The position numbers and the translations under genes are program-made. The notes under the pieces are model-generated. The model saw nothing but the letters and a program-made list of their open reading frames with translations. It ran no database searches and was not told where the DNA came from. From the NCBI GenBank assembly GCA_036397795.1, contig DASWIF010000012.1, forward strand, positions 1-46,031: a DNA stretch of 46,031 nt, given 5' to 3'. Every line of letters starts with the position of its first letter. Positions within the stretch are counted from its first letter, which is position 1. This DNA is from Candidatus Saccharimonadales bacterium. GTDB taxonomy: Bacteria; Patescibacteriota; Saccharimonadia; Saccharimonadales; DASWIF01. Below, in pieces: positions 1 through 46,031 of this stretch.

Positions 1-767
1 AGGCTGGTTTTTAGCCGGTCAAAAGTGGCCCGGCCACCATCCGTTTCTATATAGCGCCGGGAAAAGTATCCGGCGCCAATGAGTAGTATCAATAGCAACC
101 ACCATAAATTGGTAATAAACCGGGACACCGACAACAACACGGCGGTTATAAACGGCAACGATTGGTTAAGGTCAGTATAGAGCAGCTCGACTTGAGGCAA
201 GACGGTAGTCAGCATAAAAATTATTACGCCTAAGATGACAACCAAAACAATCACTGGATAGACCAAAGCCCCCCTGACTTTAGACAGGATCTCAGCGTCC
301 TTTTCTTGCTGGGCGGCAATCCGCTCCAGCGCCAAATCAAGCGTTCCCGAAACTTCGCCTGCAGCCACTAGGCTGGTAAAAACACTATTAAAAACCTTGG
401 GATATTTTTCCAGCGACTTAGAAAAAGCGTTGCCGCCCTCAACGTCGGCGATAACCGAGCTGACGATTTGCGACAAGGCGTGATTGTCAATTTGTTCCTG
501 CACCGTTCTGAGGCTTTGGGTCAACGGCATACCGGCATTTATCAGCGTCGATAGTTGCCGGGCAAACAGTACCCGATCTTTGGCGGTTATGCGGTTTTTA
601 AATCCCGCTAGCAGGCCTTTTTTTTCGCCCTTAATGCGAATACTAACTGGGGCCAGACCTTGTTCGCTGAGCAACTTGGCGGCGGCCTGTTCTGATTGGG
701 CTTGAACGTCGGCTTTGATGGTTTGGCCGGTTTTAGTGTCGCGAGCGGTGTACTCGTAAGTCAGCAT
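1..767 (-). CDS. pilC: Type IV pilus inner-membrane platform protein PilC (3' end cut by window edge)
   Basis: An open frame starts at ATG 767 and runs off the left edge, giving at least 255 residues of a GspF/PilC platform protein. It begins MLTYEYTARDTKTGQ, has the typical first GspF domain (VLFARQLSTLINAGMPL near residue 70, VAAGEVSGTLDLALERIA near 130-150), then a long hydrophobic stretch (ALVYPVIVLVVILGVIIFMLTTVLP, from about residue 170). A second membrane segment follows near the edge. PilC-type proteins are polytopic inner-membrane proteins that couple the PilB/PilT motors to pilin assembly. Its start lies 3 bp after the pilT stop, so it is the last visible gene of the leftward pilus operon. 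Family assignment is firm; the second GspF domain is outside the window. Confidence 0.92.
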   Translation of the reverse strand, partial: MLTYEYTARDTKTGQTIKADVQAQSEQAAAKLLSEQGLAPVSIRIKGEKKGLLAGFKNRITAKDRVLFARQLSTLINAGMPLTQSLRTVQEQIDNHALSQIVSSVIADVEGGNAFSKSLEKYPKVFNSVFTSLVAAGEVSGTLDLALERIAAQQEKDAEILSKVRGALVYPVIVLVVILGVIIFMLTTVLPQVELLYTDLNQSLPFITAVLLSVSRFITNLWWLLLILLIGAGYFSRRYIETDGGRATFDRLKTS

Positions 768-770
768 AGG

Positions 771-1835
771 CTATCCGCGCATCATCCTATCGAGTTCTTC
801 CAGATCGACGGCGTAATTTCTAGCCTCGTCGTAGGTAATCGTACCGTTATGAATCATTTGAACTAAGGTTTTATCCATCGATTGCATACCGTGTTCAGCT
901 CCAGTTTGAATAACGGCCTCGAGCTGGTGAGATTTGCCCTCGCGAATAATATTTCTTACCGCCGGGGTGGCAACTAATATTTCGGCGGCGGCGGAGCGAC
1001 CCCCGCCAATAGCCGGTATCAAGCGCTGGGAACAAATCGCCATAAGGATATTAGCCAGTTGGGCTCTGATTTGAGGCTGCTGGTGCGGCGGAAAAACGTC
1101 AATCATACGATCGACCGACTGGCTAGCTGAGTTAGTGTGCAGAGTGGCAAACACCAAGTGCCCCGTTTCGGCGATGGTAATGGCGGCTGAGATGGTTTCC
1201 AAATCCCGCATCTCACCGATCAAGACGACGTCCGGATCCTGCCGCAGGCTGGAGCGCAAGGCCGCCGAGAAGGAATAAGTGTCGTAATGGACTTCGCGCT
1301 GGACGACCACGGCTTTTTTACTTTTATGGGTAAACTCGATCGGGTCTTCAATGGTAATTATGTGGGTAGCCCGTTCCTCGTTGATTTTGTCCACCAGTGC
1401 CGCCAAAGTAGTTGACTTACCCGAGCCGGTCGGGCCGGTGATTAGCACCAGTCCGCGCGGATAATCGGCAAAACCGTTTATGACGTTGGGCAAGCCCAAT
1501 TGCTCAATCGAGAGTATTTCATTTGGAATCAAACGCAAGGCGGCAGCTAAATTACCCCGCTCGTGAAACGAGTTGACCCGAAATCGGCCTAACTCGCCAA
1601 AAGCAAAGGAAAAATCGAATTCTTTGTCTTTGAGTAAAATCTGCTTTTGATCCTCGTCTAAAATGGCGAAGATCAGAGCCTCGACCGCTTCTTCGTCCAG
1701 TACCTTGCCCCCCTGAACGGGAGTTAGACTGCCGTCTATTCTGAGCATCGGCGGCAGGCCGACTTGAAGGTGAAGGTCAGATGCTTTCTTCTTAATGACC
1801 TCTTCCAGGAGTAATTCGATTCTTTGTTCAGCCAT
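771..1835 (-). CDS. pilT: Type IV pilus retraction ATPase PilT
   Basis: A 354-residue hexameric secretion ATPase of the PilT type. Visible motifs are Walker A GPTGSGKST (about residue 134), the Asp-box region HIITIEDPIEF, Walker B VVLIGEMRDLETISAA and the His-box FATLHTNSASQSVDRMIDVFP. The short N-terminal PAS-like domain (KKASDLHLQVGLPPMLRIDG) and the total length are normal for PilT and much shorter than PilB. PilT powers pilus retraction, giving twitching and DNA uptake, from the cytoplasmic face of the pilus base. It lies 17 bp after pilB and 3 bp before pilC. A good Shine-Dalgarno (GGAGGTGGGAAATG) supports the start. Retraction capability suggests pili used dynamically, for example for host attachment or DNA import; the latter is inference. 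Confidence 0.95.
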   Translation of the reverse strand: MAEQRIELLLEEVIKKKASDLHLQVGLPPMLRIDGSLTPVQGGKVLDEEAVEALIFAILDEDQKQILLKDKEFDFSFAFGELGRFRVNSFHERGNLAAALRLIPNEILSIEQLGLPNVINGFADYPRGLVLITGPTGSGKSTTLAALVDKINEERATHIITIEDPIEFTHKSKKAVVVQREVHYDTYSFSAALRSSLRQDPDVVLIGEMRDLETISAAITIAETGHLVFATLHTNSASQSVDRMIDVFPPHQQPQIRAQLANILMAICSQRLIPAIGGGRSAAAEILVATPAVRNIIREGKSHQLEAVIQTGAEHGMQSMDKTLVQMIHNGTITYDEARNYAVDLEELDRMMRG

Positions 1836-1852
1836 TTCCCACCTCCGTTTAC

Positions 1853-3652
1853 TTACGCGCTATCCAGCGCGGCTACCCGGTTGACTTCGGCGATTGAGGT
1901 TAACCCCTGCAGCGCCTTTAAGTAACCGTCCTCGCGCATCGTTACCGTGCCTTGAGCTTGCGCCAGTTTCTGGATTTCACCGCTGGTCGATCGTTTGGTA
2001 ATCAAGTTTTCAATCTCCTCGTTGACGTCTATGACCTCGTACAACCCCATTCGGCCCTTATAGCCGCCGGGATTTTGCTTACTGTCATGACCTTTATACA
2101 AAGTATAAGCTTTTTCACCGGCCAGAGGCAAATTGTCGTAACCCAGATCCTGGGCCGCCTGGGCGGCGTCTTCTTTGGTTTTGGGCAGCAAGCGGCCCAA
2201 TGTCTCCTGGATGGACTTGGTCTCGGCGTCGTTAGACTGATATTCTTCCTTGCCGCCTTCGTCTATGCGCCTGACTAGCCGCTGGCCAATGACGGTATTA
2301 ACCGTACTGGCGATCAAAAACGGTTCGATGCCCATATCCAACAAACGCGGCAACACGCCCGAAGCCGAGTTGGTATGAAGAGTTGAAAATACCAAATGCC
2401 CGGTCAGCGCGGCTTGAACTGCCAGCTGGGCGGTCTCTTTGTCCCTAATCTCCCCGACCAGCACCACGTCCGGGTCCTGACGCAAAATAGCCCGCAGCCC
2501 GGAAGCAAAGGTCAGACCGACATCAGAGTTGACTTGAATTTGATTAACCCCACTCATCTTGTACTCCACCGGATCTTCCAGCGTAACGATGTTTATCTCG
2601 TCGGAAATAATTTCCTGTATCAAGGCATACATTGAAGTTGACTTACCTGATCCAGTCGGACCGCTGGTTAAGACCATGCCGTTGGGTTGTTTGATACCTT
2701 CTCGAATCGTTCTTAGGGCCCGGCCGCGATAACCCATGTCCTCTAACTTGAGGCTGACTCCGGATTTATCCAGCAGCCTAATGACAACCTGCTCTCCCCA
2801 GACCACCGGCGAGATAGCAATTCTTAAGTCAACTTCCTTTTCGGCTACCAAAATATCAAACTGGCCGTCTTGGGGTACCCGGTGCTCGTCAATTTTGAGC
2901 GAACTGAGAATTTTAACCCGAGAAACCAATGCCGGCTCAATTGATTTGGGCAACCGCATGATTTCTCTTAAAACACCGTCAATCCGGGCTCGGATCTTAA
3001 CGTCGGTTGGCATGGGCTCAATATGGATGTCGGACGCGCCCGATTTGGCGGCATAGTCCAAAATAGTCGTCAGTGCCCGGCTAATCGGCGAGTCTTGGAC
3101 GATTGTTTTGATGTCTTTGTCTTTTTTCTTATCGCTTTTGTGCTCGTCCTCGGCTTGATCGGCAGCTTTTTCTTCAGCTCCCAAAGCGGCGGATATGCCT
3201 TCATCCAAACCGACGTGATACTGGGCCAAAATTCCCTTTATACCTGTTTCGGACGCCAGATATACCTTCAGCGGACGGCTGATTTTATTCGATAAGAAAT
3301 CCACTGCTTGAACATTATTGGCGTCTAGCATCGCCACCACTAACCTGTTATTCATCTCTCCCAGCGGAACGGCCATAAAACGTTCGGCGATATCTTTTGG
3401 CACGAGATTTAGAACTTTTGGGTCGATCGCCGCTTCTGATAAGTTCACGTAGGGCACGTTGGTGACGTTGGCGAGGGTTTTTGTCAGCTGTTCGTCGTTT
3501 AAGACGCCCTTTTTAATCAATAACTGAAACAACGGTTCTTTGGCCTTGGCGGCTTCGTCTTTATAGGAGGCCAGGTCTTCGTCGGCAATTAAACCAGCTG
3601 AAACCAAGGCTTCCTCAACCTGTTGCTGGTTTTCCGTCGAGAGGACACTCAT
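1853..3652 (-). CDS. pilB: Type IV pilus extension ATPase PilB/GspE
   Basis: A 599-residue GspE/PilB assembly ATPase. It has an N-terminal MshEN-like domain (about 15-150), a charged acidic linker (about 155-180, KKKDKDIK), then the ATPase core with Walker A GPTGSGKST, TLEDPVEYKM, Walker B DPDVVLVGEIRDKETA and the His-box FSTLHTNSASGVLPRLLDMG. PilB polymerises pilins at the inner membrane. The C-terminal region normally carries a CxxC...CxxC zinc motif before the GY.GR.GLYE sequence; here GGYKGRMGLYEVI is present but the preceding insert (about 465-525) contains no cysteine, and the whole protein has none. It sits between a small membrane protein (12 bp upstream) and pilT. Confidence 0.95.
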   Translation of the reverse strand: MSVLSTENQQQVEEALVSAGLIADEDLASYKDEAAKAKEPLFQLLIKKGVLNDEQLTKTLANVTNVPYVNLSEAAIDPKVLNLVPKDIAERFMAVPLGEMNNRLVVAMLDANNVQAVDFLSNKISRPLKVYLASETGIKGILAQYHVGLDEGISAALGAEEKAADQAEDEHKSDKKKDKDIKTIVQDSPISRALTTILDYAAKSGASDIHIEPMPTDVKIRARIDGVLREIMRLPKSIEPALVSRVKILSSLKIDEHRVPQDGQFDILVAEKEVDLRIAISPVVWGEQVVIRLLDKSGVSLKLEDMGYRGRALRTIREGIKQPNGMVLTSGPTGSGKSTSMYALIQEIISDEINIVTLEDPVEYKMSGVNQIQVNSDVGLTFASGLRAILRQDPDVVLVGEIRDKETAQLAVQAALTGHLVFSTLHTNSASGVLPRLLDMGIEPFLIASTVNTVIGQRLVRRIDEGGKEEYQSNDAETKSIQETLGRLLPKTKEDAAQAAQDLGYDNLPLAGEKAYTLYKGHDSKQNPGGYKGRMGLYEVIDVNEEIENLITKRSTSGEIQKLAQAQGTVTMREDGYLKALQGLTSIAEVNRVAALDSA

Positions 3653-3664
3653 ATTGCCGAGAAT

Positions 3665-3919
3665 TTAGTCGTTACTCTCAACAAACGGGGTATTGGTACC
3701 GTCGTCGCCAATCCGAATTAGTTCTGTCGGGTTTAAGGCTTCGTCATTGAATATATTGTCACTGGGAACACCAAACTCAGCGCTGATTGGGTTGATGACT
3801 TCCACTTCCGTCGAGCGGTTGGCGTCGGTGTTAATAATGGCATTACCCAAAAAGTAAGAAGCCACTAAACTGATGCTTACGACCAAAATTACGACGGCAA
3901 TGTCACCTTGTTTGATCAT
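3665..3919 (-). CDS. Small membrane-anchored protein in the pilus operon
   Basis: An 84-residue protein that I do not recognise. It has one N-terminal membrane helix (about residues 7-28, AVVILVVSISLVASYFLG) followed by a polar, acidic tail of about 55 residues rich in Asn, Asp and Glu. Its start overlaps the pilO stop by 4 bp (ATGA) and it ends 12 bp before pilB, so it is translationally coupled inside the pilus operon. By position it corresponds to PilP in other pilM-N-O-P clusters, but it is too short for PilP, shows no lipobox and no beta domain. A role as a pilus accessory subunit or assembly-complex anchor is inference from context only. Confidence 0.75.
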   Translation of the reverse strand: MIKQGDIAVVILVVSISLVASYFLGNAIINTDANRSTEVEVINPISAEFGVPSDNIFNDEALNPTELIRIGDDGTNTPFVESND

Positions 3920-4536
3920 TGGACTACCTTTGTCTCCGTGCCGATATCGGCCTTAGGTTGAAAATATGTTGAGATCGCGATGTCCGCCGTAATGGCTTGA
4001 TCGGTACCGGAGATTGACAAAGCCCGAACCTGGAAGGGCCGGATGCTCCTATCAAGGTTGTCCACGAACTTTTTGAGGCTGTCGTAGCTACCGGCTACGC
4101 TGATGGAAAAGGCCATCTCAAACGGCGAGGGCGTAACTGCCGTGCCGGGTGCTTCATTGCTTTGATCAGTTCCGGCAAAGCCAGTCAGCTCCAGACCGCT
4201 ACGCTTGGCAATCGAGTTAACTGACGTGACCAGCGCGGCGTAATCGTAGGTGCTCGGCAGAGCGTCTAGTATTTCACTAGACTTGACGCCGCTGGCTTCA
4301 AAAACAGAAAATTGCGCAGTCAATTCATCGGCATTGATTAGATTCTGCCTAAGCGTTACCTTGGCCAGGTTCTTCTCTTTGATAACCCGGCTGTTATAAC
4401 CCCTCAAATCCCACAAAAAATTAACAGTAACAATCGAGAACGACACGACAATGGACGCGATTACTACACTAGTCAAGACCGTCGATTTAGCTTTTTCTAT
4501 GGCTTGGCGCTTGGTCGAGAAGATAGCTAATTTCAT
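3916..4536 (-). CDS. pilO: Type IV pilus alignment protein PilO
   Basis: A 206-residue PilO-like protein. An upstream in-frame ATG at 4569 would overlap pilN by 32 bp; I prefer the ATG at 4536, which follows the pilN TGA by one base and gives MKLAIFSTKRQA. There is a short cytoplasmic part, a membrane helix (about 22-45, VLTSVVIASIVVSFSIVTVNFLW), a coiled region with Lys/Glu, and a periplasmic ferredoxin-like domain. PilO pairs with PilN to form the alignment complex between PilM in the cytoplasm and outer components. Sequence similarity is low, as is normal for PilO, so the call rests on architecture and on its position after pilM-pilN. Confidence 0.85.
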   Translation of the reverse strand: MKLAIFSTKRQAIEKAKSTVLTSVVIASIVVSFSIVTVNFLWDLRGYNSRVIKEKNLAKVTLRQNLINADELTAQFSVFEASGVKSSEILDALPSTYDYAALVTSVNSIAKRSGLELTGFAGTDQSNEAPGTAVTPSPFEMAFSISVAGSYDSLKKFVDNLDRSIRPFQVRALSISGTDQAITADIAISTYFQPKADIGTETKVVQ

Positions 4537-4537
4537 C

Positions 4538-5254
4538 TCAGTTTTGCCCCTCTTCGCTCGGCGCCGCAAATAAGCCAGTCGGTCTTTCCTTGACCGAGTT
4601 ACTGGTCGTGATTTTAGGAACGCTCAGTTTAGCGCCGGTCTTGGTGTTATCAAACAAAACCGGGTCAAACTTCAGGACAATCTTAAAAGTATTTCTATCT
4701 TCTTCAACCGAAAATTCTAAAATCACGCTGGTAAGTGGCTTGATGACTTCTGGCGCGCCGTCAAAAGTGAATTCGGCATTCTTTAAGGTGTCGACAAAAA
4801 CATTGACGGCGTTGGCGTCGGGACCGCTGCCATTAATTTCCGCCCCGGCTTCACCCTCAGCACCAAATAGCGCGTTCTCGGAGGTACCGCCAAAGAAAAA
4901 GTCGACTTTGATTAATGAAATGTCTTTCGGTATTAACGTATTGAGGTAATCGAATAAACGCTGAGCCGCCGGTTTCTGATCGTGCAGGCTCGGCAAAGCC
5001 TCAATCTGTTTTTGAATGGTCACTATCTTGTCTAGGTCCGGTTTTGACTGAAGTTGGGCCAACGCTTCATCTATCTCGCTTTGGGTATTTGACCGTTCCA
5101 GCCGTTGGTATCCGAAGACAAAAATGGCTAACAGAATAGCGACGGTCACAAACAGCAGGCTGGTTATTATTGAACCTACCATCAATAGCCGTTTCAGCCG
5201 TTGGGTCTGTAAATACTCCTTTTTGATGTCAGGTAGGAGGTTGAGACTAATCAT
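4538..5254 (-). CDS. pilN: Type IV pilus alignment protein PilN
   Basis: A 238-residue bitopic protein. The N-terminus MISLNLLPDIKKEYLQTQRLKR is the typical PilN cytoplasmic tail (INLLP motif) that binds the groove of PilM. It is followed by a membrane helix (about 24-48), a coiled coil (about 50-90) and a periplasmic domain. The start overlaps the pilM stop by 4 bp, indicating translational coupling. The C-terminal part has a small Gly/Ala/Glu-rich insert (about residues 125-150) that I cannot interpret. It ends with TGA, direct evidence that UGA is read as stop here. Confidence 0.9.
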   Translation of the reverse strand: MISLNLLPDIKKEYLQTQRLKRLLMVGSIITSLLFVTVAILLAIFVFGYQRLERSNTQSEIDEALAQLQSKPDLDKIVTIQKQIEALPSLHDQKPAAQRLFDYLNTLIPKDISLIKVDFFFGGTSENALFGAEGEAGAEINGSGPDANAVNVFVDTLKNAEFTFDGAPEVIKPLTSVILEFSVEEDRNTFKIVLKFDPVLFDNTKTGAKLSVPKITTSNSVKERPTGLFAAPSEEGQN

Positions 5255-6300
5255 ATCGATGCTCTTTCGGCTAAACCGACCGCTACGGAAAAATGATTGG
5301 ATAGCGCGATCAAATCATTGTGCTTCGATTGTGGGTAGGACACATTTAGCCAGGCGTTGCCGATTTCCACTTGGAGGCCAACCTTGTTGGCCAGATGAAG
5401 CGGAAACCCGGGCAGGGTCGCCGCGCCGCCGGAAACGATGATTTTATCCAGCTTGACGCCGCCGTATCGCGCGTCAAAGTATTTGATTGATTTTTGAACC
5501 TCGCTGACCACGCTGTCGATCGTGCCCTCCAGAGCCCTATAGATCTGACCCTCGAGCTTGTCCTGGTTTAGGCCGAACTTATAAACAAATTGGGTTGCCT
5601 GCTTTTCGTCAACGTTGAGATTCTGCTGAGCCGCCTTAACAAACGTCGAACCGCCAGTCGGAATAGAGCGTACCAGCCGTGGATTGCCGCCATAATTAAT
5701 AACCAAATCAGTAGCTCTATCGCCGATGTCGACAATCAGCCCGGCCCCAGTCGAACCCAGCGGCAATAGCGAGCGGCAAAGCGCTAAACCGTCGGGCTCG
5801 AGCGCCACGACGTTAAGACCAATCCCCTCAAGCAGATCAAGCCGGCCCTCGGCAAAGGAGTTGGATACGGCCGAGATCAGAACCTCTACTTTGTCCTGAC
5901 CGGTCGGGGAATCGCCCAGCACTGCCCAGTCGACTTTGGACTCACTTATGGACATCGGGATGTGTGTCTCCAATTGGTATTGGATAGTTTTCTCTAGTTC
6001 ATGTTGGGCTAATTTGGGAAAATCAACCACCGTGGCAAACATCTTATTAGAAGGTATTCCCACCACGACTTCCTTTACGCCCACACCCGTTTGCTTGACT
6101 GCCTGGGCAATCACGTCGGCTAGTCGCTTTTGGTCGCTGGCGGAATCGCTCTCAGCTGTTTTGGCGTCAATCGGCACGCTGCCATAACGAACCAAGCTCT
6201 TGGTTCCGCCGCCACCCCGCAGTTGGACAATCCGAACAGCCGTCGTCCCGATGTCTAGGGCAAAAAATTCACTAAAACCAAGTAAGCTCTTGAGGTTCAT
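5251..6300 (-). CDS. pilM: Type IV pilus assembly protein PilM (actin-like ATPase)
   Basis: A 349-residue FtsA/actin-fold protein. Motifs are phosphate-1 FALDIGTTAVRIVQL (about 13-27), phosphate-2 GLIVDIGDRATDLVI (about 188-202) and the adenosine motif IIVSGGAATLPGF (about 288-300). PilM binds ATP and the PilN tail at the cytoplasmic face of the pilus machine. It is the first gene of the tightly packed pilM-N-O-x-B-T-C run. An extended -10-like TGCTAAAAT lies at 6311-6319, 10 nt before the ATG, so a promoter just in front of pilM is possible, although GGAAGAAG in that gap could also act as a ribosome binding site. Confidence 0.95.
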   Translation of the reverse strand: MNLKSLLGFSEFFALDIGTTAVRIVQLRGGGGTKSLVRYGSVPIDAKTAESDSASDQKRLADVIAQAVKQTGVGVKEVVVGIPSNKMFATVVDFPKLAQHELEKTIQYQLETHIPMSISESKVDWAVLGDSPTGQDKVEVLISAVSNSFAEGRLDLLEGIGLNVVALEPDGLALCRSLLPLGSTGAGLIVDIGDRATDLVINYGGNPRLVRSIPTGGSTFVKAAQQNLNVDEKQATQFVYKFGLNQDKLEGQIYRALEGTIDSVVSEVQKSIKYFDARYGGVKLDKIIVSGGAATLPGFPLHLANKVGLQVEIGNAWLNVSYPQSKHNDLIALSNHFSVAVGLAERASI

Positions 6301-6354
6301 CTTCTTCCGTATTTTAGCATAAGCTTTTTATCCCACCCATCTTTAAATACTTAC

Positions 6355-8847
6355 CTAAAACACCGGAGGTAGATCTCTGACTGATTGAGTCTCGAGCGCA
6401 TTCGGATCGCCTAATAAAAGTGGGGGGTTGGCGTATAGCTCGGGGCCAAAGCGGAATATCTCGGCATGGCCGGTTCGGAGTACGCCTCGGAGTACGCCCT
6501 GACGGGTTCGGTTCAAAATCAGTTGCTTGGCAATGACGGCTCCTCTGATTTCTAGCCGGTTGTTACACAAACCGGTAGACAGTGTGTTGATCTCTGCACC
6601 ACTGACTTCTACGCAAGTGTGAATGAAGCCGCCGCCACCACTAGGCGGCACAGTTTCGTCAAACAATGACACGTATAGCCCATCCAGCCGGGTGACGTCC
6701 CGCTCGATATAGATATTGCCCCGGACAATCAAGGCAAAGGCCGGTCCGCTGATCGAACCATTGTTGCTGCTAAAACCGCTCTGGTTATATTCAATATTGC
6801 CCCTTATCTGAACATCGCCGCTAATAATTATGGTGGTGCGTCCGTTTATCGTCCAGCCGCTGTTGCGTCCTAGTTTAAAATTAGAATTCGGATCGGACTT
6901 ATTGATAAAGTACTGACCGGTTGGAGGCACGCTAGTGTAAGCGTTGGGAGCGGTCTGGGTTAAGCTATCGCTCTTATCTAAGTAGTTAAATAGGTCGTAA
7001 ATACAAAGTGGGCTAGCACCAAGGTTGCCCAGCGGTCCGGTGTTAGCAAACGTCAAAGCCGTGCCGGTGGGATTACCGAGCGTGCCAAACTGGTTAATGT
7101 CGCCCAGGCTCATGGCAGCCAAGTCGCCATAGGCGCCAACGCCGCCGTGTTCAAACCCGCGGATGCCCGCCTGGCCCATGGTTGTAACGCCAGAGCAATC
7201 CAGCGGATCAGACGCTGGATTGGTTCGATTAGCGTTGGCAAAAACCCCGCCCGACCAAATGTCATTGTTGGCAATTCTAAAATAAGGCGCTTCTTTAATA
7301 AGAATGCAGACGTCGTCAAAAATCCAAGCCGGCCCGTCTTCGTCGTCCGTTGTGTTGTCGGTGTTGTCTTCCGTAGCTGAGCCCGGTGGCCCGCCGGCCG
7401 GTCGAACGATGCCGATAAAGCACACTTCGTCTCCGGGCCGGGCGTTACTATTAACCTCGTAGGTTACTCCTCTGATCCGGCTTTGGCCGGGATCCAGCCC
7501 CGATTGGTCCCAGACCGCGCCCATGGTGGTGTTATCTATTGAACTGGCGCTGGGCTGAGATCGACTAACAATCCTGAGGATATTTTGAGCGGTTGCGCGC
7601 CAGTTGTTTCCGCCACTAACCTGAACTCTATGCTCGTACCTATCGCCCGAAATTTCACCATTATTAATAACCTCGCTATCGACTGTGAACCTATCCCCCG
7701 GAAACAATACCGAACTACTATTTACGCCCCTAAGTTGAATATCGTAATCCCACGCCCCGCTTACCGGGCATAAGATCCGATAGTTAATTGAGTCATATGG
7801 CAATCGGAACTGAATACCGTTAGTTTTCTTGACGTTATACCAAGTCCATTCGTAAACGAAACCTTTCTGCACCGTTATCTCGGCCCAGCCATTTGGACTA
7901 CCGGGTATACCATTGCCTAACCAGCCACTAGTAGCATTAAAATTGTTAGTGCCGCTGTAATCCATAAACCAAGTCTGGTTAACGCTACCATCGCTGCGCC
8001 GTAACTCTCGTACTTCCATTCTATAGTTACTATTGTTCTGAATTGTTGCACCATTAATACCAGCGCGGTCATCATCAAACCATTCCAGCCTCACGTCTAC
8101 TGGATCGGTTACGTCGCAATCCGGTGCGAACCCCAAATTAAAATCCGTCAAGGTATCATTCGTGCCGTTCCTGTCTTGAAAAGCAAATTTAGCGTTACCG
8201 TTGTCTCTGGTGCCAATGGCTTCTGCCCCCGGAGCTCGGACTTTAAAGGCATTGACACCGCCGACTCCGGCCGTATCAACCCTCAACTCGACCACATAAT
8301 AGCCGTCGTAGGCCTTCTTGCCGCCTGTATTAATTTGCTCCAGCTGGTTTCTGGGAAAGGTTAAATCAACCGGCTGGCACTGCGCGTTGCCTACTTGGCC
8401 CCAATCCCTACTGGAGTATGAATCCAATAAAGTTGCAGTATCCGTAACGTCATTGCCGCTTACTTTATACACATTGAAGACTGTCGGGGCATACACGTCG
8501 GAATCAATATCTCCTGATCCGATCGCGCCAGAACAGACGTCAGGATGCAGTAATCGTACGGTTTGTGGTCCGATTATGCTTGGTGGAAAGTAAATTCTGA
8601 CCCTAGAGCTCGGGGCGTCCAGACCATTACCCGCACCATAATTAGCTACCAGCATCCAAACGTCGCCACCGCCATTACCCGACGGACTGGCGCCTGGTAC
8701 AAAATTATTCGGTTCGGGCATTCGGTTGGTAACCGAAAAAGCCCCTTGAGCGTAAGCTTGATCGTGGTTGAATACTGCCCAGGCAAGGACAGTCATCAGT
8801 AATAAGATTACGGTTTTGATATGGCTCGTGACTAATTGATAGGTCAT
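6355..8847 (-). CDS. Large secreted cysteine-containing protein next to the pilus operon (adhesin candidate)
   Basis: An 830-residue protein I cannot assign to a named family. It starts with a clear signal peptide: a hydrophobic core (about 13-26, TVILLLMTVLAWAVF) and a probable AYA|QG cleavage site near residue 33. The mature part is rich in Asn, Gly, Ser and Thr with long predicted beta stretches, typical of extracellular adhesins. It holds ten cysteines spread along the chain, striking because cytosolic proteins here have almost none. The C-terminal 200 residues contain beta-helix-like segments (TIIISGDVQIRGNIEYNQ, FALIVRGNIYIERDV) resembling surface or pilus-associated proteins. There is no C-terminal membrane helix or LPxTG. 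It overlaps the TPR gene upstream by 4 bp and ends 54 bp before pilM, so it probably works with the pili or cell surface; this is inference. Confidence 0.8.
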   Translation of the reverse strand: MTYQLVTSHIKTVILLLMTVLAWAVFNHDQAYAQGAFSVTNRMPEPNNFVPGASPSGNGGGDVWMLVANYGAGNGLDAPSSRVRIYFPPSIIGPQTVRLLHPDVCSGAIGSGDIDSDVYAPTVFNVYKVSGNDVTDTATLLDSYSSRDWGQVGNAQCQPVDLTFPRNQLEQINTGGKKAYDGYYVVELRVDTAGVGGVNAFKVRAPGAEAIGTRDNGNAKFAFQDRNGTNDTLTDFNLGFAPDCDVTDPVDVRLEWFDDDRAGINGATIQNNSNYRMEVRELRRSDGSVNQTWFMDYSGTNNFNATSGWLGNGIPGSPNGWAEITVQKGFVYEWTWYNVKKTNGIQFRLPYDSINYRILCPVSGAWDYDIQLRGVNSSSVLFPGDRFTVDSEVINNGEISGDRYEHRVQVSGGNNWRATAQNILRIVSRSQPSASSIDNTTMGAVWDQSGLDPGQSRIRGVTYEVNSNARPGDEVCFIGIVRPAGGPPGSATEDNTDNTTDDEDGPAWIFDDVCILIKEAPYFRIANNDIWSGGVFANANRTNPASDPLDCSGVTTMGQAGIRGFEHGGVGAYGDLAAMSLGDINQFGTLGNPTGTALTFANTGPLGNLGASPLCIYDLFNYLDKSDSLTQTAPNAYTSVPPTGQYFINKSDPNSNFKLGRNSGWTINGRTTIIISGDVQIRGNIEYNQSGFSSNNGSISGPAFALIVRGNIYIERDVTRLDGLYVSLFDETVPPSGGGGFIHTCVEVSGAEINTLSTGLCNNRLEIRGAVIAKQLILNRTRQGVLRGVLRTGHAEIFRFGPELYANPPLLLGDPNALETQSVRDLPPVF

Positions 8848-9353
8848 AAAGACTCCAACTGCGAATCGATTAGTTCGACTTCAGCGGTCTCGACTTTAGC
8901 CCCGTAGACTGACTTGGCTTTTTCCAGATAGGTTCGAGCATTTGTTTTGTCGTTTAGATTAATGTAACAAAGCGCTATCATTTTTAAAATTGATGGCTCG
9001 TTAGGGTCGGCTGTTTCTTTTTCCCGATAAATTTCAAGTGCTTCTTTATACTGCGCATTATTAAAATAGGCTATGGCAAGAGCTAGTTCAGCATTTTCTC
9101 GGTTTTCTTCGTTAACATGAGCTACCGTGTTTTCCAGATCGTTAACATTAATTTGTTCAGCCGTCAGCGGCCCGGTGGCGGGCGGATCATTTTTAAGCCA
9201 GTAGTAACCGGCGATCGCTCCCACCACGAGGATAACCGCTCCTAAAACCAATCGTAGTTTCTGCTGGGACACACCGACTGAGCCAAACGTCCCCTGATCT
9301 TGGACTTCGGCACTTTTAGCGGCTGGTTTATCGCTTTTTTTCTTTCGGGGCAT
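8844..9353 (-). CDS. Membrane-anchored TPR-repeat protein
   Basis: A 169-residue protein with a Lys-rich cytoplasmic N-terminus (MPRKKKSDKPAAK), one membrane helix (about 32-52, LRLVLGAVILVVGAIAGYYWL), and a C-terminal domain of helical repeats. NAELALAIAYFNNAQYKEALEIYREKETADPNEPSILKMIALCYINLNDKTNARTYL shows the A..Y....Y..A...Y pattern of about two TPR units. TPR proteins are protein-protein adaptors. It is the first gene of a transcript that continues by a 4-bp overlap into the large secreted protein, so it may assist secretion or assembly of that protein, as PilF/Tgl-type TPR proteins do for pili. That function is inference. Confidence 0.75.
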   Translation of the reverse strand: MPRKKKSDKPAAKSAEVQDQGTFGSVGVSQQKLRLVLGAVILVVGAIAGYYWLKNDPPATGPLTAEQINVNDLENTVAHVNEENRENAELALAIAYFNNAQYKEALEIYREKETADPNEPSILKMIALCYINLNDKTNARTYLEKAKSVYGAKVETAEVELIDSQLESL

Positions 9354-9368
9354 GTTGATGCTAACGCT

Positions 9369-9383
9369 TATGTTAACAACATA
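9369..9383. promoter_or_regulatory. Inverted repeat between divergent TPR gene and ychF
   Basis: TATGTT-AAC-AACATA is a perfect 6-bp inverted repeat with a 3-bp centre in the 75-bp divergent intergenic region. It could be an operator for either gene. It is short, so chance occurrence is possible. Confidence 0.3.
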
Positions 9384-9416
9384 CGCTAATTACTTCTCTA
9401 AATCAATCTGTTTCTG

Positions 9417-9422
9417 TACGAT
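9417..9422 (+). promoter_or_regulatory. -10 box for ychF, implying a leaderless start
   Basis: TACGAT ends 6 nt before the ychF ATG with no Shine-Dalgarno between. Transcription would begin at or next to the A of the ATG. No good -35 box is visible. Confidence 0.4.
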
Positions 9423-9428
9423 ATTTGT

Positions 9429-10520
9429 ATGAGTTTATCGATCGGCATCGTCGGCTTGCCTAACGTCGGCAAGTCCACCCTATTTAACGCCCTGACAAAA
9501 AATGACATATTAGCGGCTAATTATCCGTTTGCCACAATCGAGCCTAACACCGGCATTGTGCCTATTCCCGACGAGCGGCTAGTTAGTCTGGCCGGCCTTT
9601 ACGACTCAGCCAAGATTACGCCAGCCGTCATTAAATTCGTCGACATCGCCGGCCTGGTGGCCGGTGCCAGTAAAGGTGAGGGCCTGGGCAATCAATTTTT
9701 AAGCCACATCAGAGAAGTTGACGCCATATTGATGGTCATCAGAGTGTTTAAAAGCGCCGATGTCAAACACGTTGAGAATTCGGTTCATCCTCAAAGAGAT
9801 GTCGCAATTATTCTGACTGAGCTCGTACTGGCCGATCTGCAAACCGTCAATAAACGACTGCCGACCCTAGACAAGGAATCCCAATCAAATACCAAGTTAA
9901 AGGCGGACGTCGAGCTACTTATCCGGGCTAAGGAACTACTCGACGCCGACCAGGCGCTCAATCGGCATCCTGACTTTGTAAATAAAGCCATCCAGTCTGA
10001 CAATTTTCGTCAGCTTCAACTGCTGACAATTAAGCCAATTATCCATGTATTCAACGTGGATGAGGCTGATTTAACAGATATGAACAAACAACATGAACTG
10101 AACAAGTATATTGTTCAAGATAAAGCTTTGTACGTTAATGCCGACATGGAGTCGGAGCTTAAAGATTTACCAGAAAATGAAGCCAAAGAGCTATTAAAAA
10201 GCGTCGGAGTCGACGAGCCTGGCTTAGATAAGCTGGCCAAAACTGCGTATTCCACACTCGGCTTGCAAAGCTTTTTAACGGCTGGGCCAAAGGAGGTCCG
10301 AGCATGGACAATTTCAGCCGGGTCTACGGCCTGGCAAGCTGCCGGGGTCATCCACGGCGACTTTCAACGCGGCTTTATCGCCGCTGACGTTGTTGATTTA
10401 AATGATCTTGTCGCGGCCGGAACGTGGCCACAGGCAAGAGCTCATGGTAAGGTCAAAACTGAAGGTAAAACCTACATTATGCAGCCAAACGACGTTGTGG
10501 AGTTCAAATTTAATGTCTAG
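9429..10520 (+). CDS. ychF: Ribosome-binding ATPase/GTPase YchF
   Basis: A 363-residue Obg-family protein of full length. G1 is GLPNVGKSTLFNALT (about 8-22), switch II/G3 is DIAGLVAGASKGEGLGNQFL, and the G4 position reads NVDE in place of NKxD, the substitution that gives YchF its preference for ATP. A central coiled-coil region (about 130-190) and a C-terminal TGS domain (about 280-363, ending NDVVEFKFNV) complete the family layout. YchF binds ribosomes and modulates translation and stress responses. Its stop overlaps the next gene's start by 8 bp. It is one of the few rightward genes in the left half of the window. Confidence 0.97.
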   Translation: MSLSIGIVGLPNVGKSTLFNALTKNDILAANYPFATIEPNTGIVPIPDERLVSLAGLYDSAKITPAVIKFVDIAGLVAGASKGEGLGNQFLSHIREVDAILMVIRVFKSADVKHVENSVHPQRDVAIILTELVLADLQTVNKRLPTLDKESQSNTKLKADVELLIRAKELLDADQALNRHPDFVNKAIQSDNFRQLQLLTIKPIIHVFNVDEADLTDMNKQHELNKYIVQDKALYVNADMESELKDLPENEAKELLKSVGVDEPGLDKLAKTAYSTLGLQSFLTAGPKEVRAWTISAGSTAWQAAGVIHGDFQRGFIAADVVDLNDLVAAGTWPQARAHGKVKTEGKTYIMQPNDVVEFKFNV

Positions 10521-10890
10521 GCCAACTGTAGCTTGGCTTCGTGCTGAGGGTTTGATTATTTTGTTAGCCAGCTTGTTTGTCTACGCTGAGCTGGGTGGCC
10601 ACTGGCTTTGGTTTGGGGCCCTCATCTTTAGTTTTGACGCCTCTATGGTGGGATATCTAAAGAATGACAGGCTAGGCGCCCTGACATACAACATCGGACA
10701 TAGCTTGATCCTGCCTCTAATTTTGGCGGCTGCTAGCTGGCAACTAAACGAAGATCTGTGGCTCAAGTTCTCGGTTATATGGCTGGCCCATATTGGGCTC
10801 GATCGTTCGTTAGGTTATGGTTTAAAGAGCTTCGACGGATTCAAGTACACTCATCTGGGAACAATCTCTCAAAGCGACCGCAGCAAGTAA
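10513..10890 (+). CDS. DUF4260 family membrane protein
   Basis: A 125-residue hydrophobic protein starting at the ATG that overlaps the ychF stop (MSRPTVAWLRAEGLIILLASLFVYAEL). A longer in-frame reading starting at 10402 exists but would lie entirely over ychF, so I reject it. Three to four membrane segments are visible. The sequences YNIGHSLILPLIL and WLAHIGLDRSLGYGLK..FKYTHLG match the DUF4260 family pattern, with conserved His and Asp/Arg residues in helices. The function of the family is unknown. The C-terminus overlaps the convergent tlyA gene by 22 bp. Confidence 0.85.
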   Translation: MSRPTVAWLRAEGLIILLASLFVYAELGGHWLWFGALIFSFDASMVGYLKNDRLGALTYNIGHSLILPLILAAASWQLNEDLWLKFSVIWLAHIGLDRSLGYGLKSFDGFKYTHLGTISQSDRSK

Positions 10891-11597
10891 AATCTTTCCC
10901 TGTTACCTTTGGCTCCGCTGATCTCTGAGTCGGCTTTGCCGACGATAGAAAACTTATTTCTCACCCATTCCTCAAATTCTTTGAGGATTTGCCGTCTGAT
11001 GGCGTCGTTTTTGATTACACCTTTGTGCTTGTAACGGCCGCCGGCCTCAAACTGAGGCTTGACCATGGCCAGAATTTGGGAGTTAGGAACTAGAAGTTTG
11101 GAGATAGCAGGTAGTACCTGGCGCAAACTTATGAAAGACACGTCAATCAGCACTAAATTGATTATTTGATCTGTCTGGAAGTCCCGAATATCGGTCTTTT
11201 CATGCAGTTCGACCCGTTTATCGGCGCGCAAAGTCGGATGAAGTTGATTAGTACCGACATCGACGGCTATAACTAATTTGGCACCATGTGCGAGGGCATA
11301 GTCAGTAAACCCGCCGGTGGAACTGCCGACATCAAGCACTATTTTGTCCTTAAAATCTACGTTTAGTTTCTCGACGGCCGACGCCAGCTTGAATGCCGCG
11401 CGGGAGACATACTGCTCGCCGCTTACGGACAGTTTGTCTGTTGCCTTTATCGGTTGGCCGGCTTTGTCCGCCGGCCGGCGATTAACCTTGACCCTCCCCA
11501 GCTTGATATATGATTCGGCCTGCGAGCGGCTCATTAACAGTTTGCGCTTAACCAGCTCCACATCCAGTCGTTGCCTTGGTCTATTTTGCTTATTCAT
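10869..11597 (-). CDS. tlyA: TlyA-family rRNA 2'-O-methyltransferase
   Basis: A 242-residue protein with an N-terminal S4 RNA-binding domain (about 8-65, RLDVELVKRKLLMSRSQAESYIKLGRVKVN) and an FtsJ/Rossmann methyltransferase domain. SAM-binding motif I is VLDVGSSTGGFTDYAL (about 92-107). The K-D-K-E catalytic set of this family seems to be present (KLASA, VLIDVSF, MVKPQFE). TlyA methylates cytidine 2'-OH groups in 16S/23S rRNA, which affects subunit association and capreomycin sensitivity. Its start lies 6 bp after the stop of the winged-helix gene, and a copy of that gene's palindromic repeat sits 14-29 bp upstream of the start. It is therefore probably co-transcribed with and perhaps controlled by that regulator. 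Confidence 0.93.
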   Translation of the reverse strand: MNKQNRPRQRLDVELVKRKLLMSRSQAESYIKLGRVKVNRRPADKAGQPIKATDKLSVSGEQYVSRAAFKLASAVEKLNVDFKDKIVLDVGSSTGGFTDYALAHGAKLVIAVDVGTNQLHPTLRADKRVELHEKTDIRDFQTDQIINLVLIDVSFISLRQVLPAISKLLVPNSQILAMVKPQFEAGGRYKHKGVIKNDAIRRQILKEFEEWVRNKFSIVGKADSEISGAKGNRERFYLLRSL

Positions 11598-11602
11598 ATC
11601 TG

Positions 11603-11878
11603 TTAATCTAAGTTTCTCAAGAAAGTTAGAATCTGCTTTCCTCGCTTCGTTATATAAATTTGGATAGTAGGACCCTTAAACTCTTTAGCAATTAAGCCCG
11701 ACCGATGCAGACGCTGCAAGTGCATATTTAACGTTTTGTAATGCATCGGTACATTATCCTGTATTTCATCAATGTAGAGTGGGCTCTTTCTGGCCAGTGC
11801 CAGCAGAACTGCTACGCGCTTAGCATTAGCCACGCCCTTTGCTATATCTTCAACTTTAATTATTGTTGCGTTATTCAT
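11603..11878 (-). CDS. Small winged-helix (ArsR-like) transcriptional regulator
   Basis: A 91-residue protein starting at ATG 11878 (MNNATIIKVEDIAKGVANAKRVAVLLAL). A longer frame to 11932 exists but would translate the candidate operator. The helix-turn-helix is seen as SPLYIDEIQDNVPMHYKTLNMHLQRLHRSGLIAKE (about 30-64), followed by the beta-wing GPTIQIYITKRGKQIL. This layout matches ArsR/PadR-like DNA-binding domains; there are no metal-binding cysteines. It is the first gene of a unit with tlyA. A perfect palindrome lies 15-30 bp upstream of the start and a second copy overlaps its 3' end, so autoregulation and co-regulation of tlyA are likely by inference. Confidence 0.8.
   Translation of the reverse strand: MNNATIIKVEDIAKGVANAKRVAVLLALARKSPLYIDEIQDNVPMHYKTLNMHLQRLHRSGLIAKEFKGPTIQIYITKRGKQILTFLRNLD
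11611..11626. promoter_or_regulatory. Candidate operator copy 2, in front of tlyA
   Basis: AGTTTCT-CA-AGAAAGT is an inverted repeat with 6 of 7 arm positions paired, lying in the last codons of the winged-helix gene. Its centre is about 21 bp before the tlyA start, the same spacing as copy 1 has to the regulator start. It belongs to a 19-bp exact direct repeat (11613-11631 and 11895-11913). Confidence 0.5.
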
Positions 11879-11892
11879 AACTAGACTTTCTG

Positions 11893-11908
11893 ACTTTCTC
11901 AAGAAAGT
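11893..11908. promoter_or_regulatory. Candidate operator copy 1, in front of the winged-helix gene
   Basis: ACTTTCT-CA-AGAAAGT is a perfect 7-bp inverted repeat with a 2-bp centre, suited to a dimeric winged-helix protein. It lies between a possible TTGACG/TACATA promoter (spacing long at 20 bp, so weak) and the start codon. Confidence 0.5.
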
Positions 11909-11990
11909 TAGAAACTTATGTACAGCATACAACGATGAATGTCGTCAACCATGAACGTTTTCGGGGTCAAGAAAATACAAAACTTAAAAA

Positions 11991-12551
11991 CTATTTGGCG
12001 CGTTCGACATAGGAACCATCCCTGGTGTCAACCAGTATTGTCTCGTTATTTTTAATAAACATTGGGACCTGCAATTTATGGCCAGTCTCCAATGTAACTT
12101 CTTTTTGGACGGTCGATTGCGTATCACCCTTTACAACTTCTGGAGCAGAGACTATCTTAAGCGGTACCTTGACTGGTAACTCCAACCCGATCACTTTGGC
12201 GTCATACAGCTGAATTTGAACACTAACGCCCTCGGGCAAAAAACCGAGCGAGTCCCGAGTGATATCAATCGGCACTTCGAACTGTTCATAGGTGTTAGCA
12301 TCCATAAAATGCGCGGTGTCGGTGTCGGCATATAAAAACTGGACCTTTCTCCTCACAATATCGGCGGCTTCGACTTTTTCATTCCCTTTGTAAGTTTTAT
12401 CTAGCACGCGGCCATCTTTGAGGCTTTTAATCTTAACATTAACGATCGAGCCTCCCCGACCCATTACCTTCTGGGCATAGTCGACTATCTGATAGGGTAC
12501 GCCATCAACGTCAATGACGATTCCCTTTTTTAATTCGGTAATCCCGTACAC
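11991..12551 (-). CDS. efp: Translation elongation factor P (GTG start)
   Basis: EF-P relieves ribosome stalling at polyproline. An in-frame ATG at 12638 would overlap rpsR by 80 bp; I choose GTG 12551, 7 bp after the rpsR stop, giving a normal 186-residue protein beginning MYGITELKKGIVIDVDGVPYQIVDY. Domains I (KOW-like), II and III (OB folds) follow in order, ending VDTRDGSYVERAK. The tip of the domain I loop that reaches the P-site tRNA reads KVMGRGGS, so the residue at the usual Lys34 position is Arg. It is the last gene of the rpsF-ssb-rpsR-efp run, an uncommon addition to that operon. Confidence 0.93.
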   Translation of the reverse strand: MYGITELKKGIVIDVDGVPYQIVDYAQKVMGRGGSIVNVKIKSLKDGRVLDKTYKGNEKVEAADIVRRKVQFLYADTDTAHFMDANTYEQFEVPIDITRDSLGFLPEGVSVQIQLYDAKVIGLELPVKVPLKIVSAPEVVKGDTQSTVQKEVTLETGHKLQVPMFIKNNETILVDTRDGSYVERAK

Positions 12552-12558
12552 CAGCTGC

Positions 12559-12750
12559 CTATCTGACAACAAAGGGCAGGAGTGCCAAATGTCGGGCTTT
12601 TTTAATGGCTCGAGCCAATTGTTTTTGTTGTTTTTCATTTAAACCGGTCTTTTTGCGACTCTCAATCTGCCCAAACTGGTTAATGTATCGTTGAAGTGAC
12701 TTAAAATCTTTGTAATCAAAAACGGCTGGATGATCGTTGCGTCTGGCCAT
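12559..12750 (-). CDS. rpsR: 30S ribosomal protein S18
   Basis: A 63-residue S18, at the short end for the family. It shows the conserved core DYKDFKSLQRYINQFGQIESRKKTGLNEKQQKQLARAIKKARHLALLPF. S18 binds S6 on the 30S platform. A strong Shine-Dalgarno AAGGAGG lies 5 nt before the ATG. The N-terminal cysteine/zinc residues found in some S18 proteins are absent. It lies 9 bp after ssb. Confidence 0.96.
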   Translation of the reverse strand: MARRNDHPAVFDYKDFKSLQRYINQFGQIESRKKTGLNEKQQKQLARAIKKARHLALLPFVVR

Positions 12751-12759
12751 AGGTCCTCC

Positions 12760-13233
12760 TTAAAAGGGAATGTCGCTTAAATCTACCGGTTCGTCGTCGA
12801 TGTCCTCGATCACAACGTCATCATTGGCGTTTTTAGCGCTGGGCTTAGCCGAGTTGGCTGAACTTGATGCTGCCTTACCGGTAGCTGGCGCGGCCGACTC
12901 TCCCGGCCCGCCGACAAAGTTAAAGTCCTCAACCACGACATCGACCTTGGAGCGCTTTTGGCCGTCTTGTTCCCACGTTCGTTGCTGTAATCGGCCTGAA
13001 ACCAAGAGTGCCCGGCCCTTTTGCATATATTGGTTGATGATTTCAGCCGCTTTACCCCAAGCATTACAGTCAATGTAATCCACCGCTTCCTGTTGCTCGC
13101 CATCGGCATTACGCCAAGTTCGGTTTATTGCCAGTGAGAAACTGCATACGTTCTGACCGCTAGGAAGCGCTTTTAACTCTGGGTCGCGGGTTAAATTACC
13201 CAGTAATATCACTTTGTTAAATCCTCGCGCCAT
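12760..13233 (-). CDS. ssb: Single-stranded DNA-binding protein
   Basis: A 157-residue SSB. The OB fold spans about residues 1-108 (MARGFNKVILLGNLTRDPEL, ..YIDCNAWGKAAEIINQYMQKGRALLVSGRLQQRTW). It is followed by an Ala/Ser/Pro-rich disordered linker and the acidic tip DLSDIPF, which recruits partner proteins in replication and repair. Length and tail are typical of a functional bacterial SSB. It lies between rpsF (4 bp gap) and rpsR, the classic arrangement. Confidence 0.97.
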   Translation of the reverse strand: MARGFNKVILLGNLTRDPELKALPSGQNVCSFSLAINRTWRNADGEQQEAVDYIDCNAWGKAAEIINQYMQKGRALLVSGRLQQRTWEQDGQKRSKVDVVVEDFNFVGGPGESAAPATGKAASSSANSAKPSAKNANDDVVIEDIDDEPVDLSDIPF

Positions 13234-13237
13234 TTAT

Positions 13238-13609
13238 CTAATCCTCCTTAACCTTAGTGGTTTTTTTAATCGGGGCCTTGGCTTCGTCGTCGGCTGCCTC
13301 TTCGGCCTCTTCTTCTACTTTAGGCACCGGGTGGGTCACCAAATATCGCAGCACTTCGTCGGTTATGTTGAGCGCTTTTTCCAGCTTACCGATCGATTCG
13401 CCCGGCAGTTCAACCTCGTAGAAAACGTAAACCGCAAAATCTTCACCGGCTATCGGGTAAGCTAACTTTCGCTTGCCCCAGACATCAGTTGTAACGGTCT
13501 TGCCTTTGACTTGATCTATCAGGCTTTCGACCTTTTTTAGCGGCTTATCCAGGTCGATTTCCAGATCTGGGTGCAGCAGCAGCACCATTTCATATTGATT
13601 CATTTGCAT
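13238..13609 (-). CDS. rpsF: 30S ribosomal protein S6
   Basis: A 123-residue S6 with the ferredoxin-like fold: NQYEMVLLLHPDLE at the start, WGKRKLAYPIAGEDFAVYVFYEVELPG in the middle and NITDEVLRYLVT. A C-terminal acidic/lysine tail (about 95-123, EEEAEEAADDEAKAPIKKTTK) extends beyond the folded domain. S6 pairs with S18 on the 30S subunit. The ATG has a close upstream AAGGATG. It is the first gene of the operon, with a near-consensus promoter and a candidate S6:S18-binding leader hairpin upstream. Confidence 0.96.
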   Translation of the reverse strand: MQMNQYEMVLLLHPDLEIDLDKPLKKVESLIDQVKGKTVTTDVWGKRKLAYPIAGEDFAVYVFYEVELPGESIGKLEKALNITDEVLRYLVTHPVPKVEEEAEEAADDEAKAPIKKTTKVKED

Positions 13610-13630
13610 CCTTACTGATTAGTTGGTTTT

Positions 13631-13658
13631 AGCCCACGCACACTAGCGGTCGCAGACT
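13631..13658 (-). promoter_or_regulatory. rpsF leader hairpin, candidate S6:S18 autoregulatory element
   Basis: In the transcript, AGTCTGCG (13658-13651) pairs over eight positions, some G-U, with CGTGGGCT (13638-13631). The enclosed 12-nt loop contains CCG. A CCG in a leader hairpin in front of rpsF is the hallmark of the known S6:S18 mRNA motif that mimics the 16S rRNA site. It lies about 22 nt before the rpsF start. I judge the match from pattern only. Confidence 0.5.
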
Positions 13659-13679
13659 TAAGGTTTTTATATTGACGTA

Positions 13680-13708
13680 ATAATAGTCCATCTACCCCTG
13701 TTTGTCAA
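13680..13708 (-). promoter_or_regulatory. Sigma-70 promoter of the rpsF-ssb-rpsR-efp operon
   Basis: TTGACA (13708-13703), 17-bp spacer, TATTAT (13685-13680). This is the best match to the sigma-70 consensus in the window. The predicted transcript has a leader of about 64 nt that includes the hairpin at 13631-13658. Confidence 0.8.
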
Positions 13709-13715
13709 CAGCAGG

Positions 13716-14330
13716 CTAGGGTTGATAAACGACCAAACGACTGACCTCAACTTGCCGGCCGAATCCATTTATGGCGATGATTTGTATATTGTTGGTGCCC
13801 CGACTGAGGATGACCTCGGTATGAAAAGACCCATCCGGGCTAACTGGTACGTTCAAACCGTTGATATAAACTTGAGCACGCTCTGAAGTTCGGCCCGACA
13901 CCGCCGCGAGCGGGCTCGATAGTACCTGTTCGTTGACCGGCTGGTCAATCATTAATCCTGGTCGGGCGGTGGCTTCAAACGTGCGCCAGCCAATGAAACC
14001 GAACAAGACGATCAACAAAGACGCTATGAGTAAGTTCAAGCTAGTTCGGCTAAGTACGAACAGCCGGCTTTTATTAACCGTTGTACGTTCTTCGTCCGGG
14101 ACATAGCCTTCAAAATCGGCTGGATTTTGATCCACGACAATCGCGTATTTTCTAACTAGCCGGCGGGACTGAGCGTCAGTAATATTGGATAGATCCCACC
14201 GGTCGAGATGTTTGATAACCTCAGGCTTGACATTTAATCGGCTAGCGACGGCTTGACGGCTTAACCCAGCGGCTTGCCGTGCCCGCTGGAGTCGTCGTCC
14301 GGGATTAAACCTGCTCTTCGTTATTGGCAT
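13716..14330 (-). CDS. RodZ-like membrane protein with helix-turn-helix
   Basis: About 204 residues from ATG 14330 (MPITKSRFNPGRRLQRARQAAGL); an earlier ATG at 14348 is also possible. The order is a Cro/CI-type HTH (about 8-70, SRQAVASRLNVKPEVIKHLD), a charged linker, one membrane helix (about 102-122, LNLLIASLLIVLFGFIGW), and an extracellular beta domain (about 130-204) with NEQVLSSPLAAVSGRTSERAQVYINGLNVPVSPDGSF, which resembles the glucodextranase-B-like fold. The HTH-TM-extracellular layout is that of RodZ, which links MreB to the cell wall machinery, but MreB is not in this window. It overlaps the 3' end of ftsK by 26 bp. Confidence 0.8.
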   Translation of the reverse strand: MPITKSRFNPGRRLQRARQAAGLSRQAVASRLNVKPEVIKHLDRWDLSNITDAQSRRLVRKYAIVVDQNPADFEGYVPDEERTTVNKSRLFVLSRTSLNLLIASLLIVLFGFIGWRTFEATARPGLMIDQPVNEQVLSSPLAAVSGRTSERAQVYINGLNVPVSPDGSFHTEVILSRGTNNIQIIAINGFGRQVEVSRLVVYQP

Positions 14331-16446
14331 CCGGTCCAAACACCTCATCGTGGCCGCTGACTAAGACATCACGGGGTTTATTACCGTGGGCCGGGGCCAC
14401 GATTCCTTGCTCTTCCATCATATCAATCAATCTGGCCGCCCGGGTGTAGCCAATGCTGAAACGCCGCTGCAAGAAGGAGGTTGAGGCTTTACCGGTGTCA
14501 ATTACCATTTGTACTGCGTCTTTGTACAGCGTGTCGTCCACGTCGTCTGCACTGGCACCGATACCGCCGCTGAGTTGGACCGGCTGGGCTACCACCTCGT
14601 CGTCGTACTCCGGCGCCCGTTGCATACGGATAAAGTCCATGACTTTTTCTACCTCTTCGACTTCAATCAAAGCACCTTGGAGCCGCCGGGGTTTTGGCAT
14701 CTGGGCGTTGGTATAAAGCATGTCACCCTGACCTAGTAGTTTTTCTGCTCCCATCTGGTCTAAAATTGTCCGCGAATCAACCTGGCTGGCGGTGGTAAAA
14801 GCAATCCTGGCCGGCACGTTGGCTTTGATCAAACCAGTAATGACGTCAACGCTTGGGCGCTGAGTGGCCAATACCAGATGGATTCCAACCGCACGTGATT
14901 TTTGGGCTAGTCGAACCACTAGTGATTCGACATCGCGGGCCGCCATCATCATCATGTCCGCCAACTCATCAACCACGATAACAATAAAGGGCATGCCCTC
15001 TTCTTTTTTCAGTTTGTTGTATTCGTTGATGTTGCGCCGGCCGGCGTCAGACAAAGACTGGTATCGCCGCTCCATTTCTGCCACTGCCCACTTAAGTGCG
15101 GAGATTGTTTTTTCTGGCTCGGTTATGACCGGGGTAAGCAAGTGGGGAATCTCATCAAACGGCTTTAATTCCACCCGTTTGGGGTCGACCAGTATCATTT
15201 TCAGATCCGACGGCGAGTTACGATAGAGCAAACTGGTTAGCAGCGTATTGATCATGACGCTTTTACCGGAACCGGTTTGGCCCGCTACTAACAAGTGCGG
15301 CATCCTGTCCAAATCGGCGATAACTGGATTACCGGCGATATCTCGACCGATGACAAAAGTCAGCGGTGACGTGTCGGCTTGCCATTCTTTACTGCTAATA
15401 ACGCCGTGGATTCTAACGCTGGCTGGTTTCTGGTTTGGCACCTCAATACCGACTGCCCGTTTACCCGGTATCGGCGCTTCCATTCTGATTGATTCCGCTG
15501 CCAGGTTAAGAGCCAGGTTATTGTCGAGCGAAGTTATTTTGCTGAGCCTAACACCGGCCTGGGGTTTTAGCGTATATTGGGTTACCCGCGGGCCAACATT
15601 TGCACCTTCCATTTCAACCGCGATATTAAAGTCTTCCAGCGTATTTTTAATTATGTCAGCGTTTCCCTGAACATCGCCAGGATTGGCCTCGTCCTGTTTA
15701 TCGATCAGAAGCTCTAGCCCGGGCAGCTCCCAACCCGGATCTTTGGTCGTGGTTAAAGCCTGGTGGTTTTCAGTCGGAGAGAGTTTTTGCGCCGTATCTT
15801 TAAAGTTACTCAGCTTGGCCGAAGACTTCTCGATCGGTACTCCTTCGTTGAGCTGGAAGTGATTTTCTTCTTTGTCTTGATCCGAACTGCCATCAGGCTG
15901 GGCCCGAAAAGATTTGATAAACAAACTCAAAAAACTTTTTATCGGAACTCTCAGGATAAATAATACCGCCAGCAAACCGATCGTTAGCAGTACTAGGGCC
16001 GTGCCAATCCGATCCAGCAGCGGAAATAGGGCTGAATCCGTCAGATGACCCAACATACCACCTCTCTGGCCACGGTCAGCCGTTGCTAGTGATTGATCGC
16101 GCGATATCCCCAGATGAAACAGGCCACTCAAGCTCATTAAGAGCAGAACTATGCCCCAAAATGAAGCCTTTGGCAGCTTATGATCTTCACTTCTAAACAT
16201 CTTAAGCGCGGCGTAGACCAACAGGACGGGAGCCAGATAGGCTGTAGCCCCTATCAACCATTTGGTAGAGTCGAATAATCTCACCGGCAGACTGCCGCCC
16301 AAGCCAAACATCGCCAGCACCAGTAGCGGCGCGAAAACCGCCCCCAGAGTAAAAGCTAAGGCCTGCCGTCCAAAACCTTCCGGGCCGGCTTTGGTTTTTT
16401 CTTCGACGGATTTTTTGCTCTTGTTTTTCTTCTTGGTTCTGGCCAT
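14305..16446 (-). CDS. ftsK: DNA translocase FtsK/SpoIIIE
   Basis: About 713 residues from ATG 16446 (MARTKKKNKSKK); a GTG three codons earlier is an alternative, but a -10 box TATACT lies 10 nt before the ATG. It has four N-terminal membrane helices (about 25-180), a short linker, and the alpha/beta motor with Walker A GQTGSGKS (about 392) and Walker B FIVIVVDELADMMM. The C-terminal winged-helix gamma domain (about 635-700, QMVIDTGKASTSFLQRRFSIGYTRAARLIDMME) reads KOPS/SRS-type sequences. FtsK pumps chromosome DNA through the closing septum. The linker is short compared with E. coli FtsK, similar to SpoIIIE. Confidence 0.96.
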   Translation of the reverse strand: MARTKKKNKSKKSVEEKTKAGPEGFGRQALAFTLGAVFAPLLVLAMFGLGGSLPVRLFDSTKWLIGATAYLAPVLLVYAALKMFRSEDHKLPKASFWGIVLLLMSLSGLFHLGISRDQSLATADRGQRGGMLGHLTDSALFPLLDRIGTALVLLTIGLLAVLFILRVPIKSFLSLFIKSFRAQPDGSSDQDKEENHFQLNEGVPIEKSSAKLSNFKDTAQKLSPTENHQALTTTKDPGWELPGLELLIDKQDEANPGDVQGNADIIKNTLEDFNIAVEMEGANVGPRVTQYTLKPQAGVRLSKITSLDNNLALNLAAESIRMEAPIPGKRAVGIEVPNQKPASVRIHGVISSKEWQADTSPLTFVIGRDIAGNPVIADLDRMPHLLVAGQTGSGKSVMINTLLTSLLYRNSPSDLKMILVDPKRVELKPFDEIPHLLTPVITEPEKTISALKWAVAEMERRYQSLSDAGRRNINEYNKLKKEEGMPFIVIVVDELADMMMMAARDVESLVVRLAQKSRAVGIHLVLATQRPSVDVITGLIKANVPARIAFTTASQVDSRTILDQMGAEKLLGQGDMLYTNAQMPKPRRLQGALIEVEEVEKVMDFIRMQRAPEYDDEVVAQPVQLSGGIGASADDVDDTLYKDAVQMVIDTGKASTSFLQRRFSIGYTRAARLIDMMEEQGIVAPAHGNKPRDVLVSGHDEVFGPDANNEEQV

Positions 16447-16456
16447 TCTGCCCACC

Positions 16457-16462
16457 AGTATA
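16457..16462 (-). promoter_or_regulatory. -10 box in front of ftsK
   Basis: TATACT (read on the minus strand) ends 10 nt before ATG 16446 and 17 bp beyond the end of the RNase J gene. It gives ftsK its own nearly leaderless promoter and supports the ATG over the upstream GTG. Confidence 0.45.
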
Positions 16463-16478
16463 ACGGCTTTGTGGTCAA

Positions 16479-18476
16479 TCAGCGAGGTTGGACCGCTGTT
16501 GGTTCCTTGGACCGGCTGACTTCGTTAATAACCACAATAACTATTGGTGTTCGTTCGGTTTCATCGTAGAGGATGTGGGCTACGTCTTCTCTGATTGATT
16601 TTTTCAAATCGTCCAGATCCGGCTGGTCGGCAGCGTACGCTTTGATCACTTTTTGCTTAAGATAGCGTCGAATCTTACTCATTAATTCCTCGCTATCCCG
16701 CAAATAAATGAAGCCGCGGGAGATTATGTCAGGACTAGTCATGAACTGGCGAGTAGCCTTATCGATGGTCAAAATGACAGTAAAAATACCCTCGGTGCTC
16801 ATGTGCAATCGGTCTTTTAAGACGACTTCGGACACTTCTTCCGCGGCACCGTCATACATCACACTGCCGACTTTAACCCGTCCGGTCTTAGCGGCCTGTT
16901 TAGCAGTTAACTCCAGCACGTCGCCATTGTCCATGACGAAGATATTCTCACGCGGGGTTTTAAACTCCCGGTGAATAAGCTCGGCGTTATGCACTAGCAT
17001 ATGGAATTCACCATGGATTGGCATATAGAACTTAGGTTTGAGGATATTTATCAGTTTGACGTGATCGTGGTAGTTTCCGTGACCACTTAAGTGCAGCGGT
17101 CCGCAACCGTCAAATTCCCGAATTCGGTTTTCCAACACATGGGAGCCTTCGCGCATCAATCCGTCAACCGTTTTAACGACATTTATTTCATTGCCAGGAA
17201 TCGGATTTGAGCTAAAGACAATAGTATCTTGCGGTTTTACCTTGATATGCCGATGCGAGCCAGTGGCCATACGCCATAGTACAGCATTCATTTCTCCCTG
17301 TGAGCCGGTGCAGACCACAACCACTTTGCCATCGGGCAGTTTGATGATGTCGTCCATTTTCATGATGACACCGTTTGGCACTTTAAGCGCTCCAGCTCTT
17401 AATGCGACCTCGATGTTTTGAATCATGCTGTAACCGGCAAAAGCCACGTGTCGGTTATTGACTTGGGCGGCTTCTAAAACCGATTGGATACGATGGATCT
17501 GGCTGGAAAAAGCCGAGATGATAATCCGGCCGGGCCGTTTCATTACTTCTTTAAATGACTCTTTAATGTCAATCTCACCGTGCTCGATCTTGTCCATGTA
17601 CTCGCAGTTAGTGCTTTCATTCATAAGTAGTAAGACACCATCCTTGGCGACTTCGGCCATCCGTTCAAGATCAAATTTCTTACCGTCGACCGGGTTGTCT
17701 TCGAACCGCCAGTCTCCGCTATGGATGACCAGCCCGACCGGGGTCTTGATGGCCACGGCCGTACTGTCTGGTACCGAATGATTGACCCGGATTAGCTCGA
17801 TGGTAAAAGCGTCTCCCAGCTTAACTTTTTCGTGAGTATCCGGATTGAGGACATTCAAATTGGGAGAGTAGCCGGTTGGGTCCTCTTCCATCTGGCGCTG
17901 GATCATACTGATAGTAAATTTGGAGCCGTAAACCGGCGCTGGCAATCGCTTTAATAGATGTTTTACCGCGCCGACGTGGTCGAGATGAGCATGAGTAAAG
18001 ATAAGGCCACGAATTTTATGCTTCCGCTCTTCCAAATAGGTAATATCCGCCACCATATAGTTAATACCCGGGTAATCATTGCCGGGAAAAAGCAGGCCCA
18101 TGTCGATTACGATAATATCGTTTTCATATTCCAGTAGGGCCATGTTTTTACCGATTCCCATTTCGCCTAATCCGCCCAAAGGTATTACTTTGAGCGTCTT
18201 TTCTTTGGCGATGGGCAATTGGCTGGCTCGCCTTAGATCACCAGTCGTAAATTGCTGTCCCTGGCGACCATTAAATTCGTTTTTATTGACCGGCACGTTG
18301 ATAATGTGCTGGCTGGCTTTGGCGTTAATAAGGTCACTGTTACGCCGACTGGCGCGCATGACTTCTCCCCGTCTAGTAGCCGTACCAGCTAGGACGGCGG
18401 TGTCAGGTGTATGTTTTTTGTTAGTTTGCTTTCTCCGGTCGTCCGGAGCAGGTGTTTTTAGTCTTTGCTGACCCAT
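16479..18476 (-). CDS. rnj: Ribonuclease J
   Basis: A 665-residue metallo-beta-lactamase/beta-CASP nuclease. The metal motif is FTHAHLDHVGAV (HxHxDH, about residue 160), with the later metal/CASP residues in RVNHSVPDSTAVAI, IHSGDWRF and HLSGHGNYHDHVKLI. The C-terminal RNase J domain follows (about 560-650). The first 90 residues are a basic, probably disordered extension (RKQTNKKHTPDT). RNase J is a 5'-3' exo- and endonuclease central to mRNA turnover and rRNA maturation in bacteria without RNase E. A Shine-Dalgarno GGAGAAAAC precedes the ATG. Together with PNPase in the same cluster it suggests an RNA-decay operon. Confidence 0.96.
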   Translation of the reverse strand: MGQQRLKTPAPDDRRKQTNKKHTPDTAVLAGTATRRGEVMRASRRNSDLINAKASQHIINVPVNKNEFNGRQGQQFTTGDLRRASQLPIAKEKTLKVIPLGGLGEMGIGKNMALLEYENDIIVIDMGLLFPGNDYPGINYMVADITYLEERKHKIRGLIFTHAHLDHVGAVKHLLKRLPAPVYGSKFTISMIQRQMEEDPTGYSPNLNVLNPDTHEKVKLGDAFTIELIRVNHSVPDSTAVAIKTPVGLVIHSGDWRFEDNPVDGKKFDLERMAEVAKDGVLLLMNESTNCEYMDKIEHGEIDIKESFKEVMKRPGRIIISAFSSQIHRIQSVLEAAQVNNRHVAFAGYSMIQNIEVALRAGALKVPNGVIMKMDDIIKLPDGKVVVVCTGSQGEMNAVLWRMATGSHRHIKVKPQDTIVFSSNPIPGNEINVVKTVDGLMREGSHVLENRIREFDGCGPLHLSGHGNYHDHVKLINILKPKFYMPIHGEFHMLVHNAELIHREFKTPRENIFVMDNGDVLELTAKQAAKTGRVKVGSVMYDGAAEEVSEVVLKDRLHMSTEGIFTVILTIDKATRQFMTSPDIISRGFIYLRDSEELMSKIRRYLKQKVIKAYAADQPDLDDLKKSIREDVAHILYDETERTPIVIVVINEVSRSKEPTAVQPR

Positions 18477-18484
18477 GTTTTCTC

Positions 18485-19051
18485 CTAATTTTTTAGTTGA
18501 TCGAGTATTTTTGGAATCTTTTTGAAATCGGCCATGAGAATTTCCTTCATCGAACTGTTATACAGCGCAGCGGCCGGGTGATATAGCGGCAAATAAACAA
18601 TTCCGCTGGTTCGTTTCGGTTGCCCGTGTATCTCGCTGATTCGGAAATCAGGGAGAAACGCCGACATCGAATGTCGTCCTAAGGTTACGATTAACTTGGG
18701 TTTGATAATCGCCAGTTGCTTGTGCAGGTACGGCAAGAATTCTGCTTTCTCATCTGGTTCAGGGTCACGATTATTGGGTGGTCGATATTTGACAATATTG
18801 GTTATGTAGACGTCTGATCGCTCGAGGTGAATTAATTGTAACATATCGTTTAAGAATTGTCCAGCCCTACCTACAAATGGTTTGCCTTGTTTGTCCTCTT
18901 CTGCGCCAGGGGCTTCGCCGATAAAGACAATGTCGGCATTCGGGTTGCCCTCGCCAAGCACCAGCTGAGTAGCTTGGCTGGCTAAAGCGGGGCAGACCTT
19001 ATTTTTGACGATTTCATCGGCTAATTTTTTTAGTTCTTGGGCTTGATCCAT
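18485..19051 (-). CDS. Family-4-like uracil-DNA glycosylase lacking most Fe-S cysteines
   Basis: A 188-residue UDG-superfamily protein. Motif [32 protein letters not shown] (about 40-72), [20 protein letters not shown] (about 82-101), LIVTLGRHS, and motif B LYHPAAAL are those of family 4 (Udg4), which removes uracil from DNA. That family normally binds a 4Fe-4S cluster through a CxxC near residue 15, a cysteine in VVKCRPPNNR and one about 15 residues later. Here only one remains (KVCPA); the others read Tyr and Phe. The catalytic-side motifs look intact, so the protein is probably folded without the cluster. It is 34 bp downstream of pnp and 8 bp before RNase J. Confidence 0.9.
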
Positions 19052-19085
19052 GGCGTTTTTAAGTGGCTCTTACCCGCCTTCAGGG

Positions 19086-21197
19086 TCAGTTTCCTGCTCG
19101 TTTAATACTTAGGTTATTGCGGCCCCGATCGTCAATCGCTATCAGTTTAACCCGGACTTTATCGCCCTCTTTCAGCTCGTCCTCCACTCGCTCTACTCGA
19201 TGATCGGCGATTTCCGAGATATGAACCATGCCATCTTTACCGGGGAGAAACTCGACAAATGCGCCGAAATCCATCAGTTTAACTACTGTGCCGTCGTAGA
19301 CTTTGCCAATCTCTGGCTTAGCGGTCAGGTTTTTAATCCAATCAATTGCTTTATCGATATCGACTTTGTTCTTGGCGGCTACAAATATCATTCCGTCGTC
19401 TTTTATGTCAATTTCGGTACCGGTCTCACCGGTAATTTTCTGGATGGTTTCCCCGCCTTTGCCAATCACTTCCCGTATTTGCTCGACGTCAATCTTTAGG
19501 CTTTCTACCCGAGGAGCTTCCGGGTGTAATTCGGCTCGCGGCTCAGCTAGGGTCGATAGCATGTGCTTAAGAATAGCGGCCCGTCCGGTTTTAGCCTGAT
19601 CAAGAGCCTTAACCATAACGTCCTGGGTAATGCCTTGGATTTTAATATCCATTTGCAGAGCTGTGATACCGTTGGCTGTCCCGGCGACCTTAAAATCCAT
19701 GTCGCCAGCAAAATCTTCGGTACCTTGGATATCGCTTAGTACAACGAATTTTTTCCCGTCGCTCATCAAACCCATGGCGATGCCAGAAACCGGCGCTTTG
19801 ATTGGTATCCCGGCATCCATCAAGCTGAGGCAGCCGGAACAAACCGAGGCCATACTGGTTGAGCCGTTGCCGCTTAAGATTTCCGACACCGTCCGGATGG
19901 TATAAGGAAAGTCCGCAACATCAGGCACGACCGCTCTTAAGGCTCGTTCCGCCAGTGCGCCATGGCCGATTTCTCGGCGGCCGGGACCGCGCGGACGCTG
20001 GATTTCTCCGGTAGAAAAACTCGGCATATTGTAATGATGCAGGAAGTACCTCTCCGTAGCGTTTTCGTCCATCGTGTCCAGAAGCTGTGCGTAGCTGCTC
20101 GGCGCCAGGGTGGTGACGTTAAGGGCCTGGGTACTCCCCCTGGTAAACAGGGCCGAACCATGGACCTGGGGCAGCACGCCCACTTCTGAGCTGAGCGGCC
20201 GGATTTCATCCGGTTGGCGATTGTCAGGCCGACGGCCATCTTCTAAAATCGCCCGTTTAACCTCGGCTTTAATGGCCAAATCATATGCTTCCAAATATGG
20301 AGTTTTATCAGTTTCATCGTCTTTCACTAAAGCCGCCAGCAAGGTCTGCTTAAGCTCGTCTAAGCGTTGGTCGTATTCTAGTTTCTCGCCGCCGCGAATT
20401 TTTTCGCCGAGCTTGCCTTTAAGGAACTTATCGACTTCTTCCGTGACGTTCTTTGGTGGCAATGTTAGTTCAAACTCCTTGGCTTTGACTCCCACTTTTT
20501 TAACCAGCTCCGACTGCAAGGTCAAGGCCGGTTGAATTGATTTATGGGCAAGCTCCAGGGCCTTTACCACCGTTGGTTCATCGACTTCACTGGCGCCGGC
20601 CTCGACCATCATGATAGCCTCTTTGGTACCGGCCACCATCAGATCCAAAGTTGACGACTTCAACTCGCTGGTAGAAGGATACGGCTTGAGCTTGCCGTCG
20701 ACCAGACCGATTCTAACTCCGGCCACCGGACCGGCAAATGGAGCGCCAGTCAAACTTAAAGCGGCCGAAACGGCAATCATTGCTACCGTATCTGACTTAA
20801 CTTCCGGATCAAGCGAATAAACGTAGGCCAAGCACTGGACTTCGTTGTGATAGCCCTTGGGAAACAACGGCCGGATTGGCCGGTCAATCAGCCGCGAGAC
20901 CAAAACCGCCTCATCGGTTGGCCGGCCCTCGCGTTTATTGAAACGGCTGCCGGAAATTTTGCCGGCGGCATACATCTTTTCTTCGTAGTCCACTGACAAC
21001 GGAAAGTAATCAAACCCAACGGCGGCTTCATCGGCGGCTTGGGCGACACCTAAAACCACAGTCTTGCCATAGGTAACCAGCACAGCGCCGGCGGCTTGAA
21101 ACGCCAGCCGGCCAGTTTCGAATGTCAATTTTCGGCCGCAAAACTCTGTGTCAATTTTAATAATTTTACCGTTAAAAGGGTTAATGGTCCCTGCCAT
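19086..21197 (-). CDS. pnp: Polyribonucleotide nucleotidyltransferase (PNPase)
   Basis: A 703-residue full-length PNPase. It has RNase PH domain 1 (about 10-145, FDYFPLSVDYEEKMYAAGKISGSRFNKREGRPTDEA), an all-helical linker, RNase PH domain 2 (about 320-540, with GSALFTRGSTQALNVTTL and the catalytic Asp region MSDGKKFVVLSDIQGTEDFAGDMDFKVAGT), a KH domain (about 565-625, IREVIGKGGETIQKITGETG) and an S1 domain (about 630-703, GKVYDGTVVKLMDFGAFVEFLPGKDGMVHISEI). It degrades RNA 3'-5' by phosphorolysis. AAGGAGA precedes the start. The leader between rpsO and pnp forms a long stem, as in enteric bacteria where PNPase autoregulates. Confidence 0.97.
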   Translation of the reverse strand: MAGTINPFNGKIIKIDTEFCGRKLTFETGRLAFQAAGAVLVTYGKTVVLGVAQAADEAAVGFDYFPLSVDYEEKMYAAGKISGSRFNKREGRPTDEAVLVSRLIDRPIRPLFPKGYHNEVQCLAYVYSLDPEVKSDTVAMIAVSAALSLTGAPFAGPVAGVRIGLVDGKLKPYPSTSELKSSTLDLMVAGTKEAIMMVEAGASEVDEPTVVKALELAHKSIQPALTLQSELVKKVGVKAKEFELTLPPKNVTEEVDKFLKGKLGEKIRGGEKLEYDQRLDELKQTLLAALVKDDETDKTPYLEAYDLAIKAEVKRAILEDGRRPDNRQPDEIRPLSSEVGVLPQVHGSALFTRGSTQALNVTTLAPSSYAQLLDTMDENATERYFLHHYNMPSFSTGEIQRPRGPGRREIGHGALAERALRAVVPDVADFPYTIRTVSEILSGNGSTSMASVCSGCLSLMDAGIPIKAPVSGIAMGLMSDGKKFVVLSDIQGTEDFAGDMDFKVAGTANGITALQMDIKIQGITQDVMVKALDQAKTGRAAILKHMLSTLAEPRAELHPEAPRVESLKIDVEQIREVIGKGGETIQKITGETGTEIDIKDDGMIFVAAKNKVDIDKAIDWIKNLTAKPEIGKVYDGTVVKLMDFGAFVEFLPGKDGMVHISEIADHRVERVEDELKEGDKVRVKLIAIDDRGRNNLSIKRAGN

Positions 21198-21219
21198 ATG
21201 TCTTTCTCCTTATCTTCTT

Positions 21220-21286
21220 GGACAGCTTGTGGTAATGCTGAGCAGGACAAGATTTATCATCCTATTCGCCATCACCAAGGCTGTCC
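21220..21286 (-). promoter_or_regulatory. Long leader stem-loop upstream of pnp
   Basis: GGACAGC (21286-21280) pairs with GCTGTCC (21226-21220). The stem continues inward as TTG/CAA and GTGATG/CATTAC with small bulges, about 16 pairs in total. It ends roughly 10 nt before the pnp Shine-Dalgarno. In E. coli a comparable pnp leader stem is cut by RNase III and then used for PNPase autoregulation; that mechanism here is inference. Confidence 0.5.
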
Positions 21287-21305
21287 TTATTTAAAGCTTT
21301 ATCTA

Positions 21306-21329
21306 AAGTCCGTTTTTATAAACGGACTT
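21306..21329 (-). terminator. Hairpin after rpsO (attenuator or processing site)
   Basis: AAGTCCGTTT-ATAA-AAACGGACTT is a perfect 10-bp stem with a 4-nt loop, 11 nt after the rpsO stop. No T-run of four or more follows, so it is more likely a partial terminator or RNA-stabilising/processing hairpin than a strong terminator. Confidence 0.5.
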
Positions 21330-21340
21330 GCTGTAAAGCT

Positions 21341-21607
21341 CTATCCTCGTATGCCGAGCTTCTGAATCACTTTCTGGTAGGCCGGGCTATCGTTGCTTTT
21401 AAGATACTTAAGTAGCCGTTTGCGTTGGCCGACCATTTGCAGCAACCCGCGGCGCGAGTGATTGTCTTTTTTGTGGAGCTTAAGGTGCTCAGTTAGCTGT
21501 TGAATTCTGGACGTCAAAATTCCGACCTGCACCTCCGGTGACCCAGTGTCGGTCTTAGTGCGCTGCAACTGCGCGATAACATCGTCTTTGGAGTTCTTCT
21601 CCGCCAT
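21341..21607 (-). CDS. rpsO: 30S ribosomal protein S15
   Basis: An 88-residue S15 of standard length. The conserved [53 protein letters not shown] is nearly canonical. S15 binds the 16S rRNA central domain early in 30S assembly. It sits between truB (33 bp gap) and pnp, the same order as in most bacteria. Confidence 0.98.
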
Positions 21608-21640
21608 AATTCGCGGCTAACTGTAGCAGATAAGCGGCTA

Positions 21641-22333
21641 TTATTCAAGGTTCGAAAGGTTGGCCTGAACACCGCCTTTATCCAGTTGCTCAAGCGTAAC
21701 CGCCGCCGAAATCAAATATTGTCCCACGCTCAAACGTCTAAGCCCGCTAAGATATGCACCGCAACCCAGTTTTTGCCCCAGATCCCGAGCTAATGACCGA
21801 ATGTAGGTTCCGCTTGAAACGTCGCATTCCAAGGTGATTAATGGATAGGTATAGCTGATGAGCTTGATCGATTTTATTTCCACCATTTTGGTTTTAATAG
21901 CCGGTGAGATACCCCGCCGCGCCAGTTTATAAGCCCGTTGGCCGCCGATTTTAACAGCCGAGAAGATCGGCGGCTTTTGCCATTGAGGCCCTAAAAACGC
22001 CCTTAAAGCGGTGTCAACGAGAGCTTTATCAGGCTTCTTATCAGATACGGGCTGTTTTTCGCCTTCGGCGTCGTCGGTCTTGGTTGTAAATCCTAATTTT
22101 ATTTCGGCCCGATAGGTTTTAGGTAGCTTAGCCAGCCGGCCGGCTTGTTTACAGGTCGAACCGACGACCACTAGCAATAAACCGCTAGCTAACGGATCCA
22201 GCGTGCCAGCGTGGCCGACTTTTAAGCTTTTACGGCTTAGGCCGCTTTGAGTGGCTATCAGTGATTTGACTTTATTAACAACGTCAAACGAAGTCCAATT
22301 CAGAGGTTTGTCGATAAGCAACAGCCCGTCCAT
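21641..22333 (-). CDS. truB: tRNA pseudouridine-55 synthase TruB
   Basis: A 230-residue TruB. The N-terminus GLLLIDKPLNWTSFDVVNKVK and the catalytic motif GHAGTLDPLASGLLLV (catalytic Asp) are clear, followed by KTYRAEIKLGFTTKTDDAEG and the later CDVSSGTYIRSLARDLG. TruB makes the universally conserved pseudouridine in the tRNA T-loop. It is short because a full C-terminal PUA-like domain is absent. A TAGACT box 7 nt before the ATG could also give it a local promoter. It lies 41 bp after the DHH-like gene. Confidence 0.96.
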   Translation of the reverse strand: MDGLLLIDKPLNWTSFDVVNKVKSLIATQSGLSRKSLKVGHAGTLDPLASGLLLVVVGSTCKQAGRLAKLPKTYRAEIKLGFTTKTDDAEGEKQPVSDKKPDKALVDTALRAFLGPQWQKPPIFSAVKIGGQRAYKLARRGISPAIKTKMVEIKSIKLISYTYPLITLECDVSSGTYIRSLARDLGQKLGCGAYLSGLRRLSVGQYLISAAVTLEQLDKGGVQANLSNLE

Positions 22334-22374
22334 AGGCTAAAGTCTAAACCGGATCCGGAATTTATTGAAACTAC

Positions 22375-23949
22375 TTAGCTGGGCAGTTTGAACTCTTCGT
22401 TACTGGTCGGAGCGCTGGCTGGCGAGGGTTGGATGTTGCCGCCCTCATCGATCGCTATCTCACCGGTGGTTACGTTGGGTAACGGCGCCGATCCGACAGA
22501 TTGAAGCGGGTTTCCAGCTGGATTAAACGGTTGAGAGTTAACGGCCGCTTCGACGGCTTTTCGGGCTTCGTCAATATCAACCGGACCGTTGTTGGCGGCT
22601 GGCGTGGGTGACGATGCCGGATCCGCAGGCGGCATTAAGGTTGGCGGCATGATCGGTGGCGCCTTAGCCTCCGCCCGTTCGGTTGGCGGCTCTTCGTCTT
22701 CGTCCAAGGGTTGCCCCGGATGGCTTAAAATCGTCGAGTTTACGCTTTTTCTTAAATCAGACACCGCCTCTTCGTGGGCTTGTTCGGATGTAGCGTTAAA
22801 TGTCCCACCCAGTAGCGGATTGTCGTCGACTTCACGCGGACCGTGGCCCTTAGGATGGCTAATTAGAGTAGGTTTATCGTCATGATGATAAGAGTCCATT
22901 AAGGGCTTGGCCTGGCGGATTTGGGACGGCGGTGACAGGATCTGATTGGCTGGCGTGGAGGGTAAGTCATTCGTAGACGGTGTCGCCGGTTTTGGTGGTT
23001 TAACTGGCGCCGGAGGTTGGGCCCCGGCTAAATCCGATATCTCGCTTTCTAGATCCTGCAGGGTTTTGTCGGGCGGTGGAGGTTCAACCGGAGGCGGAGT
23101 GGCCGGTGGTACGCTTGGCAGCGGAGCTTTAGGAGCTTCTGTCTCGTGTTTTATCGATAACTGAGTATCGTCCTTTGGCGGGGGCGGTGCTGGTGATTCT
23201 AGCCGGACGTTAATATTGCTGGAAATAAGCTGTTGGTTTGCGCCGGCAGCCATCAACTGGGCGGCCATGGTCATTACTTTTGGTGAAGTCTTGCCGTTAC
23301 TAAAGTGATCTGTCGCCGCTACGATACCAGTCATGAAAGCGGTACTTATCTGCTCGTCTAATAGCCCGCTCCCAAACGATTCACTGATACTTACGAGCAT
23401 TTCGCATAACGAACTGGCGGCCGGATCTTGCCAGTCAATGACACCAAGATCGCTGGTTTTACTGCCACAATTGATGGTGATGACCGTCGCGTCGTGCAGA
23501 ATTCGGCCGTGGGCTTTGATGGCGTTATCAAGGTCGTCTCTTTTTCCTACGCCCAGGGCAACGACGGTATCGACGTTGAAATCGCCTTCAGAAAAACTCA
23601 AATCTTCTTTTGATAGGGCTGTCTTATAGGGCGTGATGAAGATCTTGACGACATCATCTTCTACTTTATAACGCAGTTTGTCAGCTTTATTCTTGTCCAG
23701 GGCAATAATAAAATCCCGCAGAGAGGATACGTCCTTGGCGATTCTTTGATTGGGCTGCAGGAACTGGATGGCGGGCGGTATGACGCCGCTAAAAACAGCG
23801 CTAGCGTGTTTGTCGAGCTTACCCAGCAGCAACGAAAACCCAATCAGCGCCGACAAATCATCAACCGACGGATTGGTGCTAACTGTGACCAGTACGTTGA
23901 TTGAGCTTTTGAGACGCTCGACCGCTAGTTGCTTGCTGTTTTGCTCCAT
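22375..23949 (-). CDS. Degenerate DHH-family (NrnA-position) protein with a proline-rich tail
   Basis: A 524-residue protein. Residues about 10-250 have the length and secondary-structure flow of a DHH phosphoesterase (NrnA/RecJ class): PSVDDLSALIGFSLLLGKLDKHASAVFSG aligns with the usual NPDGDALGS...L..LGK region. The metal-binding signatures are missing: there is no DxD near residue 30, no catalytic Asp in VVALGVGKRDDL, and the DHH motif position reads ITINCGS. Residues about 250-524 are low-complexity, rich in Pro, Ala and acidic residues, and probably disordered. It lies directly upstream of truB and rpsO, exactly where nrnA lies in many genomes, which supports the family call. It is probably catalytically inactive, with a binding or scaffold role. 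Confidence 0.75.
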   Translation of the reverse strand: MEQNSKQLAVERLKSSINVLVTVSTNPSVDDLSALIGFSLLLGKLDKHASAVFSGVIPPAIQFLQPNQRIAKDVSSLRDFIIALDKNKADKLRYKVEDDVVKIFITPYKTALSKEDLSFSEGDFNVDTVVALGVGKRDDLDNAIKAHGRILHDATVITINCGSKTSDLGVIDWQDPAASSLCEMLVSISESFGSGLLDEQISTAFMTGIVAATDHFSNGKTSPKVMTMAAQLMAAGANQQLISSNINVRLESPAPPPPKDDTQLSIKHETEAPKAPLPSVPPATPPPVEPPPPDKTLQDLESEISDLAGAQPPAPVKPPKPATPSTNDLPSTPANQILSPPSQIRQAKPLMDSYHHDDKPTLISHPKGHGPREVDDNPLLGGTFNATSEQAHEEAVSDLRKSVNSTILSHPGQPLDEDEEPPTERAEAKAPPIMPPTLMPPADPASSPTPAANNGPVDIDEARKAVEAAVNSQPFNPAGNPLQSVGSAPLPNVTTGEIAIDEGGNIQPSPASAPTSNEEFKLPS

Positions 23950-24013
23950 GGTTTTACTTTAATGCCGGCTTTTTAAGTTTCCCGCGGTTTTGGCTGCTAG
24001 ACAATGGGCTCCA

Positions 24014-24027
24014 ACGGGCATGCCCGT
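24014..24027. promoter_or_regulatory. 14-bp perfect palindrome in the DHH-like gene leader
   Basis: ACGGGCATGCCCGT is a perfect palindrome about 65 bp before the start codon at 23949 and downstream of the predicted promoter at 24094-24122. It could be an operator. Confidence 0.35.
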
Positions 24028-24036
24028 CGATTTGGG

Positions 24037-24076
24037 GGAAATTAAGCTGAGACATCAGTTTCCTTTTTTGTTTTTT
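24037..24076 (+). terminator. Terminator-like hairpin with T-tracts
   Basis: GGAAA (24037-24041) pairs with TTTCC (24059-24063), and inside CTGA-GACA-TCAG forms a hairpin, with a 5-nt bulge on the left side. Six T, one G and six T follow on the plus strand. No plus-strand gene precedes it, so it would stop antisense transcription or end a short RNA starting near 23950. On the minus strand it forms the 5' end of the DHH-like mRNA. Confidence 0.4.
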
Positions 24077-24093
24077 AGGGATTTACAGAGGAA

Positions 24094-24122
24094 ACACTAG
24101 CACAAAAACAGATAGGGGTCAA
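24094..24122 (-). promoter_or_regulatory. Promoter for the DHH-truB-rpsO-pnp operon
   Basis: TTGACC (24122-24117), 17-bp spacer, TAGTGT (24099-24094), read on the minus strand. The leader would be about 138 nt. Confidence 0.45.
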
Positions 24123-24130
24123 GAGGTACG

Positions 24131-24194
24131 ACGGCTGGCCGCAAGGTTTAGGCCTGCCTAGGCCGCCTGGCCCAACAGCGGCCGAATTAGCCGT
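24131..24194. other. Long structured hairpin between two divergent promoters
   Basis: ACGGCTGGCCGC (24131-24142) pairs with GCGGCC (24178-24183) and, after a 5-nt bulge, AGCCGT (24189-24194): 12 pairs. Inside, GGCCT-GCCT-AGGCC (24151-24164) forms its own hairpin. No T-run follows on either strand, so it is not an intrinsic terminator. It lies upstream of both predicted promoters (24117-24122 and 24202-24207), so it belongs to neither mRNA if those are right. The whole gene-free stretch 23950-24271 otherwise holds only the promoters, palindrome and terminator-like hairpin listed here. Confidence 0.5.
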
Positions 24195-24201
24195 TAAGTT
24201 C

Positions 24202-24230
24202 TTTACTGGCTCTGGTTATTGCGATATAGT
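24202..24230 (+). promoter_or_regulatory. Promoter of rpsT
   Basis: TTTACT (24202-24207), 17-bp spacer, TATAGT (24225-24230). The leader would be about 35 nt and carries AAGGAG before the rpsT start. Confidence 0.6.
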
Positions 24231-24271
24231 TGGCACTCGAGCTCACCCCATAAGGAGTTAGGACAAAATTT

Positions 24272-24619
24272 ATGCCTATTATTAGGTCGGCCGCTAAAAG
24301 AGCCAGGCAGACCAAAATCAGAACCGCCCGCAATAATATTGTGAAACGACAGTTAAAAGACGCCACCCGGGCGTTTGAGGCCGTCATTGCCGAAAAAAAA
24401 GCCGCTAAAATCAGCGATAGTTTATCCAATATTCAGAGTGCCGTTGACACGGCGGCCAAAAAACGCGTTATCAGCCGGAGCCGGGCCAGTCGGATCAAGG
24501 CCCGTTATGCTGCAATGGCTAAGACAGCTGGCGGTAAAAACCCAGTAAAATCGCCTAAAAAAGTTGCTGCAAAAAAACCAGCCGCTAAAAAGCCGGTCAA
24601 AAAAGCCAAGAAACCCTAA
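24272..24619 (+). CDS. rpsT: 30S ribosomal protein S20 with a lysine-rich tail
   Basis: A 115-residue S20. The first 85 residues match the family (MPIIRSAAKRARQTKIRTARNNIVKRQLKDATRAFE..; AVDTAAKKRVISRSRASRIKARYA). The last 28 residues are an Ala/Lys/Pro repeat tail (KKVAAKKPAAKKPVKKAKK) beyond the usual length of about 88, probably an extra RNA-contacting or disordered extension. S20 binds 16S rRNA helices early in 30S assembly. AAGGAG lies 13 nt before the ATG. Its 3' end overlaps the convergent holA gene by 4 bp. Confidence 0.95.
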   Translation: MPIIRSAAKRARQTKIRTARNNIVKRQLKDATRAFEAVIAEKKAAKISDSLSNIQSAVDTAAKKRVISRSRASRIKARYAAMAKTAGGKNPVKSPKKVAAKKPAAKKPVKKAKKP

Positions 24620-25548
24620 GACATAATCTTCCGGACGATCCGATCAATTAACAGTTTGACTCGTTGGTCGGCGTCCAACCCCCGGTATTTCATGTCGTAG
24701 TCGGCCTCTAAAATCAATTCGATCAAGTACTTGATCGATCCCAGCGTCAACCGCCTGACCAGTCGGCGGGTTTTATCGACCACAAACGGCGCTAAACCGG
24801 CCTTGGCTGACAGTTGGGCGGTGTTTAGCGCGTAGTTTGCCCGGACAATTAACATATTATGCATTTGCCAGCTGAGCAGACCAAGGAATTGATGGGGCTC
24901 TATCTCCGCTCGTCTTAGCTGTGAATAAAGTTGGTGCGCCCGTTGGCCGTGGCCAGCCACTACAGCGTCGAGTAAATCAAAGACCGTATCTCTTGGCGTC
25001 TCTTCGACCAATAGCGCGACGTTCTGTTTAGTTATCTCCGGGTTAAAGCTGATGAGTTTGTCTAGATCCTGGCTCAGACGCCATTGATCCGTACCTGCCC
25101 GCGCGATTAATAACTCAGCGGCCGATTGGTTTATGGTCGCACTCTCGCTTTTTGCGTAGTCTTTCAGCCAATTGACCAGCAGAGCTGGTGTCAAGTGCGG
25201 GAAGTCTTTAACTGTCATCCGCCGACTCAGAGACTTAAACCACTTGGTTCGTTTGTCCGGCTGAGACTCTACGGCGTAAAAATCGGTCATCGGTGCGACT
25301 TTGTCGGCGTAGTTTACTAACTCTTCTGCCAACGATTTGTTAGCGCCGAGATCTTTGATTACAACCAGCTTGTGGTCACTGAATAATGACGAGTTTTGCA
25401 GCAGCATTGGCAAATCCTCCAGACCCAGGTCTTCGGCTAGCCTGATTTCCAGCGTGGCGGCCGGATGGTCTTTAATAATATCGCGCTGTACTTGGTCTAA
25501 AAATGTCTTAATTGCGTAGCCGTTTTCACCTGTTAACAACGTGTTCAT
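24616..25548 (-). CDS. holA: DNA polymerase III delta subunit HolA
   Basis: A 310-residue clamp-loader delta subunit. The N-terminus MNTLLTGENGYAIKTFLDQVQRDI, LPMLLQNSSLFSDHKLVVIKDL (the delta SLFsdkrlvvv region), TPALLVNWLKDYAKS and LIARAGTDQWRLSQDLDKLISF are characteristic, and the C-terminal collar domain contains PHQFLGLLSWQMHNMLIVR. Delta opens the sliding clamp during loading. Its start overlaps the mutM stop by 4 bp, so the two are coupled. Confidence 0.93.
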   Translation of the reverse strand: MNTLLTGENGYAIKTFLDQVQRDIIKDHPAATLEIRLAEDLGLEDLPMLLQNSSLFSDHKLVVIKDLGANKSLAEELVNYADKVAPMTDFYAVESQPDKRTKWFKSLSRRMTVKDFPHLTPALLVNWLKDYAKSESATINQSAAELLIARAGTDQWRLSQDLDKLISFNPEITKQNVALLVEETPRDTVFDLLDAVVAGHGQRAHQLYSQLRRAEIEPHQFLGLLSWQMHNMLIVRANYALNTAQLSAKAGLAPFVVDKTRRLVRRLTLGSIKYLIELILEADYDMKYRGLDADQRVKLLIDRIVRKIMS

Positions 25549-26438
25549 GGCCGCCAGCTCCGCGGAACTGGCTGACAGACGGGACAGTAATGCGTACCCC
25601 GTCCGGCAACCCTGGTTTTAACTATCGTGCCGCCGCAAACCCGGCAATCTTGGCCCTCCCGCCGAAAAACCCTGGCAATTAGCAAGTAGTCACCTCTGGC
25701 GCCATCGGCGTTGACATAAGTGGTAAAACTCGTGCCGCCGCGATCTACACCGTCTTTTAATACTCTAATAATTGACTCGAACAGACTATTAACCTGTTTT
25801 CTGGGCAGGCTACTGGCTTTGCGGGCCGGGTGGATCATGGCCATATGCAGCGCCTCGTCGGCGTAAATATTACCGATACCGGCCACGATTTTTTGATCCA
25901 GCAAAACAGCCTTAACCGGTGTTATCCTATTCTTTATCTTGTCCCAGAAATATTGTCGGGTAAAAGAGTCGCTGTCGTGCTCCGGACCAACCGTGGACAA
26001 AAATTCATCGCTGTGTACAGCTTTAGTTGGCAACAACTTTATCCAACCGAACTTACGTTGATCGTTAAAGTAAATTTTGGCCCCATCTTCCAGTTGGAAC
26101 ACGGCCCGAGTTGTGTTGTCTGGCAATTTTGACTTTAAACCCATGCTGGCAGTTGGGTGTCCGCCGGAAAACCGGTCCTCGCTCGGCTGATCGATAATAA
26201 TTTGTCCGGTCATTTTGAGGTGAAACAGCAGGCTGTATTGACTCGATAAATCCCAAATCATGACTTTAGCTCGACGCCAAATTGAACTAATTTTGTATCC
26301 AGCAATTACCTCTGTAATTAAGGCTTTTTCAAACTGAATTGAACGTTTTTCCAGCACTTTTAAACTGACTATCTCCCGATCGATTACGCGTCGTCTTAAG
26401 CCCCTGACTATGGTCTCAACTTCCGGCAGCTCCGGCAT
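25545..26438 (-). CDS. mutM: Formamidopyrimidine-DNA glycosylase (Fpg/MutM)
   Basis: A 297-residue Fpg. It has the N-terminal catalytic PELPEVETIVRGL (Pro after Met is the Schiff-base nucleophile, Glu the acid), the H2TH domain (LDQKIVAGIGNIYADEALHMAMIHPARKA) and an intact zinc finger CRVCGG...HYCPVCQ at the C-terminus. It removes 8-oxoguanine and Fapy lesions and nicks the strand. It is somewhat long because of an insertion around residues 80-105. In the mRNA leader, GTTAGA (26466-26461) and TCTAAC (26450-26445) flank a loop holding AAAAGGAG, so the ribosome binding site could sit in a small hairpin loop. Confidence 0.96.
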   Translation of the reverse strand: MPELPEVETIVRGLRRRVIDREIVSLKVLEKRSIQFEKALITEVIAGYKISSIWRRAKVMIWDLSSQYSLLFHLKMTGQIIIDQPSEDRFSGGHPTASMGLKSKLPDNTTRAVFQLEDGAKIYFNDQRKFGWIKLLPTKAVHSDEFLSTVGPEHDSDSFTRQYFWDKIKNRITPVKAVLLDQKIVAGIGNIYADEALHMAMIHPARKASSLPRKQVNSLFESIIRVLKDGVDRGGTSFTTYVNADGARGDYLLIARVFRREGQDCRVCGGTIVKTRVAGRGTHYCPVCQPVPRSWRP

Positions 26439-26539
26439 GTGCTCGTTAGACTCCTTTTAATCTAACTATTGTATGGCATTACTTAGATTTTACTGGCACT
26501 TTAGTTACGGTGTGTGCGTACTTAGAGGGCTTAAAGATA

Positions 26540-28150
26540 TCACCCCGTCCTGGGCAAAGTATCTAGGAATTTTTCATATTTGTCGTGATCGGCAAAGATA
26601 CCTACGATGCCGAGCGTCTTATTAGGGCCGTCGATAAAAAACACTATTCTATACTTATCAACTCTTCTGCTGAAACCCTCACCCTTCATATGCTGGCGGA
26701 TATTTGATGTTCGAAACCTGATGGGAACCCCTTCCTTTTTAGTACGCTGCTTGACCTGCTTAGAGTGATTCATAGGGTCCGCCGATAAAATTTTTATTAT
26801 TCGCACTATGTCATCTGCCAGTAGTCCATCGCTTCCACTTACGACTTTAATTTCTTTTGCTAATCGATTACTGTCATCTGCCAGTATGAAGCCTTTTCCT
26901 GGACTATTGACGAAATATTTCACATATAATTGTTTCTCTACATGCTCATGCTCGCCTCGCTCGGTTGGTATTACGTCTTCCGCCCTCACGACCTTACGCT
27001 GAATAGTAGATGGTGGTTTTTTATGCGAATCAGGAATTCCTTTTTGGCCAAATACGCGCCGATATAACCTGTCGACAGCGTCCTCGAAATCATCAAACGT
27101 GGGCATCAGCATTTCTTTTCTTATATAAGGTGTGAGGGCTTTATCAAGTTGGGTCTTTAAGGTACTAATTCTAGCCTTCATATAGTCGCTGTAATCCTGC
27201 TTCATACTTGGTGGCCAATCAGCAAAGCCGCGAACAACATCGCCGATAATTAACTTCTTTGCCGGTTCGCCCTCGATCCTATCAAAAATGTAGTTGAACG
27301 CTGGATCCTCGTAGATTAGCTTTGTGATAAATTCTTCTGCAATGGCGTAGCCGTTGCTGGCTCGTTCTTGCATTGATGCAACCGCCATAGACACTACCGA
27401 ATCTGGGCCGTTTAGATAGTGTTCAGTCGCTAAAAGACTGATCAGGGTTCTAACAGGACTAGAAACTTCACCTGATCCAGGTTGTAATATTATGTCTTCG
27501 ATGAAACGAGCAGGATTTTCAAGAACTTGAGTATTATCCCATAGCGACTGAAATATACTTATCTCGTTTTTACTCATCTTTTTACATGTCGGGAAAATTG
27601 ATTTTTGAAAACTAGCTATTTCTGACTCAAAACTTCTGGTAGCAAGACCTCTATTGATGAGGCTATCCTGAAAGAGGCCAAGTCGTTTGCCTTCAATCCT
27701 GTTAAAGTGGTCCTTAAACTGTGTGCGTGCCGTATTTATTAGGGAAATTATGTTGCGTTCTTGATCGCCTGCTAGTTCGAGCGCAAATTCTTTTTTGGAA
27801 GCAAATATGCGGGTCGACATAATGGCGGTCTGCACGAAGAGCGGGTATAACTCCTTTGTCTGGGCAAAATTAATACGTCTTTGTGATCTGTTGTTTTGCC
27901 AATATGCTTTTTGTTCGGCAATCATTCCTTCCATAAGATCAGATATATTATCGTCGTTTATAAGAACGGTTGTCAGCGTAACATATGTAGCCAAGGCATC
28001 GGCATAATTGGCCAGCTCTTTCTCGATTGGTCGAATTATCCCTTCTAAGCCAGGATCATCTAGCGATTCTGATCCATACTCACCGACAGCAGTTAAACCC
28101 ACAAACCGGCGCAGGCGATTAGTAAACTGAGGTCGTATTTGTTCTGGCAT
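26540..28150 (-). CDS. Large protein of unknown function with a RelE/ParE-like C-terminal domain
   Basis: A 536-residue soluble protein I do not recognise. Residues about 1-390 are mostly helical and contain no known motif that I can see. After a linker rich in Lys, Pro and Glu (about 365-410), the last 110 residues (LAKEIKVVSGSDGLLADDIVRII..., then FSRRVDKYRIVFFIDGPNKTLGIVGIFADHDKYEKFL) follow the pattern of RelE/ParE toxins and related RNases: helices, then YRI.F.ID and a final strand with a D/H..Y motif. No antitoxin gene is adjacent. It has its own promoter at 28178-28207 and a leader of about 27 nt with a weak ribosome binding site. Base composition is more AT-rich than its neighbours, a possible sign of transfer. 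Confidence 0.7.
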   Translation of the reverse strand: MPEQIRPQFTNRLRRFVGLTAVGEYGSESLDDPGLEGIIRPIEKELANYADALATYVTLTTVLINDDNISDLMEGMIAEQKAYWQNNRSQRRINFAQTKELYPLFVQTAIMSTRIFASKKEFALELAGDQERNIISLINTARTQFKDHFNRIEGKRLGLFQDSLINRGLATRSFESEIASFQKSIFPTCKKMSKNEISIFQSLWDNTQVLENPARFIEDIILQPGSGEVSSPVRTLISLLATEHYLNGPDSVVSMAVASMQERASNGYAIAEEFITKLIYEDPAFNYIFDRIEGEPAKKLIIGDVVRGFADWPPSMKQDYSDYMKARISTLKTQLDKALTPYIRKEMLMPTFDDFEDAVDRLYRRVFGQKGIPDSHKKPPSTIQRKVVRAEDVIPTERGEHEHVEKQLYVKYFVNSPGKGFILADDSNRLAKEIKVVSGSDGLLADDIVRIIKILSADPMNHSKQVKQRTKKEGVPIRFRTSNIRQHMKGEGFSRRVDKYRIVFFIDGPNKTLGIVGIFADHDKYEKFLDTLPRTG

Positions 28151-28177
28151 GAGAAACCTGTGTTAGTTGAATGTTAG

Positions 28178-28207
28178 ATTATACAATATATCGGTAATAA
28201 AGTCGAA
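28178..28207 (-). promoter_or_regulatory. Promoter of the RelE-tailed gene
   Basis: TTCGAC (28207-28202), 18-bp spacer, TATAAT (28183-28178), minus strand, giving a leader of about 20 nt or slightly more. Confidence 0.5.
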
Positions 28208-28226
28208 CATCCGACCCGGCTTATGC

Positions 28227-28255
28227 TTGTGCTGATGTCAGTTTGTCAGTACTAT
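28227..28255 (+). promoter_or_regulatory. Promoter of the acyltransferase-like gene, leaderless
   Basis: TTGTGC (28227-28232), 17-bp spacer, TACTAT (28250-28255). The ATG at 28264 is 8 nt after the -10 box, so the transcript would start within about 2 nt of the ATG. Confidence 0.5.
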
Positions 28256-28263
28256 CCCTTTAA

Positions 28264-29268
28264 ATGGCATTGGGTCACGAGCGTTTAACCACACAAAGCG
28301 ATGTTGAGTATCCCTCCGGAGAAGATTTTAGGTCACCAATAGGCTTAGAGGCGGGTTTGGAGCAAATTTATTATCGCGAAGAAGAATATGTAGCGATGCA
28401 TAAGTTCTTTTGGAGAAAAGCCCGCCAGGACGATCCTGACGCCGTGCTGGTCGAGGGATTAGATAAACGTTTTGGCCAGTTTGAACCACATCCCGGGTCC
28501 TGGAAAGCGGCGGAGGCTTTGGCAAGAAATTCAATATCTAATCTTGATCGGTCTTCTGGTCACAGCAATCCGTTATTAGAAGTATGTAATAGAAATGTCA
28601 GAAGGCTAGGTTTAATGAAACTCCTTGATGAGGCTAGTGTAGTCATCGCGACAAATCATCAAAGTTTGTTTAACCCTGGAGAAATTATCTACGGGATATC
28701 AGTCGCGTTTAAGGAGATTTATAACTACGACATCCGGCCTAAGACATATATGCTGATCGGCCCGACAATATCGACCTCGATGTTCAGGATGCCAGCGGGA
28801 GTAGAAGACATTTACATGCCGTCTCAGATAAATACCTACTGCAATTGGATTCTGACAGTGCCAGACACCAAAACGAGTAGAGTTAGCCAAGCACCCAGAC
28901 TAACAAGAGAGATTAATCTCAATGCCGCCAAAATAGTGCGTGATCTTAAGGCCGAGCCCGGCAATATCATAATAGTTGCCCCCTCCGGCCGTAGAGATAC
29001 AAAACACGGAATTTACGCAGAGACGCCTAGTGCCGGCAGTTACAAGCTAGTGTCGCCTTCAAAAACCTGCGTGGTAATACCGGTCGCCGTCGCTGATCGG
29101 GGTATTGAAGCCGGGGCCAAAAAAGGTAGTCCCGTTCCGGTTGGGATCGCTTTCGGCAATGTATATCATTCGACCGGCCTAGATACAAAAAATCTAGAAC
29201 TTGCAAAACATATCGTCGACACCACACTATACGGGCAACTAGTGCCGCAAGCTGTGCGTTTTCGTTAA
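28264..29268 (+). CDS. Divergent PlsC/LPLAT-like acyltransferase (tentative)
   Basis: A 334-residue protein. Its central part recalls glycerolphosphate acyltransferases: VVIATNHQSLFNPGEII (about 122-138) resembles motif I NHxxxxD with the Asp replaced by Asn; NIIIVAPSGRRDTKHG (about 238-253) resembles motif III FPEGTR with the Glu replaced by Ser; TCVVIPVAVAD resembles motif IV. There is no clear membrane helix. If the assignment is right, the catalytic His is present but its partner Asp is changed. The N-terminal 90 residues are unlike known acyltransferases. It is divergent from the RelE-tailed gene and appears to be a single-gene unit. Acyltransferase activity is uncertain. Confidence 0.5.
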   Translation: MALGHERLTTQSDVEYPSGEDFRSPIGLEAGLEQIYYREEEYVAMHKFFWRKARQDDPDAVLVEGLDKRFGQFEPHPGSWKAAEALARNSISNLDRSSGHSNPLLEVCNRNVRRLGLMKLLDEASVVIATNHQSLFNPGEIIYGISVAFKEIYNYDIRPKTYMLIGPTISTSMFRMPAGVEDIYMPSQINTYCNWILTVPDTKTSRVSQAPRLTREINLNAAKIVRDLKAEPGNIIIVAPSGRRDTKHGIYAETPSAGSYKLVSPSKTCVVIPVAVADRGIEAGAKKGSPVPVGIAFGNVYHSTGLDTKNLELAKHIVDTTLYGQLVPQAVRFR

Positions 29269-29270
29269 GG

Positions 29271-29831
29271 CTAATGCCCTAGCAATCTATTGAGCTCAAC
29301 CTTCAACCGCTCTAGGTTGTGGTAGAGCAAGCCATTCATGCCAACGGCCTCGGCGCCAGCGATGTTTCGTTCGATATCATCAATAAAAACCGTTTCTTCG
29401 GCTTTGACGTTAAGGTTCTCTAGCAGCAGCTGATAAATCCGTGGATCCGGCTTAATAATCCCGACTTTGGACGAAATAATGATGGCGTCAAAGACCGAAT
29501 CCAAGTTGGTTTTATCAAAAATCGGCTCGAGAAACTCGTGGTGGGCATTGGTAATAAGGCCGGTTTTATATTTGTTATGAAGTTCTTGGACAAATGCCAG
29601 GATAGCTGGGTTGATCTGTTCCTCGGCGTACATGGCTTTGACCTCTTCGAAGGATTTGTTGGATTTATCAGCCACTACCTGAACGAAGTCCTGCCAGTGA
29701 ATCTTGCCCAAGTTAACCTTGTTAGCGACGCTCAAAAATTCCGACGTTACATCCTTATCGGCATCGACAAACTCCCAGTACTCATCCGAGCTAACCACCC
29801 CAAAGTAATCAAATATGATGGCTTTGACCAT
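29271..29831 (-). CDS. HAD-superfamily hydrolase
   Basis: A 186-residue HAD phosphatase-like protein. Motif I is IFDYFGVVS (nucleophile Asp; the second Asp of DxD is replaced by Phe, as seen in the YihX-like branch), motif II is LITNAH (Thr), motif III is the Lys in SSKVGIIKPDPRIY, and motif IV is ETVFIDDIERNIAGAEAVGM. A helical cap lies at about 15-80. Likely substrates are small sugar phosphates or nucleotides, not determinable here. TATACT 8 nt before the ATG suggests a leaderless mRNA. Its 3' end is 2 bp from that of the convergent acyltransferase-like gene. Confidence 0.9.
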   Translation of the reverse strand: MVKAIIFDYFGVVSSDEYWEFVDADKDVTSEFLSVANKVNLGKIHWQDFVQVVADKSNKSFEEVKAMYAEEQINPAILAFVQELHNKYKTGLITNAHHEFLEPIFDKTNLDSVFDAIIISSKVGIIKPDPRIYQLLLENLNVKAEETVFIDDIERNIAGAEAVGMNGLLYHNLERLKVELNRLLGH

Positions 29832-29839
29832 TTAATTTA

Positions 29840-29868
29840 AGTATACCCTCTTCTTTACTCGGACCGAG
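29840..29868 (-). promoter_or_regulatory. HAD gene -10 box with an overlapping inverted repeat
   Basis: TATACT (29845-29840) lies 8 nt before the ATG. CTCGG-A-CCGAG (29858-29868) is a perfect 5-bp inverted repeat at the -35 position and could be an operator. Confidence 0.4.
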
Positions 29869-29881
29869 AATAGACTTTCAA

Positions 29882-29928
29882 TTCTACTAAATATGATTTA
29901 AATTAGATTTAAATCATATTTAGTAGAA
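29882..29928. repeat. Perfect 47-bp palindrome (22-bp arms, 3-bp centre) in front of the AbrB-type gene
   Basis: Arms 29882-29903 and 29907-29928 are exact reverse complements around TAG. The right arm ends in GTAGAA, directly overlapping the ribosome binding site AAGGAG (29927-29932) of the next gene. The element is AT-rich (cores TATGATTTAAAT and ATTTAAATCATA). It can be an operator for a dimeric or tetrameric protein, a cruciform, or an mRNA hairpin that limits ribosome access. Confidence 0.85.
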
Positions 29929-29937
29929 GGAGTAACT

Positions 29938-30111
29938 ATGGGTACTAAAAGTCGAGAATTATGGCTGGAACGTTCGCTCCAGAAAAATAATACCGGCAGC
30001 TACAGCGTTAGTCTGCCAGTTGATCTCATCCGGGCCTTAAACTGGCAAAAAGGCCAACGTGTTCGATTAGCTAAAAAAGGCAGCGCCCTTGTCATTAAAG
30101 ACGTCCCCTAA
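29938..30111 (+). CDS. Short AbrB/SpoVT-type DNA-binding protein (antitoxin-like)
   Basis: A 57-residue protein, easily missed because of its size, with a strong Shine-Dalgarno GAAGGAG and ATG at 29938. It begins MGTKSRELWLERSLQKN, then shows the swapped-hairpin core GSYSVSLPVDLIRALNWQKGQRVRL followed by AKKGSALVIKD. The pattern S.SLP..l...L.W.kG..v.v...g..l.I matches AbrB/MazE-type N-terminal domains. Such proteins are dimeric regulators or antitoxins that bind palindromes near their own promoter, which fits the 47-bp palindrome directly upstream. It converges with and overlaps by 4 bp the deoxyribosyltransferase-like gene. There is no adjacent downstream toxin on the same strand. Confidence 0.8.
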   Translation: MGTKSRELWLERSLQKNNTGSYSVSLPVDLIRALNWQKGQRVRLAKKGSALVIKDVP

Positions 30112-30512
30112 TTAATCTCCACTAGATCTATGACCTGATCAACTGAGTCAACATGATACGTGAATGAAACACTTTCAAAGATGTGGCTATGCTTTTCGCC
30201 ACCCACAATTATAAGTTTGGGGTTCGACTTCGGGTTTTGTAGCTGGGATAGCAGAAATGCGCCCATCTCAACATAGGTACCTCTCATGCCGGAATCTGAA
30301 AGCAGTATAAATATTTCGGCATTGGATGCTGACAACAATGCCTTCCTAACGAATTGATAATAATCCCGGTGCGCGCCCTTGTTCTGGATCCTATTTGTAA
30401 TAACTTCATCAAACCACTTAAAAGTCACGGAGTGTTTTTCTTGCTCAAGTTTATCCGCTAAGTAACATGCGTCGTCTGCTCGCTTGGTTCTGGCGGCAAT
30501 ATATACCTTCAT
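30108..30512 (-). CDS. Nucleoside 2-deoxyribosyltransferase-like protein
   Basis: A 134-residue protein with the nucleoside 2-deoxyribosyltransferase/Toprim-like fold pattern. It begins MKVYIAARTKRADDACYLADKLEQ, then FKWFDE, ALLSASNAEIFILLSDSGMRGTYVEMGAFL and KLIIVGG. The GT.vE.G motif carries the candidate nucleophile Glu. Family members move deoxyribose between bases, hydrolyse nucleotides, or act in phage-defence-like NAD/nucleotide processing; which one applies cannot be told. TATAAA 5 nt before the ATG implies a leaderless mRNA. A TGTGA-N6-TCACA palindrome lies 40 bp upstream. The C-terminus overlaps the AbrB-type gene tail to tail. Confidence 0.75.
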   Translation of the reverse strand: MKVYIAARTKRADDACYLADKLEQEKHSVTFKWFDEVITNRIQNKGAHRDYYQFVRKALLSASNAEIFILLSDSGMRGTYVEMGAFLLSQLQNPKSNPKLIIVGGEKHSHIFESVSFTYHVDSVDQVIDLVEIN

Positions 30513-30517
30513 TTGTC

Positions 30518-30523
30518 TTTATA
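30518..30523 (-). promoter_or_regulatory. -10 box of the deoxyribosyltransferase-like gene
   Basis: TATAAA ends 5 nt before ATG 30512 on the minus strand with no Shine-Dalgarno between. Confidence 0.4.
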
Positions 30524-30551
30524 GCTTCTGACGATTATGGGCTTCGTTGAA

Positions 30552-30567
30552 TGTGACGTTAGTCACA
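30552..30567. promoter_or_regulatory. CRP/FNR-like palindrome TGTGA-N6-TCACA
   Basis: TGTGACGTTAGTCACA is a perfect inverted repeat and equals the classic CRP-type site. Its centre is about 48 bp upstream of the predicted transcription start of the deoxyribosyltransferase-like gene. No CRP-family gene is in the window, so the binding protein is unknown. Confidence 0.4.
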
Positions 30568-30581
30568 GAATGAGCGGCGAG

Positions 30582-30690
30582 GCTCGGTTTGCTTGCAAAC
30601 TCGGCATTGCCGACCGAGCGATGAGAAACCCGAACCTCTAGGGTGCCATTTGGGGAGAGGTTGGGGTGTCTCATACCTAAAGTTCACCCC
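30582..30690. other. Cluster of three stem-loops after polA
   Basis: GCTCGGT (30582-30588) pairs with ACCGAGC (30613-30619) and encloses two small hairpins. AACCTCT (30633-30639) pairs with AGAGGTT (30656-30662). GGGGTG (30663-30668) pairs with CACCCC (30685-30690) across the polA stop codon. There are no T-runs. It may be the structured 3' end of the polA mRNA or an unrecognised small RNA. Confidence 0.4.
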
Positions 30691-33331
30691 AGTTTTGGCC
30701 GATCGTTACATCCACATCAAGCGACACCGGCAGCTTATAAACTCCCTCCATAATCTCTTTCATCTCTTTGGCTACTTTTTTGGCTTTCCAATCAGGGGCT
30801 TCTACCAGGATCGAGTCATGAATTTGAAGTAACTGGTCGGCTTCGGACGCCAGTTCGGCCTCGATCTTGATCATGGCCAGCTTGGTTATGTCAGCGGCCG
30901 TGCCCTGGATTGGCATGTTAACCGCTTGCCGGTAGGCCGCCTCGCGAACCACGAAATTTGATGAATTTACGTCCGGTGTCGGCCGCCGACGGCCAAACAT
31001 CGTTTCGACATAGCCCTTGTCCTTGGCCATGCTTTTGGTCTTATCAATAAAATCCAACAGCGGTTGCCTCAGCTCAAAGTAACGTTCTATAAACTCCTTG
31101 GCGGCTTCGTGAGTCATGCCGGTGGCTTGGCTCAGTCCGTGCGGGCTCATGCCGTAAAGTACTCCAAAATTAATGACTTTGGCGTCGCGGCGCTGATTTT
31201 TAGTGACGTCGTCCATGGCCACGCCATAGACTTGAGCGGCCGTTCTAGTATGAATATCGAGACCATTATTGAAAGCTTCGATCAGATCATCGTCACCGGC
31301 TAAAACAGCGGCAATACGAAGCTCGATTTGCGAGTAATCGGCGCTGATAAATACATTGCCCTTGGCCGCTACAAAGGCCTCGCGGATGCGTCGTCCCAGA
31401 TCAGTCCGGACCGGTATGTTTTGCAGGTTCGGCTCGGAGCTTGATAGACGACCGGTCGGCGCCACCACCAATGAAAAGTCCGTGTGCAAGCGGCCGGCAT
31501 CGTCGACTAGCCCGGGTAAAGCGTCGACATACGTGCTCTTGAGTTTAGCGCACTCCCGATAATCAGTTATTAGATTAATAATTGGGTGTAGCCCCCTTAA
31601 TTTATCAAGCTCGCGGGCGGCCGTGGAATAACCGGTTTTGCCTTTTTTAACACCTGTAGTGGGCAATTTTAGACCATCAAATAATATGTCTGCCAGTTGG
31701 CCAGGGCTAGCAATGTTAAACTCCCGGTTGGCATGGCCGTAAATTTGCTGTTCGATATCAGATATTTGCTCTTCAAGCTCGCCCGACATTTTCTTAAGGT
31801 AGCCGCTATTAAGCTGTATACCGCGGTGCTCCATTATCGCCAGTACGGGAATAACCGGAAATTCGATCTTATGAGCCATATCCGCCAGCTTGGGAATAGT
31901 TTTTAACCCTTTATGCTGCAAATCATATAAACCCCAGATGCTGGCGGTGATTTTTGGCGCTGCGGCTTGGATGTCCATCGGCGGCACGTTTTCTAGTTCC
32001 TGCCCCTCATAGCCGAGTTCTGACTGAGCTAAGTCAGTCAAGCTGAGGTCGCGCGTCAGTGAATTAAGCAAAAAGGCGCCAACCTGTACGTCGTGGCCGA
32101 CCGGCCGGGCCTCAATGCCAAGATGTAACAAAGCTTTGAGACTGTTTTTAATGTTGTGCCCGATTTTGTCGGTTTTTTTGTCTTTGAGTAAGCTGCCCAG
32201 TTTGGCCTTGACGCTTTCTGCCTCCAGCTGTCCGGTCAAATCGATCACCACGCAGCGGTTAGGAGTGTCGCTAAGAATAATGTGCGACAAATCGCTAAAG
32301 TGCGCGCCGACGGTACGAGTGTGCAGAACCAACTTGTCAGTTGGTTGAAGCTTAAGGTTCTTTAAGTCCGCTGCCGTATAAATCAATTCTACTTTGGCCG
32401 CCGGTTTGAAGTCCCCGCTTTGAGCTACTTTTTCAAGTTCGGCTTGGGTTTGTTGCATGTCTTGAGGCAGCTGTCGGATAAGAGTTCTAAATTCGAGCTC
32501 GCGCAAAAGCGCGCTTAGCGTATTGGTGTCTAAGTTCTTGATATCCGCCGTCTTTAAGTTGAGTCTTACCGGCACATCTTCGTCTAAAATCACCAGCTCC
32601 CTGGTCAAAAACGCCATGTCCTTGCCAGCTTCTAATTTAGATTTAAGCGACCCTTTAATCTTGTCCAGATTATGATAGACGCCGTCAAGCGAACGGTAAT
32701 CGTGGATTAATTTGACCGCCGTTTTGTCGCCAACCCCCGAGACCCCAGGTATGTTGTCCGATGGGTCACCCTTTAAAGCTTTGTAATCGACAAACTGCTG
32801 CGGGGTCAGGTCGTAGACCTCTTTTAGGCGCTCCTCGTCAATTACGTCAACATTCGTCAAGCCCTTTTTCAGAAGAGCGACGTTAGTATGGCCGTTGACT
32901 AGCTGCAATACGTCGTGGTCACTAGTTATAAGCAGCGTATCGACTTTATGTTGGTGCGCCTGTTTAGCCAGCGTAGCCATGATGTCATCGGCCTCGTGGT
33001 CGTCGATCTCGAATAACGGCCAGCCAAAGGCTCCGAGCAGCTCGTGCAAAATTGGCACTTGTTCATAGAAATCCGGTGGAGCCGGCTTACGGTTAGCCTT
33101 GTACTGAGGATATATTTCAGTCCGGCGGCGAATATTAGTCTTGGGCTTATCCCAGGCCACCGCTACGTAATCTGGCTTGAATTTTTTTATAACCTCCAAA
33201 GCCATAACGGCAAAACCATAAACTCCGCCGGTCGGCTTACCGTCTTTTGTCGCCAAGTTTGGCATGGCGTAATAGCCGCGGTAAAAAACGCTCTTGCCGT
33301 CGATTACGACTAGTCTTTTTGTTCCAGACAT
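30677..33331 (-). CDS. polA: DNA polymerase I with inactive proofreading domain
   Basis: An 884-residue Pol I. The 5'-3' exonuclease/FEN domain (about 1-295) keeps the Asp-rich centre (VVIDGKSVFYRGYYA, DDHEADDIMATLA, GDPSDNIPGVSGVGDKTA). The middle domain (about 310-480) has the 3'-5' exonuclease fold but lacks its acidic residues: the DxE position reads LHTRT and the next Asp position is Ser in GHNIKNSLKAL. The polymerase domain has motif A FISADYSQIELR, motif B RRDAKVINFGVLYGM and motif C QIHDSILVE. So it repairs and fills gaps without proofreading, as Taq and Bst enzymes do. TATAAT lies 6 nt before the ATG, implying a leaderless mRNA. Confidence 0.97.
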   Translation of the reverse strand: MSGTKRLVVIDGKSVFYRGYYAMPNLATKDGKPTGGVYGFAVMALEVIKKFKPDYVAVAWDKPKTNIRRRTEIYPQYKANRKPAPPDFYEQVPILHELLGAFGWPLFEIDDHEADDIMATLAKQAHQHKVDTLLITSDHDVLQLVNGHTNVALLKKGLTNVDVIDEERLKEVYDLTPQQFVDYKALKGDPSDNIPGVSGVGDKTAVKLIHDYRSLDGVYHNLDKIKGSLKSKLEAGKDMAFLTRELVILDEDVPVRLNLKTADIKNLDTNTLSALLRELEFRTLIRQLPQDMQQTQAELEKVAQSGDFKPAAKVELIYTAADLKNLKLQPTDKLVLHTRTVGAHFSDLSHIILSDTPNRCVVIDLTGQLEAESVKAKLGSLLKDKKTDKIGHNIKNSLKALLHLGIEARPVGHDVQVGAFLLNSLTRDLSLTDLAQSELGYEGQELENVPPMDIQAAAPKITASIWGLYDLQHKGLKTIPKLADMAHKIEFPVIPVLAIMEHRGIQLNSGYLKKMSGELEEQISDIEQQIYGHANREFNIASPGQLADILFDGLKLPTTGVKKGKTGYSTAARELDKLRGLHPIINLITDYRECAKLKSTYVDALPGLVDDAGRLHTDFSLVVAPTGRLSSSEPNLQNIPVRTDLGRRIREAFVAAKGNVFISADYSQIELRIAAVLAGDDDLIEAFNNGLDIHTRTAAQVYGVAMDDVTKNQRRDAKVINFGVLYGMSPHGLSQATGMTHEAAKEFIERYFELRQPLLDFIDKTKSMAKDKGYVETMFGRRRPTPDVNSSNFVVREAAYRQAVNMPIQGTAADITKLAMIKIEAELASEADQLLQIHDSILVEAPDWKAKKVAKEMKEIMEGVYKLPVSLDVDVTIGQNWGEL

Positions 33332-33337
33332 GGGTTA

Positions 33338-33343
33338 ATTATA
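33338..33343 (-). promoter_or_regulatory. -10 box of polA, leaderless
   Basis: TATAAT, then TAACCC, then ATG 33331 on the minus strand. Transcription would start at about the ATG. A recognisable -35 box is absent. Confidence 0.5.
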
Positions 33344-33370
33344 CCCTCTGAACAACTATATTAATTGAGA

Positions 33371-33376
33371 TATACT
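33371..33376 (+). promoter_or_regulatory. -10 box of the small kinase gene
   Basis: TATACT ends 10 nt before ATG 33387; no Shine-Dalgarno in the gap. Confidence 0.4.
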
Positions 33377-33386
33377 CTTTATTGAT

Positions 33387-33956
33387 ATGAAACAAAACCT
33401 AGTGCTCGCTATCGTCGGTATGCCAGGCAGCGGTAAAGGCAGCGTGGTGGCCTACCTGGAGAGACGCGGCTGGCCGTCTGTCAGGTTTGGCGCGATTGTC
33501 TACGACGAGATTAAACGTCGCGGACTCGATATCGTGAAAGATGAAAAGGCCGTCAATAAAGACTTGCGAGACAAAGAAGGGCCGTTGGTACTGGCAAAGC
33601 GGGTAGCCAAACGGGTTGAGGCGCTTTTGGCCGTAAACCATCGAGTCGTAGTGCTGGATGGACTCTACAGCTGGTCGGAGTTAAAGTATTTTCAGAAAAA
33701 ACATAGTCAAAGACTAGTGGTCATAGCCGTCGTGGCTAATCGACAAATAAGATATGAACGCGCGTCGGCTCGACGCGATGGAGAACGGATATATACCCCG
33801 GCAGATGTAATGGCCCGCGATATCCACGAAATTGAAAACCTCGAAAAGGGCGGTCCAATAGTTTACGCCGATTATTACATTCAAAATAACTCCAGTCTTT
33901 CAAGCTTGGAGAGACAAATAAAAAACGTGCTTAAAGATTTGGGGCTATCTACTTGA
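33387..33956 (+). CDS. P-loop kinase of the dephospho-CoA kinase/adenylate-kinase-like type
   Basis: A 189-residue AAA_18/AAA_33-type P-loop protein. Walker A is [12 protein letters not shown] (about 9-20). [16 protein letters not shown] follows, then [15 protein letters not shown] (Walker-B-like Asp) and the Arg-rich lid [24 protein letters not shown]. The combination GxPGSGKG...D.i..E..RRG resembles the archaeal UPF0200 dephospho-CoA-kinase-related group and small nucleoside-monophosphate kinases. The true substrate cannot be decided by sequence alone. It is divergent from polA and its 3' end overlaps rpoD by 8 bp. Confidence 0.75.
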
Positions 33957-35052
33957 TATAGTCGTACAGTTTTTTGGCGTCTTTATGCTTGCGCAGTTTG
34001 GCTAGGGCTTTGGCTTCAATTTGGCGGATACGTTCGCGCGTGACGTCAAATTCACGGCCGACTTCTTCAAGCGTGTGGCTTTTGCCGTCTTCTAAGCCAA
34101 ACCTCATCTTAAGAATCTTCTGCTCCCGCTCGCCGAGGATGTCTAAAATGTCCTGGACGTGCTCTTTTAATAACTGGGTGGTGGCCGATTCGTCCGGCGT
34201 TGGCGTGTCCTCATCTTCGATAAAATCGCCCAGAACCGACTCGTCCTCGTCGTCGCGCACGCTGGCGTCGAGTGACGATATATCCTGCTTGATCTTCATT
34301 ATGTGTTCGACTTTGTCGACTTCAATTTCCATCTCCTGGGCAATCTCCTCATAGGACGGCTCGCGGTTTAGTTCCTGGGTTAGACGCCGCTGTGTTCGAA
34401 GTAGTTTATTGATAGTCTCGACCATGTGAACAGGGATTCTAATCGTCCTGGCCTGGTCGGCGATGGCCCGGGTGATAGCCTGGCGAATCCACCAGGTGGC
34501 GTAAGTCGAGAACTTAAAACCTTTGTCCGGGTCAAATTTTTCAACGGCGCGCAGAAGCCCGGTGTTGCCTTCTTGAATCAGATCTAACAGATCCAAGCCC
34601 CGCCCGACATAACGCTTGGCGATCGATACCACCAGCCTCATATTAGCTTCGGCCATTTCGTCCTTGGCTTTAATTTCGCCGGCTTTTACCCGTTGGGCAA
34701 TTGCCAGCTCCTGCACAGGTGTCAGCAACGGGATCTTGCCGATTTCACGCAAGTAAAGACGTACTGAGTCGTCGGCGATATCGTCAAGGTAGGCGCTATG
34801 TTTGGCCTTTTCCAGCGCTTCATTGTCTGCCAGGTCGTCTTCTTCATCACTGAGGATCTCAACCCCTTCATCTACAAGTTCCGAGTGGAGGGCGTCGAGC
34901 AAATCAACGTTTTCCTCAGTGTCAGGAATTTTATCGAAGACTTCTTTTTGGGTAATAAAACCTTGCTTCTTGGCTTTTTGGGTAAGCTCGTCCTTGATTA
35001 CCGCCAATTGGTCAGTATCAGAGTCGGACACCTTTTTCTTACGTGGAGCCAC
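33949..35052 (-). CDS. rpoD: Primary RNA polymerase sigma factor (GTG start)
   Basis: A 367-residue sigma-70 (SigA). A short region 1.1-like N-terminus (about 10-80) is followed by region 1.2 ([30 protein letters not shown]), region 2 ([64 protein letters not shown], including the -10 recognition helix), region 3, and region 4 ([50 protein letters not shown], -35 recognition). It starts with GTG sharing its G with the dnaG TAG stop. The dnaG-rpoD pair is the macromolecular synthesis operon without rpsU. As the housekeeping sigma it should read the TANNNT promoters listed here. Confidence 0.97.
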
Positions 35053-36776
35053 TAGCCCTCCTTCTTGAGAGACTTGCTAACAATCTTAAGTAGTTCTTGA
35101 TGCGATTTTTCATCGGCCGAATCCAAAGCCTCACGCATCCGGTGTGCTATTTCAGCCGTTTGTTTTTTCTTAGTTTCTTTGGCGATACGGCGAGCGGTTT
35201 CCATGGCGTCGGCCAATCTGGCTGAGCTGGAGCTCGATCCGTAAAAGTCTTCCGCCCTAAACGTGATTATCTTGACATACTCATCGGCCTCAAGCAAATC
35301 ATTTTCTTTTATGCCCGGTTGGCTCTTTAGCTGAGCAATAATCTTTTGCTGCTCGGAAAAAATAAAGTCATGCGGGCTTAATTTGCTTAGACAATCGCGG
35401 GTCTCCGGATATGCCACCAGCAGACCGATGAATGTATCTATGTAATTAAACGTTCTTGTCTTCGACTCGTTACTAGGTTGCTGGCTTTTTTTCCTGATTG
35501 GGCTGTTTCCCGCCGGCCGGCCGATTTTTTCCTTGATTCGGTCTGGCGGAACGTTAATCTTGGCCGATACTACTTGAATATAGTGCTCCGTCTCTACCGG
35601 ATCGGTAACCCGCCTGATGATTTCTATCAGCTTGTCGCTGAATAGGCGTTTGCCCTGGGCCGTAGAGATGTCAAAAACCGAAGCGTAGTGATCCACCAGC
35701 CAATCCATGACATAAACCGAAGCCTCCAGCGCCTTCGGCCAGGCAGCTGGGTCCTTGCTAATTAATTCATCGGGGTCTTTACCGCCAGGCATTGAGACGA
35801 TTGACAAACTGACACCGACATCCTGGGCAATCGGGATAGCCCGCTCGGTGGCACTTAGGCCGGCTTGATCTTGGTCAAAGGCTAACAGCACATTGGTACT
35901 AAGCCGGCTGAGTTGTAGCAGTTGATCTCTTGTCAGGGCCGTACCGGCCGTCGCCACGCAGCGGTAAACGCCGGCCTGGTGCGAGGCGATAACATCTAAA
36001 TTGCCCTCGACTAATACGGCCGAATCCTGCTCTCGAATGGCCGCTTTAGCCAGGTGGAGACCAAAAATGTGGCGGCCCTTGTCATAAATCAGGGTTTGCG
36101 GCGTGTTGATGTATTTAGGAGAATTCGAATCATCGATTAATTGGCGGGCGGTAAATCCGACGGGTTGCCCCTGGCCGTCCATGAGCGGGACCATAATCCG
36201 GCCGCGAAACATGTCAAACCAACTGCCCCGCCGATTAACAATCAAACCGGCTTTTTTTACGTCTTCTGGTTTAAATTTTCGTTTTATCAGGAATTTGTAC
36301 AGCGCCTGGCCTTGGGACGGTGCATAGCCTAGTTTAAAGTCTTTGATGGTCTCCGACTTATAACCGCGCTGTCGCCGCAAATAATTGAGCGCTGAAGGGT
36401 TTTTGGCCAAACTGGCATGGTAGTACTTAAGCGCCAACTCGTTAATCTCAATCAAGCGTTTTTTGAGTTTGGCGGTCTCGCCCGACCCCCTTTGGTACTG
36501 TGATAAATCTATACCGGCTTTGCGGGCTAATATTTCCATGGCGCCGACAAAGTCAACACCCTCCATCTCCATCACGAATGTAAAGATATCACCGCCCTTA
36601 TTAGCGCTGAAGTCATGCCAAATTTGCTTATCCGGACTGACCATAAAGCTCGGGGTTTTTTCGTTGCCGAACGGACTTAGTGCTTTGAAGTTTCGGCCGG
36701 ACCGTTTGAGCTCAAGATAAGTTCCAACCACATCCTCAACGCTCAGACGGCGTTTTATATCGTCTTTGGCATCCAT
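35052..36776 (-). CDS. dnaG: DNA primase DnaG lacking the CHC2 zinc ligands
   Basis: A 574-residue primase of normal length. The N-terminal zinc-binding domain (about 1-95) aligns end to end ([59 protein letters not shown]) but every ligand is changed: CPFH reads SPFG, and the HCFGC segment reads HDFSA. The catalytic RNA polymerase and TOPRIM domain (about 120-330) has [46 protein letters not shown] (catalytic Glu) and [12 protein letters not shown] (metal Asps). The helicase-binding C-terminal domain follows. The enzyme makes primers for replication. TATACT lies 10 nt before the ATG. It forms an operon with rpoD. Confidence 0.96.
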
Positions 36777-36786
36777 ATCACCACTT

Positions 36787-36792
36787 AGTATA
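36787..36792 (-). promoter_or_regulatory. -10 box of dnaG-rpoD
   Basis: TATACT ends 10 nt before ATG 36776 on the minus strand. The implied leader is only about 3-4 nt. Confidence 0.45.
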
Positions 36793-36831
36793 AGGTTGAA
36801 AGCTTGTTCTAATAAAGCATATGGGTTTAGC

Positions 36832-36837
36832 TATAAG
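36832..36837 (+). promoter_or_regulatory. -10 box of the 172-residue membrane protein gene
   Basis: TATAAG ends 6 nt before ATG 36844 on the plus strand, again a leaderless layout. Confidence 0.4.
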
Positions 36838-36843
36838 TAAGTT

Positions 36844-37362
36844 ATGCAACCAAACCAGGTCTATTTTGACCCCAACGCTACCCAGATAAAGCAGCGTAAA
36901 ATGATCAAACTAATCATTTCCCTCGCGGTCGCTACCTTTTTAGTGTTGCTACTGGGCTTGTTATTTAGATCGAGCGAGCCATCCCGAGGAGATCTCGGTT
37001 TGACACTGGCCCGGCACAACGAATTGGTTAGGGTGATCGACGAATTTGAAGACGAAGCCCAGTCAATTGCTACCAAACAATTGCTGGCCAGAACCAAGTT
37101 GGTGTTAATAAGTGGTGCCAACGAACTGATGTCAATTGGCGTGGCGGCGGACGACCAACAGGTTTCGCGCGTCAAAGTATTAGATGCCACTCTGATAGAG
37201 GCCGTCGGCAATAACACCTTTGATTCCGCCATCACCGACTTAATTAGGTCGGCGGTGGCTGCCAGTGAGCACGATTTGGCGCTACTTAAAGACCCTTTTA
37301 GCAATACTGAAACCAGCCAAACCATAAACAACCTGCTGGCTGATTATGCCCAATTACTTTGA
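36844..37362 (+). CDS. Single-pass membrane protein of unknown function
   Basis: A 172-residue protein I do not recognise. A short cytoplasmic basic N-terminus (about 1-21) leads into one membrane helix (about 22-43, LIISLAVATFLVLLLGLLF). An extracellular helical domain of about 125 residues follows, rich in Ala, Leu, Asn and Asp, with coiled-coil-like heptads (VIDEFEDEAQSIATKQLLARTKLVLISGANEL). There are no cysteines and no enzymatic motif. It is divergent from dnaG and converges with the YjbR-like gene, overlapping it by 9 bp. Confidence 0.75.
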   Translation: MQPNQVYFDPNATQIKQRKMIKLIISLAVATFLVLLLGLLFRSSEPSRGDLGLTLARHNELVRVIDEFEDEAQSIATKQLLARTKLVLISGANELMSIGVAADDQQVSRVKVLDATLIEAVGNNTFDSAITDLIRSAVAASEHDLALLKDPFSNTETSQTINNLLADYAQLL

Positions 37363-37719
37363 TTTGGCCAGTTTGTCTCGCGACGTCTGCGGTAAACCAG
37401 CCACGATCAAGCTGTACGAGTGATCGATCAAATCAAATATCTCATTGTTAGTTAGTTGGCCGCTCAAGATAATAGTGTTCCAGTGACGCTTACTCAAATG
37501 ATAACCGGGCATGACGCTGACGTACCGCTGCCTCAGAGTTTCGGCCAACTGAGGGTCGCATTTCAGGCTTAGTCTGAGCGGCGACGTTTTTTCCGACACC
37601 AAGGCAAACATTTTCTCGGCCACTTTATAGACTCCAACGCTTTCGCCGAAAGGGTAATCCAGCCTAGCGCCTGGCTGGCTGAGCAAGTAGTCCTCGACTT
37701 GGCGGTGAGTGAGCATCAT
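37354..37719 (-). CDS. MmcQ/YjbR family protein
   Basis: A 121-residue protein of the YjbR/CyaY-like fold. Typical features are the start LTHRQVEDYLLSQPGARLDYPFGESVGVYKVAEKMFALV, RLSLKCDPQLAETLRQRY and the end PGYHLSKRHWNTIILSGQLTNNEIFDLIDHSYSLIVAGLP. The family is proposed to bind DNA or nucleotides but has no established activity. Two adjacent ATG codons exist; the first lies 7 nt after a TATACT -10 box (37727-37732), so a leaderless start is expected. It is divergent from the antiporter gene 48 bp away. Confidence 0.92.
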   Translation of the reverse strand: MMLTHRQVEDYLLSQPGARLDYPFGESVGVYKVAEKMFALVSEKTSPLRLSLKCDPQLAETLRQRYVSVMPGYHLSKRHWNTIILSGQLTNNEIFDLIDHSYSLIVAGLPQTSRDKLAKSK

Positions 37720-37726
37720 TTAGCCG

Positions 37727-37756
37727 AGTATAGCACCGCTTTGCTGGTGTTATGAT
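37727..37756. promoter_or_regulatory. Divergent promoter region between yjbR-like gene and antiporter gene
   Basis: On the minus strand TATACT (37732-37727) ends 7 nt before ATG 37719. On the plus strand TATGAT (37751-37756) ends 11 nt before ATG 37768. Both units appear to have almost no leader. The two -10 boxes are 18 bp apart, so polymerases may compete. Confidence 0.4.
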
Positions 37757-37767
37757 GTACGTAAGTT

Positions 37768-38745
37768 ATGGAAGTGCTTTTGCTTATACCAGGATTCTTG
37801 CTGCTAATAGGCGGGGCTGAGTGGTTGATTCACGGCGCTTCCAAGCTCGCTAAGCGACTGGGAGTCAGCGAACTACTAATCGGCCTGACGGTAGTGGCCT
37901 TTGGCACGTCTTTACCCGAGTTGATTATCAACGTTATGGCTGGCAGCCGGGGGGCAAGCGAGCTGGCGATTGCTAATGTCGTGGGTTCGAATATCACCAA
38001 TACGCTGCTAATTTTGGGTATAGCCGCCTTGATCAAGAATTTAACCGTACACCGATTAGTAGTCAGCCGTGAAATTACTTTTAACGTGTTAGTGTCCGCT
38101 ATGGTTCTGCTGCTGGCGGCGGACAAGCTTTTTCGCGGCGACGAATCAAGTAGTTTAGACGCCATTGACGGCCTAGTACTAATCTCCTATTTTCTAATTT
38201 TTCTGTATTACATTTTCGGCTCGGTTCACTCGCGGCAAAACGCCAGGCATTATGTCCGAGCAGGATTGCAAAGCGATATCCCAAAAGCTTTTCTACTGGT
38301 TATTGTTGGCTCGATCGCCGTATCGCTTGGTGGTAAATGGATAATCGACGGCGCGCTAGAAATAGCCGATTGGCTCAACGTCTCCCAAGCCTTAGTCGGA
38401 GTAACACTGGTGGCGATTGGCACGTCAATTCCGGAACTGGTCACCTCGCTAGTAGCCATCCGGCAAGAAAAAGTTGATATCGCGATTGGCAATATCATCG
38501 GTTCTAACCTCTTTAATATGATGTGGGTATTGGGCTTAAGCGCTTTTTTGAGCGACCTTAAATTCAGTGACGAGCTACTGGCTGACACGGTATTTATGCT
38601 CGGTATTTCGATTGTCCTGTTGATTATGCTCACCGTCGGACGGTATAAACATCAGCTATCACGGTTTGAAGGAACCTTGTTAATTACCATGTATGCCGTC
38701 TATTTAATAACTACCGTTTGGGAGAGTCAAAATGTCTTTAACTAG
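37768..38745 (+). CDS. Calcium/sodium antiporter (CaCA family, YrbG-like)
   Basis: A 325-residue polytopic membrane protein with ten predicted helices. The duplicated alpha-repeats are LIGLTVVAFGTSLPELIINVMAGSRGASELAIANVVGSNITNTLLILG (about 40-90) and LVGVTLVAIGTSIPELVTSLVAIRQEKVDIAIGNIIGSNLFNMMWVLG (about 205-255), each with the GTS.PE ion-binding motif and the GSN motif. It exchanges Ca2+ or another cation against Na+ or H+ across the cell membrane. Its last codons overlap the convergent oligoribonuclease gene by 4 bp. Confidence 0.95.
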   Translation: MEVLLLIPGFLLLIGGAEWLIHGASKLAKRLGVSELLIGLTVVAFGTSLPELIINVMAGSRGASELAIANVVGSNITNTLLILGIAALIKNLTVHRLVVSREITFNVLVSAMVLLLAADKLFRGDESSSLDAIDGLVLISYFLIFLYYIFGSVHSRQNARHYVRAGLQSDIPKAFLLVIVGSIAVSLGGKWIIDGALEIADWLNVSQALVGVTLVAIGTSIPELVTSLVAIRQEKVDIAIGNIIGSNLFNMMWVLGLSAFLSDLKFSDELLADTVFMLGISIVLLIMLTVGRYKHQLSRFEGTLLITMYAVYLITTVWESQNVFN

Positions 38746-39329
38746 TATTTCTTCAGTAGTTTTAGGTAGTATTTGAGTTCCAGAATGCTACCGCGGATAT
38801 CTTCTAATGCACGGTGCTCGTCTGGTTTTTTAAATTCCAGGTGATGAGCCCCCTGCATCCAGACTTTGAGCGAGGATACGTCCAGCATCCGATAATGCAA
38901 CAAGTCTTCAATTCTGGGCCACTGGTGTCTGATAAATTGCCGATCCATATGGATTGAATTGCCGGCTAATATAGCTCTTTCTTTGCCAATATGCTTTTTT
39001 ATTAGCTTGGTTAGGTCGGCCGTGACTTGGCTTTGTGGGCGGCCATCGGTTTTGACTTTGTTAAGTAACCCATTACGCGAGGCTGTGTCATAGACCGTTC
39101 CCGCCTTCTTTCTTATTCTCCCGGTCCAGTCATACCAAGGTGAAAGCTTCATTCGATTGAGCACGCGTTGAGGTTGTTTGATGACCGCTTCAAAAGTAGC
39201 CAGTTCTCTAAATTTAAAATCTGTGATGATTACTCCGACCTCCAAAACCCTATCATTAACCGGGTCTAGACCGGTCATTTCTAAATCCAACCACAACAGC
39301 TGCTGGGGCCACGTCTTTGTCCTGTCCAT
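38742..39329 (-). CDS. orn: Oligoribonuclease
   Basis: A 195-residue DEDDh exonuclease. All catalytic residues are visible: LLWLDLEMTGLDP (Asp, Glu), GNSIHMDRQFI (Asp) and DEHRALEDIRGSI (His, Asp). It degrades the 2-5 nt products left by RNase J and PNPase, to mononucleotides. The presence of Orn alongside a catalytically degenerate NrnA-like DHH protein in the same window is consistent with Orn having taken over nanoRNA turnover. TATAAT (39342-39337) lies 7 nt before the ATG, a leaderless layout, and overlaps the last codons of the CapA-like gene. Confidence 0.96.
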   Translation of the reverse strand: MDRTKTWPQQLLWLDLEMTGLDPVNDRVLEVGVIITDFKFRELATFEAVIKQPQRVLNRMKLSPWYDWTGRIRKKAGTVYDTASRNGLLNKVKTDGRPQSQVTADLTKLIKKHIGKERAILAGNSIHMDRQFIRHQWPRIEDLLHYRMLDVSSLKVWMQGAHHLEFKKPDEHRALEDIRGSILELKYYLKLLKKY

Positions 39330-39336
39330 GGCCTTA

Positions 39337-39342
39337 ATTATA
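39337..39342 (-). promoter_or_regulatory. -10 box of orn inside the 3' end of the CapA-like gene
   Basis: TATAAT ends 7 nt before ATG 39329, minus strand; no Shine-Dalgarno in the gap TAAGGCC other than a weak AAGG. Confidence 0.45.
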
Positions 39343-40531
39343 ACTGTTCCAGTTGGCTAAGGGTTTTGACCCAATTGGTACGCTCAAGATTCAGCCGATG
39401 TATGTTGTCCGGCGCTTTGCGAGTTAGGGCGTCTTTATGCCAGGCACTGACGAGCTCATAGCTAAAGTTAAATTCGAGTTTAGTCAACTTTTGCTGAGTG
39501 GCCAGTTTCAGGCAGTTATCTTGAAAAGTCTCGCACTTTTGCCCCAGCTCGAGCCAAGCAGCGAGATTGTCATCGTATATTAAGGAAATCCCCAAATCCA
39601 ACGCCACACCTCGCATGACCTCGTCCGACCATTCTTGATCAAACATAAAGTTGCCAACCGAGTACATAATGAGTTTGCCCTTATAAACTTCGGTGTTTTG
39701 CACCCAGTGCGGATGGCTGGCGATGACCATGTCCGCCCCCCGATCAATCATGCCCCGATAAACCTCTTGTTTAAATTCATCTCCTTTGGGCTGGTACTCG
39801 GCTCCCTGCTGCGGCGAGACAATCGTCAAAAACTGCCCGGCATAATTTTTAATAACGTCGAGCTCTTCTTTGGTCGGCAACCGAAAGACATTGTGGTAGC
39901 CACATAGCGCCACCGGCAGTTTGGACTCTCGGACTGACTTATCGCTCGCCTCGACCTTAATCGGCAGGCTGGCAATCTCGCAAATATCGTCTCGTACCGA
40001 GTTGTCAAAATGTCCGTAGTACTGAACGCCGACGCTCTCGAGGTTGGCCCGGGTCTGATCGAGTCCAGCTACACCGTTGACATTATCGATGTGGTTGTTG
40101 GCTAAAGAGACGGCGTTAAACCATTCTTCAAATTCCTCCAAATACTTCGGCTGGCAGTTAAAAATTAGGTCATTTGCCTGGACTTCAAATGGAATCACCT
40201 TGTCCGCGACTGGACACTCCAAATGCGCAATCCAGGCGTCGTATTGTTCACGATTAAAGGTATTAAGCCGGCTGAACAAGTAACTGGTTGGGTCGGGTTG
40301 GGTCTCAGCGATACGTTCCATCTGCCGGCCCCAAAAAACCTCACCCATAAACAACCAGCGGGCCTTGGCCTGTACCGGAGCCGGTGTGGCGGCGGGAGCC
40401 GATTCGTCAGATACCCCTGGATAATAGCTATCATCCAACTGGTTAATCCGCCAACCGGTGAAACCGATAATAATCAGGCCGACAATAATCAGGCCGGCTT
40501 TGAGCCATCTTTCACCGTCAGTGACGGCCAT
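39338..40531 (-). CDS. CapA-family metallophosphatase-like membrane protein
   Basis: A 397-residue protein with an N-terminal membrane anchor (about 10-28, LKAGLIIVGLIIIGFTGWRI), a Pro/Ala spacer, and a PGA_cap domain. Motifs are FMGEVFWGRQM (metal motif I, usually GDxxxGR, here Glu instead of Asp), AHLECPVAD, NAVSLANNHIDN, ADMVIASHPHWVQ and LIMYSVGNFMFDQ. CapA-type proteins act in poly-gamma-glutamate capsule synthesis or envelope-linked hydrolysis. The domain faces outside the membrane. The Asp to Glu change may still bind metal. It follows msrB by 6 bp and ends 8 bp before orn. Confidence 0.88.
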   Translation of the reverse strand: MAVTDGERWLKAGLIIVGLIIIGFTGWRINQLDDSYYPGVSDESAPAATPAPVQAKARWLFMGEVFWGRQMERIAETQPDPTSYLFSRLNTFNREQYDAWIAHLECPVADKVIPFEVQANDLIFNCQPKYLEEFEEWFNAVSLANNHIDNVNGVAGLDQTRANLESVGVQYYGHFDNSVRDDICEIASLPIKVEASDKSVRESKLPVALCGYHNVFRLPTKEELDVIKNYAGQFLTIVSPQQGAEYQPKGDEFKQEVYRGMIDRGADMVIASHPHWVQNTEVYKGKLIMYSVGNFMFDQEWSDEVMRGVALDLGISLIYDDNLAAWLELGQKCETFQDNCLKLATQQKLTKLEFNFSYELVSAWHKDALTRKAPDNIHRLNLERTNWVKTLSQLEQL

Positions 40532-40537
40532 AGCTAA

Positions 40538-40930
40538 TTAATCCTTCGCTGGTCGGGGCTTAAAATCCAGCGATAATGAGTTTATACAATACCGTTTGCC
40601 GGTCGTATCTTTGGGCCCGTCGTCAAACACGTGGCCTAAGTGGCTGCCGCAAGCGGCGCACTGAACCTCCACCCGGTTCATACCCAGAGAGTCATCTGGC
40701 AATAACAACACTGACGTATCGTTCATGACGTTGTCAAAACTCGGCCAACCCGAGCCGGAGTCAAACTTATTGACCGAATTAAACAACTCCGCCCCGCAGG
40801 CCGCGCAGGTATACACCCCCGTTTCCTGATTGTGCAACAGCTTTCCGCTACCGGGCGTCTCGGTGCCTTTTTCTCTCAATACGTGGTACTGCTCAGCGGT
40901 CAGTTTGGCCTTGAAATCCTGGTCTTTCAT
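40538..40930 (-). CDS. msrB: Peptide methionine-R-sulfoxide reductase MsrB
   Basis: A 130-residue MsrB starting at ATG 40930; an in-frame TTG two codons earlier is possible but TATAAT (40945-40940) lies 9 nt before the ATG. The fold has YHVLREKGTETPGSGKLLHNQETGVYTCAACGAELFNSVNKFDSGSGWPSFD, the zinc-binding CxxC pairs (TCAACG and QCAACGSHLGHVFDDGP), and the catalytic RYCINSLSLDF. It repairs oxidised methionine. Unlike DnaG and PilB it keeps all its zinc cysteines, so metal-site loss is not general in this genome. Confidence 0.97.
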   Translation of the reverse strand: MKDQDFKAKLTAEQYHVLREKGTETPGSGKLLHNQETGVYTCAACGAELFNSVNKFDSGSGWPSFDNVMNDTSVLLLPDDSLGMNRVEVQCAACGSHLGHVFDDGPKDTTGKRYCINSLSLDFKPRPAKD

Positions 40931-40939
40931 ACTCAATCA

Positions 40940-40945
40940 ATTATA
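40940..40945 (-). promoter_or_regulatory. -10 box of msrB
   Basis: TATAAT ends 9 nt before ATG 40930 (3 nt before the alternative TTG 40936), minus strand. It directly follows the hairpin at 40955-40996. Confidence 0.4.
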
Positions 40946-40954
40946 GCCTTTAAA

Positions 40955-40996
40955 TAAATAACCGGCCCGAATATTTTTGATTGAGCCGGTTATTTA
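40955..40996 (-). terminator. Hairpin between mscL and msrB
   Basis: TAAATAACCGGC (40996-40985, minus strand) pairs exactly with GCCGGTTATTTA (40966-40955), 12 bp with an 18-nt loop. The stem ends in T-rich sequence ATTTATTT. It lies 14 bp after the mscL stop and just before the msrB -10 box, so a terminator for mscL is the simplest reading. Confidence 0.55.
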
Positions 40997-41010
40997 AAAG
41001 TCGAGAGTTC

Positions 41011-41298
41011 TTATTTTTTCTTATCGAGTTTTAGAGCTTTAACACCCCAGTAGGCCACGGCAGCCACCAGTACGAAGTTGATGGCTACGGCCACCAAATT
41101 TCCCCATCCCAACGTGGCATCGCTGACGTTGACGGTCTTGGCCGATAAACTGGAGGCGTCAAACAGTATTCCCAGCAGGGGGTTAACGACATCATTTACT
41201 AATGAAGCTACTAAGCCCGACACCGCTCCGCCCAAGACAAAACCGACAGCTAGTCCAGCTACGCCCTGATTGCGCACAAAATCCGTAAAACCTTTCAT
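41011..41298 (-). CDS. mscL: Large-conductance mechanosensitive channel MscL
   Basis: A 95-residue MscL, shorter than the usual 130-150. It keeps TM1 (FTDFVRNQGVAGLAVGFVLGGAVSGLVASLVNDVVNPLLG), a short loop and TM2 (LVAVAINFVLVAAVAYWGVKAL), ending in a Lys-rich tail. The periplasmic loop is reduced. It opens under membrane tension to release solutes in hypo-osmotic shock. A strong Shine-Dalgarno AGGAGGAATAA precedes the ATG and TATAAC lies about 30 bp upstream, so this gene has an ordinary leader. Confidence 0.9.
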   Translation of the reverse strand: MKGFTDFVRNQGVAGLAVGFVLGGAVSGLVASLVNDVVNPLLGILFDASSLSAKTVNVSDATLGWGNLVAVAINFVLVAAVAYWGVKALKLDKKK

Positions 41299-41346
41299 TT
41301 ATTCCTCCTGCAACTGATTAATTATTGCTTCTAGTTATACCACAGA

Positions 41347-41784
41347 TTATAGGAACCAGCTCATTACGCCGCCCATCAATGCCAGCGCGACGATTGCATC
41401 CGCGCCTTGAATAGCGCTGAGCTGCGTATCTTTTCTCGCAAACAAGTTCAAAACGGCCTGAGGCATGGCTGTAAAGATCATGCCGATCAGTGCGCCAAGC
41501 AAGGCGCTGTTCCAAAATCCGCCGGTTGAGGTGGCGATCATCAGCGCCTGTAGCAGTGACGCTCCAAACAACGAGAATACGAATGCTCCGAGAAACATCT
41601 CGAGCATGCCCTTGCGGTTTTCGGCTTGTTTTTTCGATAGACCGGACAGTTTTTGCCAAGCGTCGCCGGCCACCGACGGCAGATACCAAATCGCTCCCCA
41701 AACCATGGCCACCACGGTCGCCACCAACACACCCAAATAATCCACTTCGGCCAAGGCTTCCCCCAGCCACTCGAGATTTGACAT
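41347..41784 (-). CDS. DUF1761 family membrane protein (copy 1)
   Basis: A 145-residue membrane protein with four helices: VLVATVVAMVWGAIWYLPSVAGDAWQKLSGLS near the N-terminus, then EMFLGAFVFSLFGASLLQALMI, FWNSALLGALIGMIFTAMPQAVLNLFA and DAIVALALMGGVMSWFL. The early WGAIWY.P...G..W..L pattern is typical of DUF1761, whose function is unknown. A TATAAT (41817-41812) and a GGGGGA ribosome binding site upstream give it a conventional leader of about 27 nt. A second member lies at 44866-45288. Confidence 0.88.
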   Translation of the reverse strand: MSNLEWLGEALAEVDYLGVLVATVVAMVWGAIWYLPSVAGDAWQKLSGLSKKQAENRKGMLEMFLGAFVFSLFGASLLQALMIATSTGGFWNSALLGALIGMIFTAMPQAVLNLFARKDTQLSAIQGADAIVALALMGGVMSWFL

Positions 41785-41848
41785 CCGATTTATCCCCCGT
41801 TAATTGTTTTGATTATACCTAATAAATGCCACTACTTTTCCAGCCGGA

Positions 41849-42328
41849 TTATTCGGGCTGGATTCTGTCGGTCAGTTCTAGGTAGCCGATCTCGGCTTCG
41901 CGCAGGATGACTTTACAAAAAATCGCAAAAAAATCATCTTCCTGTAGGCTGCCCGCCAGGAATTGTTTCATTATGCTTTCAACCATTTCGTCAGCTGGCA
42001 GCTCCTCCGCCGTGATATCAACCTCGCCAATTACCAGTCCCGCCGTCTCAATAGCCGAGTTTATCTTCTGTTTCATCAACACGATCTCGGCTTGAGGCAA
42101 AGCCCCTTTGCTACTAACGGACAAAGGACCGTAGCTACGATCATCCGGGATTTTGGCAACCCGGGAATGGTGATGGATTGTAGTATGGATATTAAACAAG
42201 TCTATTATCAAATTTTGCTGCCCGGTGGCGCGCTTAAGAACGTCATTAAAAACATCCACCATATCCTGCAAGCGTTGGGCCTTGGCCATTTCTGGGTGTT
42301 CTCCCGGCGACCTATCGATGATTTTCAT
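41849..42328 (-). CDS. Unrecognised soluble protein
   Basis: A 159-residue soluble, mostly helical protein that I do not recognise. Visible features are the N-terminus KIIDRSPGEHPEMAKAQRLQDMVDVFNDVL, a His-rich segment FNIHTTIHHHSRVAKIPDD (about 46-64) and an acidic helical C-terminal half with one cysteine. The His cluster could bind metal, but nothing else supports that. It is downstream of argS by 51 bp and could be co-transcribed; a TATGGT 13 nt before the ATG is a possible separate promoter. The start ATG 42328 gives the first conserved-looking residues directly. Confidence 0.65.
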   Translation of the reverse strand: MKIIDRSPGEHPEMAKAQRLQDMVDVFNDVLKRATGQQNLIIDLFNIHTTIHHHSRVAKIPDDRSYGPLSVSSKGALPQAEIVLMKQKINSAIETAGLVIGEVDITAEELPADEMVESIMKQFLAGSLQEDDFFAIFCKVILREAEIGYLELTDRIQPE

Positions 42329-42379
42329 AACCGCGCGATACCATACCTATAATTGCTCGGTAAATCAAGCTCAAGCGTC

Positions 42380-44041
42380 TTACATTTTTGCCGGCAGTGG
42401 AATATTAAGCAACTTCAGAGCCTGGGCCGTGACATTTAAGACAGCTTTGAGCAGCTTTATCCGGGCCGATCGTTCATTATCCGCCGCGTCCTTAACCGGC
42501 ACTTCCTCGTAGTAACGGTTCATTTCGCGGCTTAGCTGATAGATAAATTGGGCGATCCTATGCGGTTCCAGCTCTTTGGTTGCCTGCGCTACTACTTCTG
42601 GGTACTTGGCCAGGCTAACAAGCAGTGATTTTTCCGCCGACCAGTCGTAGCCGCTAAAATCCGACGGCTGGCCAGCTTTATTGAGAATAGATTGTATCCT
42701 GACAGCGGCGTATTGCACGTACGGCCCGCTTTGCCCCTCAAGGTTAATAGACTCTTGAACGTCATAAACTATATCGGCCCCGATGTTTTGTTTCAAAAAA
42801 GCGTATTTTATCGCACCGAGGGCGTTTTCAGTCGCCGCCTTGGGCTCGACGGATTTGGTTTTTATGGCCCGTTCTACCTCGTCGAGCAAGGCGACGGCCG
42901 TGACCACATTGCCGGTTCGAGACCCCATCTTGCCGCTGGGTAGCTTGACCACGCCGTGGCCGATATGCCGGGTTTTACCGGCCAGACCAGGGTCAATTTG
43001 CTCCAGAGCCTTGAGCATAACGGCAAAATAAGCGTTCTGCTCGTTGGCGGTTATGATAATTGACTCGTCGTAGTTAAAATCCTCGGCCTTCATAAACGGC
43101 AGGGCTAAGTCCTTAGCTTCATAGGTGGGCAACCCTTGGCTGTTAATAAACACCCGGGTATGCAAATCGTGCGACTCGCCGCGAAAGACCACAGCGCCAT
43201 CGCTGGTTTCAAACACTGCATGGATATTGGCCCTGACGATTTTAGCGCCGCGTTTGGCGGCGTCGCTTTCCAGGTAGTGCTTCTCAAATCCAACGCCTAA
43301 TCTCTGATAAACCGAGTCAAAGTATTCAAAGCTCCAGTCCTTAGCGGTTTTATAAATCGATTGTAAATCCGGGTCGGATTGCTCGTAAATCTTTTGGTTT
43401 AGCTCTTCGATTTGCGGCCGGACGTCAGCCTCTTTATCATACGCTTTGGCACCGCGGGCGTAAGCCCGGCCCAAAAACTCGGCTCGTTTGGTGGCTTTGA
43501 CGACATCCAGCGGCTGGCCGTTTAACTCTTGTATGATGCCCCAAATCGCTTTGGCGATATGCAACCCGATATCACCGTGGTAGCTGACCCGGTGGACCCT
43601 GGCGCCGCCGGCCTCATATAGCCGGGACAAACTCTCGCCCACGGTATTACTGTAGAGATGCCCGATGTGTAATTCCTTGAACGGGTTCGGATCGGTATGC
43701 TCAATAACGATTTCCCGGTTGATATAGGCCTGGTTGTGACCGTAGCTGTCGTTGGTCGCTGGCTCCAGCGTTTGCCCGGCCAGCCAATCGGCCTTGAGCC
43801 AAATATTAACGTAGCCGCTCGTCACGTTGGCCCTTGCTACCGCTTCGTGCGATATAGCCGATTTAATTTTTTCGGCCACATCACTCGTCGCTTCACCGGC
43901 CGTTTTGGCTAGACCAAACACGGCAATGGCCAAGTCGGCGTCAAATTTTGGATTGGCATCGGCAACGACTACATCAAGGCCAAGAGCTGATTTGACCTGT
44001 CCGGCCAGATCGGCCCGTAAACTAGGCAAAGCGTAATCCAT
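42380..44041 (-). CDS. argS: Arginyl-tRNA synthetase
   Basis: A 553-residue class I synthetase. The N-terminal tRNA-binding domain (about 1-95, VNIWLKADW) is followed by the HIGH motif in EHTDPNPFKELHIGHLYSNTVGESLSRLYEAGGARVHRVSYHGDIGLHIAKAIWG. The KMSKS-like loop reads LPSGKMGSRTGNVV. The C-terminal anticodon-binding domain contains GPYVQYAAVRIQSIL and RIAQFIYQLSREMNRYYEEVPV. It charges tRNA-Arg. TATACT (44055-44050) lies 8 nt before the ATG, so the mRNA is probably leaderless. Confidence 0.97.
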   Translation of the reverse strand: MDYALPSLRADLAGQVKSALGLDVVVADANPKFDADLAIAVFGLAKTAGEATSDVAEKIKSAISHEAVARANVTSGYVNIWLKADWLAGQTLEPATNDSYGHNQAYINREIVIEHTDPNPFKELHIGHLYSNTVGESLSRLYEAGGARVHRVSYHGDIGLHIAKAIWGIIQELNGQPLDVVKATKRAEFLGRAYARGAKAYDKEADVRPQIEELNQKIYEQSDPDLQSIYKTAKDWSFEYFDSVYQRLGVGFEKHYLESDAAKRGAKIVRANIHAVFETSDGAVVFRGESHDLHTRVFINSQGLPTYEAKDLALPFMKAEDFNYDESIIITANEQNAYFAVMLKALEQIDPGLAGKTRHIGHGVVKLPSGKMGSRTGNVVTAVALLDEVERAIKTKSVEPKAATENALGAIKYAFLKQNIGADIVYDVQESINLEGQSGPYVQYAAVRIQSILNKAGQPSDFSGYDWSAEKSLLVSLAKYPEVVAQATKELEPHRIAQFIYQLSREMNRYYEEVPVKDAADNERSARIKLLKAVLNVTAQALKLLNIPLPAKM

Positions 44042-44049
44042 TGCTTAAA

Positions 44050-44055
44050 AGTATA
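44050..44055 (-). promoter_or_regulatory. -10 box of argS
   Basis: TATACT ends 8 nt before ATG 44041, minus strand, with only TTTAAGCA between. Confidence 0.45.
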
Positions 44056-44077
44056 TCAGCGAAGCCAGGTCAAATAA

Positions 44078-44731
44078 TCAGGGAGCCGTAAAGTTGGTCA
44101 CGGCGTCGGCCACTTGGTTTTTAACGTCGTCCCATACGGCGGCTTCGGCCAGGCCGACGATGCTATAGACGCCGCCCGATTTGGTTATCAGCAGCAAGTG
44201 CTCGCCCAGGATGTCGGTGCCGTCGTCATTGGTAGCCGTAAAAGAACTGCGGATAAATTCGGTACCGTCGGCTTTCTGACCGCGTTCGGCCATATACTGA
44301 GTGTCGTTGAGCCTAATCGTACTGATAACAAACTGGTTCTGACCGCCATTGATTTGAGTCGTGACTTGATCCAGCGTGTTATTGCGATCCGCCTCTGGCA
44401 AGTCGTAGAACCCCGAGGCTGACGAACGTTGGCCGTAGGCAAACAGCTCGGCGTTAGGATTATCACCCGGCCCCATAACCGCCCTAAAAGCCTGCCGGTC
44501 GTCGCTGCGGTGCCAACCGGCCGGAATCTGAACAGTGTAGCCGGCTGAGGCATCGGTGTATTTGGCCGGATTTGACACAAGATTAAGAATGCCGACCGCT
44601 AGCAAAAGATTAGCAATAACCGACAATATCAACCATTGCCTCAGCCCGATTTCCGGCAATTTAGGCACGAATCGTTTAGACGAGGTCTTCTTTACAGTTT
44701 TCTTAGTAGTAGTTTTAGCTGCGCGAGCCAT
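44078..44731 (-). CDS. Single-pass membrane protein with PsbP/DUF1795-like extracellular domain
   Basis: A 217-residue protein. A Lys/Thr-rich cytoplasmic N-terminus (about 1-28) leads into one membrane helix (about 32-52, LILSVIANLLLAVGILNLV). The extracellular domain starts YTDASAGYTVQIPAGWHRSDDRQAF, the usual beginning of PsbP-like or DUF1795-like folds (y....gy.i.iP.gW). It continues with repeated short strands and ends DDVKNQVADAVTNFTAP. The function is unknown. GGGAGAG precedes the ATG. Its stop lies 37 bp upstream of argS, so it could lie upstream of argS in the same transcript, though argS has its own -10 box. Confidence 0.78.
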   Translation of the reverse strand: MARAAKTTTKKTVKKTSSKRFVPKLPEIGLRQWLILSVIANLLLAVGILNLVSNPAKYTDASAGYTVQIPAGWHRSDDRQAFRAVMGPGDNPNAELFAYGQRSSASGFYDLPEADRNNTLDQVTTQINGGQNQFVISTIRLNDTQYMAERGQKADGTEFIRSSFTATNDDGTDILGEHLLLITKSGGVYSIVGLAEAAVWDDVKNQVADAVTNFTAP

Positions 44732-44803
44732 CTGCGCTCTCCCATTAGTCGATTCAGCTTAGCACGACTTTGACTTAGGGAGGAAATAATTCATTTTAAA
44801 GTC

Positions 44804-44827
44804 GCTACCCGCCAGTTGCCGAGTAGC
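44804..44827 (-). terminator. Possible hairpin terminator after DUF1761 copy 2
   Basis: GCTACTCG-GCAACTGG-CGGGTAGC (minus strand) is an 8-bp stem with one G-U pair, about 39 bp after the stop of the gene at 44866. A short T-containing stretch (ACTTTAAAATG) follows. Weak as a terminator. Confidence 0.35.
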
Positions 44828-44865
44828 TTCAAGGTGGGGTATTCCTTTTTTTAAAGCGTCAGCCT

Positions 44866-45288
44866 TTAAAGACCAACCATACCGATAACCCAGCCCATAA
44901 CCAGCAGTGTCACCAGCCAGTTGCCAGCGTTAATCGCGCTGAGTTTCTTGCGCCGCTGCTCAAACAAACTGCCAGAGGCCACGACGGGCAAGACAAAGCC
45001 CAGCCACACCCAAAAGCCGCTGACTACGGCCGCTTTTTGGTAAGAGTAATCGGTAAAGAAATTAGCCGACAGGTACGATACGTGCGCCAGCACATAAGCC
45101 ATTACCAAACCCAGCACAAACATTCCGGCCATGGCCATCGGCGCGTCGGTTTTAGCCCGCTTCTCGTCGACACCGGCCATTTTGATCCAAGCCGTGCCAA
45201 ACACACTCTTGGCGTACCAGATACTGCCAACCGCCATGCTGGCCACAGCCGCCCAAAAAACCCCCCAGTTGTTAATTACCACGTCCAT
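44866..45288 (-). CDS. DUF1761 family membrane protein (copy 2)
   Basis: A 140-residue four-helix membrane protein: FWAAVASMAVGSIWYAKSVFGTAWIKMAG, then MAMAGMFVLGLVMAYVLAHVSYL, YQKAAVVSGFWVWLGFVLPVVASGSLFEQRRK and AINAGNWLVTLLVMGWVIGMVGL. The SIWY....FG..W..M pattern is that of DUF1761. It is a distant paralogue of the protein at 41347-41784. TATAAT (45319-45314) and AAGGGGG before the ATG give it an ordinary leader. Function unknown. Confidence 0.88.
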   Translation of the reverse strand: MDVVINNWGVFWAAVASMAVGSIWYAKSVFGTAWIKMAGVDEKRAKTDAPMAMAGMFVLGLVMAYVLAHVSYLSANFFTDYSYQKAAVVSGFWVWLGFVLPVVASGSLFEQRRKKLSAINAGNWLVTLLVMGWVIGMVGL

Positions 45289-45365
45289 AAGCTACCCCCT
45301 TGTTAATGAGATTATTATATACCCATATGACTCAAGGGAAGTAGACCAGGGATTTAAGATAATGA

Positions 45366-45920
45366 TTAAAGATATTTATTGATTATATAGGCTAGCAAAA
45401 TGCCACCTATGTAGTTTACGAGGGTACCCAACATAAATTTATACCTTGTCTCTGTATTGCTGAGGCCTTCCTTTTCCTTAGAATCCTGTGGCACGGCAAT
45501 TGTTTTTGCCGCAAACCAGCCGATAATATAGCCGCCGAATATTTTTAGTTTCTCAAACTCATCAACAGAGGCCGAAAAGTCACCATACCAGACAACATAA
45601 GTTACAATTGTTGTGATTGCTATCTCAACTATACCCATAATTCTTGTCACGGGTTTTTTAATTTCTGAATAAAAGGCTGTTATAGAAACCCTCTCCTTGG
45701 CCACCTCGATTAGGTGGTCGCTTCTCTTTGAATTTATAGCGATAACGCGAATATATTCCACTATCAAGTAGGTAACAAAGGACCATATTAATAAGAACAA
45801 GATGATAATAAGTAAATGGATGAAGGAGTTGCTTGTTAGGGCGCATTTAAAAAGAAGCCCCACGGCGAGAAGGACCCCAACGAAAAACCCCAAATATCCA
45901 TAGTTGCGCAATGTGGCCAT
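45366..45920 (-). CDS. Polytopic membrane protein of unknown function
   Basis: About 184 residues from ATG 45920 (MATLRNYGYLGFFVGVLL). The frame is open upstream to a GTG at 46004 and an ATG at 45989; I prefer 45920 because TACGAT (45933-45928) lies 7 nt before it, the leaderless layout seen at many genes here. Four to five membrane helices are visible (about 8-26, 34-56, 95-113, 130-145, 165-181) with a charged cytoplasmic segment RVIAINSKRSDHLIEVAKERVS between. No family is recognised. The gene is more AT-rich than its neighbours, which may indicate a recent arrival. It is near the right edge. Confidence 0.65.
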   Translation of the reverse strand: MATLRNYGYLGFFVGVLLAVGLLFKCALTSNSFIHLLIIILFLLIWSFVTYLIVEYIRVIAINSKRSDHLIEVAKERVSITAFYSEIKKPVTRIMGIVEIAITTIVTYVVWYGDFSASVDEFEKLKIFGGYIIGWFAAKTIAVPQDSKEKEGLSNTETRYKFMLGTLVNYIGGILLAYIINKYL

Positions 45921-45977
45921 TAGCTCAATCGTAACAATTGACTGCCTCTCAAGCGAGCATAAGAACTTTACTAATAC

Positions 45978-46031
45978 CAAACATAACATCCAGAGGGACC
46001 CCACCTTTGTGGGGCGGAAATGTTATGTTTG
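45978..46031. repeat. Inverted repeat with nested hairpin at the right edge
   Basis: CAAACATAACAT (45978-45989) and ATGTTATGTTTG (46020-46031) are exact reverse complements. Inside, CCCCAC-CTTT-GTGGGG (45999-46014) forms a second stem. The outer arm ends exactly at the last base of the window, so the repeat may extend further or mark an assembly end. Confidence 0.6.

Follow-up and report, generated by a model that had tools for sequence, protein, structure and literature searches.

Directly before pilM in a Saccharibacteria genome lies a gene for an exported 830-residue protein (hereafter S830) that, on balance, we favor as a secreted, non-pilin component of the pilT-bearing Saccharibacteria type IV pilus (T4P), and probably as its tip or priming protein. 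Gene order across genomes makes the link of the S830 family to the T4P well supported, while its tip location, adhesion and part in host choice are what we infer from likeness to known systems. Pili are among the main suspects in how episymbiotic Patescibacteria recognize their hosts, and in most genomes examined the gene adjoining pilM encodes a secreted protein, so far unnamed, whose fold resembles that of a tip pilin and whose front is modular. We regard S830 as a good candidate, as yet unproven, for the host-contacting part, and because cultured model species permit gene removal, its role is directly testable.

The window, i.e., the whole 46,031-nucleotide stretch of DNA that was analyzed, belongs to a genome of 779,495 bases in 80 contigs that is 95.4% complete (G000). 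An earlier note, made from these letters alone, had described an exported, Asn/Gly/Ser-rich protein with ten cysteines that overlaps by 4 bp the gene of a membrane-anchored TPR protein and sits directly before pilM, and had suggested a pilus-tip or host-attachment adhesin. Each element of that description held up, with an open reading frame at 6355–8847 (−) carrying a Sec signal, a composition of 8.3% N, 11.4% G and 7.1% S, the partner gene at 8844–9353 (−), and a gap of 54 bp between S830 and the downstream pilM-N-O-orf84-B-T-C operon (Table 1). A YchF gene lies divergently, upstream of the 169-aa partner and S830, and a small separate contig of the same genome (C9) encodes PilD, an N_methyl-motif protein and a 490-aa protein of PilX_N type that scores under the Pfam cut-off. 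Searching orf84 against NCBIfam and Pfam gave no useful match, and a promoter/terminator scan and repeat search were at chance level or uninformative.

Table 1. Features of the S830 and pil genes, with positions counted from the first letter of the window.
Feature	Position	Strand	Description
S830	6355..8847	-	Secreted 830-aa protein with ten Cys; probable type IV pilus tip/priming protein
S830 signal peptide, Sec (type I), residues 1-33	8749..8847	-	Cleavage after A-Y-A33 read by eye
S830 variable N-region, residues 34-510	7318..8748	-	Beta-rich; model of low confidence; presumed binding part
S830 conserved C-domain, residues 511-830	6358..7317	-	Beta-solenoid, ComZ/ice-binding-protein-like; conserved Cys 551, 615, 745, 761
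169-aa membrane-anchored TPR partner	8844..9353	-	Stop overlaps S830 start by 4 bp
pilM	5251..6300	-	TIGR01175 and PF11104, both above cut-off
pilN	4538..5254	-	Named by position and conservation among relatives only; NCBIfam/Pfam without useful match
pilO	3916..4569	-	PF04350 above cut-off
orf84	3665..3919	-	Named by position; small membrane protein conserved between pilO and pilB in relatives
pilB extension ATPase	1853..3652	-	TIGR02538 below curated cut-off; PF00437 above cut-off
pilT retraction ATPase	771..1835	-	TIGR01420 above cut-off
pilC platform protein	3..767	-	Cut by contig end; NF052607 below cut-off (partial gene), PF00482 above

To place this locus among its relatives, we searched 60 genomes of the order, 34 of which (own included) were matched by S830 as a single sequence and 57 of which (own included) were matched by a profile, A1, built from 32 C-domains (the C-terminal ~330 residues). 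Linkage to pilus genes, which the earlier note had set as a test, is very common in the order, with the family beside pilM in 49 of the 60 genomes (in 47 cases no more than 300 bp from the domain hit) and away from pilM in 8, one of which has pilM at a contig start. The 3 genomes with no A1 match comprise 2 with pilM no further than ~200 bp from a contig start and 1 without a strong pilM. Using PilM in named genomes as a second bait and taking the best 80 of 134 confirmed places, we found the family directly upstream (≤450 bp) in 62 and within 1.5 kb in 2 more, counts that carry a mild bias since the PilM alignment came from S830-bearing loci and that draw on a set overlapping the 60 genomes (e.g., L077 and G045). 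Another 8 of the 80 loci offered less than 300 bp of upstream sequence, and 8 lacked a family match despite at least 1 kb upstream, with HMMER filters off too; in one of these negatives (L097), inspection by eye shows, after pilM, an anchored protein together with a secreted N-terminus like that of S830, truncated by the contig end.

Contig ends near pilM were unevenly placed in the same 80 loci, with 24 within 3 kb upstream versus 7 downstream (P = 0.003) and, within 1.5 kb, 16 upstream versus 2 downstream; repeats shared by copies of the S830 gene, or variation among strains, may explain why assemblies break there.

Beyond the order, 103 of 286 genomes drawn evenly from the phylum matched, with those outside the order matching mostly more weakly and over the solenoid part. 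Among 20 loci fetched from outside the order, the gene lies directly before pilM in 5 (L163, L164, L166, L168, L176), one of which (L164) also has an anchored partner with a 4-bp overlap, while in two others it stands directly before pilN (L165) or two genes before pilO (L167). The remaining 13 do not adjoin recognized pil genes in the stretch seen, several of them lying beside a small anchored membrane protein. Searches of S830 against Pfam, NCBIfam, PHROGs and PDB sequences returned nothing useful, the C-domain profile had no meaningful match among PDB sequences, and single-sequence scans of genome-contig and viral-contig collections found no relatives. A 25,343-aa open frame in one genome (G149) was rejected as an artefact of 72,000 N.

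We next describe the protein itself from 57 complete copies of at least 550 aa (of 70 family open reading frames in loci L064–L143), which were used for the signal, cysteine-parity and partner counts. By a simple pattern test, a Sec-like signal was present in 56 of these copies and a prepilin-like motif in none; an LPxTG-like motif and a further membrane-like segment occurred in 1 copy each. Lengths range from 636 to 1551 aa, and alignment A3 omits two copies because of their great length. At least 90% of aligned family members share residue A33, and the mature S830 has a pI of 4.68 (57 relatives: median 4.89, range 4.21–8.66).

Cysteine makes up 1.20% of S830 versus 0.35% in 42 other window genes that were counted (46/13,077 residues; binomial P = 9e-4), but S830 is not unique in this, being exceeded in cysteine percentage by five window proteins (SSB, TruB, Fpg, CapA-like and MsrB). 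The companion argument, that an even number of cysteines is consistent with disulfides, carries no weight and was rejected, as the count is even in only 29 of the 57 complete relatives. Conservation within the C-domain is better evidence for disulfides than parity. In a 66-row C-domain alignment, C745 and C761 are invariant (66/66), and among rows having a residue at the position C551 is found in 57/58 and C615 in 56/62, with both of the latter present in 54 rows and only one in 5; a further pair carried by some family members also co-occurs (18 both, 2 single). On the oxidation machinery that the earlier note had named, one half was found: the genome encodes one DsbA-like protein (PF13462, PF01323) bearing a CPGC motif as well as a hydrophobic segment at its N-terminus, which makes disulfide formation in S830's own organism plausible, and VKOR, present in 38 genomes of the 60-genome set, was not found in this 95.4%-complete genome.

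Comparing copies within genomes, we observed that the two parts of the protein differ in their constancy. Across 8 within-genome tandem pairs, C-domains are 36–90% identical and N-regions 21–47%; in 4 of these pairs the N-regions fall to the level of shuffled sequences (21–26% vs 24–25% shuffled) while their C-domains remain 36–74% identical, and in the other 4 the N-regions stay above the shuffled level and recognizably related. A close cross-genome pair (L095/L109) showed no extra N-region variability (88% in N, 84% in C). Most of 56 members scanned have an N-region without any domain match, and the domains that were found (Ig-like, CARDB, DUF11, carboxypeptidase-regulatory and List_Bact_rpt, each in 1–2 members) are of kinds that occur in long surface proteins. 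One N-region holds DUF7402, which we take to resemble carbohydrate-binding discoidin domains. NCBIfam added DUF11-type repeats in 4 of 56 relatives and two single weak matches only, and the N-region model had structural matches only up to Z 6. Judged from these sequence comparisons, the N-region is modular and apparently exchangeable and the C-domain constant, and such a modular Sec-exported architecture fits an adhesin.

Modeling of full-length S830 was poor (pLDDT 56.7) except for residues ~640–780, and the C-domain alone, modeled with 66 sequences, reached a pLDDT of 77.3 and a pTM of 0.83 as a β-solenoid. Running VIA-align on the 60 chains ranked highest by Foldseek, the best solved match of the C-domain was ComZ (6qvi_A; Z 13.4, rmsd 3.4, 215 residues). 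Ice-binding proteins were level with it or nearly so (Z 11.4–13.2, 4nu2 at 13.2), and the next rows dropped to 5.7. Foldseek likewise ranks ComZ first, but at an E of 0.075, and for the full-length model two ice-binding proteins (Z 10.6 and 10.1) stand above ComZ (9.7). Given that E value and the tie with ice-binding proteins, a pilus function cannot be assigned from the fold by itself; even so, a proposed pilus-tip pilin and ice-binding β-solenoids, and no enzyme, are the best matches, which leaves the adhesin suggestion standing on this point. A viral structure library held nothing at E up to 0.001, and DUF3494, the sequence family of ice-binding proteins, was not matched by any of the 56 family members at E up to 0.01. 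With E allowed up to 1, 6 of 32 family C-domains matched another domain, DUF7305 (PF23981), the best at 1.3e-5; with a limit of 0.01, 2 of 56 members did so, and the window's S830 itself had no match; the same search over genomes was silent in controls too and is uninformative. The PilY1 domain PF05567 was absent from the 9 families matched by any of the 56 members at E up to 0.01, and a genome-wide PF05567 search was silent in control genomes too, so absence of PilY1 does not follow.

The 169-aa partner possesses a basic N-terminus and one transmembrane segment at about residues 35–53 (by eye), followed by TPR repeats at 81–150 that are predicted to lie outside. An open reading frame with an N-terminal hydrophobic segment precedes 50 of the 57 complete family genes, a count that is weak alone given a loose threshold passed by 702 of 1359 open reading frames of 100–370 aa in the same loci, and given starts set mechanically at the first start codon. 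Spacing is tight, with the exact 4-bp overlap in 27 of the 50 and an overlap or at most 10 bp in 48. In 40 of the 50, Lys/Arg residues are more numerous on the N-terminal side of the segment than beyond it, so the C-terminal part is predicted to lie outside. A scan of 53 partners, including that of the window, found TPR_2 in 18, and in two loci with two tandem S830 copies (L073, L138) each copy has its own partner. The natural reading is that the partner is a dedicated loading or folding helper for S830. For such a helper there is precedent in function, not in sequence, in the Myxococcus xanthus pair of PilY1.1 and its clustered periplasmic helper TfcP, as reported in PMC8833165. As a weak lead, SurA/PrsA-like partners were seen in five loci (L075, L116, L134, L139 and L194), where a SurA_N match at E 0.02–0.15 was found in two of the four scanned (L075, L116, L134, L139) and a PDB profile search gave no match.

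Putting these observations together, we propose that S830 would leave the cell via Sec, as its signal peptide suggests, and be oxidized outside by the DsbA-like protein, and that its co-translated TPR partner, anchored in the membrane, probably folds, holds or loads it. By analogy with ComZ and PilY1, the constant β-solenoid C-domain might then dock on the priming complex of minor pilins, placing S830 at the tip, and the exchangeable N-region would point outwards and bind a host cell or surface. The adhesin suggestion made in the earlier note is partly supported: the pilus linkage stands, the modular exported architecture fits it and the even-cysteine argument fails, with tip position and host binding still conjectural.

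Several other roles would also account for part of this evidence. It is unlikely that S830 instead stays on the cell through its TPR anchor, lining or gating the exit of the pilus from a cell that is thought to have no outer membrane: solenoids suit scaffolds and 50 of the 57 complete copies come with a co-encoded anchored partner, yet an exit port should be constant, and half of the tandem pairs (4/8) have N-regions at shuffled-level similarity. Distinctly unlikely is a DNA receptor, with S830 at the tip capturing DNA for natural transformation, in the manner of ComZ, instead of a host. The best structural match, ComZ, is reported as DNA-binding and Saccharibacteria are reported to be naturally competent (PMC10633639), but in S. 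epibionticum, where comEC is dispensable, the majority of T4P genes are essential. A part serving competence alone would thus have no need to persist in nearly every genome, and the modularity of the N-region is better suited to varied ligands. The acidity of mature S830 also counts against DNA capture, as weak evidence, ComZ too being said to lack characteristic positive patches.

We consider it quite improbable that the pilus releases S830 into the medium, as it does TcpF of Vibrio cholerae through the minor pilin TcpB. Both proteins are encoded in their pilus operon and S830 is soluble, and TcpF is reported to bind the minor pilin (PMC9565799); the conserved part of S830, however, is its ~330-residue C-domain, versus a signal at the N-terminus in TcpF, and no effector domain was recognized in S830. 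A passenger of the operon without any pilus role is very improbable, for although 8 of 60 genomes carry the family elsewhere, the position before pilM is very common across the order and recurs in 5 of 20 loci outside it.

Returning to the favored tip or priming role, we raise as a tentative extension that Saccharibacteria and a wider set of Patescibacteria may possess a distinct class of T4P tip, consisting of a Sec-secreted, disulfide-bonded β-solenoid hub with an exchangeable N-terminal recognition module and its own membrane-anchored loader, in which the module would help decide which host is gripped. If so, one cell could present alternative tips by means of tandem copies that share a hub but differ in their N-regions.

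How S830 relates to the published Saccharibacteria T4P was assessed by gene count. Grossman et al. 2025 report T4P locus one of Nanosynbacter lyticus TM7x, an essential twitching pilus, as TM7x_00415–00475, which is 13 genes if tags step by five, and PilX2 as an adhesin candidate for TM7x's other pilus (PMC12206443). Four related genomes (L191, L192, L193, L195) have 13 genes when counted from pilM through a final PilX-like gene, which is named by its position (the three scanned had no Pfam match), and a gene of the S830 family immediately precedes pilM there. From these matching counts, S830 probably falls immediately outside the published TM7x locus. Wang et al. 2023 give a T4P range of SEML1_0104–0116, likewise 13 by count, and the main text of that paper mentions none of four neighboring tags (PMC10633639). 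By count, then, the 13-gene main T4P loci of both genetic studies appear to begin at pilM, and the S830 gene probably sits just outside them. Our literature search found no description of an S830-type protein in Saccharibacteria (supplements and most subscription papers lying outside the search) and no paper mentioning DUF7305 (most subscription papers again lying outside).

Among known proteins, PilX1 and PilX2 of TM7x are Saccharibacteria T4P proteins with extra C-terminal domains that have been proposed as special minor pilins and described as lollipop-shaped pilins, whereas S830 falls outside the published locus by gene count. Relative to DUF7305, the Saccharibacteria family has a four-cysteine pattern and a longer conserved domain. 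PilY1, the type IVa tip/priming protein of Myxococcus and Pseudomonas, is described as having a type I signal, a poorly conserved N-region and a conserved C-domain (PMC7541494). It shares with S830 the type I signal without a prepilin leader, the variable N-region with conserved C-domain, and membership in a T4P gene set, but its C-terminus is a β-propeller (PF05567) rather than a β-solenoid, S830 has no Pfam T4P_PilY1 match, and the PilY1 gene lies in the minor-pilin cluster, unlike the S830 gene before pilM. ComZ, the Thermus thermophilus competence pilin (6qvi), resembles S830 in being T4P-associated with a large ice-binding-type β-solenoid, and its report likens that solenoid to the same ice-binding protein type, argues for a tip location and describes DNA binding (PMC6561018). 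The two differ in that ComZ is a pilin with its solenoid inserted in the pilin domain, whereas S830 has no prepilin leader and a separate long N-region, such that S830, as modeled, is the PilY1 plan with a ComZ solenoid.

Among the loci collected with PilM as bait (L064-L143, the best 80 of 134), contig ends cluster at the gene for S830, the secreted protein adjoining pilM, with 16 lying upstream and 2 downstream within 1.5 kb of pilM, a clustering possibly caused by strain variation or repeats. In genome G149 (L165, L187-L190), 72,000 N account for an open frame of 25,343 aa, which was rejected as an artefact. At L075, L116, L134, L139 and L194, an anchored protein of 300-360 aa takes the place of the TPR-type partner, and two of the four replacements scanned (all except that of L194) possess a faint likeness to the SurA N-domain.

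The S830-type C-domain also occurs away from pilM, including in two long copies (see table). At five loci of other Patescibacteria (L160, L161, L169, L170, L175), we observed a secreted protein with this domain next to a small membrane-anchored protein, and none of the genes in the stretch seen was recognised as a pil gene; these secreted proteins are often cysteine-rich, possessing 6 to 54 cysteines.

Evaluating oxidation, we found that G000, the genome of the window, encodes a DsbA-like protein, whereas VKOR, present in 38 of the 60 genomes of the set, was not found in it. Another cysteine-rich, exported-looking product of the window is a CapA-like protein. A PilX_N-type minor pilin encoded on another G000 contig is a possible docking partner for S830.

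Locations of C-domain copies and of further cysteine-containing proteins
Feature	Location	Length	Remarks
S830-type C-domain copy	L035 4249-10512	~2,080 aa	away from pilM
S830-type C-domain copy	L042 9324-15569	~2,080 aa	away from pilM
CapA-like protein	window 39338-40531	397 aa	named by eye; six Cys; hydrophobic N-terminus
PilX_N-type minor pilin	L198 2941-4413 (G000 contig C9)	490 aa	long Cys-containing C-terminal part
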